Of a stretch of DNA of 64,000 nucleotides, positions 1 through 64,000 are shown piece by piece. The notes under the pieces were generated by a model, which was given only the letters and a program-made list of their open reading frames with translations, had not been told where the DNA came from and did no database searches. The position numbers were made by a program, and so were the translations under genes. The stretch is from positions 186,001 through 250,000 of the forward strand of contig NZ_CP090980.1 in assembly GCF_021513135.1 (NCBI RefSeq), written 5' to 3'. Source of the DNA: Vibrio sp. SS-MA-C1-2. GTDB lineage: Bacteria > Pseudomonadota > Gammaproteobacteria > Enterobacterales > Vibrionaceae. The first letter of the stretch is position 1. Each line of letters begins with the position of its first letter.

Positions 1-839
1 GAGCGTCCATCACTCTTTTTATCTTCGTTTTGAGAACTCTGTTCATCGGCTTTAAATGGCGTTGCAGATAAGCCTTGGTTAATCACACCTTGGGCATCTT
101 TAATCGGTGCTTTAACGCTTGTTTTAATTAGTCTCTTCCCTGCAAAGCGATTAAGATCTACCTGTTTATCACAGCAAACAAGTATCGCATCCGCTTTCTC
201 TATCTCTTCATCTGTTGGACTATTTTTCACACCAATAGACCCATTGGTTTCAACTTTAATTTGATAACCTAACTCGGCAGCACCTGTTTCTAACGCTTCA
301 GCAGCTAAATATGTGTGTGCGACACCGGTAGGACACCCTGTGACACCAATTAAAAAACCTTTATCTGCTTCCAGTGTTTTCGCTTTTTTTACTTTGGTTG
401 CAAGCAGGAGTTCTAATGCTTCTTTTGTCGACTTAGCAGTCATAAAATGGGTAACAAAATCGGGTTCGATTAACTTTGAAGACAATTCAGCTAACACGGT
501 AATATGATGATCAGCGCCACCGTCTGGAGACGCAATCATAAAGAATAATTGAGAAGGTTGGCCGTCTTCTGCGCCATATTCAATACCTTTTCGACTAATA
601 CCAATCGCAACCGCGGGTTTAATGACTGCGGCACTTTTTGCATGAGGCAGGGCAATTCCACCTTCAAATCCAGTATTGTCTATCTCTTCACGGGCATAAA
701 TGTCTGTTAAAAATTGTTGTGTATTATTGATTCGCCCTTGCTGAAGAAGGGATTCAGCTAACTCAGAAAATACTTGGTCTTTGGTTTCTGCTTTTAAATC
801 CAACAGGATTAACTGCTCATTTATTAATTCATTAATCAT
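1..839 (-). CDS. PTS fructose-type EIIA-EIIB protein (C-terminal part outside window)
   Basis: Membrane sugar phosphotransferase of the fructose family; it relays phosphate to a sugar imported by a linked EIIC domain. The first 279 residues are visible. The EIIA domain (about 1-145) has the phosphorylation motif GGIALPH with His66. The EIIB domain (from about 162) has GVTGCPTGVAHTY with the phosphocysteine at 169. The frame is open at the window edge, where EIIC would be expected by family architecture. The ATG at 839 was chosen because AGGAG lies 8 bases upstream. The frameshifted AraC gene is divergent and may be its regulator. Sugar specificity cannot be read; fructose or mannosylglycerate-type are both possible. 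Confidence 0.88.
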   Translation of the reverse strand, partial: MINELINEQLILLDLKAETKDQVFSELAESLLQQGRINNTQQFLTDIYAREEIDNTGFEGGIALPHAKSAAVIKPAVAIGISRKGIEYGAEDGQPSQLFFMIASPDGGADHHITVLAELSSKLIEPDFVTHFMTAKSTKEALELLLATKVKKAKTLEADKGFLIGVTGCPTGVAHTYLAAEALETGAAELGYQIKVETNGSIGVKNSPTDEEIEKADAILVCCDKQVDLNRFAGKRLIKTSVKAPIKDAQGVINQGLSATPFKADEQSSQNEDKKSDGR

Positions 840-1156
840 TATCCACTCCTAGGTTGCATCTTCATTGACTATGACTCTATTTTCTTCTTCTTTAAGCAAA
901 AACTATAGAGTAAAATAGAGACATTAACTGGATAATTGTAACCTCCGTATCATTGTGTGATATAGATCTAACAATAACTGGTATTTAACAATCGATAAAA
1001 TAAAATTTAAATGTAGTAATATCAACAAACTATAACGAGAAAAACTAAAAGCACCATTCGCGAAAATAGCTAGTGTAAAAAACCAAGCTGGACTTAAGTG
1101 GCATTACTTCCCAGGTAGAGTGGGAGCTACATCACAATAAAATATTTTGAGAATTA

Positions 1157-2004
1157 ATGATGAGTACGATTTTTTATACATTACTGGATATTCTTGTGTC
1201 TGAAAAAGAGAATTTAAACCAAATACATTTCGCTTCTGATACCCTAACTCCCCCTCATTTAGTTATCAAGTCAATTTTCCACGGGTCGAAATGGTTGTAA
1301 CAGGGAGTTATAATAATCAGTTAGAGAATCATCATTCAGAGATAGAAACGGTTGGATTAAAAAGTGGGGACATTCTTTACATCCCACCAAACTGTTGGAA
1401 TAAGCCGTTGTGGGATGATCAATGTTCAGTATTAAGTCTACTTTTTGGTCATAGACAGCTAGGTTTTAGCTTTGTTAGTAAAGCTAAAGGACGACAAGAC
1501 TTTTTTGACGTCCAAAAATACAGTATTCCGAATCGCACAGGCTATGCAATTGACTCTATTTTAATGGCATTAAACACTTTAGCTAAAGAGGATAATCGAA
1601 TACCTACCGATCGTCATCTATTACTTTCTCTTCTTTGCTATTGTCAAAATATGTTGTCTGAGCCAACAGATAACAATAAACCCATTGCTCAAGATCGTTA
1701 TCAAGGGATTTGTATCTATATACAAGAAAACTTTCATCGAGTTATCAATCGAGACAGTATTGCGAATAGATTCAATATGACGCCTAACCATTTGTCTCGC
1801 CTATTTCGACAACATGGGCACATGACGTTAGTGGACTATATAACTTGGGTACGGATTGAAAGAAGTAAATTTATGCTTCGTAAATACCCTCTTAAACACG
1901 CTGAGATCGCAGAACGTTGTGGCTTCAAGGACGTTAATTATTTCTATCGTGTTTTCCAGCAAAGAACAGGATTAACACCTAAAGAATATCGATCTTTAGC
2001 TTAA
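1157..2004 (+). pseudogene. AraC-family transcriptional regulator, frameshifted at a C5 run
   Basis: DNA-binding regulator with an N-terminal cupin-like sensor and a C-terminal double helix-turn-helix (last ~100 residues, including FNMTPNHLSRLFRQHG and AERCGFKDVNYFYRVF). The longest in-frame stretch starts at ATG 1291, but that truncates the sensor. A second frame starting at ATG 1157 or 1160 reads about 46 residues (MMSTIFYTLLDILVSEKEN...) and stops at 1298. Adding one C to the C5 run at 1250-1254 joins the frames as ...DTLTPPSFSYQVNFPRVEMV, which reads like a normal sensor domain. It lies divergent from the PTS gene and may control it. Either a true frameshift, a phase-variable tract or a sequencing error. 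Confidence 0.75.
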
Positions 2005-2038
2005 TAATAAAGTTTTCTAATTGATTAGCATTTGTTAT

Positions 2039-2065
2039 TTACCTTAATTAAAGTGATTAAGGTAA
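2039..2065. terminator. 10-bp perfect hairpin after the AraC gene
   Basis: TTACCTTAAT and ATTAAGGTAA form a perfect 10-bp stem with a 7-base loop, 35 bases after the araC-type stop. It lacks a clear T run on either strand, so the terminator role is inferred only from its place between converging genes. Confidence 0.35.
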
Positions 2066-2102
2066 TGATGACACGCGCTCACATCCCACTAACTCCAATG
2101 AC

Positions 2103-2129
2103 CTAGTCGCTTAAAGTATGAGGAGGATA
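2103..2129 (+). repeat. ERIC-like repeat, right-end remnant
   Basis: CTAGTCGCTTAAAGTATGAG followed by GAGGATA matches the right end of the window's repeat family (CTAGCGACTTCAAGTATGAA then GGGTATA). No left half can be recognised. Confidence 0.4.
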
Positions 2130-2138
2130 GTGTAAATT

Positions 2139-2960
2139 TTATACGTTAAAATAGGCCATTTTGTGCCTTAATAACGCTTCCAGAATAACGGCGCTTTCGG
2201 CTTGTTGAACTAATCGTTGATAATGAGGATTCAGTAAAGATCGAGTCAAAAAGGTCACATGCTTAAGCGATTCTCTTGGCATATCTTTTGGCAATAACAA
2301 TCCAATAAACAAAGAACTTTGTTTAAACCAAACATCCTCATTATTAACTCGTATAATGATTAATTGGGGTAAAGTTATATGACGACTGATAAGATGAGGC
2401 AGAGCAATTCCACCTCCGATATACGTTGATGAAACCTCTTCCCTAGCCGTTAAAGCAAACAATAAATCATTGGTAATAGTAGAAATATCAAGTTGGTGCT
2501 TATTAGCTTCAGAATGTTGTTCAAGCTCATTTTTCGTTGCCATTAGAGCTATCTGTTTAAAAATCTGTGCTTGTGTTACCTCTTTCTCAGTTAGTTCTAA
2601 ATAATGATAATTTAACTCAAAAGGGAGTAAAAAAGATTTATTTTTATGTAACGGCTCTTGACGGAACCAAGGTGATTTCGGTTTTATGATAATTGTGTTT
2701 TTTTCAATAAAAGCTTGAAGAACCATTTGGGCTAACTCAGCATCCTTACCTTCAATATGCAATTGACAAAGATCCCCCGCACTGTTGCCATTGGCCATAA
2801 GCCCTAAGGTTGCAAAAAGTGAATCATGACTATTTTTAGTCACATTAACAAATAGAAAGATAGAGTGAAAAGAAGAGGCCAGTTTTTGTAAATGGTGAAT
2901 TTTCCAACTGGGCATCCCTACAACAGGAAGAATAAATGTGATTGTTTTAAAAATTGACAT
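2139..2960 (-). CDS. PTS protein: degenerate HPr-like domain plus fructose-type EIIA domain
   Basis: About 273 residues. The C-terminal part is a fructose/nitrogen-type EIIA domain with the phospho-His motif GGGIALPH. The N-terminal ~90 residues resemble HPr: SLFATLGLMANG corresponds to the Ser46 region, followed by DLCQLHIEGKDAELAQMVLQ. The expected GLHARPA phosphohistidine loop reads PSWKIHHLQ, so the usual His15 seems lost. Start ATG 2960 is preferred over 2975 because AAGG lies 7 bases before it. The EIIB gene upstream on the same strand is separated by an ERIC-like repeat. The EIIA may phosphorylate that EIIB, and the HPr part may be regulatory; both are inferences. Confidence 0.75.
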   Translation of the reverse strand: MSIFKTITFILPVVGMPSWKIHHLQKLASSFHSIFLFVNVTKNSHDSLFATLGLMANGNSAGDLCQLHIEGKDAELAQMVLQAFIEKNTIIIKPKSPWFRQEPLHKNKSFLLPFELNYHYLELTEKEVTQAQIFKQIALMATKNELEQHSEANKHQLDISTITNDLLFALTAREEVSSTYIGGGIALPHLISRHITLPQLIIIRVNNEDVWFKQSSLFIGLLLPKDMPRESLKHVTFLTRSLLNPHYQRLVQQAESAVILEALLRHKMAYFNV

Positions 2961-3104
2961 CAATCGCCTTCTCAACTTACTTAGATAACACCATGACTAT
3001 CATATATTTCGCCAATTGACTTCAAGTTTGAAGGAGGTAGCGACGCTAACACAACATCTGACTGATTAAATAATAGTGATTAAATAACACTGACTAAATA
3101 ACAA

Positions 3105-3231
3105 TATACCCAAAGTAATTGGAGTTGCTAGTAGGCGGCAAGTGAGTGAGGCCCCATGAGTATAGGGGTACTCTATGATTGGGTCGAACGAGTGCAGCCA
3201 ACAACCTAGCGACTTCAAGTATAAAGGGTAT
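3105..3231 (+). repeat. ERIC-like palindromic repeat, full length
   Basis: 127 bp, beginning TATACCCAAAGTAATTGGAG and ending near AAGGGTAT. The ends form imperfect terminal inverted repeats (AGTTGCTAG near the left end, CTAGCGACT near the right). The inner part TCGAACGAGTGCAGCCAACA resembles enterobacterial ERIC. It lies between the EIIB and EIIA-like genes of the PTS pair. Confidence 0.9.
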
Positions 3232-3233
3232 CG

Positions 3234-3530
3234 CTAAATAATCGATAATAAGACCTTTTCTCCTTCAATAAGTACGTGCTCAATCGAGACTTTCTTTACT
3301 TTATAACCAATAAATCGTTCACCCTTCTCAATCTCAATATCAGATGCGATTAAAATATGATCGGCTTTAGCGATATCCTGTGGGGTAAGTAGATTTTCAA
3401 TCCCCATTGCACCTTGAGTTTCAACTTTAATTGAAACACCCGCTTTTTTTGCTGCTTTAACAAGTATATCTGCCGCCATATAAGTATGTGCAATGCCGGT
3501 TGGACAAGCTGTAATTGCGATAAAATTCAT
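3234..3530 (-). CDS. PTS fructose-type EIIB component, stand-alone
   Basis: 98 residues, the length of a single fructose-family EIIB domain. The phosphocysteine motif TACPTGIAHTYMAAD puts the active Cys at residue 9. EIIB passes phosphate from EIIA to the sugar bound by EIIC in the inner membrane. No EIIC is encoded beside it: an ERIC-like repeat follows, then the HPr-like/EIIA gene. It may serve the EIIC of the fructose-type transporter at the window start, or be a remnant of a larger operon. The stop lies 3 bp from the repeat. Confidence 0.88.
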   Translation of the reverse strand: MNFIAITACPTGIAHTYMAADILVKAAKKAGVSIKVETQGAMGIENLLTPQDIAKADHILIASDIEIEKGERFIGYKVKKVSIEHVLIEGEKVLLSII

Positions 3531-3592
3531 AAAAATCCATTCAGAGTAGACAATTAACTAATTATCATTGATATAAAGACAGTAAACAACCA

Positions 3593-3719
3593 ATACCTAA
3601 AGTAATTGAAATTACTCGTAGGTGGCAAGCAAGTGCATCCCCATGTGTATAGGTGCGTTATATGATTGGAGCGCACGAACGTAGCCAACAACTTAGCAAC
3701 TTCAAGTAAGAAAGGTATA
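3593..3719 (+). repeat. ERIC-like palindromic repeat
   Basis: About 127 bp between the EIIB and LysR genes. It starts ATACCTAAAGTAATTGAAAT and ends CTTCAAGTAAGAAAGGTATA, with several differences from the other copies. Confidence 0.85.
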
Positions 3720-3747
3720 TGAAATCGCAATAGGTGTCGGTTTATTG

Positions 3748-4653
3748 TCAACAGTTAACAGTTAAAAGTGACCTTAACTGTTCAATTAACCACTGGGTTC
3801 TGTCTCTTTGATTATCTTGTTTAAGCCAGATTAAATTGATATCAAAATCAGCAACAGGGATCGGAGGTTCTACAGCAGTGAGTGATTGAGTGAATAAACG
3901 AATCTCTGCTACCTTACGAGGAATAATCGCAAACATCGCACGATCTTGGACTAACCGAGCGATAGTTAAAAAGTTTTTTGAGATAACATTCACATCTCTA
4001 GGTAGGCCCTTTTCTTGTAAATAACGGTCAACTTGAGTGCTAAACTGACTATCAGGGCTAACTAAAGCATGGGGATACTGACAAAATGTATCGATATCTA
4101 ATTGGTCAATCACCACTCTTTGTCTATCAAAGATACAACAATGCTTTTCAGTGTATAGTTTCTGCTGCTGAAACTTCTCATCTAAACGGGGAATACTACC
4201 AATAATAATATCGAGTTTTTGCTGTTCACTTACTATATTGTAATTTTGACGATTAACATTCACAAATTCAATTTTGGCTTTTGGTGATAGTAAAAGTAAG
4301 GCGTCATAAATCTGAGGGGCAAAGATAAACTCGGCGTAATCACTAAGCCCTATTTTATACACTCCCTGATAATCACTAGGACAAAAGTTCTGTTTGGGCA
4401 AAATATTTAACTCAAATAATGAGAGGATCTTCTCTACAGTAGGAAATAATTCAACGGCATGAGTTGTCGCAATCATCTGATGTTTTTTTCTTTCAAATAA
4501 CGGCTCATTGGTTAATACGCGTAACTTGCCTAAACTATGGCTGACGGCCGATTGACTTAAACAGCAAAGTTTTGCGGTTTCACTCACACTGTTTGTTTTA
4601 TAGAGATAATAAAAAGTAACCAATAAATTAAGATCACATTTTTTTCCAATCAC
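3748..4653 (-). CDS. LysR-family transcriptional regulator
   Basis: 301 residues, standard LysR length. The N-terminal winged helix-turn-helix (about 5-65) contains FYYLYKTNSVSETAKLCCLS and QSAVSHSLGKLR. The remainder is a periplasmic-binding-protein-like effector domain. It is divergent from chrA across a ~150-bp AT-rich gap, the usual arrangement for a LysR regulator and its target, so control of chrA is likely but inferred. The effector is unknown. The stop is followed closely by an ERIC-like repeat. Confidence 0.88.
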   Translation of the reverse strand: MIGKKCDLNLLVTFYYLYKTNSVSETAKLCCLSQSAVSHSLGKLRVLTNEPLFERKKHQMIATTHAVELFPTVEKILSLFELNILPKQNFCPSDYQGVYKIGLSDYAEFIFAPQIYDALLLLSPKAKIEFVNVNRQNYNIVSEQQKLDIIIGSIPRLDEKFQQQKLYTEKHCCIFDRQRVVIDQLDIDTFCQYPHALVSPDSQFSTQVDRYLQEKGLPRDVNVISKNFLTIARLVQDRAMFAIIPRKVAEIRLFTQSLTAVEPPIPVADFDINLIWLKQDNQRDRTQWLIEQLRSLLTVNC

Positions 4654-4801
4654 TGGCTGATATCAAATTAGAGTTATCATTTTTTCGAACATTAATAGAA
4701 CTATTACTTTCATTCATATTTACTACCAATATTATCAATTTGAGTCATTTTACATTAATGGATAGTATCGCGGTTAAAATTAATTGCAATGGATTCGCCT
4801 A

Positions 4802-6013
4802 ATGACACAACAAGAAATCGACAACTCATCGTTTCGAACAAATACTCACTCAATTTTCGAACTATTCTGGCCTTTTTTTATTTTGGGCTGGATAAGCTTT
4901 GGTGGACCCGCCGCTCACATTGGTTATTTTCGAGAAACATTTGTTGTCAAAAAAAGATGGATTGAAGAGCAAAAGTTTAGCCAATTTGTTGCTTTAAGCC
5001 AGATTTTACCAGGACCAGGTTCCAGTCAAATTGGATTTGCAATTGGTTATCAACGTGGAAAATTAATAGGCGGAATATTAGCATTTCTAGGTTTTACATT
5101 ACCCTCGATCATTATCATGCTGTCAATTGCGTTAATGAGCAGCCAACTAACCAACTCAAGCATATTTATCAGCATTGTTCATAGTTTAAAATTGCTCGCA
5201 GTTGTTGTCGTTGCAGATGCGACATGGGGGATGTATAAAAATTTCTGTCGAACTAAATTAACCGCCACTCTCTGTATAATTAGTGCTGCAATCTTGCTTT
5301 TATCACCGAGTGTATTGACTCAAGTCATCGTTTTGATTGGTGCCTTATTCATTGGGTATTTTTGTTTATCCGACAGAAAAAAAGAGCAAACTCTCGGTTT
5401 TAAAAAGCAGCCTGAATATTCGATTCTATATTTATTGCTATTTTTTTCACTGCTATTGTTTATTCCATTTTTCGCTTCACCGGAACACCCAATGCTACAA
5501 CTATTTTCCAATTTCTATCAAACTGGCGCTTTAGTGTTTGGTGGCGGCCATGTTGTTCTTCCACTTTTGCAATCCCAACTCGGTGACGCCATCACCAATG
5601 ACCTATTTTTAACTGGTTATGCTATTGCTCAGGCTGTTCCAGGCCCAATGTTTACATTAGCGACATATATTGGATACCATATTATTCCAGATCAACCCAT
5701 TATCGCGGCACTAGTTTCAACTCTGGCGATATTTTTGCCAGGCTTTCTGCTACTACTTTCAGCACTCAAGAACTGGCAGAAAATAACTAATAATACACAA
5801 ATTACAGGCGCGCTGACTGGGGTTAATGCAATGGTAGTTGGATTTCTATTGAGTGCACTCTATCAACCTGTTTTCAATAGTGCCGTACTATCAACTGTGG
5901 ACCTAATTTGGGTATTATTTGGCGCACTTCTAATGAAGCGTTTTAATATGCCTTTGGCTATTGTTGTTTTACTCTTTGTTGTGTCAGGTGCTGTCACAGG
6001 CGTTATCGTATAG
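4802..6013 (+). CDS. chrA: Chromate transporter, CHR family (ChrA)
   Basis: Inner-membrane protein of 403 residues with two homologous CHR halves, as in long-chain ChrA. The first half carries GWISFGGPAAHIGYFRE and LPGPGSSQIGFAIGY. The second repeats the pattern with FGGGHVVLPLL and AQAVPGPMFTLATYIGY. About ten hydrophobic segments are visible. The family exports chromate or related oxyanions. An in-frame TTG at 4784 would add six residues; ATG 4802 matches the normal N-terminus better, although its ribosome-binding site is weak. The LysR gene is divergent and an ERIC-like repeat begins at the stop codon. Confidence 0.9.
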   Translation: MTQQEIDNSSFRTNTHSIFELFWPFFILGWISFGGPAAHIGYFRETFVVKKRWIEEQKFSQFVALSQILPGPGSSQIGFAIGYQRGKLIGGILAFLGFTLPSIIIMLSIALMSSQLTNSSIFISIVHSLKLLAVVVVADATWGMYKNFCRTKLTATLCIISAAILLLSPSVLTQVIVLIGALFIGYFCLSDRKKEQTLGFKKQPEYSILYLLLFFSLLLFIPFFASPEHPMLQLFSNFYQTGALVFGGGHVVLPLLQSQLGDAITNDLFLTGYAIAQAVPGPMFTLATYIGYHIIPDQPIIAALVSTLAIFLPGFLLLLSALKNWQKITNNTQITGALTGVNAMVVGFLLSALYQPVFNSAVLSTVDLIWVLFGALLMKRFNMPLAIVVLLFVVSGAVTGVIV

Positions 6014-6160
6014 ACTCAAAGTAATTGGAGCTGCTAGTCGGCGGCAAGCAAGTACGTCCTCATGAGTATAGATACGCTATATGATTGGGCCGCACGAGCG
6101 TAGCCAACAACCTAGCAACTTACAGTAAGAAGGGTATAGACTTGAAGTAAGAAGGGTATA
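6012..6160 (+). repeat. ERIC-like repeat with duplicated right end
   Basis: A ~127-bp copy (6012-6138) followed by a tandem repeat of its last 22 bp (AAGTAAGAAGGGTATA preceded by GACTTG, to 6160) and a third decayed unit to about 6177. The left end overlaps the chrA stop region. Confidence 0.85.
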
Positions 6161-6386
6161 GACTTGAAGTAGAAAGAGCGATATATGATGACGACGAACA
6201 AGCGAAGCCCATACCCTATCCTTTTCAATCCTAAAAATTCAAATATTAGCATCCTAATTTTAGTCTATAATAAAAGAAACCTAATGGAATGAGTAAATAA
6301 TATTAATATTTATACACTACGACTTATCCTTGCCTGTATTGTAGCGATACAGGTGACCATTTTATATTTACTGAATATACATTGAG

Positions 6387-6647
6387 ATGAGACTTAAATT
6401 TAATGAACAATTAATATTTTTTGGGTTAGCAGATATTCAGATCATACTCTGGATTTATTATTTATTCCAGATAGATCAAGTACCTTATATTATCCGCTTT
6501 ATTGTTGCATCTCTATTCTTGATCATTAGTATATTACTTCTTTATATTGCATCAAATAGAACAAGACGTAGAAAAGATAAAATTTACAAGGTTAAAATAT
6601 ATACACTATCACTCACTTCGGGTTATTATTTTTTCACATTCTTATGA
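6387..6647 (+). CDS. Hypothetical small membrane protein
   Basis: 86 residues with two or three hydrophobic stretches: about 8-28 (FFGLADIQIILWIYYLF), 33-54 (IIRFIVASLFLIISILLLYI) and a shorter C-terminal one. A basic patch, RTRRRKDK, follows the second. No family recognised. The ATG has no strong ribosome-binding site. The region upstream (6302-6385) is also open in another frame and hydrophobic but lacks an ATG, so the start or a frameshift is uncertain. It may be a real small inner-membrane protein or chance AT-rich sequence. Confidence 0.4.
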   Translation: MRLKFNEQLIFFGLADIQIILWIYYLFQIDQVPYIIRFIVASLFLIISILLLYIASNRTRRRKDKIYKVKIYTLSLTSGYYFFTFL

Positions 6648-6701
6648 GCAATTGAGTATATTTTAATCACTTAATTGCTCACATTTCGATCAAGCATTGG
6701 T

Positions 6702-6881
6702 TTAATCTTTTAACCTTGGATCATCACTATTTAATAGCCTCATTGCAATTTCTTCAGCAATCGCATCATACCAAATTTGATTAAAATGGGGTTTGATATT
6801 GGCTTGAATATTTTCCAAGCAATAAGCCAAACCATTGGCTAACTCTTCATCGGTTAAGTATTTTATTTGGGTTATATCCAT
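6702..6881 (-). CDS. Hypothetical small soluble protein
   Basis: 59 residues starting MDITQIKYLTDEELANGLAY and ending RLLNSDDPRLKD. It is acidic, predicted helical, with no membrane segment or Cys. The open frame extends to 6932, but the internal ATG at 6881 is preferred: codon use and composition look normal only after it, and a GAGA stretch lies upstream. Family not recognised. It stands alone, flanked by the small membrane protein and an ERIC-like repeat. Confidence 0.55.
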   Translation of the reverse strand: MDITQIKYLTDEELANGLAYCLENIQANIKPHFNQIWYDAIAEEIAMRLLNSDDPRLKD

Positions 6882-6940
6882 CTGATTATTTCTCGTTGTT
6901 ATTTTTAATATCAGCTTATCAATATAAAGCAAAACTTGCT

Positions 6941-7069
6941 ATATGCCTAAAGTAATTGCAGTTACTAATAGCCGGAAAATAAGTAAAGCCCCATAAGTAG
7001 AAGTGTACTATATGACTGGAACGATTAAATACAGCTAATACCCTAGCAACTTCATGTCAGAAGGGTATA
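6941..7069 (+). repeat. ERIC-like repeat, diverged
   Basis: 129 bp, with ATATGCCTAAAGTAATTGCA at the left and TCAGAAGGGTATA at the right. It is more decayed than most copies. Confidence 0.8.
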
Positions 7070-7130
7070 GTGTCTTGATTTAGACTTATATTTTTTCTAC
7101 TTCGGTATATCTCATTAAACGAGGAAATCA

Positions 7131-7613
7131 ATGAACTCACGAATTATAGAAATAGTAGCAGAACATGATCAGGATATCTGTGATGTAATCAAAAAAGTTG
7201 GCATAGAATTTGGTGCAATTGGGGAAGGATTTGGTCCTTCGGATCAAGAAGTGTTAAACATGAGCCAACATTATAAGCCTGAAAATAGAAGCCGATACTT
7301 TATCCTGTTTATTAATGGTCGAATTGTTGGTGGCGGTGGCGTCGCCAGTTTCAACCAGAGTGAAACCATTTGTGAACTAAAAAAACTATTCTTATTACCT
7401 GAAGCTAGGGGACTAGGATTTGGCCGTAAAATATCTGAATTAGCAATTAACGCTGCCCAAGATTTTGGTTATCAGCGTTGCTATTTAGATACGTTATCGA
7501 ATATGGAGAGAGCCATTGCTCTGTATGAATCAATCGGCTTCTCTCTTTTAACTGAACCATTATCAGGAACACTGCATAATGGTTGTGATGTTGCGATGAT
7601 TAAAGATCTTTAA
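7131..7613 (+). CDS. GNAT-family N-acetyltransferase
   Basis: 160 residues, one GNAT fold. The acetyl-CoA-binding motif A is visible as LPEARGLGFGRKISELAI (R/QxxGxG type), followed by a C-terminal YLDTLSNMERAIALYESIGF, typical of small-molecule or protein acetyltransferases. ACGAGGAAATCA precedes the ATG as a good ribosome-binding site. The substrate is not readable. The last four bases overlap the convergent PLP-enzyme gene, with no terminator between them. Confidence 0.88.
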   Translation: MNSRIIEIVAEHDQDICDVIKKVGIEFGAIGEGFGPSDQEVLNMSQHYKPENRSRYFILFINGRIVGGGGVASFNQSETICELKKLFLLPEARGLGFGRKISELAINAAQDFGYQRCYLDTLSNMERAIALYESIGFSLLTEPLSGTLHNGCDVAMIKDL

Positions 7614-8575
7614 CGCTCTGTATTCAAGTTTGGATACTTACGTTGGTATCGCGGTAACATCGTTGCATTGCCTAATAAACCACCTTGATGAATATAAAGC
7701 AGTGTTTTATCTTGATGATTCGGTAACCATTCCATCAAACAACGCCACATTAAAGGATCATAAAGAAGCTCAAACTCGACCGTTGTCTGTTGGTTGAGCT
7801 GTTGCCAAATAAGGTAATCTTGATGGTACAACTTACCAAAATGATGCTTTTTATTTAAATTTAATTGTTTTAGCGTGAGAATGGTTGGGTAGTCGTGCGG
7901 AGATATATCCGCAGTAATCTCAATAGAGCTATCACAATTCAACTCTTTAAATTGTTCTGTAAGGTAGGTCTCACCACCCACACAGGGACAAGTTAACACT
8001 TCAATATCGTAATTTTTCAGATAACGATGCAGATAAAAAGCGGTAGTTCCTGTCCCTGATGGTAAAGCAATCACAAGGTTTGATATCTTTTGTTGCTCTT
8101 TCCATTGAATGATCTCTTTTGCTAAGCCTGTGACACCATATTCGGCTAGCGCACAACGTCCCCCTTCAGGCACCACTAAACAAGCTTGATCGGGTTGACG
8201 AATATCGGAAATATAACGGTTTGTAGGAAGGTCTAAACCCGATTCCGAAATATCAATAACTTTAGCACCTAGCGCCAAAGCTGCAGCATAATTTCCTGTC
8301 GGTTTTTCTTTGATAAAAGAGGCAATATGATTAACGTAAAACTCGCATTTCCACCCTCTTAACTTTGCCAAAGCGGCTAATGAGTAAAGAGAATTTGCTT
8401 GAGGGGAACCATATCCGATTATCGTTGTTATATTGGGATAAAAACCATCTAGAAGTGCTCTAAATTTTCTCGCTTTATTACCACTAAATGTAGGGTGAAG
8501 TTGATCATCCCGTTTTAGGTAAAAACTAAAACCATTAAAAGTGTGGTGTGTCGTTGGGCTATTTTCTATTTTCAT
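7610..8575 (-). CDS. PLP-dependent ACC deaminase / D-cysteine desulfhydrase family protein
   Basis: 321 residues of tryptophan-synthase-beta fold (PLP type II). The Schiff-base lysine lies in HPTFSGNKARKFRALL. A phosphate-binding glycine loop is visible as LPSGTGTTAFYL. Family members open 1-aminocyclopropane-1-carboxylate or release sulfide from D-cysteine; the sequence alone does not decide, and D-cysteine desulfhydrase activity is common in gammaproteobacteria. It is a single-gene unit, convergent with the acetyltransferase. Confidence 0.85.
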   Translation of the reverse strand: MKIENSPTTHHTFNGFSFYLKRDDQLHPTFSGNKARKFRALLDGFYPNITTIIGYGSPQANSLYSLAALAKLRGWKCEFYVNHIASFIKEKPTGNYAAALALGAKVIDISESGLDLPTNRYISDIRQPDQACLVVPEGGRCALAEYGVTGLAKEIIQWKEQQKISNLVIALPSGTGTTAFYLHRYLKNYDIEVLTCPCVGGETYLTEQFKELNCDSSIEITADISPHDYPTILTLKQLNLNKKHHFGKLYHQDYLIWQQLNQQTTVEFELLYDPLMWRCLMEWLPNHQDKTLLYIHQGGLLGNATMLPRYQRKYPNLNTER

Positions 8576-8639
8576 GAATGATAAATAATCGGTTAAGTAT
8601 ACGAAAGTAAGCGGCGTCGCTCGCTCAGGAAAAAGGGAT

Positions 8640-8767
8640 TATACGCAAAGTAATTGGAGTTGCTAGTAAGCGGTAAATGAGTGAAGCCCCATGAGTATAA
8701 GTGTACTCTATGATTGAGGCGAACAAATGTAGCCAACAACCTAGCATCTTCAAGTAAGAAAGATATA
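8640..8767 (+). repeat. ERIC-like palindromic repeat
   Basis: 128 bp from TATACGCAAAGTAATTGGAG to AAGTAAGAAAGATATA, lying upstream of the PLP-enzyme gene. Confidence 0.85.
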
Positions 8768-8790
8768 GACCCATTAATATCGCTACACAA

Positions 8791-9096
8791 TATGATTCAG
8801 GCATGAATAAAGCAGCTAGCCATTACTAATTTAAAATACAGACCAAAATTCAATCGACGAATTATACCATAAATCCTTTCCCCTAAACTTTAATCAAGAT
8901 CATTATTACCCACAAAAATAACCAGATTGAGTTATAAGAATAAATTTAACCTATTGAATTAAAATCTAAAAAAATCTTACGTGAGACTAATATTTATTGA
9001 GTAAGTTGTAATGAATTTTAAATATTAACTCTCTATCACAGTATAAATAATATTTTTGGATATACTATCTGAACAATTATAATAAAGGTATGCAAC
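8791..9096. other. Intergenic region, no gene seen
   Basis: About 300 bp of AT-rich sequence between the 8640 repeat and the small membrane-protein gene. TATACT at 9061-9066 could be a -10 box for that gene, but no matching -35 is clear. Confidence 0.4.
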
Positions 9097-9213
9097 ATGT
9101 TTCCAATTTTAATGGCGATTGTTTCAATAATCGCAATTTTTGCTTTTGTACGCTTAGCTCCAACATTATTGACTCGTCTTTTTGAGCGTTCATTGCAAGA
9201 TTTAAGTCATTAA
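9097..9213 (+). CDS. Small single-pass membrane protein (38 aa)
   Basis: A 38-residue reading frame starting MFPILMAIVSIIAIFAFVRL. It has one hydrophobic helix (about 2-22), then a short amphipathic tail with basic residues (TLLTRLFERS). A ribosome-binding site (AAAGG) lies 7-8 bases before the ATG. Composition and length fit a stand-alone bacterial small membrane protein with the N-terminus outside or in the membrane. Family not recognised. An ERIC-like repeat follows 20 bp after the stop, and cbpA lies further downstream on the same strand. Confidence 0.6.
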   Translation: MFPILMAIVSIIAIFAFVRLAPTLLTRLFERSLQDLSH

Positions 9214-9233
9214 CTCTTCTGAGATAGTCGACT

Positions 9234-9360
9234 TATACCCAAAGTAATTGGCGTTGCTAGTAGGCGGCAAGTGAATGAGGCTCCATGAGTATAGGTTTCT
9301 ATATGATTGGGGCGAATGAATATAGCCAACAACCTAGCAACTTCAAGTAAGAAGGGTATA
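9234..9360 (+). repeat. ERIC-like palindromic repeat
   Basis: 127 bp, close to consensus, from TATACCCAAAGTAATTGGCG to AAGTAAGAAGGGTATA. It lies between the small membrane-protein gene and cbpA. Confidence 0.9.
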
Positions 9361-9401
9361 TACCGTGGTTCACCACAATAGAATAAGTAATTGTTGAGTT
9401 A

Positions 9402-9431
9402 TTGACAGAAATCCCTACACTGCTGTTTAAT
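9402..9431 (+). promoter_or_regulatory. Candidate sigma-70 promoter of cbpA
   Basis: TTGACA at 9402-9407, an 18-base spacer, then TTTAAT at 9426-9431, about 60 bases before the cbpA start. Inferred from consensus match and position. Confidence 0.5.
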
Positions 9432-9450
9432 TAAAATATTTAGGCCATAT

Positions 9451-9469
9451 ATGAGTCAAAGATACTCAT
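9451..9469 (+). promoter_or_regulatory. Inverted repeat in the cbpA leader
   Basis: ATGAGT and ACTCAT form a perfect 6-bp stem with a 7-base loop, ending 10 bases before the AAGGA ribosome-binding site. It could be an mRNA hairpin affecting translation or a protein-binding palindrome; neither is shown. Confidence 0.35.
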
Positions 9470-9490
9470 GATTTAGTGTAAGGAATGATA

Positions 9491-10390
9491 ATGTCAAAGC
9501 GTGATTATTATAACGTGCTTGGTGTCTCTAAAGACGCAACAGAAAAAGATATCAAAAAAGCTTATAAGAAGCTGGCGATAAAATATCACCCAGATAAAAA
9601 CCCCGATAACGCAACAGCAGAAGCTAATTTTAAAGAAGTCAAAGAAGCTTACGAAATCTTAACTGACAATGAAAAACGTCAACAATACGATCAATTTGGC
9701 CATGCTGCTTTTGAAAATGGTGGTTCAAACGGCGGCCACGGTCGTTCTCAAGGCTTTGGTGGTTTTGAAGATATCTTTGGTGGCGGCTTTCGTCAACAAC
9801 AAGGTGGATTCGGTGGCTTTGAAGATCTTTTTGGACAAGGCCGTCGAGCTCCTCGCCCTCAAAAAGGTCAAGATCGCGAATATATTCTCAATGTTGATCT
9901 GGTCGATACGGTCAAAGGTGGCGAACAGGTCATCGAACTTCCTATTGATGGGCAGTCGAAAAAAATCAGCGTCAAGATCCCACAAGGTATCAGTCATGGT
10001 GAAAAGATTCGATATGCAGGTAAAGGTGGCGCAGGCATTCATGGTGGACCCGCTGGCGATATCTTAATAAAAATTGCCATTCGTGACCATCCAACGATCA
10101 CTCGTGAAGATAATGACCTAACTTATCAAGCTAAGATCGACATCTGCACTGCAACATTAGGTGGTGAGATGGAAGTTCAACTCTTTGATAGCCGCTTTAA
10201 ATTAAAGGTTCCAGCGGGTACTCAAAATGGCCGTAAGTTTAGGATGAAAGGTAAGGGAGTCACTAACCGCCAAGGCTCACAAACCGGTGATCTTTTGATT
10301 AATATTACCGTTGAAACACCAACGAAACTTAATGACGATCAAAAAGCATTGTTTGAACAATTAAAAACAAGTTTTAACGCGGACGCTTAA
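9491..10390 (+). CDS. cbpA: Curved-DNA-binding protein / DnaJ-class co-chaperone CbpA
   Basis: Hsp40 of the type II class that stimulates DnaK; E. coli CbpA also binds curved DNA. The N-terminal J domain (about 2-70) has the HPD motif in [10 protein letters not shown] Gly/Phe-rich linker with repeated GGFEDxFG units follows. There is no CxxCxGxG zinc finger, then two C-terminal beta domains. 299 residues. ATG 9491 is preferred over 9485: AAGGA directly abuts the first ATG but sits 6 bases before the second. No cbpM modulator gene follows. A bidirectional terminator separates it from ftnA. Confidence 0.92.
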
Positions 10391-10394
10391 ACAT

Positions 10395-10434
10395 AAAAAA
10401 AGCTCTATAACACCAAGTTACAGAGCTATTTTTT
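10395..10434. terminator. Bidirectional terminator between cbpA and ftnA
   Basis: AGCTCTATAAC and GTTACAGAGCT form an 11-bp stem with one mismatch and a 5-base loop, flanked by an A run on one side and a T run on the other. It can therefore act for both convergent genes. Confidence 0.85.
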
Positions 10435-10454
10435 AATTAATTTGTTTAACTACT

Positions 10455-10976
10455 CTACTCTGCCGTCATCACACTGTCAGAAGGAGTCGTCGCCATCTGT
10501 GCCAGATCTTTATCAATAAAGAACAGAGCTTGCCCATTCTCACCCACTAGACGGATCTTATCGACAACAGATTTGAATAATTTTTCTTCTTCATGCTGTT
10601 CTGAAACATACCATTGTAAGAAGTTGAATGTTGAATAATCTTGAGTTGAAAATGCTTCATGCGCTAACTCATTAATTTTAGCCGTAATCATCTGCTCATG
10701 TTCATAAGTATATTCAAACAGTGAAAGTAATGAATCAAAATTAGACTTCGGTGACTCAATTGCACCAATTAAAGGCATCGCACCAGTTTCGCTCACATAA
10801 GTAAATAGACGTTGCATATGCTCCATCTCTTCAACAGCATGGCTCTTCATAAATAAGGCCGCGCCATCAAACCCTTGATCTTCACACCATGCACTCATCT
10901 GTAGATAGAGGTTTGATGAGAAAAACTCTAGATTAATTTGACCATTTAACTTATCAATCATTGTTTGCTTAAGCAT
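10455..10976 (-). CDS. ftnA: Non-haem ferritin FtnA
   Basis: Cytoplasmic iron-storage protein of 173 residues, a four-helix bundle forming 24-mers. The di-iron ferroxidase ligands are recognisable: Glu17 in [15 protein letters not shown], and Glu50 with His53 in [12 protein letters not shown] further ferroxidase region is [14 protein letters not shown]. The C-terminal tail ([20 protein letters not shown]) is somewhat longer than in some homologues. It is monocistronic, with a shared terminator. A poor Fur-box-like match lies far upstream (11169-11187), which I do not rely on. Confidence 0.93.
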
Positions 10977-11293
10977 TTTTATCCGTCCTATTTAATTTTA
11001 TTCATCCAATTCTATACTCTTTCACTTAGGTATAGAGACGAAAATCTTAGTTAACTTTACTTTATTCTATGCCAAAAAAATGAATATACAACCTAAATAT
11101 GTTTTAGCAGCAAGAAAGCTCTTCTATTTATATTCAATTAGTTATCGTAGGTTGCAATAAATAAATTTGATAATTATTTTCGTTACTATTAACATCAATT
11201 AACAAAGAGCAACCGCTTTCTGAATAACAACATATAGTGTATATTTCATATCAAAATATATATTCGCTCATTATCATTAGGTTTACTCAATTC

Positions 11294-12510
11294 ATGCCTT
11301 CAGAACAAACCATAAACCGACAACATATCGAAAAAATTGTAAAAATGGGAGATACACTTCATCGTTGTGGTTGCCCCCCTATAAAGTGGAAGATTATACT
11401 CATTACTATGCACAACAGAACAAGATTAATACCATTGTTCAAGCGACACCAACTGCCATAAATTATCAATTTCCAGATAGTGATAATACCGTAGTCATGA
11501 CGCGTACCGCTCCGGGTTCAATTAATTTAGGGATGCTCGCCAGTACTATCAACCACATCAATAACAACAGCAATAACAACAGCAATAACAACAGCAATAA
11601 TCAAAGTACGGAACAATTAAATGCAGAGTGCAAACGTTATCCAGCTTGGATTACAGCGATAGCTAACATGGCAATTCCACCCGCTTTTCTAATGCTAATA
11701 GGCAGCACCGTCGATGCTATTATCGCATCTATTTTCTTAGGATTAATGGTTTGGGGTTGTCAACTACTCTGTAAAGGAAGACGAGCAATTGCCGTCGAGT
11801 TTGTTGCAGCTCTATTCACTGGCGTTATTGTAGCCCTACTTAACAAGATGGGGTTAGATGTTTCAATTTGGTCTCTCTGTATTGCGAGTATTGTTCTCTT
11901 TGTCCCGGGACTCTCAATTGCAAACTCTCTGGAGTGTTTAGCGTTTAACGATCTGGTTTCAGGCACCAGTTTGTTAGGCCAATCGGTACTGACTCTGATC
12001 AAGTTGTTTACCGGAATCATTATTGGTCTTAATATTGGACAAGAATTTTGGGGTCCCAGTAATACGGTTGCTTATATTAATCAGGTTACATTGCCTCTAC
12101 ACATTATGAGCCTATTCATGATTTCAATTGCGATTGGAATTGTATTTAATGCGAGAGCTAAGGATATTCTTTTGGGCTTACCTGTTGCGATTCTTGGTAT
12201 GTGGGGTCCACTTCATTTAGATATCAATAATAGCTTAGTTGTTGGTACATGGCTAACCACGGTACTGATTACGCTATATGGAACTTGGTTGGCAAAACGT
12301 CTCAACCTAACTGGTTCTATCTTCATTGTGCAAGGAATTATTATTTTAGTACCCGGTAGTAGAGTCTTATTTAGTGCAAGCCAAACAGTGTTTGATCTTT
12401 CATTGATCCCGATTCCAAGCATTGGTTTATCTGCTCTATTTATGTTTTCAGCGATTGTTGCAGGTCAAATTACCGCTTATTCTCTCTATCCACCTAAAGC
12501 AAGTCATTAA
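11294..12510 (+). pseudogene. Threonine/serine exporter (ThrE family), frameshifted at a C6 run
   Basis: Inner-membrane amino-acid exporter of the ThrE/PF06738 family with a soluble N-terminal domain and about ten hydrophobic segments. The start at 11294 (MPSEQTINRQHIEKIVKMGD) reads in frame through TLHRCGCPP, then the run of six C at 11374-11379 shifts the frame. The continuation YKVEDYTHYYAQQNKIN occurs in the -1 frame, open from 11365 to 12510. Seven C would restore one ~405-residue protein. A 12-bp microsatellite encodes NNNS repeats in the linker (11560-11607). True mutation, phase variation and base-calling error are all possible. A terminator follows after an ERIC-like repeat. Confidence 0.82.
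11560..11607 (+). repeat. 12-bp in-frame microsatellite inside the ThrE gene
   Basis: AATAACAACAGC occurs three times in exact tandem (11560-11595), then a decayed fourth unit AATAATCAAAGT. It encodes NNNS repeats between the N-terminal soluble part and the membrane domain. Confidence 0.9.
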
Positions 12511-12526
12511 AATGTAGTTAAGATTT

Positions 12527-12654
12527 TATACCCTTCTTACTTGAAGTTGCTAGGTTGTTGGCTACGCTCATTCGCCCCAATCATATCGTACACCTATACT
12601 CATGAGGCCTCATTCACTTGCCGCCTACTAGCAACTCCAAATACTTTGGGTATA
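12527..12654 (-). repeat. ERIC-like palindromic repeat
   Basis: 128 bp in reverse orientation (TATACCCTTCTTACTTGAAG ... CCAAATACTTTGGGTATA), 17 bp after the ThrE stop. Confidence 0.9.
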
Positions 12655-12666
12655 TCAGATCAAAGA

Positions 12667-12715
12667 AGCCACAGAACAGGTTGATTAAATCTAAACCTTG
12701 CCTCTGTGGCTTTAT
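12667..12715 (+). terminator. Rho-independent terminator downstream of ThrE
   Basis: AGCCACAGA and TCTGTGGCT form a 9-bp stem around a 27-base loop, followed by TTTATTG. The downstream sequence is an 8-bp tandem repeat (TTTATTGC, about three copies) rather than a pure T run. Confidence 0.6.
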
Positions 12716-12754
12716 TGCTTTATTGCTTTATTGCTTTGTAAGAAAGTTAACTCA

Positions 12755-13063
12755 TTAAACCGTCAATAATAACGAACTTTTGTTCTCTGTTTTATTAATT
12801 TTCGCCATTAGCGTTAATGACTCTTGATGTCCAATTCGTTTAAGATCAAAAGCGTAACCTGAAACACTATCTCTTATAATTTTAAAAAGATTATTAAATG
12901 AATCAACCACATAGAGAGAATCGCTTAAGGTAATTTCTCTCTTTTTATGAATGCTCGGTAGTAGTTTGTTTAAATAGCACATTAACATACCATGGGACTT
13001 GGTGACGCCTGAAATATCCTTGATAATAAAGTTAGATGCATTACTCAATAAAATCTTAAACAT
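12755..13063 (-). CDS. Hypothetical protein
   Basis: 102 residues with no recognised domain, no signal peptide and no membrane helix. The sequence starts MFKILLSNASNFIIKDISGV and is rich in Lys, Ser and Ile, with a central SLYVVDSFNNLFKIIRDSVS. GGAAAGGGGG about 10 bases before the ATG is a strong ribosome-binding site, which supports a real gene. The upstream 350 bp are extremely AT-rich. It stands alone between the ThrE region and the glycosyltransferase operon, a possible accessory gene. Confidence 0.5.
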   Translation of the reverse strand: MFKILLSNASNFIIKDISGVTKSHGMLMCYLNKLLPSIHKKREITLSDSLYVVDSFNNLFKIIRDSVSGYAFDLKRIGHQESLTLMAKINKTENKSSLLLTV

Positions 13064-13417
13064 TTTAAAACCCCCTTTCCAAAAATATTGCTGTAAAATA
13101 TAACTAAAAACATAATTGAAACAAATTATAAAAATATTTAATGGTGTATTTCCTTTAACTAAATTATAAAATTAATCTTGTAATCATATATTTTATTAGT
13201 TTTTTTACTCGTATTCTTTAGTAAACAACGAAAGAAATAAGTTCAATAATATTACGGATTTCTTTCATGAAACTTAATAATAACAAAGAGATATTACTAT
13301 TTTATTTAAAAAGTAAAGCATTAAAAATAAAGATTAACCATCATAAAAAACCACCAAAATCATCTAATCGATAGATAAGTTTGATGGTTCCAAATATGCT
13401 GAATTGTTTATGGTCAG
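13064..13417. other. AT-rich intergenic region; one doubtful 35-aa frame
   Basis: About 350 bp of very AT-rich DNA. A 35-codon frame (13267-13374, plus strand, starting MKLNNNKEILLFYLKSKALK) has no convincing ribosome-binding site and may be chance. AACCATCA and TGATGGTT (13336-13390) could form a long-loop hairpin behind the ArnT-like gene, but no T run confirms a terminator. Confidence 0.35.
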
Positions 13418-15004
13418 TTAATTTGATGGAGTAAGGTGTTGATAGAGATCAGAGGCTTTTACCAACATTTGATAGCGATTTCTAAACGGATGCTCCAAGA
13501 TAGCCTTTTGTGCTATTTCTGTTTTATGTTTTTGAGTGTAAACAACCAACGCATCAGGATGTTCTTGTAACCATTTCATTGCATCAGGGCTGCTTTTAGG
13601 TAAAACCAGTGAGTGCTCTAACCGCCCTGTAAATTGATAAATATTAGGGTATTTTCCCCAATAAGCCACAGTCACTCCTTTATCTTGCTCTGCTTTAATT
13701 GCCATCGACATTGGCTCAATATCATACACTTTGTGCAACATTGGGCTCGCTGTCGAAACGACGGTCATAATAGTGATAGGCATCGCTAAAAAGAGGACTG
13801 AGAGATAATACCTTCCTAGCTTTTCACCACGATAAATCAACCATGCAAACGCCAATGGAATAATAAATAAAATCTCATAGACACTAGCGCTATCTGCAGT
13901 TTTAAATACTTTAGTTATCCAAAAACGACTGGTTAATAATGCTAACGACAAGATCAATAGTAAAGCGACAACTAAATATTCTTTAACAAACTTGTGCTGT
14001 AAATCGACTTTTGAAGCAAAGTAGATCGCTAACATCGGAAATGCAGGAAATAAGTAATGGATCTGTTTACCACTCACAAGACTAAATATAAGAAAGGTTG
14101 AAATAAACCCAATGAGTGTATATCTATCTCCTGTGCTAGCTATACGCCAAGTAGTTTTTCGCCATAATAATCGGATAAATATCCATGGCAGAGTCAAGAC
14201 TGGTAACATCTGAAGATACCAATAAGCAGGTCGAGCATGAGCGAAAGAATTCACCATTCGTCCTGCTGTTTGTCCCCATAAAAGTTCATTACGATACTCG
14301 GCACCACCAAAAATCACTGCAGGGATCACCCAAACTAAAATCACAGCAATACCAATTATAATGGCAATGAGTCCTTGTTTATACCAAACTTTTTTCTCTA
14401 CCATCTCGGTACTTTTCCAAAGCGGGTAAGCGAGAAATAACGGTAAGGTATAAATAAAAACAGCAGGTCCTTTCGTCAATAACCCACAGCCTAGTGCGAT
14501 GCCAGCTAAATAGATATACAAACGCTTTTCAGTCTGTGCAAATTTAAAACTAGTTAATAGGTAACTTAATACTGACACGGTTAATAACAGATCAAACATG
14601 GTCATGGTGGTATAAAGTAACCAACCAGAGAAACCAAGTAGAATTAGTGGGCTATAAACAACGCTACTCTTTTCTGGAAATAAGTTTTTCGATAGCTTAT
14701 AAATTAAAAAGAAGTTAATCAGAGAAAGAGTTGGCACAACCGCCCTAGCAACCCAGTCAGAAACACCAAATATTCCCCATGCAATATTGATGAGCCAGAA
14801 CATCATTGGGGGTTTATGTGCATAAGTATTGCCATTAATATGAGGAACTAGCCAATTGTTATGAATCCACATCTCCCAAGCAACAGAGACATAACGCGTT
14901 TCATCAATTGGAAATAGTGGACGCACAGTGAGTCCAACAAAAATGATTGTAAGAGCAGCAATTAAAGTAATAATCAGAGGTTGTCGGTGATTGATCTGTT
15001 CCAA
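13418..15004 (-). CDS. ArnT-like membrane glycosyltransferase (GT83/PMT_2)
   Basis: 528 residues with about 12 membrane helices. The first periplasmic loop has the signature DETRYVSVAWEM and GNTYAHKPPMMFWLIN, as in ArnT and related lipid-phosphate-sugar transferases. These enzymes take a sugar from an undecaprenyl-phosphate carrier on the periplasmic side and attach it to lipid A or another acceptor. The genes before it on the same strand encode a GT2 transferase and a TVP38 membrane protein, which together suggest a lipid-linked sugar pathway. No arnA, arnB or arnD is nearby, so aminoarabinose is not indicated and the sugar is unknown. Confidence 0.85.
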   Translation of the reverse strand: MEQINHRQPLIITLIAALTIIFVGLTVRPLFPIDETRYVSVAWEMWIHNNWLVPHINGNTYAHKPPMMFWLINIAWGIFGVSDWVARAVVPTLSLINFFLIYKLSKNLFPEKSSVVYSPLILLGFSGWLLYTTMTMFDLLLTVSVLSYLLTSFKFAQTEKRLYIYLAGIALGCGLLTKGPAVFIYTLPLFLAYPLWKSTEMVEKKVWYKQGLIAIIIGIAVILVWVIPAVIFGGAEYRNELLWGQTAGRMVNSFAHARPAYWYLQMLPVLTLPWIFIRLLWRKTTWRIASTGDRYTLIGFISTFLIFSLVSGKQIHYLFPAFPMLAIYFASKVDLQHKFVKEYLVVALLLILSLALLTSRFWITKVFKTADSASVYEILFIIPLAFAWLIYRGEKLGRYYLSVLFLAMPITIMTVVSTASPMLHKVYDIEPMSMAIKAEQDKGVTVAYWGKYPNIYQFTGRLEHSLVLPKSSPDAMKWLQEHPDALVVYTQKHKTEIAQKAILEHPFRNRYQMLVKASDLYQHLTPSN

Positions 15005-15048
15005 AATATCAACTCCAAAATAAAAATATATTCAGTAGAAAGTAGTAT

Positions 15049-15130
15049 TATACCTTTCTGACTTGAAGTCGCTAGGTTGTTGGCTGCACTCGTTCGCCGC
15101 CTACTAGCAACGCCAATTACTTTAGGTATA
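15049..15130 (-). repeat. Short-form ERIC-like repeat (internal deletion)
   Basis: 82 bp, reverse orientation. Both terminal inverted repeats are intact (TATACCTTTCTGACTTGAAG ... CAATTACTTTAGGTATA), but about 45 bp of the middle are missing at GTTCGCCGCCTACTAGCAAC. It lies between two co-directional genes of one probable operon. Confidence 0.88.
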
Positions 15131-15135
15131 TAAGT

Positions 15136-15798
15136 TTATTGCATCTCTTTTTTAACCATGTCTTTAATATAATGTCGATATAAATACCCCGTTAAAACCA
15201 AACTTAATACTGCGAGTACAATACTAACGATAACTTGAACTTCACTTGTTCCACCAATACCAGCTCCCGCTAAACAGAAGATAATGACTTGGGGGATGTA
15301 ACCAAGAAAGCTTGCCGAAATAAAGGGTAAAAATGGAACATTTAAACTTCCTGCAAAAATATTGGTCATTAGATTACTACCGATAGGGAATAATCGTAAT
15401 ATTAATATTTTAAGAAAGGCTTTATGCTCAACAAATTTTCGGAACTTTTGAAGTTTACGTGATGGATAATTCATCAACATTTGCTTTAAAGAGAACTTAG
15501 CAAAAAAGTACAGTAACCCCGCCGTAATAATATAAATCGCCATGGTTAAAACAATGCCATTACTGATGCCATAAATAAAACCATAGGAGAAGGCGATAAT
15601 CTGTTTTGGGCCCCCCATTCCAACTAATAACATTGAAAAAAGGAAAATGGTAATATGACCAGCCGTGCCATGACTATTTACATATTGAAATAGCCATTCA
15701 TTATTAAATAGATGTTGAGCAAATTCATTTTTAGATAAACCATATAAACTGGCAATTAATACTGCAAAAATAGCCAGCTTTACCCACTTATTCACCAA
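15136..15798 (-). CDS. TVP38/TMEM64 (SNARE-associated, DedA superfamily) membrane protein
   Basis: 220 residues with about six hydrophobic segments and the family's conserved central region (FSYGFIYG, then RLFPIGSNLMTNIFAG and LPFISASFLGYIPQ). DedA-superfamily proteins have been linked to recycling of undecaprenyl phosphate across the membrane. That fits its place between a GT2 and an ArnT-like transferase, both of which use that carrier, though the role here is inferred. The stop of the GT2 gene is 3 bp upstream of its start, so translation is probably coupled. An ERIC-like short form separates it from the ArnT-like gene. Confidence 0.85.
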   Translation of the reverse strand: MVNKWVKLAIFAVLIASLYGLSKNEFAQHLFNNEWLFQYVNSHGTAGHITIFLFSMLLVGMGGPKQIIAFSYGFIYGISNGIVLTMAIYIITAGLLYFFAKFSLKQMLMNYPSRKLQKFRKFVEHKAFLKILILRLFPIGSNLMTNIFAGSLNVPFLPFISASFLGYIPQVIIFCLAGAGIGGTSEVQVIVSIVLAVLSLVLTGYLYRHYIKDMVKKEMQ

Positions 15799-15801
15799 GT
15801 T

Positions 15802-16533
15802 TTACTCCGAACGTTCAACGGTATATTCAGGACGCTTTGCTCGTTTAACAAGCCATATTACGCCCATAATATCAACGATGCCCACCCATACTCGATTCCA
15901 AGCCGTATAATTTGACACCCCTTCCATACGATCACGATGATCAACAGGAGAAACTTGGATCTCTCCGCCAATACGTTTAATCAATGCAGGAAGAAAACGA
16001 TGCATATGGTCAAAATAAGGAAGTGATAAAAAAGTTTCTCTTGGGAAAATTTTAAGACCACACCCCGAATCAGGTACCCCATCATTCAATAAACTTTGAC
16101 GAACTTTGTTGGCAACTTTTGATTGAAAACGAATCCATTCGGTATCTTTACGTTTGTTTCGATAACCAGCAATACAGTAATGAGGGTTTTCAACTTTCAG
16201 TGCCAGCTCTAACATAGCAGGAATATCTGCCGGGTTATTTTGACCGTCAGCATCAAGTGTAACGATAATGGTTCCACGCGCACTCTTTACAGCCGAATGA
16301 ACGGCGGTACTTTGACCACAACTAAACTTATGTTTGACAATTTGTAATGCACAAGCAAGCTCTTTAGCCGTTGAAAACGCCTCATCAACAGTGCCATCAG
16401 TGCTGCCATCATCAGTAATAACAATCTCAAACTCAGTAATATCTTTAATTGCACTATTAATTTCGGTAATAAGTTGACCAATATTGCCCTGCTCATTTTT
16501 TGCAGGTATAACAACGGAAACAAGTTGTGACAT
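15802..16533 (-). CDS. GT2 glycosyltransferase, polyprenyl-phosphate sugar synthase type
   Basis: 243 residues, GT-A fold. It starts VSVVIPAKNEQGNIGQL. The nucleotide-sugar motifs ITDDGSTDGT and TLDADGQNNPADIP (DxD-like) are present. The C-terminal VGIVDIMGVIWLVKRAKRP suggests membrane association but not the two helices of ArnC or GtrB. Relatives (DPM1-type) place a sugar on dolichyl or undecaprenyl phosphate at the cytoplasmic face. It is first in a three-gene operon with the TVP38 and ArnT-like genes. The sugar is not identifiable. Confidence 0.85.
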   Translation of the reverse strand: MSQLVSVVIPAKNEQGNIGQLITEINSAIKDITEFEIVITDDGSTDGTVDEAFSTAKELACALQIVKHKFSCGQSTAVHSAVKSARGTIIVTLDADGQNNPADIPAMLELALKVENPHYCIAGYRNKRKDTEWIRFQSKVANKVRQSLLNDGVPDSGCGLKIFPRETFLSLPYFDHMHRFLPALIKRIGGEIQVSPVDHRDRMEGVSNYTAWNRVWVGIVDIMGVIWLVKRAKRPEYTVERSE

Positions 16534-16986
16534 CGATGCCCCTTTAAATATTTTTTATAATTTGTATATAACTATAGACCAATTTTTATCAGCTATAACT
16601 ACCCTCATACACTTCAAAGAAACTAGAAAATTAAGGATTTACAAGTAATTGAAAAGCATCGAGTCGTTCTTCTACTTAAACCTCCAATCATCTTCCTGCT
16701 TATACACAGCTTCAATGACTTTTAGCACCATTATGAAAGAACAAAAATTAGACTAAATTGTAAAAAAAATGGGCTATCACACTTAAATAAAAATCATTGC
16801 AAACAGATAGATAGAAAAATTAATTATATACACCCTCAAAAAATTAACAATAAAAATATAGAGTAAGGGGTAAAAAGAAAAAAGTAAAAGCATTATCTAT
16901 TATAATCACATAACTCCATCAGCATTCTTAGAACTGTTCCAAGTAAAATATTACCAAATCGTTCAGAGTATGAAGTTCTCACGCCT
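16534..16986. other. Intergenic region, no gene seen
   Basis: About 450 bp of AT-rich sequence between the GT2 gene and the tyrB terminator, presumably holding the promoter of the GT2 operon. I see no ERIC-like repeat, RNA gene or convincing short frame. Confidence 0.5.
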
Positions 16987-17014
16987 AAAAAAAGACCCTG
17001 TAAATCACAGAGCC
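16987..17014 (-). terminator. Rho-independent terminator of tyrB
   Basis: On the minus strand GGCTCTGT pairs with ACAGGGTC (8 bp, two wobble pairs, 5-base loop) followed by seven T. It lies 70 bp after the aminotransferase stop. Confidence 0.65.
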
Positions 17015-17083
17015 TTTAAACAGTAATAAGCTATATTTTTCAAGAGATTAAACTCTTACCTAAGCCAGTTTACTTTTCAATGA

Positions 17084-18271
17084 TTATTTAGTCGTTACAG
17101 AGTGTATTGCTTGAGCAAGGACATCGAGTTTATCCTCTTGTAGGCCAGCAATGTTAATACGACTATCTTCAACCAAATAAATTGCAAACTCATTTCTTAA
17201 TTTTTGGATCTGCTCTACCGTTAACCCTAAGATAGAAAACATGCCTTTATGCTGCTTGATAAAATCAAAACGATGATTTCCAGACAGCGTAGCAAGGCGG
17301 TCAGCTAGACCGTGACGCAAGGTAATCATTCGCTGATGCATTTCCAGTAATTCTTGTTGCCACTCTTCCAATAATTGCTTATCCGAAAGTACTGAAACGA
17401 CAAGATCTGCACCATGATCAGGCGGCATAGTATAAGTTGAACGAGCAATCTTTAGTAAACGACTTTTGGCATTACCGGCTTGAACAGGCTCTTTAGCGAT
17501 AACAATTGCAGCACCTGTTCGTTCGCGATATAACCCAAAATTCTTTGAGCATGATGTTGCAATGACCATCTCATCAACTTGTTCAGCCAATAAACGCATT
17601 CCAGCAGCATCTTGTTCTAAACCATCGCCAAAACCCTGATACGCCATATCAACAAACGGCGTAAAGCCAGTCTGGTTGGCTAAATCAGCAATTTTTTGCC
17701 AAGTCTCTAACGAAATATCTGCCCCCGATGGATTATGACAACAACCATGTAGGATCACGACATCATTACGACCTAATTGAGACAGTGTTTTTAACATCGC
17801 CTCACTATCAACTTGGAATGTTTCACGATTTAGGTAAGGATAATATTTAACGGTTAATCCTACCGCTTCCATAATCGGCTTATGGTTTACATAGCTTGGA
17901 TCACTCAACCAAACTGTACTATCAGGTTGTGAAGCTGCGATTAATTCCGCAAGCATTCTTAATGCACCACTTCCTCCAGGCGTTTGGATCGTTACGCTAC
18001 GTTCAAGGGCTGAAGTACCATCAAGTAATTGTTTAGTCAAAAGCTCACTAAATTTTAAATTGCCAGCCAAACCTAAATAAACTTTTGATTGCTGTGTTTC
18101 AGCCTGCATTTGTTGAGCTTTTTTAATCGCTGACATAATCGGTGTTTCGCCGTCATTGTTTCGGTAAACACCAACACCTAAATCCATTTTATTTTCACGA
18201 GTATCTTCTTGGTATAATAGAGAAAGGGATAAAATGGGATCTTGCTTAGCAGGTTTTAAATGGGAAAACAT
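17084..18271 (-). CDS. tyrB: Aromatic/aspartate aminotransferase (class I, TyrB-like)
   Basis: Cytoplasmic PLP enzyme of 395 residues, the usual TyrB/AspC length. It transfers amino groups between aromatic amino acids or aspartate and 2-oxoglutarate. The PLP lysine lies in SCSKNFGLYRERTG. PLP-phosphate and ring contacts are in TPGGSGALRM and LHGCCHNPSGAD. N-terminal MDLGVGVYRNNDGETPIM is a family hallmark. Vibrio-type genomes often annotate this protein as TyrB; AspC activity cannot be excluded. It is monocistronic with a terminator downstream. Confidence 0.88.
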   Translation of the reverse strand: MFSHLKPAKQDPILSLSLLYQEDTRENKMDLGVGVYRNNDGETPIMSAIKKAQQMQAETQQSKVYLGLAGNLKFSELLTKQLLDGTSALERSVTIQTPGGSGALRMLAELIAASQPDSTVWLSDPSYVNHKPIMEAVGLTVKYYPYLNRETFQVDSEAMLKTLSQLGRNDVVILHGCCHNPSGADISLETWQKIADLANQTGFTPFVDMAYQGFGDGLEQDAAGMRLLAEQVDEMVIATSCSKNFGLYRERTGAAIVIAKEPVQAGNAKSRLLKIARSTYTMPPDHGADLVVSVLSDKQLLEEWQQELLEMHQRMITLRHGLADRLATLSGNHRFDFIKQHKGMFSILGLTVEQIQKLRNEFAIYLVEDSRINIAGLQEDKLDVLAQAIHSVTTK

Positions 18272-18392
18272 AAACAGTAATGTTCCTTATTATAATAAAT
18301 ATTGCTCCGATTATTTCCCTATATTGCTATAGTTTGATAATAATGCAATAAGTTCGTCACATTTATTATCATAAAAGCCTACAATAGCATGC

Positions 18393-18522
18393 TATAGACC
18401 TAAAATAGTTGGATTTACTCGTCGGCAGCAAGTGACTGAAGTTCCATGAGTGTAGATGTCTTGCATGATTGGGATGAGCGAATGTAGTCAACAACCTAGC
18501 CGCTTCAAGTATGAAGGGTATA
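18393..18522 (+). repeat. ERIC-like repeat, diverged
   Basis: 130 bp from TATAGACCTAAAATAGTTGG to CTTCAAGTATGAAGGGTATA. It lies between tyrB and the GIY-YIG gene. Confidence 0.82.
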
Positions 18523-18573
18523 CGAGTGAAATTATTACATTTCTCCGGCAGCTCAAGATAGATTGGTGAAAAC

Positions 18574-18897
18574 TTAATCAATTAAAGATAAAACACTCTT
18601 TTCATTCAAAACTAAGCGGTCTTTATCGGAGCGTTTCAATCGCTTAATTTTATACTCTAACTGCATTGCCTGCTGTTTGCTAGCGGCTTGATATTGCCAA
18701 ACCAGTGTCAGTGGCATCTTACCTCTCAAGGCTTTTGCACCTTTGTAACGACTTCCAACTTTCTTTGAATCGAGATGGCAATGCTCAGAAAAACGACGTG
18801 CGACATCCGTAGAAACGCCACAATAGAGAGTATTTAGCTTGGTTTTAATTAAATATACAGACCAGACTTGTGCTGATTTATCGGAAAATTGAAGCAT
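18574..18897 (-). CDS. GIY-YIG domain protein (UPF0213/YhbQ-like)
   Basis: 107 residues comprising a single GIY-YIG nuclease-fold domain. The motif here is VYLIKTKLNTLYCGVSTDVA, then RRFSEHCHL. The conserved Arg follows and a basic C-terminus carries KRLKRSDKDRLV. The Glu expected near the end is present in VLNEKS. The family includes DNA-repair endonucleases and small uncharacterised nucleases; the target is unknown. It is a single-gene unit flanked by ERIC-like repeats on both sides. Confidence 0.87.
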   Translation of the reverse strand: MLQFSDKSAQVWSVYLIKTKLNTLYCGVSTDVARRFSEHCHLDSKKVGSRYKGAKALRGKMPLTLVWQYQAASKQQAMQLEYKIKRLKRSDKDRLVLNEKSVLSLID

Positions 18898-18936
18898 AAT
18901 AGTATTTTTAAATCAGATGATTAATAACGCAATACT

Positions 18937-19064
18937 TATACCCTTCTTACTTGAAGTTGCTAGGTTGCTGGCGTCGCTCATTCGCCCCAATCATAGAGTA
19001 CACCTATACTCATGGGGTCTCATTCACTTGCCGCCTACTCGCAACTCCAATGACTTTGGGTATA
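18937..19064 (-). repeat. ERIC-like palindromic repeat
   Basis: 128 bp in reverse orientation, close to consensus, between the yceH-type and GIY-YIG genes. Confidence 0.9.
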
Positions 19065-19078
19065 TATAAAATGAAGTC

Positions 19079-19723
19079 TTATAGGAACTCATCAAAACGT
19101 TGCTGAAGTCGTGTTAATTGAGCTTTTAACTGCTCAACTTCTTCTTCTAACTGACTAATTCGTTGATTAGTTGGGGTCGTTGCAACAGATTCTTGACTGC
19201 TGGTGGCCATTAATGCTTCAACGTCAACTTCACCACTGAAAAGATGCATATAACGGAAGTCGCGTTTGCCTGACTCTTTAGGCAACTTAACAACAAAACC
19301 TCGTTCAATTAAAGTCGTTAATACGGCTTCAACTTCAGAGACATCATTAAAATGAGCTAAACGATTAGTTCGAGTTCTAATCTCACCGGGAGATTGAGGG
19401 CCCCGAAGTAACATGATGGTAATTGTACCTAGCTCTTGTTCACTAAATTGCAAATTACCAAATTCAGTATTACAGAAACGATGCTTAAATTTTGCAACTC
19501 GAGCACCAAAGCCTGTTACTTCTGTAACTAATCGTTTCTCTTTTAATTCTTCGATAACGTCTAACACTTCTGCATCCGTTAATGCCATTACCGGTTCCCT
19601 GCTGCTTTTTTGATTACAAGCGGTGGTTAATGCATTTAACGTTAATGGATACTGCTCCGGCGTTGTTTTCTCTTTTTCTAATAAACAACCTATTACACGT
19701 GTATCTAAATTTGTCAGTTCCAT
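19079..19723 (-). CDS. YceH family protein (DUF480)
   Basis: 214 residues: tandem winged-helix domains (beginning LDTRVIGCLLEKEKTTPEQYP and continuing LLRGPQSPGEIRTRTNRL), then a C-terminal coiled coil (RISQLEEEVEQLKAQLTRLQ). The family is conserved in gammaproteobacteria with no firm function; the winged-helix folds suggest nucleic-acid binding. The start has GAGAGC upstream. The next gene on the same strand is a diguanylate cyclase 42 bp upstream, possibly co-transcribed. Confidence 0.88.
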   Translation of the reverse strand: MELTNLDTRVIGCLLEKEKTTPEQYPLTLNALTTACNQKSSREPVMALTDAEVLDVIEELKEKRLVTEVTGFGARVAKFKHRFCNTEFGNLQFSEQELGTITIMLLRGPQSPGEIRTRTNRLAHFNDVSEVEAVLTTLIERGFVVKLPKESGKRDFRYMHLFSGEVDVEALMATSSQESVATTPTNQRISQLEEEVEQLKAQLTRLQQRFDEFL

Positions 19724-19765
19724 AATAAAGCTCTCAAATTAATGAAAAAATCTAGCATAACAGAG

Positions 19766-20704
19766 TTACTCAATATCAGCGACTACAAAGCGATCTCTTC
19801 CCTCTGATTTAGCTTGATATAACGGTTGATCGACTAGTTTATAGATTTCATCAACATTTTCTAAACCGGTTGTAGGCCAAGATAACACCCCTAAACTTAA
19901 GGTAATATGATCAGCCGTAGTCGAGCTTTCATGCGGCTCATTAAGTTTATGAATTGAGGTTTGTAATCGAGCCGCTTCTTGAGTAGCCTTCTCTTTATTA
20001 CAGTGACTTAAAACAACAAAGAACTCTTCTCCACCATATCTTGCCACTAACTCTCCACTTCGATTAAATTGAGACTTCAATGTTTGCGCCACCAGTCGTA
20101 AGGTATAGTCACCTTGAATATGACCATAAGTATCGTTGTAAGCTTTAAAATGATCGATATCGATCATAATAACAGACAGGCACTTACCTTCACGCCCATG
20201 TTCTTGGATTTTTTCTAGTAAGTACTGATCTAAATGGCGACGATTAGCAATCCCCGTCAAGCTATCAACACTGGCTAATAATCTGAGTTGGTCGTTGGCA
20301 TGTTCTAATTGATTTTTAGCGATTTGTAATTCATTTCGCATGTGAGCGATACGTTGCATTGCTTTCATTTTAGAGATCAACACAAGACGATCAACCGGTT
20401 TAACAAGATAATCATCTCCACCTGAATCAATCGCTTTTGCAATAACATCAGAGGAATCATAGCCGCTAAGAAAGATAATCGGTGTCCAACCACTATTATT
20501 TTGTCTCAATATTTTTGCAACTTGATACCCATCCATTTCAGGCATTGCAATATCCAGCAAAACCACATCAGGCACAAATTCAGAAAACTGCTCTATCGCT
20601 TCTTTACCACTTGCACAAGGTAAAACTTTATGTCCCATTTTGGATAAACGTAATCGAAGTGATTCACGTTCCAATTTAATATCATCCACAAGCAGTATTC
20701 GCAT
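19766..20704 (-). CDS. Response regulator with diguanylate cyclase domain (REC-GGDEF)
   Basis: 312 residues. The receiver domain (about 1-120) has acidic DD at 7-8 and the phospho-acceptor Asp51 in VVLLDIAMPEMDGY. A coiled linker (about 122-145) leads to the GGDEF domain with the active site RYGGEEFFVVL. It makes cyclic di-GMP, promoting sessile behaviour. The product-inhibition I-site, normally RxxD five residues before GGEEF, reads RSGE, so feedback control may be weakened. No partner histidine kinase is next to it. Confidence 0.9.
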   Translation of the reverse strand: MRILLVDDIKLERESLRLRLSKMGHKVLPCASGKEAIEQFSEFVPDVVLLDIAMPEMDGYQVAKILRQNNSGWTPIIFLSGYDSSDVIAKAIDSGGDDYLVKPVDRLVLISKMKAMQRIAHMRNELQIAKNQLEHANDQLRLLASVDSLTGIANRRHLDQYLLEKIQEHGREGKCLSVIMIDIDHFKAYNDTYGHIQGDYTLRLVAQTLKSQFNRSGELVARYGGEEFFVVLSHCNKEKATQEAARLQTSIHKLNEPHESSTTADHITLSLGVLSWPTTGLENVDEIYKLVDQPLYQAKSEGRDRFVVADIE

Positions 20705-20789
20705 AAAGATCCTTAAGCTAATTAATTCAACTATTTTAAATCTAGCACAATTAAATTTTTTGAGGTTTTAATGCCCATTTTATCCTTAA

Positions 20790-20982
20790 TGCACCGAAAG
20801 AAATTGAAGTCACAGAAAGATTAAAACGAGTGAGCTGCCGCGAGTATAGAATTATTCTATTATTGGGGTGATTAAGTGCTGCCAACAACCTAACAACTTC
20901 AAATAAGAAGGGTATAAGGGGGTATTTAATGATGATGGATGAATGTCGCCAGCAATTTAACAATTTCAAATAAAGAAGCTAT
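20790..20982 (+). repeat. Decayed ERIC-like repeat with a second right end
   Basis: A strongly diverged copy (about 20790-20916, ending CTTCAAATAAGAAGGGTATA) followed by a further copy of the right end (20944-20982). The left end is recognisable only by AAAGAAATTGAAGT. Confidence 0.6.
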
Positions 20983-21167
20983 AAAAATAACCAATAAAAG
21001 ACTGGTTAAAAATCAATCTATCTTTATCTGTTTATTATAAAATAACGTTAATAACGGTCAGGTAAAAGATTTTTTTGGAATTAAAAATAAAAAGAGTGAG
21101 TAATGATTGACAGCCATCACTTGGCTACATAGGATCTAGTTATCATTCCTATTTAAAATTATTAATC

Positions 21168-21602
21168 ATGACAGAATCAACAGAAAATAACCAACCAATC
21201 GATATCACCACACTTGCACCTGAATTACAGCAAGTAATCGCGTATGAACAAGTCCCAACAGAAGTATTACCAATGCTAGTTTCTGTTTATGAAGTCTCTG
21301 AGCCGGTACTTTACCAAACTTGGGAAGCACTTCCTCGCAGTGCACAAAATATCTTAGATAACTTTGAGCAGTTCCATGCTTTGGCGGCACTAAGTCAAAG
21401 TTATGCTGGTATCGATTGTCTATCTGAATTTGAAACATTAAAACTGTCTGAAGATATGACAGATGAAGCAAAAGAAGAGTATAAAGCACAACTGCTCGAT
21501 CAGATCCTACAATCTTCGATAAAAGACCTTTGTAAGCAGATGAAACAAGCTCGTCTTAAACCATTAATGAAACGTGAATTCCGTGAAATTTTTGAAAAAT
21601 AA
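21168..21602 (+). CDS. Conserved hypothetical protein, acidic and helical
   Basis: 144 residues, acidic and probably all-helical, with no signal peptide, membrane helix or cysteine pair. A single Cys occurs near YAGIDCLSEF and another in KDLCKQMKQ. The C-terminus is basic (KQARLKPLMKREFREIFEK). Family not recognised. The ATG has no strong ribosome-binding site, but codon use and length support a real gene. It is a single unit followed by an ERIC-like repeat. Confidence 0.7.
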   Translation: MTESTENNQPIDITTLAPELQQVIAYEQVPTEVLPMLVSVYEVSEPVLYQTWEALPRSAQNILDNFEQFHALAALSQSYAGIDCLSEFETLKLSEDMTDEAKEEYKAQLLDQILQSSIKDLCKQMKQARLKPLMKREFREIFEK

Positions 21603-21658
21603 AATATAAATCAAACATGACACCATTATTATTTAAGCTGAAAAGTTAAACGCTTAAA

Positions 21659-21786
21659 TATACCTAAAATAATTGGAGTTGCTAGTAAGTGGCAAGTGAA
21701 TGAGGTCCCATGAGTATAGGTGTACTATATGATTGGGGCGAATGAGCGAAGCCAACAACCGAGCAACTTCAAATATGAACAGGATA
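21659..21786 (+). repeat. ERIC-like palindromic repeat
   Basis: 128 bp from TATACCTAAAATAATTGGAG to AAATATGAACAGGATA, between the convergent hypothetical and L,D-transpeptidase-like genes. Confidence 0.87.
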
Positions 21787-21791
21787 ACTTG

Positions 21792-22532
21792 TTAACCATG
21801 AATATAGAGTAAACTGCCATCTTTGATAATATCGATAATCTCTCTATTCATCGCAATGGGTAACGCAGGACAACCCCAACTTCTACCTAGCCTGCCCGTA
21901 TTTTCAATTATCTGCTGTGAAACATAATCAGCGCCATGAATAACGACACCTCGAATTCTTGCATTATCATTGACACCGTTGACTAAACCTTCTAGACGTA
22001 ATGAATAACCATTTTTTCCATAATAGCTTTCAGCCGTTTTAAATACCCCTTTTGAGCTCTTTTTTGAATTTAAACGATTTGAAAAGGAATCGACATATTC
22101 ATCACCTGAATTCACCCCATGAGAAACGAGCGTATTATAGACAACTTCACGATCATTCAAGTCGATAAGGTAAAATCGCTTATCTTTTGAAGACTGTTGA
22201 TAATCAATAATCGTTAACCAACGTCGATTTTTAATATCCACTATCTCTAAGTTCTCCATCGCTTCAGAAAAAGCGAGATAAGAGAGTTGATTTCTATTCT
22301 CTAACTGATTAAACAATTGACGGAATTGTTCCTCTTTAGCAAAGACTTGTTGGCAGAAAACCATTTGTGAGGCGGTGTATATAACGATGCTTACGAGTAA
22401 ACGATAACTGAATCTGCAACGAGTTATTTCTCTAACTATTGTCCCAATACACCTTGTCACACCTATTTTTATTTTACATACCATTGCAGAGAAAAGACAA
22501 AACGTCTTATTCAATAAGTGTAAAGTTGTCAC
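21792..22532 (-). CDS. Murein L,D-transpeptidase catalytic-domain protein (YkuD_2 family)
   Basis: 246 residues. The catalytic region reads RIRGVVIHGADYVS then LGRSWGCPALPIAM, with the catalytic Cys and the conserved His. The family is PF13645, a periplasmic relative of YkuD enzymes. A hydrophobic segment (about 42-62, RLLVSIVIYTASQMVFC) acts as membrane anchor or signal. The GTG at 22532 was chosen because GAGGA lies 7 bases upstream. It probably cross-links or edits peptidoglycan; the exact reaction is not established. The M23 peptidase gene lies upstream on the same strand, separated by a terminator. Confidence 0.85.
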   Translation of the reverse strand: MTTLHLLNKTFCLFSAMVCKIKIGVTRCIGTIVREITRCRFSYRLLVSIVIYTASQMVFCQQVFAKEEQFRQLFNQLENRNQLSYLAFSEAMENLEIVDIKNRRWLTIIDYQQSSKDKRFYLIDLNDREVVYNTLVSHGVNSGDEYVDSFSNRLNSKKSSKGVFKTAESYYGKNGYSLRLEGLVNGVNDNARIRGVVIHGADYVSQQIIENTGRLGRSWGCPALPIAMNREIIDIIKDGSLLYIHG

Positions 22533-22646
22533 GTTAATTCCTCTTACTTATTAATAAAGATGAATAATGATTATAAATAAGCATGAATCTTTATCTGTCA
22601 CATTTTTAAGAAACTAAAGCTTTTTTCCTTTTTTAGAGATAAAAAA

Positions 22647-22693
22647 ACGGCAAGTCACATTTTCTATGCTAGAAAAGGTACTCACCGTTTATT
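22647..22693 (-). terminator. Terminator of the M23 peptidase gene
   Basis: On the minus strand AAACGGTGAGT pairs with ACTTGCCGTTT (11 bp with two wobbles), followed by TTTTT. The loop holds a smaller hairpin (TTTTCTAGCATAGAAAA). Confidence 0.75.
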
Positions 22694-22722
22694 TTTTATT
22701 TTAATACTGATAATGACATCGA

Positions 22723-23970
22723 TTAAATGAGAAGATCCATCATGCCATTTCTTTTTTTAATCAATGTATTATATGATTTTTTATTTTTCACTGAACTCGC
22801 CATTGGGATTTTCGCTGTCATCGGGTTCACTGGTCGATTATTAATAATGAATTCATAATGTAAATGTGGCCCAGTAATTCGACCTGTTGCACCAGATAAT
22901 GCAATCTTCTGACCTCGACTGACTCTTTGTCCCTTCTTAACCAGGAATTTTGACAAGTGCAAATAGCGCGTTTTATATTTATTACTGTTTTGAATCACAA
23001 TATATTTACCCGCATAACGATGATTTCGTATCAATGTCACCACACCATCACCCGTAGCATAAATTGGTGTTCCGACTGGTGTTGCAAAGTCGACACCATT
23101 ATGTGGTGAAATACGGCCAGTGACAGGATGACGTCGTTTAGGGTTAAATGGAGAACTAATTCTGTAGTGCTTTTTAGTTGGATAGCGAGAGAAAGCTTGC
23201 AATAAACTTTGCCCTTTTTGATCATAATAGTTACCATCACTAGCTAAATAGACGGATAATACCCTTTTTCTATTTTGAATTCGTACCGCAGTGACTTCAC
23301 TATTACCGGTTGCTACACCATGAATATATTGAGTTTTACGTACAATCTCAACATGATCACCTTTACGGAAGTCACGTGAAAAATTAATTTTTTTCTTTAA
23401 TAAGCTCTGGATCAGATAAATTTCACTCGATGTAATCTTTGCTCGTCTAGCTGAGTTATAAAAATTATCTGTAATAGTTGCAGCCAAGGGTTGACTAAAC
23501 CATTGCCCCTTTTTGTTAATCACTTGATATTCAAAATGGGTCTCAGATACACGATTAAACACGACTTGATCGGCAGCATTAAAATAGAGTTCTAGTGTTG
23601 TTAATACCCCTTTATCAATCGTAAGGATTAATTTATTTCCCGGTTGTAAGGTATCTAAAGCCAACACATTCAGATCAGCCTCTAATACTTGATACATCTG
23701 CTGTTGACTGATACTGAAATTAGAAAATATCGAACTTAAAGTATCACCTTTACCTATAATGTACTCTGACTTATGGCTTGTAGATATAGGCGTACCAACC
23801 TCCGATTCAACACTATCCCCACGCTGATTTAATAATAAGCTAGAGTCCATTTTTAGCGGGATATTTTTTAATTCTGGGCTCTTCTTTTGTCCACTTAACC
23901 CAAATATAACAGCGGTGGCTAAGATAACGACAAAAATGGCTAAAAGTAGCTTACGACTCACATTACTCAC
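22723..23970 (-). CDS. M23 peptidoglycan endopeptidase with OapA/LysM-like domain (MepM-like)
   Basis: Envelope zinc metallopeptidase of 415 residues. A membrane anchor or signal lies at about 8-25 (LLAIFVVILATAVIFGLSG). An OapA/LysM-type domain around 70-130 starts YIIGKGDTLSSIFSNF. The C-terminal M23 domain has zinc ligands in HNGVDFATPVG and the HxH motif GPHLHYEF. It cuts stem-peptide cross-links during cell-wall growth. ATG 23970 has AAGGTGAG upstream. E. coli MepM lies beside znuA; here the neighbour is an L,D-transpeptidase relative. Confidence 0.9.
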   Translation of the reverse strand: MSNVSRKLLLAIFVVILATAVIFGLSGQKKSPELKNIPLKMDSSLLLNQRGDSVESEVGTPISTSHKSEYIIGKGDTLSSIFSNFSISQQQMYQVLEADLNVLALDTLQPGNKLILTIDKGVLTTLELYFNAADQVVFNRVSETHFEYQVINKKGQWFSQPLAATITDNFYNSARRAKITSSEIYLIQSLLKKKINFSRDFRKGDHVEIVRKTQYIHGVATGNSEVTAVRIQNRKRVLSVYLASDGNYYDQKGQSLLQAFSRYPTKKHYRISSPFNPKRRHPVTGRISPHNGVDFATPVGTPIYATGDGVVTLIRNHRYAGKYIVIQNSNKYKTRYLHLSKFLVKKGQRVSRGQKIALSGATGRITGPHLHYEFIINNRPVNPMTAKIPMASSVKNKKSYNTLIKKRNGMMDLLI

Positions 23971-24326
23971 CTTGACAACATTTAAAAAAATTTACTTTTC
24001 ACTAACAAATACTTATCATACAAATCTATAATCTGTTTTTTGCAAATAAGAGGTTTATAATTAACAATGACTTCGACTCAAGATCATGATAAAAATTCAA
24101 TATTTTATTCAATTAATCTCATATTTTAATGAAAAAACAGTCAAGTCTCTTTTATTGACTCATTTATGCTAGAAAAGAGATAGCCAAACACTTTATTACG
24201 TTAATTATCGTCACGCAAGAAATATTCATAACCATGCATATTGATGAGATTTAAACTTGCGCTTAACTTAGTCTAAATTCATGATAGGCTTAGATCAAAA
24301 TCATTACATAAAGAGAAAGGTTTATT
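23971..24326. other. Divergent intergenic region
   Basis: About 355 bp between the M23 and dehydrogenase genes, presumably with promoters for both. It is AT-rich, with no repeat element or RNA gene recognised. Confidence 0.5.
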
Positions 24327-25199
24327 ATGACAACTAAAGTTGCATTTATCGGGTTAGGCGTCATGGGTTACCCAATGGCAGGCCATCTTTCACAAAAAGG
24401 GTTCAATACGACTGTTTATAATCGAACAACGTCAAAAGCACAAAAATGGTGCGAAGAGTTTACAGGTACATGGGCAAAAACACCCGCTATCGCCGTTCGA
24501 GATGCTGATATCGTTTTTGTCTGTGTCGGTAATGATGATGATGTCCGCTCAGTCTTTTATGGTAATGACGGTTTACTTTCAACAGTAAAACCAGACACCA
24601 TTATTGTCGATCATACAACCACCTCCGCCACATTAGCGAAAGAGTTAGCTCAAGCAGCAAATAAACAGCACTCTCATTTCTTAGATGCCCCCGTCTCGGG
24701 TGGTCAAGCTGGTGCTGAAAATGGCGTACTCACTGTAATGGTCGGTGGTAATCCAACTGTTTTGGAGCAAGCAACACCTGCAATAAATAGCTATGCAAAA
24801 GCCATTAGTTTAATGGGTGAAAATGGTGCAGGACAACAATGTAAAATGGCAAACCAAGTCTGTATCGCAGGTATTTTACAAGGTCTCTCAGAAGCGATTA
24901 AATTAGCTCAAGCCGCCGGGTTAGATATCGAACAGATGAGTAATGTCCTCAAACACGGCGCGGCAGGATCTTGGCAGATGGAAAATCGTGCAGCGACCAT
25001 GGATCAAGATCAATTTGACTTTGGTTTTGCCATTGATTGGATGAGAAAAGATCTCGATATCTGCTTAGATGAAGCAAAAAATCTCAATGTCGAATTACCA
25101 TTAACAAAACAAGTTAATGAGACATATGAAAAATTACAACAACGCGGATTGAACCGTTGCGATACTTCAGTACTAATTAAGCAATTTGACAAAAAATAA
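24327..25199 (+). CDS. NAD(P)-dependent 3-hydroxyisobutyrate dehydrogenase-family oxidoreductase
   Basis: 290 residues. The Rossmann fold starts FIGLGVMGYPMAGHL (GxGxxG). The substrate-binding DAPVSGGQAGAENG and catalytic-lysine motif GQQCKMANQVC are family hallmarks. Members reduce tartronate semialdehyde, succinic semialdehyde or related 3-hydroxyacids; the substrate is not readable here. AAAGAGAAAGG precedes the ATG. The DUF2797 gene starts 7 bp after its stop, so the two are probably co-transcribed. Confidence 0.88.
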   Translation: MTTKVAFIGLGVMGYPMAGHLSQKGFNTTVYNRTTSKAQKWCEEFTGTWAKTPAIAVRDADIVFVCVGNDDDVRSVFYGNDGLLSTVKPDTIIVDHTTTSATLAKELAQAANKQHSHFLDAPVSGGQAGAENGVLTVMVGGNPTVLEQATPAINSYAKAISLMGENGAGQQCKMANQVCIAGILQGLSEAIKLAQAAGLDIEQMSNVLKHGAAGSWQMENRAATMDQDQFDFGFAIDWMRKDLDICLDEAKNLNVELPLTKQVNETYEKLQQRGLNRCDTSVLIKQFDKK

Positions 25200-25206
25200 G
25201 GTAACT

Positions 25207-26031
25207 ATGAGCACGATCACCGGAACATTAAAGAAAATGGAATCATCACTGAAAGGGACGGTAACTTACTACCTCCCTGTTGGTGAAGAAAGGATTAATC
25301 TAAACCATAAGATTGGCCAAACGATCACTCTAGAACACACGGGAAATATTTTTTGTAGTAGTTGTGGTAAGAAAACAAAAAAAAGCTATTCACAAGGTCA
25401 CTGTTTCGTCTGTATGAGAAAGCTCGCCAGTTGTGATATGTGTATTATGAAGCCGGAAACTTGCCACTATGATGCAGGGACGTGCAGAGAACCTCAGTGG
25501 GGTGAAAAGAACTGCATGGTTGATCATTATGTCTATCTTGCAAATACGTCAGGTTTAAAGGTCGGGATTACTCGTCATACTCAGATCCCAACTCGTTGGA
25601 TTGATCAAGGTGCGACACAAGCCGTTGCAATATTTAAAGTTAAAACACGCTATATTTCTGGTTTAGTGGAAGTAGCTTTGGCAAAGCTGGTGGCAGATAA
25701 AACCAATTGGCGCGCTATGCTAAAGGGCAATAATGACAATATGGATCTGATTGCTCAAGCTGAAGAGCTAATGCCACAAATTGAAGATGCACTCACCGAA
25801 ATTATAGAAACACAGGGTAATGATGCAGTAACACGGCTCGACCTCAATGTTGTCGATATCGACTTCCCTGTAGAAGCATTCCCCACTAAAATCAATTCCC
25901 ATAATTTTGATAAAAACCCGGTTGTTTCAGGCGTACTTCAAGGAATTAAAGGACAGTATTTACTTTTAGATACCGGTGTCATCAATATTCGTAAATTCAG
26001 TTCTTATGAAATCACCACAGATACAGATTAA
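25207..26031 (+). CDS. DUF2797 protein with zinc-binding Cys motifs
   Basis: 274 residues. The N-terminal half carries CxxC-type pairs (FCSSCGKKTKK, HCFVCMRKL, SCDMCIMKPETC, GTCREPQWG), a probable zinc-binding region. Then VYLANTSGLKVGITRHTQIP and IPTRWIDQGATQA resemble a GIY-YIG-like segment. Function unknown. ATG 25207 is preferred to an upstream in-frame ATG at 25186, which overlaps the dehydrogenase, because AAGGT lies just before it. It is probably the second gene of the dehydrogenase operon. Confidence 0.85.
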   Translation: MSTITGTLKKMESSLKGTVTYYLPVGEERINLNHKIGQTITLEHTGNIFCSSCGKKTKKSYSQGHCFVCMRKLASCDMCIMKPETCHYDAGTCREPQWGEKNCMVDHYVYLANTSGLKVGITRHTQIPTRWIDQGATQAVAIFKVKTRYISGLVEVALAKLVADKTNWRAMLKGNNDNMDLIAQAEELMPQIEDALTEIIETQGNDAVTRLDLNVVDIDFPVEAFPTKINSHNFDKNPVVSGVLQGIKGQYLLLDTGVINIRKFSSYEITTDTD

Positions 26032-26049
26032 GATATCCCCTTTTATTTC

Positions 26050-26079
26050 AAGGAAGTAAAATTTTTTGCTTCCTTTTTA
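26050..26079 (+). terminator. Terminator after DUF2797
   Basis: AAGGAAGTAAAA pairs with TTTTGCTTCCTT (one wobble) around a 2-3 base loop, followed by a T run. Confidence 0.75.
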
Positions 26080-26139
26080 TCTATATTCAATCGTGCTAAT
26101 CTATTTTTGCCTTATTGAAAAGATCTCACAGATTAAGAA

Positions 26140-26262
26140 TATACCTTAAATAATTGGCGTTGCTAATCGGCGGCAAGTAAGTGAAGCCCCATGAGTATAG
26201 ACGTATGATTGGGGCGAACGAATACAACCAACAACCTAGCGACTTCAAGTATGAAGCGGATA
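26140..26262 (+). repeat. ERIC-like repeat, slightly short
   Basis: 123 bp from TATACCTTAAATAATTGGCG to AAGTATGAAGCGGATA. Confidence 0.85.
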
Positions 26263-26412
26263 GTTATAAAAAGTTTCAATAATTAACCAACCTTATAATC
26301 TTTGTCATTATTTGATCAGAGTGTGATCTCAGTTGTTAAAATTTGATTTACAGCCAAAAAATTATTTGCCATTATCTTACTCACTTAATTGAATAGAATA
26401 ACAATAATAATT

Positions 26413-27027
26413 ATGTCCTTAAATTCTCATAAAAATACGGTTGTTGCAGCATCCTTGGTGTTTTTATTTTCATCATATAATGTCAATGCTGCAATAGATA
26501 TTGTGACTAACGATAAGTCAACGTCATCTGTGCTGGTTAAATCAAATAGCGAAAATGCTAATTCTATTGCACTTGATGGGTTATCTTCTGGATCAATTAT
26601 TAAGTTAGAAAATCCAGAGTGTAGTGAAGGTCATGCTCTGTACAATATATTTATGGATGAGATGAAAGATAATCAAACGTTTAATCTTTCCCCATTAACT
26701 AATTTAGTGATCACTAAAATTACCGGTGTCTCACCGCAAATGGCTTATCAATATCAAGATGAATATCGTGACCTATTTACGCCGATAGCAATACAACAAG
26801 CAGAAAAGGAAATTAAGCAGTTACTTGTGCCTCTCGATACAAATAGCACACTCGATCTTGATTCACTCTCTTTTGTTAATGCAAATAATAACCAACGTTT
26901 AAATCAATTATTAACACAATTAGACTTTGAGTTTAATGCAGATCAAGCGATTATTCATGATAAAGAAAGTGGCAATGAATTAATTCTTCCTTACTTCGGT
27001 GATTGGTCACAACTGGCTTTTAGCTAA
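26413..27027 (+). CDS. Hypothetical exported protein
   Basis: 204 residues with a signal peptide (SLNSHKNTVVAASLVFLFSS, cleavage likely after NVNA). The mature part is acidic and Asn-rich and contains NLSPLTNLVITKITGVS, reminiscent of the TPLTTL-type segments in many surface proteins and lipoproteins; this likeness is only suggestive. A single mature Cys occurs in NPECSEGHAL. A TTG 24 bases upstream is in frame, but ATG 26413 gives the better signal peptide. Function unknown. An ERIC-like repeat follows. Confidence 0.6.
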   Translation: MSLNSHKNTVVAASLVFLFSSYNVNAAIDIVTNDKSTSSVLVKSNSENANSIALDGLSSGSIIKLENPECSEGHALYNIFMDEMKDNQTFNLSPLTNLVITKITGVSPQMAYQYQDEYRDLFTPIAIQQAEKEIKQLLVPLDTNSTLDLDSLSFVNANNNQRLNQLLTQLDFEFNADQAIIHDKESGNELILPYFGDWSQLAFS

Positions 27028-27034
27028 TTCAACC

Positions 27035-27162
27035 TATACCCAAAGTAATTGGAGTTGCTAGTAGGCGGCAAGTGAATGAGGCTCCATGAGTCTAGGTTTT
27101 CTATATGATTGGGGCGAATGAACACAGCCAACAACCTAGCAACTTCAAGTAAGAAGCGTATA
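27035..27162 (+). repeat. ERIC-like palindromic repeat
   Basis: 128 bp, near consensus, 7 bp after the exported-protein stop (TATACCCAAAGTAATTGGAG ... AAGTAAGAAGCGTATA). Confidence 0.9.
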
Positions 27163-27211
27163 TATTCAACACTCAATCTTCAATCGTTGTTGTTCCATGA
27201 AACGTTCAGAT

Positions 27212-27268
27212 AAAAAAGCGGTCAACATTAAATAACTTAAAAGTATTCAATGTTGACCGCTTTTTTTA
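27212..27268 (-). terminator. Terminator of the RpoS-like sigma gene
   Basis: AAAAAAGCGGTCAACATT pairs with AATGTTGACCGCTTTTTT, a long perfect stem with a ~19-base loop and T runs on both strands. It can also stop transcription from the exported-protein side. Confidence 0.92.
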
Positions 27269-27289
27269 TAACTGATTATTGATAATTAT

Positions 27290-28198
27290 TTACACAAATG
27301 CACTAAAGAAAGCTTCTTTGTCAATATTTCTAGAGTCCGCAATCGCTCTTAATTTTTTCAACGCTGCAATTTGGATCTGACGAACTCGCTCACGAGTAAC
27401 ACCAATCTCTTCTGCAACGCTATCTAATGTTGCCGGCGAATGTCCCATTAGGCCATAACGGCTTGCAACAACAATACGATCTCGTTCAGGCAGCTCTAAC
27501 AGTAGTTGATCAATTAAAGAGTGTGATTGCATACCAGAGAGTGCCTGTTCAGGTTCAACATGACAATTATCTGGAATAATATTCTGAATTGAAACAGAAC
27601 CTTCTTCATTGTAGATAGGCAGGTCAATAGATGAAACTGAAGTGTCAAAGTTTAAAACCTTCTTCACTCGTTCTTCACTCTTCTCAACTTTATCTGCAAT
27701 ATTTCCATATGAAGCTTCGCCAGTGTTATTTTTTGACAGCTCTTTCGCTGCACGCATATAAACACTTAACTCTTTGGTAATATGCACTGGGAGACGGATT
27801 GTACGAGCTTGGTTAGCAATACCACGTTCAATCGACTGTTTTATCCACCACACGCCGTAAGTCGAAAATCTAAAACCTTTTTCTGGATCAAACTTTTCAA
27901 CCGCATGGATTAAACCAATATTACCTTCTTCAATTAAATCTAGAAAATCCATACCGCGGTTACGGTATCTATTTGCTACATTAACCACTAAACGTAGATT
28001 TGATTCAATCATCTTTTTTCTAGCGCTGATATCGCCACGATGTGAACGTCGGGCATAGAGTTTTTCTTCATCCGCAGTTAATAATGCTGATGCCCCGATC
28101 TCTTTTAAATAAAGCTCAACGGCTCCTAAACCAGCGACTTCAGTTTCAGTCTGTTCATTAACTTCTTCTAGAGGTAATTCACGCAATGTATTTTCCAT
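27290..28198 (-). CDS. RpoS-family sigma-70 factor (RpoQ-like candidate)
   Basis: 302-residue RNA polymerase sigma factor. Region 1.2 has GAVELYLKEIGASALLT; regions 2.1-2.4 read NLRLVVNVANRYRNRGMDFL and FRFSTYGVWWIKQSIERGI; region 4.2 HTH is LDSVAEEIGVTRERVRQIQ. It is close to RpoS but more diverged than a typical Vibrio RpoS (for example GVWWIKQSIERG in place of ATWWIRQTIERA) and lacks the usual nlpD-rpoS neighbours. It could be the second RpoS-like sigma, RpoQ, known in Aliivibrio. GAGGAG 8 bases before ATG 28198 decides the start. A perfect FNR-type palindrome lies ~200 bp upstream. Confidence 0.85.
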   Translation of the reverse strand: MENTLRELPLEEVNEQTETEVAGLGAVELYLKEIGASALLTADEEKLYARRSHRGDISARKKMIESNLRLVVNVANRYRNRGMDFLDLIEEGNIGLIHAVEKFDPEKGFRFSTYGVWWIKQSIERGIANQARTIRLPVHITKELSVYMRAAKELSKNNTGEASYGNIADKVEKSEERVKKVLNFDTSVSSIDLPIYNEEGSVSIQNIIPDNCHVEPEQALSGMQSHSLIDQLLLELPERDRIVVASRYGLMGHSPATLDSVAEEIGVTRERVRQIQIAALKKLRAIADSRNIDKEAFFSAFV

Positions 28199-28395
28199 AA
28201 TGCTACTCCTCAATAAATAGGTAAAACATATTATTTTTTAAGATTAATTCTTATTTGTTAACATAATATTATCATTCAATAGCATCCTGCAAGCTATTTA
28301 TTAAAAAAAAGTTAAAAAAAACCGCTCCACTAGATAATGTAAAGAAATAATTACAAGACTAAAAACCCCCATAAAGCAACCACCAATAAATTAAC

Positions 28396-28409
28396 TTGAT
28401 TTAAATCAA
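28396..28409. promoter_or_regulatory. Perfect FNR-type palindrome
   Basis: TTGATTTAAATCAA matches the FNR consensus TTGATnnnnATCAA exactly. It lies about 200 bp before the RpoS-like sigma start and about 150 bp beyond the end of kdsB. No plus-strand gene follows, so the sigma gene is the likely target. FNR binding itself is inferred. Confidence 0.5.
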
Positions 28410-28517
28410 TGAATAGGGGGTTAATTTTGAATTTTATATACCAACAAAAATAATAGAGTAAAAACTCAATAAATATAGGCGGCCGAATTATAAAAGTGGG
28501 AATTTAACAATCACGTA

Positions 28518-28545
28518 ACAAAAAAACCAATCAAAGATTGGTCTT
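28518..28545 (-). terminator. Terminator of kdsB
   Basis: ACCAATC and GATTGGT form a 7-bp stem with a 3-base loop; the minus strand continues TTTTTT. It closes the msbA-lpxK-ycaR-kdsB unit. Confidence 0.85.
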
Positions 28546-28581
28546 TTTAATTTAAGGCATTTAAACGACAAGTCGATAAAA

Positions 28582-29334
28582 TTACAGCTTTTTCACTAAA
28601 GCTCGTACCTGTTCAAGGTCTTCGGGTGTATCAACCCCAATAGGTGGCGGATCTAAAGCAACATCAATATGAATCTTTTCACCATGCCAAAGTACTCTTA
28701 ACTGCTCGAGAGACTCTATTTTCTCAAGGGCGCAACTGTCCCACTCAAGGTAAGTATTAATAAAACCAGCACGATAAGCATAAATACCAATATGGCGTAA
28801 TAAATTATGATGAATCACGCTGTTATCTTCAGCAAATGCATCACGATTCCAAGGTATCGCTGCTCGACTAAAATAGAGAGCAAAGCCATTCTTATCGGCA
28901 ACAGCTTTAACAACATTCGGATTGAAAACTTCTTCAGCAGAATCGATCTCAACACCTAACGTTGCCATTGGTGCTTCAACGTTTGCAAGGTTATCTGCAA
29001 CTTGACGAACAATACTTGGCGGAATTAAGGGTTCATCACCTTGAACGTTGACAATAATTTTATCGGCTGGAAACTGATAATGATTTACCACTTCAGCTAA
29101 ACGTTCGGTTCCTGACGTATGTGTTGTCGATGTCATACAGACTTCACCACCAAATGCAGTCACCGCATCAAAGACACGTTGATCATCAGTTGCGACAATA
29201 ACCTTTTCAGCTCCTGTCTGTAACGCACGCTCATAAACCCATTGAACCATCGGTTTACCAGCAATATCTGCCAAAGGTTTTCCTGGAAGTCTTGATGATT
29301 GATAACGAGCCGGTATCACAACAACAAAAGACAT
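28582..29334 (-). CDS. kdsB: 3-deoxy-manno-octulosonate cytidylyltransferase (CMP-Kdo synthetase)
   Basis: Cytoplasmic enzyme of 250 residues that activates Kdo with CTP for addition to lipid A. The N-terminal nucleotide-binding motif is [31 protein letters not shown] carries the conserved metal-binding Asp. [14 protein letters not shown] and HIGIYAYR are KdsB hallmarks. It is last in the msbA-lpxK-ycaR-kdsB order also found in E. coli. The ycaR stop lies 1 bp before its ATG, so translational coupling is likely. Confidence 0.95.
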
Positions 29335-29335
29335 A

Positions 29336-29515
29336 TTAAATCACCTCATCAACGGACATATGGCGAGCTTCTTGTTCAATCATCACTGGTATCCCTTCTT
29401 TTATAGGGAAAGCAATACGATCAAATTTACAAACAAGTTCATTATTCTCTTTGTTGTAATTCAATTTGCCTTTACATACTGGACAAGCAATTACCTCAAG
29501 TAGACGATGATCCAT
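29336..29515 (-). CDS. ycaR: YcaR/Trm112-like small zinc-ribbon protein (UPF0434)
   Basis: 59 residues: [20 protein letters not shown] at the N-terminus and [18 protein letters not shown] at the end, the standard YcaR pattern. CPVC and the Cys in ELVCKF are zinc-binding-type residues. The role is not firmly known; the Trm112 fold in other organisms is a methyltransferase partner. Its first codons overlap the 3' end of lpxK by 20 bp and it abuts kdsB. Confidence 0.92.
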
Positions 29516-30530
29516 AATCTTTTTTAACCTCTTTTATTCTAGTAATAATGATTGCTTCTTTCTCAGAGGAGATCTCTGCTGAAACGGGAAGGTACCACCA
29601 ATTATCTTGGGCTATTTCACGACATTTAACTGCATCTTTTTCTGTCATTAATAAGAAACGACCTTTCGCAGCAATAGACGCTAACTCTTGTTTATCAAAT
29701 TGTTGATGGTCTGCAAAGCCTTGCTGATAAACCAATGAAATCCCTAGTTCATTTAATGTGTTAAAAAAACGAGGAGGATGACCAATTCCTGCAATTGCAG
29801 AACAATTAGAAAATTTATCTGGCATCCTCTTTTCACCGGTTTTTATATTAACAAGTTGATTTGGTGCTAATCTCATTTCAATTTCTGAGTCAGAGATCGA
29901 GTTGAATTTATTGATATCAGTTTCACCATTACGAATTAAAAAATCAACCTCATCAAGGCGGTGTAATGATTCACGTAGAGGTCCAAGTGGAATAAATTGC
30001 TGATTACCAAAACGACGTTTGCCATCAATAACCACAAACTCAATATCTCGCTGTAGTGCGTAGTGTTGTAAACCATCATCGGTGATAATAATATCGATCG
30101 TACTGTTTTCTGCCAATAAAGCCTTAACAGCATCCGCTCTGACAGGAGCAACGGCAATTGGAACCCCAGTACGCTGTTTGATGAGTAAGGGCTCATCGCC
30201 CACTTGTTCACTACTGGAATCTGATTGGACAATAAATGGATAATAAGGAGCTTTCGCCCCATACCCTCGAGAGACGACAGCAGGATGAAAACCTTCAGCT
30301 ACCAGCTTCTCAACCAACCAAACTACTACCGGTGTTTTCCCATTGCCTCCTGCTGTAATATTGCCAACAACAATCACAGGCACTGGCGCTCGATAGCTCG
30401 GTTTTTTACCCTGCTGATAGGCTTTACGACGACGCTGGCTAATCACAGCAAAAATTTTACTCAGTGGCCACAATAAAGGCCACAACAGATAGTAAAAGAA
30501 GTGTCTCTCGAACCAGATTTTTTCAACCAT
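29496..30530 (-). CDS. lpxK: Tetraacyldisaccharide 4'-kinase
   Basis: 344 residues. It phosphorylates the 4' position of the lipid A disaccharide precursor at the inner face of the cytoplasmic membrane. The P-loop variant is [16 protein letters not shown]-terminal [20 protein letters not shown] is the membrane-associating helix. [15 protein letters not shown] is the family's conserved catalytic region. It lies 25 bp after msbA in the same transcription unit and overlaps ycaR. Confidence 0.94.
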
Positions 30531-30555
30531 GACAGGTATCTCTTTAAATCAGTAA

Positions 30556-32340
30556 TTATTGGTCGCCAAATTGAATATGGTGAAGTTGGGAATATGCACC
30601 ATTTTGACTCAACAATGTTTTATGATTGCCTCGTTCAACGATTTCACCTTCCTCAATAACCAAAATTTCATCTGCATGTTCGATTGTTGAAAGACGATGA
30701 GCAATCACAATTACGGTTCGGTCTTTCTGTAGTTCATCGAGTGCCGATTGAATTGCTCTCTCTGATTCGGTATCCAGTGCAGATGTCGCTTCATCGAGAA
30801 TTAAAATAGGAGCATCACGTAATAGCGCGCGAGCAATGGCAATACGTTGACGCTGTCCACCGGACAAACTAATTCCATTTTCTCCAATCACCGTATCTAA
30901 ACCGTTATCTAGGTTTTTAATAAAATCCATCGCATAAGCTAACTCAGCGACCTTCTCGATCTCTTCTCGACTATAACGTCCATCTGTTGCGTAAGCGATA
31001 TTATTTGCCACGGTATCATTAAACAGATGTACATTTTGAGAGACTAATGCAAAGTGTTCTCGAAGATTAGTTAATTTATAATCTCTTATTTCACAATCAT
31101 CAACGCGAATTTCACCACTATCAACGTCATAAAATCGAGTAAATAGATTCGCAATCGTACTTTTACCCGAGCCCGAACGCCCCACCATCGCTAACGTTTT
31201 CCCCGCTGGTACAGTAAACGAGATATTCTTAAGCGCGGGTGTATCTTTGGTCGGATAAGTGAACGTAACATCTTCAACACGAAGATCACCAACAACTTTT
31301 TTAGCTTCATGGATACCAGAATCTTTTTCTGGCTCTAACTCTAAAATTTTAAATAAAGTTTGAGAAGCCGCCATCCCCTTTTGGAATTGAGAAGTTACAT
31401 TGGTTAATGATTTTAATGGGCGTAATAGACCAAACATCGCAGAAAAAATAACCGTAAATGTACCCGCTGTTAATTGATCTTTAATTGAATCAAAACTGGC
31501 TAAATAAAGCACCGTAATTAAAGCAAACGAAGCAATAAGCTGAATCGTTGGGTTAGCAATCGCTTGAGCAGAGACTAATTTCATCTGCTGTTGGCGCATC
31601 ACGTTGCTCACTTTATCAAAACGGCTCTTTTCGACCTCTTGGCCACCAAAACTTAACACCACTTTGTGACCTTTAAGCATCTGTTCAGTCGAAGTACTTA
31701 CTGCACCCATCGCTTGTTGAATATTTTTACTGACTTTTCGAAAGCGCTTAGAGATGATTCGGATCAAAAGTGCCACAACAGGAGCAATAACGATAAGAAT
31801 TAAAGATAACTGCCAACTATACCAAAACATCAAACTTAATAAGCCAATAATACTCGCGCCTTCTCGTACCATGGTGACGAGGGCTTTACTGGTTGCGGCT
31901 GCCATCTGCTCAGAATCATAGGTTACACGTGACAGTAACGCCCCTGTTGACTCTTGATCAAAATAGCTCACTGGCATGTGCATAAAGTGTTGAAACAGAC
32001 GACGACGCATCTTCATCACTACTTGGCCAGAGACCCAAGATAGACAATACGTCGAAATAAAGCCACTGGTTCCTCGAACTAACATCAGCACGAATATAAT
32101 TAAGGGAAGTACTTTAAGGAAGTCAGATCCCGTATTGCCAAAGCCTTCATCAAGTAGAGGCTTCAACAATGAAATCATATAAGTATCACCCAAGGCATTT
32201 ATAATTAAAGCAATAATCGCGACAATCAGCCCCGCTTTATATTGCTTTATCATCGGCCATAACTTTTTGAAAGTTTGATAGGTCGACTCATCTTGGTCAA
32301 TAACATCTACATTTGGTTTTGCTTGTTTATTATTTTTCAT
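30556..32340 (-). CDS. msbA: Lipid A export ABC transporter MsbA
   Basis: 594-residue half-transporter that flips lipid A-core across the inner membrane as a homodimer. Six membrane helices fill the first ~320 residues. The ATPase domain has Walker [10 protein letters not shown], signature LSGGQRQR, Walker [13 protein letters not shown] and the switch His in VIAHRLSTI. Slightly longer than the E. coli protein at its N-terminus ([18 protein letters not shown]). It is first of four genes after comEC, 34 bp downstream of its stop. Confidence 0.95.
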
Positions 32341-32374
32341 AAACCTAATTTATTGTTAGCTATTAAAGCTTATT

Positions 32375-34771
32375 CTACTCTGATCCAGAGATATCACCAA
32401 CTAGGTGACGATACCAATAGGGCTGTTTATGGTTCTTTTGGTTAAAATAACGCCAATCATCATGATAAAATTGAATATTAATGGCTCCAACTTCATCTGT
32501 ACCTAGCCAAAAGGCACCTTGGCGTCGATAACGGTCGACAACATCTTGGCTTGGTAAGTTCCATTGATTCCCCTTAGCTATAGAGTTTAACACCAATTTT
32601 GCATTTATCCTCCTTACCCACTTTTGACTAGATGAACTTTGACTACCATGATGTGGTGCAACAACAATATCACTCATAATATCGATGTCATTTTGTAAGA
32701 GAAGAAACTCCGCTAGCTGCTCTATATCACCGGTTAATAACAATTTAAACTGACCATCACTCACCTGAATAACACAAGAGTGATTATTATCCGCACGTTC
32801 CGATAATTTAGGAGGCCAATACGCTTTAAATCTTAACCCTTGCCACTCCCACGCCTCTCCAGATTTGCAGGGTAATGATATTCCAACCATTGAATCTGGG
32901 TCAAATTGACTTTGTCTAACCCAAGTCGGTTTGTAATTATCTAAAAGGAATGGCAAGCCACCCGCATGATCCCCATCACCATGACTAATAATGATCCCAT
33001 CAATATTTTTAATCCCCTGACGCTTTAAGAACGGTTTAATCACGGATTGCGCTATCGAACCTCCGGGCCAAATATTTCCTGTGTCATACACGATGACACG
33101 ATGATTTTTTTCAATCACCACCGCAAGCCCATGCCCCACATCCAAAATAGTCACTTGCCAAATAGGCTGTTCTTGATTCGATCGGTAATAGATAAATACG
33201 AAGGTTAACAACATGATTAATATCGATATCCACTTTTTAGCCAAAACCCCAACAACAACAGAAAATAACAACAGCAATAGCGATAAAATAATGTTACTTT
33301 TTATTGTCATGTCGAATACCTCAAACCACCAGCCTTCAGAAAGGCTAATTAATTTAACAACAGGATACAAAGAATAATTAGCGATAATCCATAGATAGTC
33401 AGATAAGGGAAAAAAGTGTGTTAATAATGATAAAAGAATCAATGGAACGGTAATTAAAGTGAGCCAAGGCACAATAATTAAATTGAAAAGCGGTGAAAGT
33501 GGCGCAAAACCAGAAAAGAAAATTAATTGAAGTGGCAACATGCAAATCAGTAATAACAATTGAACTTTTAATAATAAGATGATTTTACCAAATAAATAAC
33601 GGATTCCTTCTTTATGCAAATCAAATAGTTTAATCATAATTGAGCGAATTATCGGCGCTGGAAAACCATCATCGCGTGGTTGCACTCCAATGACTTGATG
33701 GTAACGACTTTGATATGAGACCTGAAAAGTGCGCCAATATTGGCTAAAAATCAAGATCCCTACCGCTCCGAAAGAGAGCCAAAATCCCGCAGAAAATTGA
33801 TTTAATGGCTCAGCGACAAGTAATAGAGTAAAAGTAGATAATAAAATCATTCTCCCTTTAGCTTTGGCTCTGTTATTCCACAATATCAGCGTTAACGTTG
33901 CCATGATTAATGCTCTTACTGCAGGGATAGAGAAACCGGCTAACCAACAGTAAACAAAACCAAATAGAATCGATAATAACCATTGATAATAGATTAACTC
34001 CGCTTTTGGTTTAACCACTCTTATAATAAAATGTGCAATCATAAGACCAATAAACATCGCAAAACCAATGTGAAGACCCGAAATAGCAATCAAGTGGATG
34101 GTTCCACTCTCCTTTAAAGATTGCCATTGTTTGTCGCTAATCAGCTGCCTATAGCCAAAACTAAGCGCTAATAAAAAACTTTGATGAGAGAGTTGATCCG
34201 TCTTTAATACTATATCGCTAAATAATTTTTGTCTGACGGACATTTCCGATGAAATTAACGTGCCCTGATAAACAGTTCCAGAGCCATTAATCTGTTGTGA
34301 TAAAAACAACATTTCCCGGTCAAAACCCACCCCATTATTTAACCCTCTTCGCTGCGTTAACTTAACGACTAACTTCCAATATTGGCCGTCAGCTAAAATA
34401 GGTCGCTGTTTCCAATAAAGTTTTAAAATTAATTTATTATTTTCAGTTAAAATAGTATCGTTTAACTGATCAACAACAAAAATAATTGGCTTATCTTGAT
34501 CATTTAATCTATAAATATTATTAATTTTACCAATTATGATATTATATTTAGGTAGAACAGATATTTTTTCCAAATTTTGTTTGTACTGTATAGCTGAAAA
34601 GTTAGCGACAAGGATTGCGGTAAGCAACAAAGCTGATAACCGAGTGACTGGGTAATAACTGAGTAAGATAGCGATTAACATTATATAGTTGCTGTTGTTT
34701 ATAGACAATAATTCAGGCCACCAAGGCAAACTTATTATTGTTAGAGAGGCAACGACTAGATATTTAACCAT
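32375..34771 (-). CDS. comEC: DNA internalization protein ComEC/Rec2
   Basis: 798-residue polytopic protein forming the inner-membrane channel for single-stranded DNA during transformation. N-terminal helices and an OB-like region lead to the Competence core (SGTIHLIAISGLHIGFAMFI). A C-terminal metallo-beta-lactamase-like domain has ISHGDGDHAGGLPF and VVAPHHGSQSSSS, matching the nuclease-type metal motifs. Natural competence is common in Vibrionaceae. The gene is just upstream of msbA and divergent from the DUF2062 gene with only 21 bp between the starts. Confidence 0.93.
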   Translation of the reverse strand: MVKYLVVASLTIISLPWWPELLSINNSNYIMLIAILLSYYPVTRLSALLLTAILVANFSAIQYKQNLEKISVLPKYNIIIGKINNIYRLNDQDKPIIFVVDQLNDTILTENNKLILKLYWKQRPILADGQYWKLVVKLTQRRGLNNGVGFDREMLFLSQQINGSGTVYQGTLISSEMSVRQKLFSDIVLKTDQLSHQSFLLALSFGYRQLISDKQWQSLKESGTIHLIAISGLHIGFAMFIGLMIAHFIIRVVKPKAELIYYQWLLSILFGFVYCWLAGFSIPAVRALIMATLTLILWNNRAKAKGRMILLSTFTLLLVAEPLNQFSAGFWLSFGAVGILIFSQYWRTFQVSYQSRYHQVIGVQPRDDGFPAPIIRSIMIKLFDLHKEGIRYLFGKIILLLKVQLLLLICMLPLQLIFFSGFAPLSPLFNLIIVPWLTLITVPLILLSLLTHFFPLSDYLWIIANYSLYPVVKLISLSEGWWFEVFDMTIKSNIILSLLLLLFSVVVGVLAKKWISILIMLLTFVFIYYRSNQEQPIWQVTILDVGHGLAVVIEKNHRVIVYDTGNIWPGGSIAQSVIKPFLKRQGIKNIDGIIISHGDGDHAGGLPFLLDNYKPTWVRQSQFDPDSMVGISLPCKSGEAWEWQGLRFKAYWPPKLSERADNNHSCVIQVSDGQFKLLLTGDIEQLAEFLLLQNDIDIMSDIVVAPHHGSQSSSSQKWVRRINAKLVLNSIAKGNQWNLPSQDVVDRYRRQGAFWLGTDEVGAINIQFYHDDWRYFNQKNHKQPYWYRHLVGDISGSE

Positions 34772-34792
34772 TAGGATTATTCAAAACTCCAG

Positions 34793-35308
34793 ATGCCTAG
34801 AAAATTTCTCCAACGCTTTATGCCAAATCCCGACAAAATTCGGGAACAAAAAGCTTTACGTATCTTTGGCAACTTGCTCTATAACGCGAATTTATGGGTA
34901 TTGAACCGTCGTTCCGCGTCTGGAGCTTTTGCTGTTGGACTATTTATTGCGTTTGTCCCACTACCAAGCCAGATGTTACTTGCAGCAGGAGGCGCGATTC
35001 TTTTTGGCGTCAATCTTCCACTTGCTGTCACTTTAGTTTGGATCAGTAATCCTCTTACTATGCCAGTTCTATTCTATGGCGCTTACAAGGTGGGTACTTG
35101 GGTTATTCATACCCCACCTCAACCGTTCCATTTTGAACTCTCTATTGAGTATCTCATCCATCAGATGCAACATATTGGTGTTCCCCTTTTAATTGGTTGT
35201 GGTATTACCGGTGCTATTTCAGCTCTTATTGGCTACTTTGGTATTAAAGGATTATGGCGCTATTCAGTAGTTCGAAGCTGGCAAAAGAGAAGTTTACGCT
35301 TGAGATGA
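34793..35308 (+). CDS. DUF2062 membrane protein
   Basis: 171 residues with three or four hydrophobic segments. The signature RRSASGAFAVGLFIAFVPLP and WISNPLTMPVLFYGAYKVG define DUF2062. N-terminal MPRKFLQRFMPNPDKIREQK is basic and likely cytoplasmic. No biochemical role is established. The start lies 21 bp from the divergent comEC start, so the promoters must overlap the coding regions. A bidirectional terminator separates it from norR. Confidence 0.9.
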   Translation: MPRKFLQRFMPNPDKIREQKALRIFGNLLYNANLWVLNRRSASGAFAVGLFIAFVPLPSQMLLAAGGAILFGVNLPLAVTLVWISNPLTMPVLFYGAYKVGTWVIHTPPQPFHFELSIEYLIHQMQHIGVPLLIGCGITGAISALIGYFGIKGLWRYSVVRSWQKRSLRLR

Positions 35309-35384
35309 GATTTAAAAACCGTTGGTAAGGTTACAAATTTATATCTGTTAACTTTGCCGATAGTTTTTGTAATAAGATATTAAA

Positions 35385-35427
35385 ATAAAAAAGAGAAATA
35401 GAAGCCGGTTCCATTTCTCTTTTTTTA
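35385..35427. terminator. Bidirectional terminator between DUF2062 and norR
   Basis: AGAGAAAT and ATTTCTCT form an 8-bp stem with a 13-base loop, flanked by A and T runs. Confidence 0.8.
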
Positions 35428-35444
35428 TTTGAAGCTAATTTTAA

Positions 35445-36983
35445 TTACAAGCCTAATTTCTTTCCTAAACGATAAAGATTTCCTCTATCCATTTTCAATA
35501 ACTTAGCGGCTTGAGCCCAAATTCCATTGCTTTGTTCGAGAGCTTGCTTAATCACCTGTTTTTGACATTGCTCTACCGCTCCCTTCATATCTAACTGTGC
35601 AGGTTCAATCACAACCTCTAGATGCTCTTGTTGTTCATTATCATCTAGATTGACATCAAAAGCAGAGATAACAAAGGAGCCCGACTGGATCACCTTTAAA
35701 CTCGCTCGCATCAAAACATGTTCTAATTCCCGAATATTTCCCGGCCACGAGTAACTCTCCAACGCTTCTAACGCATTCTGCGAAAGTGAAAGTTGGGTTT
35801 GATTAAATTGCTGTTTGAATTTATCGACAATATGATGACTTAACATCGTAATGTCCATCACCCTATCTCGTAATGGCGGAACCGCAATCGGAAAGACATT
35901 CAGTCGGTGATAAAGATCAGAACGAAAGCGCCCTTCTTCAATCTCTTTCAGTAAATCTCGATTAGTCGCCGCAATAATCCGCACATCAACGGTTAAATGT
36001 TTATCGGAACCAACACGTTGAACCTCACCTTGCTGAATTACACGCAACAATTTAGCTTGTAACATTAAGGGAAGCTCTCCTATTTCATCTAAAAATAACG
36101 TTCCACCATCCGCCAATTCAAATTTACCCGCACGATGTGAGGTTGCGCCTGTAAATGCGCCTTTAACATGACCAAATAGCTCACTTTCAGCAATAGATTC
36201 AGGAAGTGCAGCACAGTTAATATAGATCATCGGTTTATCGGATCGCGTCGAATGGCTATGGACTTGATGCGCGACTAACTCTTTTCCTGTGCCCGTTTCA
36301 CCACTAATTAACACGGCAAAGTTGGTATAACTGACCGTTTCAATATTATTTCTTAACTGGAGCATTTTAGGGCTATGACCGACCATTTCACCGCCCTTTT
36401 GTCGAGCCTCTTCAATCAATAGCTTATTAATCGATTGCTGCTTCTGATTCGCTTTTTGTAAGGCTTCTATCATTGAGCGGTTTTGAATCGTTGCCGCAGC
36501 TAAGGCAGCAAAGAACGCTAACGTGAGATCATCTATCTCATCAAATACACCAACATCAGCAGCATCTAACGTCATCAATCCCACTAGCTGATCTTCAACA
36601 TATAAACTACAACCCATGCAGTCATGAATATCAATCGCTTGTTGCTCCTCCGTTAATAACAATCCATCAAAAGGATCGGGAAGATCGGAATTTGAAGGAA
36701 AACGTACTGGTTTTTTCGAGGCTAAAATTGCAGACAATCGAGGATGTTCAGAAGGGTCAAACTGCGCACTTAACACGGTCGATGGTAGGCCACTCACCGC
36801 AACAGGAGTTAATAATCCATTGTCATGAAAAACCAGCAAACTACTTGCATCACAAGGGAATACTTGCTGTAAAGATTCAATTAATCGTTGATAGTGCTCA
36901 CCTTCAGGCATATTAATACTGAGGTCGAGGGCAATATTTAACAAAACGCGACTTGTCGATAATTTCATCTTAGATTGATCCAA
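35445..36983 (-). CDS. norR: Nitric-oxide-responsive sigma-54 activator NorR
   Basis: 512 residues. An N-terminal GAF domain (about 20-170) would hold the NO-sensing iron. The AAA+ domain has Walker [14 protein letters not shown], the sigma-54 contact GAFTGA and Walker [13 protein letters not shown]. The C-terminal Fis-type HTH ends [19 protein letters not shown]. It activates NO detoxification genes (norVW or hmp) from sigma-54 promoters. No such target is adjacent: a truncated ERIC-like repeat and a YgjP-like gene lie upstream. Confidence 0.92.
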
Positions 36984-37015
36984 TATAATTGTTATGTTCT
37001 TTCACTATTGTTGAG

Positions 37016-37068
37016 TATACCTAAAGTAATTGGAGTTGCTAGTAGACAGCAAGTGAGTGAGACTTCTC
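37016..37068 (+). repeat. ERIC-like repeat, truncated to the left half
   Basis: TATACCTAAAGTAATTGGAG and the following GTTGCTAGTAG then CAAGTGAGTGAG match the left half; no right end is present. Confidence 0.75.
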
Positions 37069-37122
37069 ATTCTATTTTGTTGTATTATACCACTCTATTT
37101 TTAATCTTAGATCAACCACCTT

Positions 37123-37626
37123 ATGTCGAATTTAAAATATTTAGCCGGATACCCTCAACAAATTATTGAGCAAGTGGAACCATTAATCAAACAAGATAAA
37201 TTGGGTGTTTGGTTGCTCAAACGTTACCCAACAGCTCATACAATTCAATCCGAAAAAGCTTTATATCAATATGTCACCGAAATTAAGAATCGCTATTTGA
37301 AGAAATCGGCGCCAATTACCAAAATCTGTTTTGACAGTAAGATTCAAGTAATAAATCACGCATTAGGCACTCATAGTTATGTATCTAGACGCCAAGGCAA
37401 TAAGATCAAAACCAAAAACGAGATCAGGATTGCCACAATTTTTAAAAAATTGCCCGAACCCTTATTAGAGATGATCGTTGTTCATGAACTTGCTCATATC
37501 AAAGAAAAGCAACACGACAAAGCGTTCTACTCACTTTGTCAACATATGCAACCTCAATACCACCAATTAGAACTAGATACTCGCCTTTTTCTCACTTACC
37601 TTGAGAATCATGCAGATCTTTACTAA
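37123..37626 (+). CDS. YgjP-like metallopeptidase-domain protein (DUF45)
   Basis: 167 residues. The zinc motif HELAHIKEKQHDKAFYSL gives HExxH plus a third His, the YgjP/DUF45 arrangement. Upstream are helical regions with a conserved core (KICFDSKIQV, GTHSYVSRRQG). The family is related to M48/SprT-like metallopeptidases, and its substrate is unknown. No signal peptide, so cytoplasmic. The ATG at 37123 lacks a strong ribosome-binding site but no better start exists. Confidence 0.87.
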   Translation: MSNLKYLAGYPQQIIEQVEPLIKQDKLGVWLLKRYPTAHTIQSEKALYQYVTEIKNRYLKKSAPITKICFDSKIQVINHALGTHSYVSRRQGNKIKTKNEIRIATIFKKLPEPLLEMIVVHELAHIKEKQHDKAFYSLCQHMQPQYHQLELDTRLFLTYLENHADLY

Positions 37627-37805
37627 AAAACGCCGGTTAATCGCAAAGTGAAAGGTAGAGCATATTGGTTTTGTTGCTCTCCATCACAATTAAGATAATT
37701 AAATCCATATATTTTACGAAGCGTGAAATAAATACCTAAACTGGTGGTATATTAAGGTTAAGCAACTTTTTATCAATAGATTATTTTCATAAGTGTTAAT
37801 GTAAT

Positions 37806-38051
37806 ATGAACAGATTTGGATTTATAAAACTCTTTATGCTCAAGAATGGTGAACAGACTCTGTTGACTGAAACTGCATTATCTCCAAACAGAGAATTAAT
37901 TATTCATTGGGTTAAACATCAAGAGTACCCACAGCCTTCTGAATACCTGTTAATGCTTTCTGATAATAATCATGCCACTCTTTTAACTAAGTTTATTTCA
38001 AAAGAAGCCGCAACCCTATTCACGGTATCGGTCAATCAAGCAAATTCATGA
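37806..38051 (+). CDS. Hypothetical small protein
   Basis: 81 residues starting MNRFGFIKLFMLKNGEQTLL and ending FTVSVNQANS. Mixed alpha/beta composition, no Cys, signal peptide or membrane helix. No family recognised. It lies between the YgjP-like and S4-domain genes on the same strand with 150-190-bp gaps on each side, so it is probably transcribed alone. Confidence 0.5.
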   Translation: MNRFGFIKLFMLKNGEQTLLTETALSPNRELIIHWVKHQEYPQPSEYLLMLSDNNHATLLTKFISKEAATLFTVSVNQANS

Positions 38052-38239
38052 CAATGATCGCCTCTACCAACGCGATAATCCTGATTACAACCCTCTTCTC
38101 TCCTCTTAAATTGTTATTTGACTCCTTAGACACAAATATATAGGCTTTGTGGTCAAATGACATCAATGGGCTATTGATACTCGTGATACCTCTTTCACAA
38201 GACTTCCATTATGTCGTACTCAATAAACAGCGAGAATGA

Positions 38240-38788
38240 ATGAGTATGGATAATTATCCAGAGTTTGAAGAACAAGAATTTGAAGGTGAAGAGATTGAAG
38301 TTGAGGCACTTGGTGTTGAGGTATCTATCCAGCCAATCGAACTTTATAAAGTATTAAAGATCGCCAATGTTGTTGGCGGCGGTGGTGAAGCAAAAAATCT
38401 GATTGCTGATGGTTATGTTGCCGTCAATGGCCAAGTCGAACAACGTAAGCGCTGTAAAATCTACGATGGTGATGTCATCGAGTTTAACCAAGATTATTTT
38501 GTTGTTATCTGTCCTGTCTCAATTGAAGAGTCAGAAGAGTTGTTAGAACAACATGCTCTCGACATGCATGCTCAAGCTGAAGAGAGAGAAAAAACTCAAC
38601 AAGCAAAGAAAAAAGCCAATAAGAGCAAAAAAAATACCAGTAATAGTAAAAACCGTTCACAAACCAAAAATAAACAACAAAAAACGGATAAGTCAAAAAA
38701 GACAGCCAGTCAAACATCAAAACCTGAACAGAAAAAAGAGCACGCTCAATCTGACAACGATGGTCGAAAGTCAATCAGCTTTTTTTAG
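38240..38788 (+). CDS. S4-domain RNA-binding protein with a basic C-terminal tail
   Basis: 182 residues. An acidic N-terminus (EFEEQEFEGEEIEVEALGVE) precedes an S4 domain of YbcJ type (ELYKVLKIANVVGGGGEAKN, then DGYVAVNGQVEQRKRCKIYDG). The last ~90 residues are low-complexity Lys/Gln/Ser/Asn, unlike compact YbcJ (about 70 aa), and probably bind RNA nonspecifically. The RNA target is unknown. A terminator shared with the convergent molybdoenzyme follows. A frame starting at 38553 is only a shadow. Confidence 0.82.
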   Translation: MSMDNYPEFEEQEFEGEEIEVEALGVEVSIQPIELYKVLKIANVVGGGGEAKNLIADGYVAVNGQVEQRKRCKIYDGDVIEFNQDYFVVICPVSIEESEELLEQHALDMHAQAEEREKTQQAKKKANKSKKNTSNSKNRSQTKNKQQKTDKSKKTASQTSKPEQKKEHAQSDNDGRKSISFF

Positions 38789-38811
38789 TTACTTTTTTTC
38801 AAACTAGACAA

Positions 38812-38850
38812 AAAAAGTCCACAACAATTCATGTTGTGGACTTTCTCTTA
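38812..38850. terminator. Bidirectional terminator between the S4 protein and the molybdoenzyme
   Basis: AAAGTCCACAACA and TGTTGTGGACTTT form a near-perfect 13-bp stem with a 5-base loop. T runs follow on both strands, so it serves both converging genes. Confidence 0.9.
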
Positions 38851-38874
38851 TTATGTCATATCAGAGTATTAAAA

Positions 38875-41800
38875 CTAAACTGATGCGCTCTCAGTCGTCG
38901 CTTTTTCTACAACCACTTCGACAGCAACTTCCACTTTGGCAGCCGCAACTTTAAACTCAGGGATCTTCGCTGTTGGATCAACTTCTGCAATCGTTAAACG
39001 GTTCGCTGGTGCTTCGGCAAAATGGAAGGGAACAAACACCACCCCTGCTTGCATTCGTTTAGTAATAAAGGCAGGCGCAGTAATATTACCACGACGCGTC
39101 GTCACTTTAATTGGCTGACTGTTAGTTACATTTAGTCGTTCCGCATCCGCAACAGAAATCATGATTCGAGGGCCAGCAATGTTCTCCAAACCTTTTGTCT
39201 TACGGGTCATCGTTCCTGTATGGAACTGTTCCAATAGACGACCTGTTGTTAAGATCATTGGGTAATCACTATCAGGTAATTCCGCAGCATAACGGAATGC
39301 CACAGGCACTAACTCCGCTTTACCACGAATAAATTTCTCTTGATGCATCACTCGCGTTCCTGGATGGTTATCATCAGGACAAGGCCACTGGAGACCCGCA
39401 CCTTCAACACGCTGCCAACTGATGCCGCCATATTGAGGAGTAACTTGACAGATTTCATCGGTGATCTGTTGTTCGTTTTGGTAATTCCAATCAGCTCCCA
39501 TCGCTTGAGCAATCTGCTGGATAATCTCCCAGTCATTACGCGCTTCACCCGGTGCATCTAACGCTTTATGTAAACGTTGAACACGACGCTCTGTATTAGT
39601 GAAATGCCCTTCTTTTTCTGCAAATGAGAAAGATGGTAGCACGACGTCTGCATATTGCGCTGTTTCTGTTAAGAAAATATCTTGAACGACTAAGAAATCC
39701 ACTTTATCAATCGCTTCTAATACGTGATGCTGGTCAGGATCCGATAATACCGGATTTTCACCCATCACATAAAGGCCACGAACAGACTTATCACACATGC
39801 CATCAATAATTTCAGTTAGTGTTAAACCAGACTCCTTTGATAGATGTGGCGCATTCCAAGCATCAACGAACTTCTGATGTACGGTTGGATTGTAAACTTT
39901 CTGATAACCTGGGAAGTTATTCGGCAGTGCACCCATATCACAGGCACCCTGTACATTAGATTGGCCACGTAATGGATTAATACCACCGCCTTCAATACCA
40001 ATGTTACCCAAAATCAACTGTAGGTTAGCAATAGAACGAACATTATCATGACCTGTCGTATGCTGAGTGATCCCCATTGAATAATATACAGCCACTTTTT
40101 CAGACAGCCCGAACATTCTTGCCATCTGCATGATATCTTGCTCTGATACACCGGTGACAACAGCGACTTTATCAAGGGCATAACGCTCAGACATCACCTC
40201 TAGCTGAAAGTCATCATAACCTTCAACTCGATTTGCCAAGTACTCACTGTCTTGCCAGCCATTTTTAATAATCTGCTGCATAATACCGTTGATTAACATC
40301 ACATCGGTACCTGGACGTTGCGCGACATAAAGATCGGCATCATCGGCGATTAAGATTCGTTTTGGATCGGCAACCACCAGCTTCGCCCCTTTTTTAACCG
40401 CTCGTTTAATATGAGAGCCAATAATAGGGTGTGCTGATGTGGTATCTGAACCGATAATAAAGATCAAATCAGAATGTTCAATACTTGGAATGTCATTGGT
40501 CATCGCCCCACTACCTAACGATGCTTCTAGACCAGTTACTGTCGAGGCGTGACAAAGACGCGCACAATGGTCGACATTATTAGTACCTAATTCACGGCGA
40601 ATAAACTTCTGGAATAGATAGTTATCTTGGTTGGTGGTTTTCGCAGAAGAGAAACCAGCCAATGCATCTCCACCATGTTGCTCTTTGATCTCACCAAATT
40701 TAGCGGCAATTTTCTCAATCGCTTCATCCCATGTCGCAGGAACAAGCTCACCATTTTTGCGAATCAATGGCGTTTTTAAACGAGATTCGCTGGTGATAAA
40801 GTCAAAACCGAAACGACCTTTAACACACAACATCCCTTCGTTGACCGGAGACTCATCTGTTCCTTCAATATAGCGGATCTGATTGCTGCTCTCATCGATA
40901 AACATGGTCACTTTACAACCAACACCACAGTAAGTACAAATCGTCTCAACAGGCTTTAATACCTCTAGACGACCTTGTGATTTATCACGTTTATCCACCA
41001 ATGCACCGGTTGGACAAGCCTGAACACAAACACCACACTGAACACAGCTAGAATCCGCCATTTGATGACCATCAACAAAGTTTGGACGGCATTGAGGCTC
41101 ACCGGCTTTAAATTTGAAAATACCGTGAGCGGCATCTTCACCACAAGCGGAAACACACTGACCACAACTGATACAGCGGTTCGCATCAAAGGTAATAAAT
41201 TCACTGCTATCATCAACAACAAATTTTTGACGCTCTTCATTAAAGAGTTCAGCTGCGCCCTCTTCAACTTTATACTCAGTTGAATAATCACGAAGTTTAC
41301 AGTCGGTATTAGCCTGACAGCCACACTCTAGACAGCGAGCGGCTTCTTTCATCGCTTCATCGCTGCCAAACCCTAACTCAACTTCATCAAAGCTCAATTC
41401 ACGCTGCGCTGTTGTCAGCTCTGGCATAATAACGCGAGCCACTTCTTTAATATGGTTGAGTTGGGTTGTATCAACTTGCTTTAACTTTTTCTCTTTTTGA
41501 GCATTGAATGGCGTTTGTGGGATATCTTCCATTTTTCCTGCAAAGAAGTGATCAATCGCAACCGCGGCACGGCGGCCATCAGCAATCGCTTCAATCGCTG
41601 TAGCCGGACCACGACGGAAATCACCAATCGAGAATAAGTTATTCGCGTTACCATCCTCACAAGGGGAATGCATACTTAATGGATGCGCATCTGCCGTATT
41701 CCATCGAGTTAGTGGAATGTTCAGATCTTGATCATCAAGGAAGCTTAGATCTGGCTTTTGCGATACCGCGGCAATAACCGTATCAAATTCTTCAAAGATA

Positions 41801-43071
41801 TATTCACCCGTCGCTTGTGGACGACGACGACCAGAATCATCAGGCGCACCTAAGGCCATAATCTCAAGCTTCACGGTTTTAACATTGCCATTTTCATCCG
41901 CAATATTTTCTACCGGGTTGGTTAGGAAGTGGAATTTAACACCTTCATGTTCAGCTTCATCGACTTCATAATCTTCGGCTGGCATCTCTTCACGAGTACG
42001 ACGATAGATAAGCGTGGTATCTGCACCCGCACGAGCTGCGGTGCGCGCACAGTCAATTGCCGTATTACCACCACCAATCACTGCGACTTTCTTACCTGTT
42101 ACCATGGTTTGTTCAGTCACATAATCTTTTAAGTAATCGACACCTAAATAACAACCACCTAGCTCACTACCGGTATAGTTCATCTCTACAGCAAGAGATG
42201 CACCAACAGCCAAACAAACTGCATCATATTCAGCTGAAAGATCGGTTAACTGGATATCTTGCCCCAATTTCACATTGGTTTTGATCTCCATACCGTTGGC
42301 ACACATATGTTCAACTTCTTTATCCAAAATAGATTTAGGAAGACGATACTCAGGAATACCGTAACGTAACCAACCCCCCGTTTCTGGCATTGACTCAAAA
42401 ACCGTGACGTTGTAACCTTCATTGGATAGATAATAACCACAGGTTAATCCACCTGGCCCACTACCCACAACAGCAATAGATTTGCCTTTTTCTTCACCTT
42501 TTGGTGGCACATAAGGGTTTCCACCTTCAAGATCAACATCAGCCGCATGGCGTTTTAATTGACGAATAGCGATAGGCTCATCAACGGCAGATCGACGACA
42601 CTCGGCTTCACAGAAAGCAGGACAAACTCGACCAATAGAGAGTGGCATTGGTAGCGTTTTAGTGATCACTTCAAGGGCTTTTTTATTATCCCCTTGAGCG
42701 ATATGAAATAGGTATGATTGAATATCTACACCAGCTGGACAAGCTGTTTGGCAAGGTGCCTGACAGTCTGCATAGTGGTCACTCATAATACGAGTTAATG
42801 CTTCTTTACGGTGCAGTGCGAGTGCCTCTGAATGAGTAATAACATTGATAATGTCAGAAGTCTCTGTGGTTGCTTTTAAATCAAACTCACAAGCTCTGAC
42901 TTTTCCTTGTCCTTCCACCTCGACAACACAAAGATCACAAGGAATTTTTTCCCCATCTCTATTTTGACCACATAAAGAAGGGATCTCTATATTATTGTCA
43001 GTTGCCACTTTTAATAGTGTTGTATTTTCTGTTACCTGAATCTGTGTTCCATCGAGTACGACTTGAACCAT
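38875..43071 (-). CDS. Multidomain formate dehydrogenase-type molybdoenzyme (FdhA with fused NAD(P)H-oxidoreductase)
   Basis: 1398 residues. N-terminal 2Fe-2S ferredoxin (Cys34, 45, 48, 61). Then a GltD-like FAD/NAD(P) part with CQAPCQTACPAGVDIQ and the Rossmann loop VGSGPGGLTCGYYL; two 4Fe-4S sites (CISCGQCVSACGEDAA, CVQCGVCVQACPTGAL); and a bis-MGD domain starting CTYCGVGCKVTMF. At the position of selenocysteine in E. coli FdhF the sequence has Cys (HCARLCHASTVTG). The architecture predicts formate oxidation coupled to NAD(P)+ in one chain. No fdhD, partner subunit or maturation gene is adjacent. A structured leader lies 105-150 bp upstream. Confidence 0.87.
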   Translation of the reverse strand: MVQVVLDGTQIQVTENTTLLKVATDNNIEIPSLCGQNRDGEKIPCDLCVVEVEGQGKVRACEFDLKATTETSDIINVITHSEALALHRKEALTRIMSDHYADCQAPCQTACPAGVDIQSYLFHIAQGDNKKALEVITKTLPMPLSIGRVCPAFCEAECRRSAVDEPIAIRQLKRHAADVDLEGGNPYVPPKGEEKGKSIAVVGSGPGGLTCGYYLSNEGYNVTVFESMPETGGWLRYGIPEYRLPKSILDKEVEHMCANGMEIKTNVKLGQDIQLTDLSAEYDAVCLAVGASLAVEMNYTGSELGGCYLGVDYLKDYVTEQTMVTGKKVAVIGGGNTAIDCARTAARAGADTTLIYRRTREEMPAEDYEVDEAEHEGVKFHFLTNPVENIADENGNVKTVKLEIMALGAPDDSGRRRPQATGEYIFEEFDTVIAAVSQKPDLSFLDDQDLNIPLTRWNTADAHPLSMHSPCEDGNANNLFSIGDFRRGPATAIEAIADGRRAAVAIDHFFAGKMEDIPQTPFNAQKEKKLKQVDTTQLNHIKEVARVIMPELTTAQRELSFDEVELGFGSDEAMKEAARCLECGCQANTDCKLRDYSTEYKVEEGAAELFNEERQKFVVDDSSEFITFDANRCISCGQCVSACGEDAAHGIFKFKAGEPQCRPNFVDGHQMADSSCVQCGVCVQACPTGALVDKRDKSQGRLEVLKPVETICTYCGVGCKVTMFIDESSNQIRYIEGTDESPVNEGMLCVKGRFGFDFITSESRLKTPLIRKNGELVPATWDEAIEKIAAKFGEIKEQHGGDALAGFSSAKTTNQDNYLFQKFIRRELGTNNVDHCARLCHASTVTGLEASLGSGAMTNDIPSIEHSDLIFIIGSDTTSAHPIIGSHIKRAVKKGAKLVVADPKRILIADDADLYVAQRPGTDVMLINGIMQQIIKNGWQDSEYLANRVEGYDDFQLEVMSERYALDKVAVVTGVSEQDIMQMARMFGLSEKVAVYYSMGITQHTTGHDNVRSIANLQLILGNIGIEGGGINPLRGQSNVQGACDMGALPNNFPGYQKVYNPTVHQKFVDAWNAPHLSKESGLTLTEIIDGMCDKSVRGLYVMGENPVLSDPDQHHVLEAIDKVDFLVVQDIFLTETAQYADVVLPSFSFAEKEGHFTNTERRVQRLHKALDAPGEARNDWEIIQQIAQAMGADWNYQNEQQITDEICQVTPQYGGISWQRVEGAGLQWPCPDDNHPGTRVMHQEKFIRGKAELVPVAFRYAAELPDSDYPMILTTGRLLEQFHTGTMTRKTKGLENIAGPRIMISVADAERLNVTNSQPIKVTTRRGNITAPAFITKRMQAGVVFVPFHFAEAPANRLTIAEVDPTAKIPEFKVAAAKVEVAVEVVVEKATTESASV

Positions 43072-43176
43072 GATAGCCTCAATTTTTAGTTATTATGGAA
43101 AGCTCAATACCTACTTATTAGAAACATGCAAACCAGTGCATATCAATGCTAGTTAGCTGTTTTTTAAAGTAATCAT

Positions 43177-43221
43177 ATAGGCTTTCTCGCATCATTAGCA
43201 CGAGCATAAGCCGGAGCCTAT
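43177..43221 (-). promoter_or_regulatory. Hairpin in the 5' leader of the molybdoenzyme gene
   Basis: On the minus strand ATAGGCT pairs with AGCCTAT and an inner CTCG/CGAG stem is possible. It lies 106-150 bases before the ATG. It could be a leader RNA element, such as a molybdenum-cofactor sensor, but I cannot match it to a known riboswitch by eye. Confidence 0.3.
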
Positions 43222-43556
43222 TTTTATATTTAATCTACGCTATACGAAATTAATGCCAAAAACGTTGATTTAGATAAAGTATTGATAAATTTGTGACTTG
43301 TATAAAAGTTATAACGTGACGCTTACAACATCCTCAGCCATTATACGCTATCAATATGAGATAAATATCACTCTGAGAGTCGCAATATTGCAAACTTACT
43401 ACTGTGATTTAAAGGAAAGTAATTCAAAAAAAAGCGATTGATACCATTGCACAACAACACTCATATCCAAAAAAAGTGATCCATGGCACTCAAAAAAAGT
43501 AAAATATTTTATTGTTCACTAAATTAATCTCGACCCATTTCGTTCATCTTGCGTTC
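43222..43556. other. Intergenic region; possible FNR-like site
   Basis: AT-rich DNA between the molybdoenzyme leader and a repeat fragment. TTGATTTAGATAAA at 43264-43277 differs from the FNR consensus at one half-site base and would suit an anaerobic gene, but the match is weak. No gene is seen. Confidence 0.3.
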
Positions 43557-43616
43557 TTTATACTTGAGGCTGCACTCATTGACCGCCTACTAGCAACGCC
43601 AATTATTTTAGGTATA
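43557..43616 (-). repeat. ERIC-like repeat, short fragment
   Basis: About 60 bp in reverse orientation: the consensus left end is intact (GCAACGCCAATTATTTTAGG then TATA) but the other end is reduced to TATACTTGAGGCTGCACTC. Confidence 0.75.
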
Positions 43617-43782
43617 GAAGTATAAATTAACGTTATGGTCAAAATAATGATCAACAAACAGCCTGTTTTCTTTTGAAATTTAGATAAAAAATGGATATCG
43701 ACAAAAATATCCAACGATTGACCATTAAAAAAATAACAATGCGCTGTATAATTAATATAACTTTCCACAACGATAAAAAATA

Positions 43783-44712
43783 ATGAATCAATACCTTAAA
43801 ACATTTTTCAAAGGCATGGCAATGGGTGCCGCCGACGTTATCCCAGGTGTATCTGGAGGAACGATTGCTTTTATTACAGGGATCTATGACACGCTACTTG
43901 AGAGTATTCGCCGTGTAAATCCAAGCATATTTGGCCTTTGGAAGAAACAAGGATTAAACGCTGTTTTAACCCATATTAATGCTAAATTTCTTATTGCTGT
44001 TTTTGGCGGCATAATTACCAGCATCTTCACGTTAGCGCGTTTGATTACTTGGTTATTAGAGACACATCCAATCCCTCTTTGGTCATTCTTTTTTGGTCTC
44101 ATTATCATTTCAGTCATTTTCATGCTTAGACAAGTTGAAAAATGGCAAGCTTTTAAGGCTGTTGTTTTGATTATTGGCGCTATCTTTGCGTGGACAATCA
44201 CAATTATTAGCCCTATTACTTTAGAGCCAACCAATATTAATATTTTGTTTGGTGGTGCATTAGCTATCTGTGCAATGATTTTGCCCGGTATTTCTGGTAG
44301 CTTTATCCTATTATTACTTGGCTTATATGGGCCGGTTATCGGTGCAGTAAAAGCATTCGATGGAACGACATTACTGCTTTTCTTATCCGGTTGTATTATT
44401 GGGCTATTAAGCTTCTCGCATCTTCTCTCTTGGTTACTAAAGCATGCTCGAGATTACGCCCTCTGCTTCTTAACCGGGTTAATGGTTGGCACTTTAGGTA
44501 AAATGTGGCCATGGAAAGAAGTATTAACTTGGAGAACAAACTCTAAAGGTGTTGAGGTGCCTTTAGTTGAGCAAAATCTAATGCCTCATACTTTCGAACA
44601 AGTAACGGGTCAACCAGCCCTTATCGGTTGGGCAGTTATTGCGATGGTTGCAGGTATTGTTATCGTTGGCTCTTTAGAGTTATTTGCTGATAAAGATCAC
44701 GATAAAAAATAG
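43783..44712 (+). CDS. DUF368 membrane protein (undecaprenyl-phosphate translocase family)
   Basis: 309 residues with about eight membrane helices. The signature MGAADVIPGVSGGTIAFITG and ICAMILPGISGSFILLLLGL carry the conserved GxSGG and PGISG loops. DUF368 proteins were assigned in 2023 to recycling of undecaprenyl phosphate to the cytoplasmic face (PopT). The role here follows from family membership. A terminator follows. It stands alone, well separated from the GT2-TVP38-ArnT-like operon. Confidence 0.88.
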   Translation: MNQYLKTFFKGMAMGAADVIPGVSGGTIAFITGIYDTLLESIRRVNPSIFGLWKKQGLNAVLTHINAKFLIAVFGGIITSIFTLARLITWLLETHPIPLWSFFFGLIIISVIFMLRQVEKWQAFKAVVLIIGAIFAWTITIISPITLEPTNINILFGGALAICAMILPGISGSFILLLLGLYGPVIGAVKAFDGTTLLLFLSGCIIGLLSFSHLLSWLLKHARDYALCFLTGLMVGTLGKMWPWKEVLTWRTNSKGVEVPLVEQNLMPHTFEQVTGQPALIGWAVIAMVAGIVIVGSLELFADKDHDKK

Positions 44713-44746
44713 CAAGTATCGAGTAAATACCGATTAAAGAATAACT

Positions 44747-44790
44747 CAAAACCCAATATTGATGCTATTTCAATATTGGGTTTCTTTTTT
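44747..44790 (+). terminator. Terminator of the DUF368 gene
   Basis: AACCCAATATTG and CAATATTGGGTT form a 12-bp perfect stem with a 9-base loop, followed by TCTTTTTT. Confidence 0.92.
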
Positions 44791-44795
44791 CTGCT

Positions 44796-44924
44796 TATAC
44801 CTAAAGTCATTGGCGTTGCCATTAGGTAGCAAGTAATGAGACCCCATGAATATAAGTTTTCTATATAATTGAACGAATGAATATAGCCAACAACCTAGCA
44901 ACTTCAAGTAAGAAGTGGATATAC
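44796..44924 (+). repeat. ERIC-like repeat
   Basis: 129 bp from TATACCTAAAGTCATTGGCG to AAGTAAGAAGTGGATA, just after the DUF368 terminator. Confidence 0.85.
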
Positions 44925-45009
44925 ACAACCCTTCAATACTTCAGATTAGATAACAGAAGATCAATAACATAAAGATAAAATTCAAATATATGCCATAATA
45001 AAGATGTTT

Positions 45010-45133
45010 TATACCTAAAGTCATTGGCGTTGCAAGTAGGCGGTAAATGAGTGAGGCCCCATGAATATAGATATACTATATCATTGAGGCGAACGAATGC
45101 AGCCAACAACCTAGCAACTTCAAGAAAGGTATA
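45010..45133 (+). repeat. ERIC-like repeat
   Basis: 124 bp from TATACCTAAAGTCATTGGCG to ACTTCAAGAAAGGTATA. Its terminal TA is shared with the minimal element that follows. Confidence 0.85.
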
Positions 45134-45181
45134 TACCCCAAATAATTGGAGTTACTAGTAGCTTCAAGTCTCAAGGGGATA
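45132..45181 (+). repeat. Minimal ERIC-like element (terminal repeats only)
   Basis: 50 bp: TATACCCCAAATAATTGGAG with GTTACTAGTA joined directly to GCTTCAAGTCTCAAGGGGAT plus A. The middle ~75 bp is absent. It lies 28 bp before the lpp start. Confidence 0.75.
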
Positions 45182-45209
45182 GTGATCATTTAAGTAAGGA
45201 TTATTGACT

Positions 45210-45452
45210 ATGAATAAAAAACTTATCGCAACGGCTATCGTTGCTACGGCTTTTCTTGGTGGCTGTGCTGATAATACCCAACTACAACAAAGTGTGAATA
45301 TTTTAACCAATAAAGTTGATCAGCTCTCCGCAGAAGTTGCTGCATTAAAGAGTGATGTTAAAGAATCAAAAATGGCGACTATGGATGCAAGGCAAGAAGC
45401 CGAACGTGCCAATGCGCGTATAGATAATGTAGCATCATCATATAAAAAATAA
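45210..45452 (+). CDS. lpp: Major outer-membrane lipoprotein Lpp (Braun lipoprotein)
   Basis: 80 residues. The signal peptide ends in the lipobox LGGC. The mature part is a single heptad-repeat coiled coil (QSVNILTNKVDQLSAEVAAL), and the C-terminus SSYKK offers the Lys that is linked to peptidoglycan. It is inserted in the outer membrane by its lipid and tethers it to the wall. AAGGA lies about 10 bases before ATG 45210; a TTG two codons earlier is less likely. The L,D-transpeptidase that could attach it is encoded convergently downstream. Confidence 0.92.
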   Translation: MNKKLIATAIVATAFLGGCADNTQLQQSVNILTNKVDQLSAEVAALKSDVKESKMATMDARQEAERANARIDNVASSYKK

Positions 45453-45543
45453 TGACGCATTCCTTTTAAAGAAAGAGGGGAAATTTTGTTAAATTAATAA
45501 TATGACCCTCTCTATTAGTCGGCCAAAAAGAAAACTGATACCA

Positions 45544-46527
45544 TCAAAAAAGCTCTCGACTTATCTCCTCTAACGACGCTGTAATTTTTGTTGGCAAACC
45601 ACTTTTAGTGTTCAATAACGAATCTACTAATTGACGATTTACGTCACCCGTTGAGATAAAATTCACGACATTATCGTCTAACTCGAGCCGACTTTGTTGA
45701 TCGCTGTCTCTTTCGTTAGTGCTTAAACCGCTATGTACCTCTAACCATTTTGAGCCATCAGCTTCAATTGCACGTTTAATTGGCTGATTGATTATAGTCA
45801 CCTTATCCCCTTGCTCAACTTGTGAAAATAACCACTCGATATTATCAGGACGAAGTCGAATACAACCTGCACTCACTCTTAAACCGATACCAAAATCTTT
45901 ATTCGTTCCGTGAATTAGGTACTCACCATTACCATAAGCGAGGCGCAGCGCAAACAGACCTAATGGATTATTCTCTCCAGCAGGAACGATTTGGGGTAGC
46001 TCAACGCCTTTGGCTAGGTACTCTTTTCTGGTTTCTACGGTTGGTGTCCATGTTGGGTTTCTCTTTTTCTGAGATATAGTGACTGACATCTCAGGCGTTT
46101 CTCTTCCAACTCGCCCAATCCCAACAGGAGCGACATAAACTCGCTGCTGCTTTAAATCAAAATAATAGAGCCGCAATTCCGCTAAATTTATTACAATGCC
46201 TTCTCTTGGTGCATCAGGGAGTAGAGTTTGGGTAGGGATAATCAGACGATCCCCCGCAATAAGTAAGAAGGGGTCAACATTTGGATTAGCTTCTAACAAT
46301 GCAAGAAATCCGACATTATATTGATCTGCGACTAACTGAAGGAACTCACCTTGCTTTACCGTGTGGTATTGGATTTTTCCTATTAATCGACTTTCGGACT
46401 TAGGTAAAGTGTAATAATTGATCGAAAAAACAGCATTATGTTGAATTTCAGTCTCCGTCATGCTTTCCGCTATGCTTTTTACGCTAAATGCGGCATTCAA
46501 AAGGATTATAAATATAAAAGTCTTCAT
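45544..46527 (-). CDS. L,D-transpeptidase (ErfK/YbiS family) with LysM domain
   Basis: 327 residues. A signal peptide comes first (KTFIFIILLNAAFSVKSIAE), then a LysM domain (YHTVKQGEFLQLVADQYNVG) and a YkuD catalytic domain with SAGCIRLRPDNIEWLF containing the active Cys. E. coli YbiS and relatives attach Lpp to meso-diaminopimelate, and this gene is convergent with lpp, 91 bp away. Lpp attachment is therefore the likely role, although the enzyme could also make 3-3 cross-links. Confidence 0.9.
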   Translation of the reverse strand: MKTFIFIILLNAAFSVKSIAESMTETEIQHNAVFSINYYTLPKSESRLIGKIQYHTVKQGEFLQLVADQYNVGFLALLEANPNVDPFLLIAGDRLIIPTQTLLPDAPREGIVINLAELRLYYFDLKQQRVYVAPVGIGRVGRETPEMSVTISQKKRNPTWTPTVETRKEYLAKGVELPQIVPAGENNPLGLFALRLAYGNGEYLIHGTNKDFGIGLRVSAGCIRLRPDNIEWLFSQVEQGDKVTIINQPIKRAIEADGSKWLEVHSGLSTNERDSDQQSRLELDDNVVNFISTGDVNRQLVDSLLNTKSGLPTKITASLEEISRELF

Positions 46528-46785
46528 TTTCTCACCGCAAATAAACGCCTAATCATTAACAACCTTTACTTTTTATTAATATTTATTGAACTATTTAGTT
46601 TAGTTACTATCCAATGCTTCATCTAATTTTTATCATTCCAAACGATAAACAACGCCTTTAAATGACTCACATAAGAAAATAGCAATAAGCTCAATATAAG
46701 TCAGACAATTCGAGTTGCTTAATTCTCTTTTATGGTCGATGTTTAACAGAGGAAGATAAAAATCATACCTAAGTAAGGAAAGAGT

Positions 46786-47799
46786 ATGTTTATTCGAGTA
46801 AAAAAACCATCACAAATAAGCGAAAATGAGACAACCCCAGAAGAGGTTTATCATCAACGTAGAGATATTCTAAAAAAATTAGGTTTAGCGGCTGCCACGC
46901 TACCCATTACCACGACATCAGTACAAGCGAGTCTTTTTAATATTTTTGATGAAGAAGAAACGGCGGCGGTTGATCATCGCAAAACTCTCGAACATACCAT
47001 TTGGCAACCTCGTCAACAATTAACAGCAACCCCTGAAGATAAAATTCTGCAATATAATAATTTCTATGAATTTGGTGCAAGCAAAACGGATCCTGCAAAA
47101 AATGCCACCAACTTTAAATCTGATCCTTGGCAAGTAGTCATCGATGGTGAAGTAGAAAAGCCAATAACACTCGGCTATGACGATCTTTTTAGTCAATTTT
47201 CCCTGCAAGAACGTCTGTATCGCCTTCGCTGCGTAGAAGCTTGGTCGATGAATGTCCCTTGGCTTGGCTTCCAACTCTCTGATATTTTGAAAATGGTTCA
47301 ACCCACCAGCCGAGCAAAATATGTCACTTTCGAAACGCTGTACGATCCGGAGCAGATGCCCGGGCAAGCATCTCGAGTATTAGGAGGAGGAATCGATTTC
47401 CCTTATATTGAAGGGCTTAGAATGGATGAGGCAATGAACCCCCTAACGATGATTGCAGTTGGTCTATATGGTAAGACATTAGCCCCACAAAATGGCGCGC
47501 CATTACGTTTGGTTGTCCCATGGAAGTACGGCTTTAAGAGCATTAAATCGATTGTTAGAATTCGACTGACAGAACAACAGCCACCGACAACATGGCAATC
47601 TTTAGCGCCTAGTGAATATGGGTTTTATGCCAATGTGAACCCGACTGTTGATCATCCGCGTTGGAGTCAAGCCTCTGAGCGTTTTATTGGTGCGGGCTCA
47701 CTATTTAAAACTCAGCGTCAAAAAACGTTAATGTTTAATGGATATCAAGAAGAGGTGGCTTCCCTTTATCGCAATATGGATTTGAGGAAGCTCTATTAA
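46786..47799 (+). CDS. msrP: Protein-methionine-sulfoxide reductase catalytic subunit MsrP (YedY)
   Basis: 337-residue periplasmic molybdopterin enzyme that repairs oxidised methionine. The twin-arginine signal is in [20 protein letters not shown]. The Mo-ligand Cys lies in [16 protein letters not shown]. Further conserved stretches are [17 protein letters not shown] and [13 protein letters not shown]. It receives electrons from the membrane haem protein MsrQ, encoded 2 bp downstream. Confidence 0.95.
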
Positions 47800-47801
47800 T
47801 C

Positions 47802-48455
47802 ATGGTAATCAAAGCTAAAAAGCGATCTGTTTTATCATCCACTCAAATTTTATTATTGAAGGTGTTAATCCACCTTCTTTCATTGGGTTTTATTGTTGCA
47901 ATCTACCCATTGGCATTAAGAGGTTATTTTGGTGCCGATCCAACACCAGAGATTATTCACTATACAGGGAAAGGGGCGCTGCATCTCTTATTGATTAGCT
48001 TAATTATTTCACCTCTCGCTAAGCGATTAAAGCAAGGCGGATTAATTAGAGTCCGTCGTTTAGTGGGTATCTACTGCTTTATTTGGGCTTCATTACACTT
48101 ATTCAGTTACAGTTATTTAGATTTAGGTTTTGACTGGTCATTGATTGGTTCTGAATTAGTTAAGCGCCCTTATCTGACATTAGGTGCGCTAAGTTGGATA
48201 CTGTTATTCGCACTCACCTTAACTTCGTTGAATACAATACGAAAAAAAATGGGCGTAAAATGGCAAAAGCTTCATAATTTCATCTACTTGGTCGCTATCA
48301 TTGCGCCTATTCACTATCTTTGGTCTGTTAAATCAGGCATTATTGAGCCCGCTATCTATTTAATATTTTCGCTTTGGTTATTATCTTTACGTAAAAGCAA
48401 ATTTGTCATATTTAAAAGCAATAAATCAAAGAACAATAAGCTAAAGAGCAATTAA
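47802..48455 (+). CDS. msrQ: MsrQ, haem-binding membrane subunit of the MsrPQ system (YedZ)
   Basis: 217 residues with about six membrane helices and haem-ligand His residues in GKGALHLLLISLIISPL, YCFIWASLHLFSYSY and WQKLHNFIYLVAIIAPIHYL. It takes electrons from the quinone pool or respiratory chain and passes them to MsrP. The start is 2 bp after the msrP stop, implying translational coupling. The C-terminal tail (IFKSNKSKNNKLKSN) is basic. The MATE gene follows after about 60 bp. Confidence 0.93.
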   Translation: MVIKAKKRSVLSSTQILLLKVLIHLLSLGFIVAIYPLALRGYFGADPTPEIIHYTGKGALHLLLISLIISPLAKRLKQGGLIRVRRLVGIYCFIWASLHLFSYSYLDLGFDWSLIGSELVKRPYLTLGALSWILLFALTLTSLNTIRKKMGVKWQKLHNFIYLVAIIAPIHYLWSVKSGIIEPAIYLIFSLWLLSLRKSKFVIFKSNKSKNNKLKSN

Positions 48456-48514
48456 CGAAAGAAAAATAAACGCGAAACCTAACGACAAAGGATTAATACG
48501 CAACAAGGATAAAC

Positions 48515-49837
48515 GTGAACAACTCACTGGCTCTTGATCAAGCCCCAATAAAAACCCTATTTTGGCGCTATACGCTTCCCACCATCGCTTCTATGTTAGT
48601 GACAGGTGTCTACGTCATTATCGATGGTATGTTCGTTGGTCACTTTTTAGGTGAACAAGGATTAGCGGCAATTATGCTAGGCTATCCTATTGGGGCTATT
48701 CTCTATGCGATAGGTGCATTGTGGGGAATGGGCGCATCTGCATTAGTATCAATCAAACTCGGACAAAAAGAGACCGTACAGGCACAGTCCATCGTTGGAC
48801 AAGCACTCACATTATCTATCCTTTCAGGCTTGTTATTAACAACATTGGGGTTGTACTTTGGTCGAGATATATTGCTCCTCCTTGGTGCAGAGGGTGAGAT
48901 TTTAGAACAGGCGTTAGACTATCTCCACTGGTATTACATTCTTGGGATATTTGCCATCTTGTCGATGTCATTCTCTGCCCTACTACGTAATGACGGACAG
49001 CCAACTCGTGTCACTTATATTATGATTTTAGGTGGCGTTTTGAATGTCATTTTTGATTGGATATTCATTGTTGTCATTCCTTGGCAGTTAAAAGGAGCAG
49101 CCATTGCAACCATGCTGGCACAAGCCATTACTGCAATCCTATGTCTATATCCCTTTTTTACGGCTAAAACTGAACTAAGAATTACTTGGCAAAGTATCAG
49201 ACTTAACTTAGATACCAGTTGGCAAATTACCAAATTAGGTATGTCGAGTTTCTTAATGTATCTCTACCTATCCGTTGTCTTAACGTTACATAACTTTGCC
49301 TTTCTGCGTGTAGGACAAACTATCCATGTGGCTGCTTATAGTATTATTAGCTACAGCGAATCATTCTTTTATCTATTATTTGAAGGTATTGCTCTTGGCA
49401 TTCAACCATTAACCAGCTTCAATACTGGAGCCAACAAGCCAAAGCGTGTTTTAGCCCTTCGTAATATGGCTTTTACCATCACATTAGTGGTGTCCATTAT
49501 TTCTGTTATCGGGATTTATCTCTACCCGAGCTCCCTTGCTTATCTCTTTGCAGGAGATCATCAAGAACTCACCCCTTTTGTCGTTGAAGGAAGCCTGCTC
49601 TATTTTTGGGGGATCCCAATGGAAGGGTTACTTTTGGTCGGAGCCACTTATTTCCAATCGACTAATCGCCCTAAAGAAGCGTTGATACTAACCGGTGGAA
49701 AACTCATTTTAATCTTCTTTGTGATGGGAATTTTATCTTCACTGTTTGGTGTAACTGGGGTTTGGTTATCTCTTCCGGTATGCAGTACAATTTTGACAAT
49801 TTGGATGCTCTACACCCTAAAACGGTTAAAGATATAA
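48515..49837 (+). CDS. MATE-family efflux transporter
   Basis: 440 residues with about 12 membrane helices. The family features are FWRYTLPTIASMLVTGVYVI and VYVIIDGMFVGHFLGEQGLA at the start, and the internally repeated helix bundle pattern. Members export drugs or metabolites using Na+ or H+ gradients. A GTG start is used (AAGGATAAAC upstream). It is downstream of msrPQ on the same strand, possibly co-transcribed. Closest in style to the MepA subgroup; the substrate is unknown. Confidence 0.88.
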   Translation: MNNSLALDQAPIKTLFWRYTLPTIASMLVTGVYVIIDGMFVGHFLGEQGLAAIMLGYPIGAILYAIGALWGMGASALVSIKLGQKETVQAQSIVGQALTLSILSGLLLTTLGLYFGRDILLLLGAEGEILEQALDYLHWYYILGIFAILSMSFSALLRNDGQPTRVTYIMILGGVLNVIFDWIFIVVIPWQLKGAAIATMLAQAITAILCLYPFFTAKTELRITWQSIRLNLDTSWQITKLGMSSFLMYLYLSVVLTLHNFAFLRVGQTIHVAAYSIISYSESFFYLLFEGIALGIQPLTSFNTGANKPKRVLALRNMAFTITLVVSIISVIGIYLYPSSLAYLFAGDHQELTPFVVEGSLLYFWGIPMEGLLLVGATYFQSTNRPKEALILTGGKLILIFFVMGILSSLFGVTGVWLSLPVCSTILTIWMLYTLKRLKI

Positions 49838-50003
49838 AACAACCCAATGTTAATAATTCCGACCAATCGTGATCAAAACGCATCGATTAATAACCAGTTG
49901 TTACCATAAATGAGAAACTGTTTTTCAAATTTAATTATCTTGTTTTTACTATTTTTAGATTAAACTGAAAATGTCAATTTACATAACTTAATTAGGTATA
50001 GAA

Positions 50004-50423
50004 ATGAATCGCAAAACCCTTTTGATAACAGCGTCTATTTTAGCTGGCTCTCTTTTTTCTGTTAATGCCATCTCTGCTACTAATCTAATTATTGACCAGC
50101 AAGGGCTTGATCAAGAAAAGTACAGTGCTGATATGTATCAATGCCAACAATTAAGCCATCAAGTACAAGAAGGTCAAACAGGTACAGTCGTTGGTGGAGC
50201 AGCTCGTGGGGCGGCTCGTGGGGCTGCAGTTGGAGCCGCAGGTGTTGCAATTGCAGGCGGGTCTGGCAGTGAAGGGGCAAAAGTTGGCGCAGGAATTGGT
50301 GTTGCTACGGGTCTACTTGGTCACCGTCGTGCAGAACAAGCTAACGCTGCCGCTTATAATAACGAAGTTGACACCGTTATGCGCAACTGCATGACTAATC
50401 GTGGCTATAAAATCTTGAACTAA
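50004..50423 (+). CDS. Glycine-zipper family exported protein
   Basis: 139 residues with a signal peptide (KTLLITASILAGSLFSVNAI). The central region GGAARGAARGAAVGAAGVAI and VGAGIGVATGLLGHRR is a glycine-zipper membrane-interacting repeat. It is flanked by a pair of Cys (YQCQQLSH and RNCMTNRGYK) that may form a disulfide. Likely periplasmic or outer-membrane associated. Function unknown. It stands alone and is convergent with the SorC regulator. Confidence 0.82.
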   Translation: MNRKTLLITASILAGSLFSVNAISATNLIIDQQGLDQEKYSADMYQCQQLSHQVQEGQTGTVVGGAARGAARGAAVGAAGVAIAGGSGSEGAKVGAGIGVATGLLGHRRAEQANAAAYNNEVDTVMRNCMTNRGYKILN

Positions 50424-50515
50424 ATAGATCAATCATAGATTATATTGATGACTTAAAGAGTAAAATCATTCAGGACAATCAGCCAAGGTCGGCTTTTTCA
50501 CTCAATCAACGAAGA

Positions 50516-51490
50516 TTATCGCAATTGCTGATCCAAATTTAGAATCGTTAATGCATTGCTAACACTGGTTGCTAAGACATCAATAACGCCACTGCGTAAA
50601 GCACCAAGTAAAGCGAGGGGTTTGCTACTTTCGGCTGCAATCGCTATCACTTCAGATATTTGTCTAAACTCTTCACTATTTAAGCCGATAACGCGATCAC
50701 TCATGACCGTATTGGCAATTTGACCGTTAATATCAAAAAAGTCATAACCAGCCAAATCACCCACAACCCCTTGGTTTATTCTTGACTCCACCACTTCTTG
50801 TGCAGTAAACCATCCCAAATCGACCATGTAGCTATTTTCACTCATATCACCCACACCAATTAATGCAACATCAGCTTTACGCGCCAGATCTAAAGTTTGC
50901 TTAACGGTGCTATTTTCCATAAAGGCACTTTTCTGTAAGGCATTTTCAGCATAAGCGGGTGCATAGAGCGTTTCGCTACTGCCACCAAATTTTTTAGCAA
51001 ACTGACGGCAGATATGATCCGCATTATACTGACCGCCTCTCGGATGGATTCCCCCAATACCACAAACAAATTTACAGTGTCTTGGTGAAGCAACACCGAC
51101 AAAGTGAGCCACAGAAGAGACATTTCGTCCTTGTCCTACCGCTACCACCATACTATTTTTTAAATGGCTATTTAGGTAGTTAGAGACGAGCCCCGCAACT
51201 TGTTCTCGTTGTCCATCTTCAGTCGATTGATCGAGGGCGATTAATGCTCTTTTAATACCAAAGCGTTCGATTAAACGCTGTTCAATTTGAGCACTAAATA
51301 CCGGATGATACTTAACCGTGATCTCAACGATTCCTTCATCTCTTGCTCGCTTTAAAAGCCGTCCTACTTTGGCGCGAGAAATAGTGAACTTCTTAGCTAT
51401 CTCTTCTTGTGTCGCACCATCTTGGTAGTAAGCCACTGAAATCTCGGTTAAGAGATCACTGTCATCATTCATTGTGTCGTTATGGTTCAT
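50516..51490 (-). CDS. SorC/DeoR-type sugar-binding transcriptional regulator
   Basis: 324 residues. The N-terminal HTH (about 12-55) reads VAYYQDGATQEEIAKKFTIS then RAKVGRLLKRARDEG. The rest is a sugar-phosphate-binding domain (GIGGIHPRGGQYNADH, LIGVGDMSEN). It is divergent from the transaldolase gene with an ERIC-like repeat between them, and that context makes control of a pentose- or sugar-phosphate pathway plausible. An alternative start at codon 7 (51472) cannot be excluded. Confidence 0.86.
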   Translation of the reverse strand: MNHNDTMNDDSDLLTEISVAYYQDGATQEEIAKKFTISRAKVGRLLKRARDEGIVEITVKYHPVFSAQIEQRLIERFGIKRALIALDQSTEDGQREQVAGLVSNYLNSHLKNSMVVAVGQGRNVSSVAHFVGVASPRHCKFVCGIGGIHPRGGQYNADHICRQFAKKFGGSSETLYAPAYAENALQKSAFMENSTVKQTLDLARKADVALIGVGDMSENSYMVDLGWFTAQEVVESRINQGVVGDLAGYDFFDINGQIANTVMSDRVIGLNSEEFRQISEVIAIAAESSKPLALLGALRSGVIDVLATSVSNALTILNLDQQLR

Positions 51491-51553
51491 TGTCTGTTTT
51501 ATCTCTTATGATTGTGACTACCCAGTAATGCACGCACTGAGGATCAATATTGT

Positions 51554-51680
51554 TATCCCCTTCATACTTGAAGTCACTAGCTTGTTGCCTGGACTCTTTC
51601 GCCCCAATTATATAGTGCAACCATACTCATGGGCCTCACTCACTTGCCGTCTACTCGCAATTCCGATTATTATAGGTATC
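51554..51680 (-). repeat. ERIC-like repeat
   Basis: 127 bp in reverse orientation (TATCCCCTTCATACTTGAAG ... ATTATTATAGGTAT), between the divergent SorC regulator and transaldolase genes. Confidence 0.87.
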
Positions 51681-51695
51681 GAACCTTACCGTTAA

Positions 51696-52067
51696 TATAA
51701 TTCGTAATTAAAACAGAACCTTTCTATATCGGTAAATTTTTTATCTATACTTTAAACTGCCTTAATTATAAATCATTATACATCCGCTCATGTGCATTAC
51801 AATATCTCACCTTTATCTAACCATCTACTATTAACTTAAATGAATAAAAAAACAGCAACTCTCTTCACCTATAGCTAACCTTACTTTTTATTATCAGATA
51901 TCTCAATAAATAACCCTATTTTTCCAGTTGTCATATTGACTTTAACCTCAATTAGGAATAAAACTAAGTAATCAGATTCTCAAGAGAAGATCATTCGCTC
52001 ATGAGAAGCAAAAGTTTTACTTATATTCACATCAGAAGAAATTTTTACTCTTTAATAGGATATTATT
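51696..52067. other. Promoter region of the transaldolase gene
   Basis: About 370 bp of AT-rich DNA upstream of tal. I see no gene. A Shine-Dalgarno-like AGGAT sits just before the tal ATG; no operator could be recognised by eye. Confidence 0.4.
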
Positions 52068-53018
52068 ATGAGCAATAAACTAGAACAACTTCGTCAATTT
52101 ACTACTGTTGTTGCCGATACTGGCGATGTAGAAGCCATTGCTAAATATCAACCCCAAGATGCGACAACTAACCCATCGTTAGTATTAAAAGCCGCTCAAA
52201 TTAAAGAGTACGCTCCACTTATTGAAGATGCGATTAGCTACGCGAAAAGCCAAACCTCTGATGTTGAGCAACAAGTGATCGAAACATGTGACAAGTTAGC
52301 GGTTAATATCGGTAAAGAGATCCTTTCAATTGTTCCAGGACGTATCTCAACAGAAGTTGATGCTCGCCTTTCATACGATACAGAAGCAAGTGTGACTCAA
52401 GCACGCAAAATCATCGCACTGTATCAAGAAGCTGGTATAGGCAAAGAACGAATCCTCATTAAACTTGCTTCTACATGGCAAGGTATTCGTGCGGGTGAAA
52501 TCCTTGAAAAAGAAGGCATCAACTGTAACCTAACACTGCTATTCTCATTTGCTCAAGCTCGTGCGTGTGCAGAAGCTGGCGTATTCCTAATCTCTCCTTT
52601 CGTTGGTCGTATTATGGACTGGTATAAAGCGAAAGAAGGCCGTGCATTTGAAGCGTCTGAAGATCCAGGCGTTTTATCTGTAACGCAAATCTATGACTAC
52701 TACAAGCAGCATGAGTATAATACGGTTGTTATGGGTGCAAGCTTCCGTAATATTGGCGAAATCCTAGAAATTGCAGGCTGTGACCGTCTAACGATTAGCC
52801 CTGATTTGCTACAGCAATTAAGTGAAGCTGAAGGCGAAGTGGTTCGTAAACTAAACCCAGCAACGGAAACGAAAGCTCGCCCAGAAAAAATGACTCACTC
52901 TGAGTTCCTTTGGGAGCATAACCAAGATCCAATGGCAGTAGAAAAACTAGCCGAAGGTATTCGTAACTTTGCGGTTGACCAAGGTAAACTAGAGCAAATG
53001 ATTCGCGAACGTCTATAA
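52068..53018 (+). CDS. tal: Transaldolase
   Basis: 316 residues, TalB-class. It transfers a dihydroxyacetone unit in the non-oxidative pentose phosphate pathway. The Schiff-base Lys lies in [35 protein letters not shown] and [20 protein letters not shown] are family signatures. No transketolase gene is adjacent in this window, unlike some Vibrio arrangements, which place it after tal. A terminator and a TTATTTAG tandem repeat follow. Confidence 0.94.
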
Positions 53019-53078
53019 TCTATTTAGTTATTTAATTTTTTAGTTATTTAGTTATTTAGTTATTTAGTTAATATAAAA

Positions 53079-53122
53079 ATAGAGAAGGAGTTGATCGTTA
53101 TGGTCTGCTCCTTTTTTTGTCG
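53079..53122 (+). terminator. Terminator after transaldolase
   Basis: AAGGAG and CTCCTT pair around a ~17-base loop, followed by TTTTTTT. Just upstream (53019-53070) an 8-bp unit, TTATTTAG, is repeated several times. Confidence 0.65.
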
Positions 53123-53250
53123 TAAATTTAATCAAATGAGTTGACGTTAACCTGATTTATCTAGACTAATGTTAGCCATTTGATTAAGGTGTTTTAAAGT
53201 CATCCCCCTCAATTTAATCTAAGTTTGATACGCGATATAAAGAGAGTATT

Positions 53251-54375
53251 ATGAAAATTTTTAGTAATTTTGAAAGCGGTAATATCAATGTTGTTAGTGC
53301 TGAACGTGCCGATGATATTCAACTCACGATCCCCAATGATAACCAATCTGAATTTTACCAGTGGTTTCATTTTCGTTTAGAGAGTGAGCCGCAAAAATCA
53401 CACACTATTAAGCTTCTTAATCTAGCTAAATCTGCTTATCCAGAAGGGTGGCAAGGTTATGATGTTGTCGCTTCTTATGATCGTGAAGAGTGGTTCCGTA
53501 TCCCTGCTGACTTTGACGGCGATACGTTAACCTTCGATATTATCCCTGAATTTGGTTCAATCTATTTCGCTTACTTTGCCCCTTATAGCTACGATCGTCA
53601 CCAAGACCTACTTCATTTAGCGCAAAGCAGCCATCTATGTCGTTTAGACACCTTAGGTCATACCTTAGATAACAATGACATGTCGCTATTGACTATCGGA
53701 ACACCTGACGAAGGCAAAAAGAAAGTATGGTTAATTGCACGTCAACATCCCGGTGAAACCATGGCTGAGTGGTTTATGGAAGGTGTCGTCCAACGTCTTT
53801 TAGATGAGACGGATACCGTCGCTCGTGCCCTACTCTCTAAAGCCGTTTTCTATGTTGTGCCAAACATGAATCCAGATGGCGGTATTCGTGGTCATCTACG
53901 TTGTAACGCCATTGGTGTTAACTTAAACCGTGAGTGGGCAACGCCTTCTGTAGAACGCAGTCCTGAAGTTTTCTATGTCCGAGAAAAGATGCTAAAAACC
54001 GGTTTAGATATGTTCTTAGATATCCACGGCGATGAAGCGATTCCGTATAACTTTGTGGCAGGAAGCGAGGGTATTCCAAGCTATAATGACCACATTGAAG
54101 GATTAGAAAACAAATTCAAACAAGCGTTATTAACCATTACACCAGAGTTCCAAGATGAGCATGGTTACGATAAAGACAAGCCCGGTGAAGCAAACTTAAC
54201 CGTGGGCTCTAATTGGGTTGGTGAGCAGTTTAAGACACTCTCTTATACAGTAGAGATGCCATTTAAAGACCACAACGCACAACCAGATAGCCTTTACGGT
54301 TGGTCTCCTGAGCGCAGTGTCGCTTTTGGTCACGACACTTTATCAGCAGTGCTTGCTGTAGTGGATGATCTATAA
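53251..54375 (+). CDS. M14-type cytosolic carboxypeptidase
   Basis: 374 residues. A beta-sandwich N-domain (about 1-130) precedes the M14 catalytic fold. The zinc ligands are RQHPGETMAEW (His and Glu) and DMFLDIHGDEAIP (the third His). The catalytic Glu lies in SYTVEMPFKD. No signal peptide. Eukaryotic relatives of this family remove C-terminal glutamates; bacterial substrates are mostly unknown. It is probably transcribed alone and shares a terminator with the porin. Confidence 0.87.
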   Translation: MKIFSNFESGNINVVSAERADDIQLTIPNDNQSEFYQWFHFRLESEPQKSHTIKLLNLAKSAYPEGWQGYDVVASYDREEWFRIPADFDGDTLTFDIIPEFGSIYFAYFAPYSYDRHQDLLHLAQSSHLCRLDTLGHTLDNNDMSLLTIGTPDEGKKKVWLIARQHPGETMAEWFMEGVVQRLLDETDTVARALLSKAVFYVVPNMNPDGGIRGHLRCNAIGVNLNREWATPSVERSPEVFYVREKMLKTGLDMFLDIHGDEAIPYNFVAGSEGIPSYNDHIEGLENKFKQALLTITPEFQDEHGYDKDKPGEANLTVGSNWVGEQFKTLSYTVEMPFKDHNAQPDSLYGWSPERSVAFGHDTLSAVLAVVDDL

Positions 54376-54423
54376 AAATAGCTATCACCATAAAACTTTT
54401 TAATTCAACGGATTAAAAAGCAA

Positions 54424-54469
54424 AAAAATAAACCCCGTTAACGAGTCTTATCATTAACGGGTTTTTTTA
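54424..54469. terminator. Bidirectional terminator between the carboxypeptidase and the porin
   Basis: CCCGTTAA and TTAACGGG form an 8-bp stem with a T run on the plus strand and one on the minus strand. Confidence 0.88.
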
Positions 54470-54531
54470 TTTTCAACTATCAATTAGATTAAAAGATAAC
54501 TAAAATAATCTTGCTGACTTAGCTTCACAAC

Positions 54532-55554
54532 TTAGAATGAATAACGTAGACCAAACTGGAATTCGTTATCATTATTATCACCCACACCACCTTGATCATT
54601 GTCTAACAAGTTGATTTTATAACTACCGTAGGCTGCTGCATTACCGATATAGTAAGCGTACTCAAGACCAATGAAGTTAATATCTAAATCTTTTAGATCT
54701 TCCGCATCATAATAGTTATAAGTCATGTTGACTAAGTTATTACCGAAGGTGTAAGCGGCATACACATCGATAGCATCAAAGTCTTGATTTTTTTCACCTT
54801 CTGATGAAATGGTACCCACTTGGTAAAGTGCAGCAATCCAGATGTTTTCTGTTTGGTATTTAGCAGACGCTAAGAAAGTATCTGAATTATCAGTTACTCC
54901 ATCACCAGCACCATACTCTTGATCACTTCCAGCATAACCTAAGCCTAATTCAATGTTATCTTGCAACTTATATGCAGCAACAATGCCATAGCCAGTGCTT
55001 TGATCATCAGAATTAAAATTACCGTCGGCTTGAATTGTTAGTGCATCTCGAGAATAAGCATAACGTAAAACATTTTTCGCGCGGTCAGCAGTAGCGACAT
55101 TATATTCATTGGTATAACCAGAGAAAGTTTCTGCCATATCGGTCCAGTCAGTAATATAAGTTACTGCGTTATTTTGGTGACCGTAATAGACACTACCCAT
55201 GCTATTCGTTTCAACACCGGCATACAAGTGACGAGTATTGACTGAGACATCATCTGTACCAGCATCCGTTTTTTCACTTAATTCAAATTCATAACGACCA
55301 TAGAAAGCTAAATCATCACCTTGTGTTTGACGACCATCAACACTTAAACGAACACGTGAATAATCCTTATATTTGCTATCATTAGTTTTCACACCTGCAT
55401 CATTATACTCTTGATTGGCATCAGAAATATTACCACGAACTTCGGCACGACCGCCGACATTAAATACAGTATTGTCATCTTGATAAACTGTGGCAGCACT
55501 GACAGGTAAAGCAGTGGCAGCAGCAACAGCTAAAGCAATAAACTTAATCTTCAT
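54532..55554 (-). CDS. Outer-membrane porin (OmpU/OmpC-like)
   Basis: 340-residue trimeric beta-barrel porin for small hydrophilic solutes. The signal peptide is KIKFIALAVAAATALPVSA. The N-terminus VYQDDNTVFNVGGRAEVRGN, alternating beta strands and the C-terminal aromatic FGLRYSF are porin hallmarks. ATG 55554 is preferred over 55593 because AAGGATG lies before it and the signal peptide then begins correctly. It stands alone. The exact porin type cannot be fixed from the sequence. Confidence 0.9.
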   Translation of the reverse strand: MKIKFIALAVAAATALPVSAATVYQDDNTVFNVGGRAEVRGNISDANQEYNDAGVKTNDSKYKDYSRVRLSVDGRQTQGDDLAFYGRYEFELSEKTDAGTDDVSVNTRHLYAGVETNSMGSVYYGHQNNAVTYITDWTDMAETFSGYTNEYNVATADRAKNVLRYAYSRDALTIQADGNFNSDDQSTGYGIVAAYKLQDNIELGLGYAGSDQEYGAGDGVTDNSDTFLASAKYQTENIWIAALYQVGTISSEGEKNQDFDAIDVYAAYTFGNNLVNMTYNYYDAEDLKDLDINFIGLEYAYYIGNAAAYGSYKINLLDNDQGGVGDNNDNEFQFGLRYSF

Positions 55555-56011
55555 ATTTATATCATCCTTAAATCTATATTTAATTTTTATCACTTAGCAA
55601 TGTGAGCCCATAGATATCGTTACTCTCTATTTCATTGCTAGCTCATTTAAATATAGACAAAAAGTTTCATTAGTCTAATAAATGTATTTTTTTTGTAAAA
55701 AACAAGGTGAATATAGACAGAAATGTGATAAATATCCCATATTACAATTGATAATTTGGTTATTTGTGAAGTTTATCGAGGATTTACGGGGAAATAGATC
55801 TTGTTCAGCATAATATATAAAATAAAAAAACCTACATCTGTATAAATAACAACCAAAACGGTCAATATGTATACTTTCAGTGAGTTATTATTCGTTTTAT
55901 CGTTAAGTAAGAAAAGAGAATATTAACATTTATTTGTAACATGAAAGAAAATGGATAATCAAAGTGAAATAAAGGATCTTTGATGAACAATCAAGATTTG
56001 GATCAAACGAT
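55555..56011. other. Long intergenic region upstream of the porin
   Basis: About 450 bp of AT-rich DNA, containing the porin promoter. I saw no certain operator and no gene; OmpR-like motifs could not be verified. Confidence 0.4.
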
Positions 56012-56139
56012 TATCCCCTTCTTATTTGAAGTTGCTAGGTTGTTGGCTACGTTCATTCGCCCCAATCATAGAGTACACCTATACTCATGAGGCCTCATTC
56101 ACTTGCCGCCGACTAGCAAGTCCAATTACTTTGGGTATA
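56012..56139 (-). repeat. ERIC-like palindromic repeat
   Basis: 128 bp in reverse orientation, near consensus (TATCCCCTTCTTATTTGAAG ... CCAATTACTTTGGGTATA). Confidence 0.9.
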
Positions 56140-56172
56140 GATCTGGTAAGGATCTAAACTCGTGTCGATAAC

Positions 56173-56973
56173 CTACTTTGCCGAACGTAATTTGCTGGTT
56201 AATAGTAAAAGCAATACAGAAATCACCAGCATAATAACCAAACTCACACCATGTTGCGTCAATAACATGAAGGGATTTTGTTGACTAAATATCGCAGTCG
56301 GTAGTTTAAACCATAACGAAATAAAATAACTGATTCCGTTGCTCGTCCCTAAAATAATCTTAAATAACAGAGAGCTCACCCAATAACCAATAAACAGTGA
56401 AATCAGTGGATGCTTCGTGAGTTGTGAAACCAATAATAGTAGCGATGCTAATGGTAAAAATACCACAGTAAAGCAAACTAAAGTCAGTAAATAATGCAGT
56501 AAATGGATCACTAACGAAGCCAAACTTAAATTAGCACCAACAGGAAACCATTGCCCTAATAACAAAATCAAAAGATCAAAGAACAGTAAAAGTAACAGAG
56601 AGACCAACGGGATCACCACCAAACTCACCAATAATTTAATCCCGATAGCATAATAGTCACTGACTGGCATGCTTCGCCAAAATGAAGCGGTTCCTTCTTG
56701 TCGTTCTTTTAATAGCGTGGAAGCCAAATAACTCAAGGCTAAAAAGAACACCAACATGCCACAACTATAATGTACAAAGCTACCCACAAATCCGGCAAAG
56801 CCATCACTCTGTTGCGCTAACGGTAACATACCACTGTACTCAATGGTCATGTTGTCTGGCATTTGGAATGAGAAAATAACAATAGCGACGACCAATGCAA
56901 CACCCAGCGGTAATCGAGTAATAATAGGGTGTTGAAGCAACTCTTTTTTAATTTCGCTCATTAATCGACTCAT
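56173..56973 (-). CDS. ABC transporter permease, six-helix type
   Basis: 266 residues with about six membrane helices, of the ABC-2-type permease kind paired with a separate ATPase (AIGIKLLVSLVVIPLVSLLL is one helix). A charged segment lies in KERQEGTASFWRSMPVSDYY, common in these permeases. The start overlaps the ATPase stop by 4 bp (ATGA), so the two are translationally coupled; an internal start at 56961 is possible. The substrate is unknown. No GntR-family regulator accompanies the pair, unlike many relatives. Confidence 0.83.
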   Translation of the reverse strand: MSRLMSEIKKELLQHPIITRLPLGVALVVAIVIFSFQMPDNMTIEYSGMLPLAQQSDGFAGFVGSFVHYSCGMLVFFLALSYLASTLLKERQEGTASFWRSMPVSDYYAIGIKLLVSLVVIPLVSLLLLLFFDLLILLLGQWFPVGANLSLASLVIHLLHYLLTLVCFTVVFLPLASLLLLVSQLTKHPLISLFIGYWVSSLLFKIILGTSNGISYFISLWFKLPTAIFSQQNPFMLLTQHGVSLVIMLVISVLLLLLTSKLRSAK

Positions 56974-57941
56974 GATTGAATACCGTTTGTTGCTTGTTGA
57001 TTAGAATTAGCTTGTTGACTAGATTGAGCATTAAAATTTAATGTATTACTTTGCTGTAATGCCACAAACAGTTGCGATAAATTAGGTTCAGCGATATCAC
57101 CAAATTGGAGCAACTCATTCTTATGTAAGTCAGAAAAACGTGAACGAGAAAAGAGATAATGACAACGACTAACACCTTGCTCAAACCAAATCGGCTTTAA
57201 CGTTAATATTTTCTCATGATGCTCCGCTCGACTTTCTAATTCAATATAACGTTGTTTAAATTCATAAACTGAACCCGTCTCAATTAACTTGCCTTGCTTT
57301 AAAATCAACACATCCGTTAATAGTCGTTCAATTTCTGCCACCTCATGACTGGCAATAATAATCGCTCTTGGGGCTTGTTGAAACCATTCGATAACTTGTT
57401 GATAGAAAGTTTGACGATAGATTAAATCTAATCCCAATGTCGGTTCATCTAAAATTAGAATTTTACTTTCTGTTGCCATAATCGTAGAGAGGTGAAGCTG
57501 GACTTTCATCCCTTTGGACAAAGAACCAATCTTACTTTTTAATTGAATATCCGTTTTAGAGATCAACTGTTTGGCTTTTTCAGGATCAAATTTAGGATGA
57601 ACACCGGCAATATAACTAATTAGATCTTTTACTTTCATCCAGTTAGGCAGTGAATTCACATCTGAGATACAAGCCAAATCTAACATGATTTCAGCACGAT
57701 CTTTCACAGGATCGAGGCCAAATATGGTTATCTTATTCTCTTGTTGATTTTGGTTTGAAATAGTTGGAATAAACGAAGTCTGTTCACCCAATAATAGACG
57801 AATTAGCGTTGATTTCCCTGCGCCATTATGTCCAAGCAATCCAACGACTTGTCCCGCATTAATCGAAAAATTGATATTATCTAATGCGATTTGCTTTCCA
57901 TAACTGCGTGTTAAGTGATTAACGCTAATGTAATTACCCAT
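56970..57941 (-). CDS. ABC transporter ATP-binding protein
   Basis: 323 residues. Walker A LLGHNGAGKSTLIR, signature SLSKGMKVQLHLS (SKGMK in place of the common SGGQ) and Walker B ILILDEPTLGLD are present. The switch His is in IIIASHEVAEIERL. The C-terminal ~100 residues are an accessory domain ending in a Gln/Ser-rich tail. It drives the membrane permease encoded next, with which it overlaps. Resembles YtrB-like transporters, which are often stress-related; this is inference. Confidence 0.88.
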   Translation of the reverse strand: MGNYISVNHLTRSYGKQIALDNINFSINAGQVVGLLGHNGAGKSTLIRLLLGEQTSFIPTISNQNQQENKITIFGLDPVKDRAEIMLDLACISDVNSLPNWMKVKDLISYIAGVHPKFDPEKAKQLISKTDIQLKSKIGSLSKGMKVQLHLSTIMATESKILILDEPTLGLDLIYRQTFYQQVIEWFQQAPRAIIIASHEVAEIERLLTDVLILKQGKLIETGSVYEFKQRYIELESRAEHHEKILTLKPIWFEQGVSRCHYLFSRSRFSDLHKNELLQFGDIAEPNLSQLFVALQQSNTLNFNAQSSQQANSNQQATNGIQS

Positions 57942-57966
57942 AAAAATTCCTAATTGATGCTTCTCT

Positions 57967-58410
57967 TTAATATTTAGCTAATAAACGATCGAGTTGATTG
58001 GCAAAGGCTTGACGGTCACTTTGACTAAATGCAGAGGGGCCACCTGTTTCGACACCAGAAGAGCGTAAAGTTTCCATAAAATCTCGCATATTTAAACGCG
58101 CTTTAATATTGTGCTCAGTATACAGTTCACCACGGGGGTTTATCGCAACACAACCTTGTTCAATGACTTCTGCCGCTAAGGGAATATCGGCAGTAATCAC
58201 TAAATCCCCTTTTTCACTCCGTTGGACAATCTCATTATCTGCAACATCAAAGCCTGAACTAACGTGAATAAAATGAATTACTTTTGAAGGTGGGATACGC
58301 ATAAAATGATTGGCCACCAGCGTTGTTTCAATCTGCTTGCGTTCTGCAGCTTTAAATAAAATCTCTTTAATCACCACAGGACAAGCATCCGCATCAACCC
58401 AAATTTTCAT
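57967..58410 (-). CDS. UPF0178/YaiI family protein
   Basis: 147 residues. [20 protein letters not shown] has the conserved [25 protein letters not shown] and [17 protein letters not shown] complete the family pattern. The fold is NYN/PIN-like and suggests nuclease activity, which is not demonstrated. GAGAAAG lies before ATG 58410; a start 12 bases earlier is less likely. It sits 25 bp upstream of the ABC ATPase gene on the same strand. Confidence 0.88.
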
Positions 58411-58464
58411 TATCTTTCTCACTCTATTAGAAAGCGATGAGTTTACCTGTTTTCTTCTGCTGTA

Positions 58465-58596
58465 TATACCTAAAATAATTGGAGTTGCTAGTAGATGACA
58501 TGTAAATAAGCCCCATAAGTTTATGGTGTATGTACTTATATGATTGGAGGAAAAAACGCAGTGAACAACCTAACAGCTTTAAGTATGAGGGGGATA
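58465..58596 (+). repeat. ERIC-like repeat, diverged
   Basis: 132 bp from TATACCTAAAATAATTGGAG to AAGTATGAGGGGGATA. Confidence 0.8.
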
Positions 58597-58744
58597 AAGG
58601 TATATAGCAAAACTGTATCAAGCAAGTTAGTGTGGAGATAGTTTAACTTAGCTTTAAATATCAAGATTAAGTAGAAACATTAACCTAGACATAAAGTATT
58701 AATCAAAGAGAGGCTTTTCAAATAAGTTCTATCGCTAGAAATGC

Positions 58745-58772
58745 AAAAAGCCAATCCGAAGATTGGCTTTTC
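58745..58772 (-). terminator. Terminator of the tRNA-Asn unit
   Basis: On the minus strand AAAGCCAATC, the tetraloop TTCG and GATTGGCTTT, then more T, form a stable hairpin right after the tRNA. Confidence 0.93.
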
Positions 58773-58778
58773 TAAAAG

Positions 58779-58854
58779 TGGCTCCCCTTGCTGGACTTGA
58801 ACCAGCGACATACGGATTAACAGTCCGCCGTTCTACCAACTGAACTAAAGGGGA
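58779..58854 (-). tRNA. tRNA-Asn (GTT)
   Basis: 76-nt cloverleaf ending in encoded CCA. The acceptor TCCCCTT pairs with AAGGGGA, the anticodon loop CTGTTAA carries GTT (Asn), and the T loop GTTCAAGTC is standard. It is a single-tRNA unit with its own promoter and terminator. No integrase or duplicated attachment site was seen beside it. Confidence 0.97.
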
Positions 58855-58907
58855 ACAATGTTTCAAGCGTCTAAGGGTTTAAATACCTTGGCTTGACAAC
58901 GGAGAGA

Positions 58908-58936
58908 ATAATAAACGGAACTAATTTTAAAATCAA
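58908..58936 (-). promoter_or_regulatory. Promoter of the tRNA-Asn gene
   Basis: On the minus strand TTGATT, a 17-base spacer, then TATTAT: a near-consensus sigma-70 promoter about 54 bases before the mature tRNA 5' end. Confidence 0.75.
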
Positions 58937-59030
58937 GTCTGTTTTTATAAATTACTCTCAATTTTTTCTTGTTGGTTATTAATTAGTTAACTTGAATAAA
59001 AAACAGTCAAAAATTAAAACTCAATAAGCC

Positions 59031-59159
59031 CTATACCTAAAATAATTGACGTTGCTAGTAGGCGGCAAGTGGCTGAGACCCCATGAATGTAGATGTATTA
59101 CATGATTGGGGAGAACAAGTGCAGCCAACAACCTACCGAGTTAAGGAATAGAGGAGATA
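59031..59159 (+). repeat. ERIC-like repeat
   Basis: 129 bp from TATACCTAAAATAATTGACG to about GAGGAGATAA, 7 bp beyond the pstB stop. Confidence 0.82.
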
Positions 59160-59165
59160 AATATT

Positions 59166-60095
59166 TTAACTAAACTCACCCGCAATATATTCTTTGGTTA
59201 ATTGTTGTTGAGGGTTATCAAAAATCTGCTGACTATTCCCCATCTCAACAAGGTGCCCTGTATGATTTTTTCCTGTTAAATCGACAGAGAAAAAAGCGGT
59301 ATTGTCTGCAACACGTTTTGCTTGCTGCATATTATGGGTCACAATGACAATGCTAAACCGTTTTTTCAATTCTAACATTAACTCTTCAATTTTACGTGTC
59401 GCAATCGGATCTAACGCTGAACACGGTTCATCCATTAACAGAACTGACGGCTCTGTTGCGATCGAACGAGCAATACAAAGACGTTGTTGTTGCCCCCCAG
59501 ATAGCGACATTCCTGATTTATTCAGTTTATCTTTAACACTGTCCCATAATGCTGATCGACGAAGTGCCTTTTCGACTTTTTCATCTAAATCTGTTTTGTC
59601 ACCTTTAAACTTATTCAGTTTTAAACCAAAAGCAACATTGTCATAAATACTCATAGCAAATGGATTTGGCTGCTGAAATACCATTCCGATATAACGACGA
59701 ACAACCACTGGATCAATATTTTTATTATAAAGATCAAGCCCCATAAAATCGATCTTTCCTGAGAAGCGGAAGGAATCAATCATATCGTTCATTCGGTTTA
59801 AGCTTCTTAATACCGTACTTTTACCACAACCTGAAGGACCGATAAAACCAGTAATCTTGCTTTTTTCAATTGGAATTTCTGAATCTCGAACGGCAAGGAA
59901 ATCACCGTAATGGATAGAATCTATATGACAGTTCATCGCTAATTCAGTTTGAGGCTTAAATTTCATGGCTTGTTCTTCATTTAATTGTCGATTTTCATTG
60001 TTTGCAATTGACTGACCTTGAAGGTTGAAACCAGAATCAATGACTCGTTGTGTTGGTGTCGCAATATTTAGATTTAATTTAGAGATAGTCGACAT
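59166..60095 (-). CDS. pstB: Phosphate ABC transporter ATPase PstB
   Basis: 309 residues, longer than usual (about 260) by an N-terminal extension of roughly 45. Walker [18 protein letters not shown], signature [16 protein letters not shown] and Walker [14 protein letters not shown] are present. It hydrolyses ATP to import phosphate through PstCA. GGAG before ATG 60095 decides the start over an upstream in-frame ATG that runs into pstA. It is last in the pstSCAB unit. No phoU gene follows; an ERIC-like repeat and a tRNA gene are next. Confidence 0.95.
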
Positions 60096-60108
60096 CAGTG
60101 TCACTCCA

Positions 60109-60978
60109 TTACAGTTTACGTCGACCAACAAGTCGAGCAACAAGGTTAAAGAATAAAATAATTAAAACCAAAACCAGAGAAGCAGCCCATGCTAATTCAA
60201 TCTGATTAGGAAAAGGCAGACCTGAGAAGTTATAGATAAGAATCGATAACGATGCCACAGGTTCATGTAAGTCCGACAGATAATAGTTACTAAACAGTGC
60301 AGTAAAGAGCAGCGGTGCAGACTCACCAGCTGCACCCGCAACGGCCAATAACACACCTGTAATAATACTTGGAAATGCAGTCGGTAATGTCACTTTCCAG
60401 ATCACTTGACTCTGTGTACAGCCCATACCATAAGCCGCGTGCTTTATTTTTTCTGGGACACTTTTTAACGCTTCAATGGTGGTTAAAATAACCGTAGGCA
60501 ACATCAATACCATTAATGCTAAACCACCTGCAATTGCTGAATAGTAGCCTAACACCACCACCACAGCGATGTAAGCAAATACACCAGCGAGAATAGAAGG
60601 AAGCCCAGTTAATACTTGGGCTAAGAATTTTCCGGTCTTTGCAAACCACGAGTTTGGTGCGATTTCGCTAATATAGACCGCAGCAAAAACCCCCACTGGA
60701 ATACTAATAACCGAGGCGATACCAACCATCGTTAATGTACCGATAATCGCATTACCGATCCCTCCCCCCATCTCAAAACCAGCAGGAGGGAGTGAAGTTA
60801 ATGTTTCAAAGCTTAAACGATTTCCGCCCTCTTTTATCAACATAAAAAGAATTGAAAAAAGAGGAATACAGGCAATAACAGTTAACCCAATAATAAACAG
60901 AGTAAAAAGTTTATCGCTCAACCCACGTCCGTTACGGCTATTCTTAATTAAGTCGTGTTTTAATACGTTAGTTTTCAT
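60109..60978 (-). CDS. pstA: Phosphate ABC transporter permease PstA
   Basis: 289 residues with about six membrane helices. The permease EAA-like loop is in [20 protein letters not shown], followed by [19 protein letters not shown]. It forms the channel with PstC. The start overlaps the pstC stop by 1 bp and pstB follows after 13 bp, so the operon is tight. Confidence 0.95.
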
Positions 60979-61952
60979 TATTTACCCTCAAACTTACGCT
61001 TGGTTAGTAATTGAACCCACATGCCGAGTATATTGACAACAAAAGTAATCACTAGCAGTACGATGCCCGCATACATTAAAGATTGAATCTCTAACTCATT
61101 CGCTTCAGGAAAATTCGATGCCATTAACGATGCTAAGGTATTTGCCGGAGCGAAAAGTGATAGGCTGATTTGATTTGAACTACCCATCAACATCGCCAAT
61201 GCCATCGTTTCACCTAATGCGCGGCCAAAACCTAAAATTAATGCCGCTAAAATGCCAGAAGAGGCTGTCGGTAACATCACTTTACGAATCACTTCATAAC
61301 GCGTCGCACCTAAACCATAAGCGGCTTCTGCGGTACGATGAGGAATACGTCTTAATGCATCAATAGAGATAGTGGCAACCGTCGGCAAAATCATAATCGA
61401 TAACACTAAAACAGCAGGCGCTAAGCTTGGACCATGAAATTCAGTGCTAAACATTGGTATCCAGCTAAAGTATTGATGTAGCCATTCAGATACTGGACGA
61501 ATAGCAGGAACCAATACATAGATCCCCCACAGACCATAAACAACACTTGGAATTGCCGCTAAGATTTCAATCAAATTTCTAAGATAGGTTCCAATCACTG
61601 GCTTCAAAAAATTTTGAGTCAACAGAATTGCCACCGCAACACCTAACCCACCGCCAATTAACAGCGCTAATAAGGAACTATATAAGGTTCCCCATATTTC
61701 AGGCAGAATACCAAACGTTTCATGAGCCCCACTCCACTCAGTGCCTGTAATAAATGAGAAACCAAAGCGTTCAATGGCAGGCCACGCTTCTTGTCCAATC
61801 GACCAGAATAGGTAGCTAATTAAAACAAATATAAAAAATACCATCGCAAATGCACAGCGACGGAAAAGTGTATTCATTAATGAATCAAAAGAAGAAGGCG
61901 CACTTGCCAGTCCTTGATTACCCATTAATTGTTGCAACTGTTTTGTGCTCAT
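60978..61952 (-). CDS. pstC: Phosphate ABC transporter permease PstC
   Basis: 324 residues with about six membrane helices. DALRRIPHRTAEAAYGLGAT and RYEVIRKVMLPTASSGILAA form the permease loop, and GFGRALGETMALAML is a PstC hallmark. It pairs with PstA. The gap to pstS is long (about 220 bp) and contains a short-form ERIC-like repeat, which may make pstS mRNA more abundant than that of the permeases. Confidence 0.95.
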   Translation of the reverse strand: MSTKQLQQLMGNQGLASAPSSFDSLMNTLFRRCAFAMVFFIFVLISYLFWSIGQEAWPAIERFGFSFITGTEWSGAHETFGILPEIWGTLYSSLLALLIGGGLGVAVAILLTQNFLKPVIGTYLRNLIEILAAIPSVVYGLWGIYVLVPAIRPVSEWLHQYFSWIPMFSTEFHGPSLAPAVLVLSIMILPTVATISIDALRRIPHRTAEAAYGLGATRYEVIRKVMLPTASSGILAALILGFGRALGETMALAMLMGSSNQISLSLFAPANTLASLMASNFPEANELEIQSLMYAGIVLLVITFVVNILGMWVQLLTKRKFEGK

Positions 61953-62027
61953 TATGATTCCATCATTTTCTGAAACAAAGCAAAGCTAATTAGACACTAA
62001 TGTAAAATAACTCATTAAAAAGTGAGT

Positions 62028-62113
62028 TATACCTAAAGTAATTGGAGTTGCTAGTAGGCGGCAAGTGAATGAGCACAGCCAACAACCTAGCAACTTCAAG
62101 TAAGACGGGTATA
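62028..62113 (+). repeat. Short-form ERIC-like repeat in the pstS-pstC gap
   Basis: 86 bp with both terminal repeats intact (TATACCTAAAGTAATTGGAG ... AAGTAAGACGGGTATA) but about 42 bp missing in the middle, at GTGAATGAG joined to CACAGCCAAC. A transcript can fold into a long hairpin. Confidence 0.88.
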
Positions 62114-62176
62114 ATCACTTTAATATTAAAAACAGATATTAATTAAAGGGTTAAGTAGATTAGCCCATCTACTTGA

Positions 62177-63220
62177 TTATTTAGCTAATGCTATTGCATC
62201 TGTCATCTTCTGCTTTAGGTTTTGAGGAACGGGGATATAACCCATTTTCTCAGCAGACGCTTGGCCTTCATTCAAAATATAGTTAACAAATTTTTGTAAC
62301 TCAGCAGAAGATCCTTCTTTCAATGCTTCTTTACGTATCATCATCCAAGTAAATGTTGTGATTGGGTAAGCGTCTGCACCTTTAGGATCGGCAGCAAAAG
62401 CGACTAGGTTTTCAGGCCAATTCACATTTGCCAAGGCAGCGGCTCCTGTTTTCGCATTAGGTGCAACAAAGTTTCCATCGACATTTTCTAACTGCGCCAT
62501 TGGTTGGCGTGTAATCTGAGCATAACCATATTCGATATAGCCAATTGCGCCAAGTGTTTGCATAACGGTAGCTGCCACACCATCATTTCGTGGTGCACCT
62601 ACAAAGTTAGATTGCTGTGGCCACTGCACTTTTTTACCGGTGCCAATCGTCTCTTTCCACTCCGGACTAACTGCGCTGAAGTGGTTAGTTAATGCAAACG
62701 TAGAGCCTGAACCGTCGGAACGCGTGACCACTGTAATTGAGCGGTCTGGCAACTTCACATCAGGGTTTGATTTAGCGATAACAGGGTCATTCCATTTTGT
62801 CACTTTGCCAGAGAAAATTTCGGTATAAGCATCACGGCTTAACTTTAAGTTTTGGACACCTTTTAAGTTATAAGAGAGAACAATCTCGCCTGCAGTAACG
62901 GGAAGAAAAATCACACCACCCGGTACTTTCTGTTGCTCTTTTGTATTCATTGCTGCATCTGACACAGCAAAATCAACCACACCTGAAATCAAGTCACGTA
63001 CACCGGCACTTGAACCTTTAGATTGATAATCAATCTGAACATTATCTGTCTGCTGGCTATATCCTTTTGCCCATACCGACATAATTGGATAAATAAACGA
63101 AGAGCCTGAACCAACATATTTATTCGTATCAGCTATCGCCGATGATGTCATTAATGTGATTGATAAAACGGATGCCGTTACTGCAGTCTTAGTTATAGCT
63201 TTAGTTACACGAATGTTCAT
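62177..63220 (-). CDS. pstS: Phosphate-binding periplasmic protein PstS
   Basis: 347 residues. The signal peptide ends at about TLMTSSAIA. Phosphate-binding motifs YVGSGSSFIYPI, SSAGVRDLISG and TRSDGSGSTFALTNHF are present. It captures phosphate for the PstCAB transporter. ATG 63220 is preferred over 63250 because AAGGA lies 9 bases upstream and the signal peptide then starts correctly. A Pho-box array lies 170-240 bp upstream, so PhoB control under phosphate starvation is likely. Confidence 0.94.
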   Translation of the reverse strand: MNIRVTKAITKTAVTASVLSITLMTSSAIADTNKYVGSGSSFIYPIMSVWAKGYSQQTDNVQIDYQSKGSSAGVRDLISGVVDFAVSDAAMNTKEQQKVPGGVIFLPVTAGEIVLSYNLKGVQNLKLSRDAYTEIFSGKVTKWNDPVIAKSNPDVKLPDRSITVVTRSDGSGSTFALTNHFSAVSPEWKETIGTGKKVQWPQQSNFVGAPRNDGVAATVMQTLGAIGYIEYGYAQITRQPMAQLENVDGNFVAPNAKTGAAALANVNWPENLVAFAADPKGADAYPITTFTWMMIRKEALKEGSSAELQKFVNYILNEGQASAEKMGYIPVPQNLKQKMTDAIALAK

Positions 63221-63387
63221 CTGAAATATTCCTTGTTCGCATTTTTTCAAATACTTACACTATTTTTAATATGAAATTTTAATTATCGATAGCTTAAAAT
63301 GTGACAGTTAAATATATATAAGATAACGAATTAATTTTATCAGTTAAGGACTCCCCTCAATTGATGAAGCCAGTTTAACGACACTAT

Positions 63388-63460
63388 ATGACAGTTATAT
63401 TTCGTGAATATGAAAGTTACATTTCATTAATGTGAATAAAATATGACGAATAAATGACAA
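63388..63460 (-). promoter_or_regulatory. Pho-box array upstream of pstS
   Basis: On the minus strand TTGTCATTTATTCGTCAT (63460-63443) is a 7-4-7 PhoB box. Further half-site-like sequences occur at 11-bp steps: CTTTCAT at +44 and CTGTCAT at +66 from the first. The 11-bp period puts all sites on one DNA face. Binding by PhoB is inferred from the consensus. Confidence 0.75.
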
Positions 63461-63499
63461 TAAAAGTGGAAAAGATAAAAGATAAAGGAAACAAATATA

Positions 63500-63627
63500 T
63501 CGAGTATATTTGGCATTGTTAGTAGCCGAAAGCGAGTGAGCTCGCCTTTTGAAAAGGTGTTCTAGATGATTAGATAGAACGAACGACGCCAACAACCTAG
63601 CAGCTCAAGTATGAAGGAGGGATATAA
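63500..63627 (+). repeat. ERIC-like repeat, decayed
   Basis: About 128 bp. The right half (GCCAACAACCTAGCAGCTCA and GTATGAAGGAGGGATATA) is clear; the left half is degraded. Confidence 0.65.
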
Positions 63628-63640
63628 CAAAATGGTAGGC

Positions 63641-63690
63641 AAAAAAAACCAGTTTAATTTAACGAATTACCGTTAAAAATAAACTGGTTA
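63641..63690 (-). terminator. Terminator of ndh
   Basis: AACCAGTTTA and TAAACTGGTT form the outer stem of a hairpin with an internal TTAACG/CGTTAA stem. The minus strand ends in eight T. Confidence 0.9.
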
Positions 63691-63752
63691 ATCAATTCAC
63701 ATCTCAGAAAATTGGCCTGAGATATCAATATTTAGATTCAAATTATGACAAA

Positions 63753-64000
63753 TTAGTGAAGCTTCAAAGACGGACGCAACATACGGTTAATTCGTCCAAC
63801 TAACATAATTAATCCGGTTTTCACCACACCATGCAAAGCAATTTGATGCATGCGATAGAGTGAAATATAGACCAATCGAGCAATTTTGCCTTCAACAAGC
63901 ATTGAACCTTTCGTTAAGTTGCCCATTAAGCTTCCCACCGTAGAGAACTGACTTAATGAAACTAAAGAACCATGGTCACTATAAATATACGGCTTCATTT
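63753..64000 (-). CDS. ndh: NADH dehydrogenase, type II (Ndh), C-terminal end
   Basis: Membrane-associated flavoenzyme that passes electrons from NADH to quinone without pumping protons. Only the last ~82 residues are in the window: [36 protein letters not shown] and [18 protein letters not shown] match the Ndh C-terminal region, including the amphipathic membrane-binding helix. The stop is followed by a strong terminator. The N-terminal nucleotide-binding part lies beyond the window edge. Confidence 0.93.

Follow-up and report, generated by a model that had tools for sequence, protein, structure and literature searches.

Three adjoining open reading frames on the minus strand of Vibrio sp. 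SS-MA-C1-2 DNA span positions 13418-16533 of the window exactly, the window being the whole stretch of 64,000 nucleotides that was analysed. In the order GT2-VTT-PMT they encode a putative polyprenyl-phosphate sugar synthase, a membrane protein and an ArnT-like transferase (Table 1). A preliminary description had placed a GT2, a DedA-superfamily protein and an ArnT-like protein side by side here, and the Pfam matches bear this out. The DUF368 gene that it mentioned is also present, about 27 kb from the operon (PF04018 match at C1:229822-230553).

Table 1. Features of the three-gene locus and its surroundings (window coordinates)
Feature	Position	Strand	Details
GT2, ArnC/GtrB/DPM-synthase-like polyprenyl-phosphate sugar synthase (by homology)	15802..16533	-	243 aa; PF00535 E 6.8e-24
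VTT/TVP38 (DedA-superfamily) membrane protein, candidate flippase	15136..15798	-	220 aa; PF09335 E 6.1e-16
ArnT-like GT-C (PMT family) glycosyltransferase (by homology)	13418..15004	-	528 aa; PF13231 E 2.9e-17; PF02366
ERIC-like repeat in the VTT-PMT gap	15049..15130	.	absent from this gap in the genome's 2 other operon copies
DUF368 (PF04018) gene, context only	43783..44712	+	outside the operon

In the listed frames, 3 nt lie between GT2 and VTT. VTT most likely begins one codon further in, at a GTG (15795) with a GGAG that overlaps the GT2 stop, and PMT starts with TTG, again with a GGAG upstream. A 131-bp gap containing a repeat that we label ERIC-like lies between VTT and PMT; the same gap is 56 bp in the two other operon copies. 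A similar repeat lies at 12527-12654, where Rfam V_AS5 scores 67 bits, under its cut-off of 96.

The genome carries the trio twice more in identical order, and the same arrangement is found in distant genera of Pseudomonadota; because the order recurs in this way we consider the association to be more than chance. The three genes thus do co-occur elsewhere; the conservation across Vibrionaceae that was to be checked did not materialize, since only 2 of the 61 family genomes searched have a close VTT (E below 1e-20). The DNA of the operon copy on C3 matched no plasmid record (four of six records inspected).

In the PDB, the solved structure nearest to GT2 is ArnC (9hwj, E 5.3e-21), followed by DPMS (5mlz) and sll0501 (5eke), the last of which we take to be GtrB. 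The only PDB match of a PMT-derived profile (A2) is ArnT (5ezm, E 7.4e-38). By homology, GT2 would be the synthase of a three-component glycosylation system, and PMT, from its PMT/PMT_2 domains and its likeness to ArnT 5ezm, would be the GT-C transferase. ArnC and ArnT belong to the L-Ara4N lipid A pathway (ArnBCADTEF). However, both enzymes of the trio score far under the corresponding NCBIfam equivalog cut-offs (GT2, 86.4 bits against 529 for ArnC; PMT, 113.6 bits against 567 for ArnT), and none of ArnB, ArnD and ArnE was found at the locus. When the whole genome was searched with E. coli ArnA, no bifunctional ArnA turned up, in agreement with the earlier remark that aminoarabinose genes are absent. 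The query gave three separate partial matches in three places (30, 29 and 28% identity, in frames of 322, 335 and 217 aa), which we interpret as Fmt, an epimerase and one further relative. Because ArnA is missing, aminoarabinose is unlikely to be the sugar, and we set the aminoarabinose pathway aside.

GtrABC-type systems (GtrA, GtrB and a GT-C) likewise unite a polyprenyl-phosphate-sugar synthase, a GT-C and a membrane protein. Their middle protein is of the GtrA/SMR type or a MATE protein, the latter being used by a pentofuranose version according to the available text of Kelly et al. (2024, PMC11127046), whereas here it is VTT, or LAB_N in relatives. The trio also differs from them in its ArnC-like GT2 without membrane helices. 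By hydropathy, no helix is present in the window GT2 or in 138 of the 142 GT2s compared, against two each in E. coli ArnC and YfdH/GtrB. We considered, by name, Bordetella lgmABCD and Francisella FlmF/FlmK as possible relatives. In the excerpts available, lgmD is reported to be non-essential. Table 2 of the review PMC12826051 assigns arnD/E/F/T and gtrA/gtrS, but neither arnC nor gtrB, to the genes associated with Und-P sequestration.

Occupants of the slot after GT2

Our main new result is that the place of VTT after GT2 is taken in other genomes by LAB_N (PF07578), a small membrane protein with a predicted PQ-loop/SemiSWEET-like fold that is unrelated to that of VTT (three helices versus the DedA fold). 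SemiSWEET chains occupy ranks 1-14 when the LAB_N model is compared with the PDB, although the matches are modest, with a best E of 0.012 and none under 0.001. Tandem fused LAB_N proteins occur at two loci. An equation of LAB_N with RgtF proved wrong, as RgtF is described in the available part of its source as a GalA transferase.

An even draw of 369 Gammaproteobacteria genomes yielded 61 GT2 genes in 59 genomes, with a search model derived solely from VTT-linked GT2s. At cut-offs of E 1e-20 for VTT and 1e-8 for LAB_N, 14 of these genes are followed by VTT (one of them, in G248, a weak and atypical match), 36 lie beside LAB_N (35 with LAB_N on the GT2 strand), 11 have neither neighbour and none has both. 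Five of the 11 are in genomes with a VTT elsewhere and three in genomes with a LAB_N elsewhere. By whole-genome content, 17 of the 59 genomes hold VTT, 39 hold LAB_N and three neither, and the two proteins occur together in none of the 369. The exclusion has a p of 4e-12, or 8e-7 when families are counted, both uncorrected for ancestry. A second draw of 249 genomes, counted as presence per genome, gave GT2 in 44, LAB_N in 33 (all with GT2), a strong VTT in six and neither in five. Its lone exception, G609, combines LAB_N with a weak fused VTT (E 2.9e-21) and enters the test as LAB_N only. Both slot proteins are missing from 8 of 96 GT2 genomes.

The association of the slot proteins with GT2 is not strict. 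GT2, at its cut-off, is absent from 10 of 27 VTT genomes (six of the ten being strong matches) and from 6 of 45 LAB_N genomes in the first draw, and from 2 of 8 strong-VTT genomes in the second. Three VTTs without GT2 adjoin an amidohydrolase-like gene. A third protein, with four helices, follows GT2 in four of the five second-draw genomes with neither VTT nor LAB_N; it was dropped as a clean third alternative, being unlinked in the fifth and also present in 9 of 22 LAB_N genomes (22 of the 33 were checked).

A scan of 80 loci, among the matches listed, was ordered by likeness to VTT-linked GT2s and is therefore biased toward VTT; its 'class' bin holds 11 VTTs (ten plus the window locus), and the architecture count is without G127. 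Among the matches listed, a same-strand PMT is out of reach in 20 of 41 VTT loci (five of these 20 are truncated after GT2, and 11 of the 20 were inspected), and for this reason VTT seems to track the synthase rather than the transferase. GtrA and ArnE, used as single-sequence queries at E 1e-8, had no match in 142 loci, whose surroundings thus showed no flippase gene of the usual kinds; where a flippase of the GtrA/SMR/ArnEF or MATE type would be usual, the trio has a PF09335 protein. One GtrA gene is found elsewhere in the Vibrio sp. SS-MA-C1-2 genome.

Exchanges between VTT and LAB_N number 12 on a quick GT2 tree and eight on the careful (best) GT2 tree, which is without two outgroups and L249, L248, L121 and L040. 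Bootstrap GT2 trees have 8-10 changes in their middle 90%, and a single change in 0 of 200. The starred branches alone force one change (four when those at 80/80 are retained), and a single VTT clade passes an AU test without rejection (p 0.176). We therefore claim no number of exchanges, and repeated exchange was dropped as proof that the two proteins are equivalent.

Fold and tip residues of the VTT protein

The window VTT scores 59.4 bits against a Pfam cut-off of 33.9 for PF09335. Its AlphaFold model (pLDDT 90.5) has two broken helices of the re-entrant type, with breaks at 61-64 and 137-141, and on this score and the predicted fold we place it in the VTT/DedA superfamily. Foldseek found no match to the model under E 0.001 and hence no similar solved structure, so the transport path cannot be read off.

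The tip of the first re-entrant helix (RH1) is K65, and the second (RH2) has R135 followed by G140-S141-N142. A basic residue (R or K) occupies the RH1 tip in 54 of 54 VTTs, counted in 54 of 57 VTT loci with L040, L055 and L120 left out. Most members have GxP(R/K)Q at RH1 and PxG(S/N)N at RH2, while YdjX, YdjZ and other VTTs have a small residue after the RH1 proline and mostly P-x-x-P-F/Y at RH2. We take COG0398 (YdjX/TVP38-like) to be the nearest named group; the window VTT, compared by tip sequences and not with a COG profile, lacks the tip sequences of that group. In a VTT tree without L059, L002, L005 and YqjA, the root split between the VTT clade and YdjX, YdjZ and other VTTs is weak (support 60), and five VTTs unlinked to GT2 nest among the GT2-linked ones.

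Proposed function of the three-gene unit

We propose, with a probability of roughly 0.6, that the trio makes up a three-component system for periplasmic glycosylation, with VTT, or LAB_N in relatives, as the flippase of the polyprenyl-phosphate sugar. GT2, from its homology to ArnC, GtrB and DPMS, would use a nucleotide sugar to load a single sugar onto polyprenyl phosphate at the cytoplasmic face. VTT, whose slot occupancy and near-exclusivity with LAB_N are observed, would flip the lipid, once loaded, to the periplasmic side, and LAB_N, with its SemiSWEET-like predicted fold, would hold the same position in related systems. The ArnT-like GT-C would then move the sugar to a periplasmic acceptor, for which lipid A or LPS is the likeliest candidate, judging from homology to ArnT and from some neighbourhoods. 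That the middle gene is the mover is probable, since an unrelated transporter-like protein usually fills its slot elsewhere and the pair is almost never found together. By content, with an ArnC-like synthase, a membrane protein and an ArnT-like transferase, and without ArnA, the operon matches the complete lipid-linked sugar system that had been suggested.

It is unlikely that VTT, and LAB_N elsewhere, instead brings bare polyprenyl phosphate, once the transferase has released it, back to the cytoplasmic face. The operon position is compatible with either direction, and according to the accessible text of PMC12826051, Und-P is flipped by DedA and DUF368 proteins and is freed directly in the L-Ara4N pathway. 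However, the consulted portion of Todor et al. (2023, PMC10127716) ties Und-P recycling to an acidic RH1 residue and two basic RH2 residues. Although VTT has its domain in common with UptA/DedA (COG0586) recyclers, a likeness that PopT/DUF368 recyclers lack, its RH1 tip is basic rather than acidic, R135 is the one basic residue at RH2, and its link to one synthase also sets it apart from both groups. Moreover, recycling is a general need in a genome that, apart from the trios, already holds DUF368 and four genes with a VTT domain, and a recycler would have no need to follow a single synthase. The preliminary description had allowed the membrane protein to recycle or flip the carrier; flipping of the loaded carrier fits better, because the tip residues of VTT differ and its slot alternates with LAB_N, and recycling was accordingly placed second.

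Human DPM1 is anchored or stabilised by DPM2/DPM3. VTT and LAB_N could similarly be membrane anchors or stabilisers of a soluble GT2, with another protein flipping the lipid; the near-universal lack of helices in these GT2s and the tracking of GT2 by both proteins even without a neighbouring PMT are in keeping with this. We nonetheless find it improbable, as DedA-type broken helices and a SemiSWEET-like fold, both predicted, look transporter-like and elaborate for anchors, and the GtrA and ArnE queries revealed no usual flippase beside the loci. That VTT is a general phospholipid scramblase, beside GT2 through operon history alone, is very improbable: COG0398, taken as its nearest group, is proposed to scramble phospholipids in the portion of Todor et al. 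(PMC10127716) consulted, and some VTT relatives occur without GT2, but the adjacency is repeated in distant genera with conserved order, and VTT has its own tip motif and is nearly exclusive with LAB_N.

Flipping of the loaded lipid is thus the reading we favour. More tentatively, at a little under even odds, LAB_N, with its SemiSWEET-like fold, and the VTTs, as a clade of their own, would be able to replace one another as flippases of monosaccharides linked to polyprenyl phosphate. For the proposed SMR- and MATE-type flippases of such lipids, direct evidence of flipping is still absent according to the available text of Kelly et al. (2024, PMC11127046). The alternation of two unrelated membrane proteins in one slot makes the flippase question accessible to gene deletion and exchange, and offers a concrete role for LAB_N and for one part of the DedA superfamily that is distinct from the known Und-P recyclers. 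If the two are indeed interchangeable flippases, they would add two new flippase families to bacterial lipid-linked sugar systems, and eukaryotic PQ-loop MPDU1 and VTT scramblases would become candidates for the unidentified dolichol-phosphate-sugar scramblases.

The operon, its copies and its enzymes

The preliminary description had placed three adjacent open reading frames here, and our ORF listing of the window bears out their location (Table). The gap between the genes for the GT2 glycosyltransferase and the VTT (TVP38/DedA-superfamily) membrane protein is three nucleotides in that listing, with a GGAG ribosome site overlapping the GT2 stop. The gene for the ArnT-like transferase (PMT) has a TTG start preceded by GGAG. 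A repeat that we take to be ERIC-like lies inside the operon, between the VTT and PMT genes, and a second, similar repeat, presumably of the same type, lies at 12527-12654.

The genome comprises 4.33 Mb in three contigs, and the window sits on the 1.04 Mb contig. The trio is present twice more, once on this contig and once on a 218 kb contig, and these copies share 82% (GT2), 61% (VTT) and 68% (PMT) identity with the window trio. They are part of a common 4095-bp segment, 99.5% identical, which holds the trio together with a cytochrome b561-like gene and probably reflects a recent duplication.

The solved structure closest to GT2 is ArnC (E = 5e-21), followed by dolichol-P-mannose synthase and then sll0501, which we take to be GtrB. 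Hydropathy indicates no membrane helices in the window GT2, and two each in E. coli ArnC and YfdH/GtrB. ArnT is the sole solved relative of the PMT profile (E = 7e-38). Neither GT2 nor PMT comes close to the NCBIfam cut-off for the true enzyme, ArnC and ArnT respectively. A search of the window's genome found no ArnA, and the genome has one GtrA gene, away from the trio.

Coordinates of features in the window and in compared loci (L numbers)
Sequence	Position	Feature	Remark
Window	15802-16533 (-)	GT2	PF00535
Window	15136-15798 (-)	VTT	PF09335
Window	13418-15004 (-)	PMT	PF13231/PF02366
Window	15049-15130	ERIC-like repeat (presumed)	
Window	12527-12654	ERIC-like repeat (presumed)	Rfam V_AS5 match below cut-off
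Window	11365-12510 (+)	ThrE-type threonine/serine exporter, neighbour outside trio	PF06738, PF12821
L039	5599-9692	4095-bp segment, copy on the window's contig	
L040		4095-bp segment, copy on the 218 kb contig	
L055	5698-7860	VTT gene in two ORFs	~1.4 kb apart, 307-aa ORF in between
L043	7460-9960	VTT relative, then amidohydrolase-like gene	Amidohydro_3 by Pfam
L127	1486-3620	VTT relative, then amidohydrolase-like gene	Assigned by eye
L131	1471-3605	VTT relative, then amidohydrolase-like gene	Assigned by eye
L201	5669-6394	Protein with two LAB_N units	
L271	7396-8097 (-)	Protein with two LAB_N units	
L258	4824-5249	Four-helix protein	
L261	4801-5244	Four-helix protein	
L259	3265-3837 (-)	Four-helix protein	
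L263	3264-3836 (-)	Four-helix protein	

Occupancy of the slot after GT2

Searching 100 genomes for close relatives of the VTT (E below 1e-20) identified five that have one, including the genome of the window; four of these five carry the trio, and within the window's family the count is two of 61 genomes. Elsewhere the small membrane protein LAB_N (PF07578) fills the slot. Among the best 80 of at least 577 relatives from a GT2-profile scan of named genomes, VTT directly follows GT2 in 41, LAB_N takes the slot in 28 and neither in 11, and no GT2 among these 80 has both. Pfam confirms LAB_N in all six proteins tested. Across all 142 compared loci, VTT lies downstream on the same strand as GT2 in 57/57 cases and LAB_N in 63/64, the remaining one being on the opposite strand. 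One locus carries a divided VTT gene (Table, L055).

Because the profile scan favours VTT-linked GT2s, we drew 369 genomes evenly from the class (VTT accepted to E = 1e-20, LAB_N to 1e-8). This draw holds 61 GT2 genes in 59 genomes: VTT follows 14, LAB_N adjoins 36 (35 on the same strand), neither accompanies 11, and none has both. For the latter 11, VTT is encoded elsewhere in five genomes and LAB_N elsewhere in three. At these cut-offs none of the 369 genomes has both proteins, and the 59 GT2 genomes divide into 17 with VTT, 39 with LAB_N and three with neither (p = 4e-12, uncorrected for ancestry). Counted by family, the division is 11 to 28, with one family having both in different genomes (p = 8e-7, likewise uncorrected); two genomes of a single genus (G179 and G303) also differ in this way. 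Strictness is counted against by VTT genomes (10/27, six with strong hits) and LAB_N genomes (6/45) that have no GT2 at E = 1e-50.

The second draw, at phylum level, comprised 249 genomes and shares seven GT2 genomes with the first. Its 44 GT2 genomes comprise 33 with LAB_N, six with strong VTT (E below 1e-40) and five with neither, and GT2 is present in 33/33 LAB_N genomes. The single genome with both, at the looser VTT cut-off, is a LAB_N genome (G609) with an extra weak VTT match (E = 2.9e-21) within a 703-aa frame. With it scored as LAB_N, p is 0.0019 for the 37 new GT2 genomes and 5e-15 for all 96 of both draws. Two genomes (G657 and G671) have strong VTT and no GT2 at the cut-off used.

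In four genomes without VTT or LAB_N, a four-helix protein of 141-190 aa directly follows GT2 (Table). Scans of three copies gave no NCBIfam match and just one, sub-threshold, Pfam match; the protein is present unlinked in 9/22 LAB_N genomes checked.

A careful GT2 tree implies eight changes between VTT and LAB_N (8-10 over bootstraps), and a one-change history occurs in 0/200 of its bootstraps. Since the starred branches compel just one change and an AU test does not reject a single VTT clade (p = 0.176), we claim near-exclusion of the two proteins and give no number of exchanges.

The VTT clade and LAB_N

Among VTTs adjacent to GT2, the usual motifs are G-x-P-(R/K)-Q for re-entrant helix 1 (RH1) and P-x-G-(S/N)-N for re-entrant helix 2 (RH2). 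The basic RH1 residue is present in 54/54 of these VTTs, in all five unlinked VTTs and in all seven without a GT2 neighbour, and in one of 11 other VTTs, that one being a fragment. Three GT2-linked VTTs (L072, L075, L248) retain it and deviate at other positions. In the window VTT model (pLDDT 90.5) the motifs fall where two helices are interrupted (residues 61-64 and 137-141); a structure search found no similar solved structure. Todor et al. (2023, PMC10127716) judged COG0398 an unlikely mover of the lipid carrier Und-P because it has neither the acidic RH1 residue nor the full pair of basic residues at RH2, one or both being missing. The present clade, like COG0398, is without the acidic RH1 residue and one basic RH2 residue; its basic RH1 residue is an addition relative to COG0398.

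A tree of the VTTs nests the five unlinked ones among the GT2-linked proteins and groups six of the seven without GT2 into a separate clade (support 94), the exception being L141. For three relatives that lack an adjacent GT2 (L043, L127 and L131), the next gene is amidohydrolase-like; Pfam confirms Amidohydro_3 for L043 only, and the other two were assigned by eye on the strength of a common opening sequence. These neighbours suggest a second role for the clade.

The LAB_N model has three helices (pLDDT 82.9), and SemiSWEET chains fill ranks 1 to 14 of its PDB matches, with modest E-values (best 0.012), probability 1.00 and TM-scores of 0.56-0.83. At two loci a single protein contains two LAB_N units, as expected for a half-transporter. 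Saudek (2012, PMC3281891) counts MPDU1, which is required for dolichol-P-sugar use, among the PQ-loop proteins.

Predicted pathway and acceptor

Gene content and order, near-exclusivity, residues and predicted folds are what the analysis shows; we infer a pathway in which GT2 would synthesize an Und-P-sugar, VTT or LAB_N would flip it, and PMT would transfer the sugar onto a periplasmic acceptor. According to Kelly et al. (2024, PMC11127046), known versions use GtrA/SMR-type or MATE flippases, and flipping in them is still without direct evidence. The portions available of the open-licence literature searched contained no proposal of VTT or LAB_N as the flippase of such a system.

The trio is also plasmid-borne in Alteromonas, Salinimonas and Glaciecola, and in all four records viewed (of six) it is embedded in metal-resistance regions. 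In three of these four (two being the same operon), EptA and diacylglycerol kinase follow the trio and a divergent two-component system precedes it. The LAB_N version adjoins ArnA/ArnB at two Pseudomonas loci. Although such links are rare in the remaining loci (EptA in 1/57 and DgkA in 2/57 VTT loci, EptA in 1/64 LAB_N loci), these neighbourhoods make lipid A or LPS the likely acceptor.
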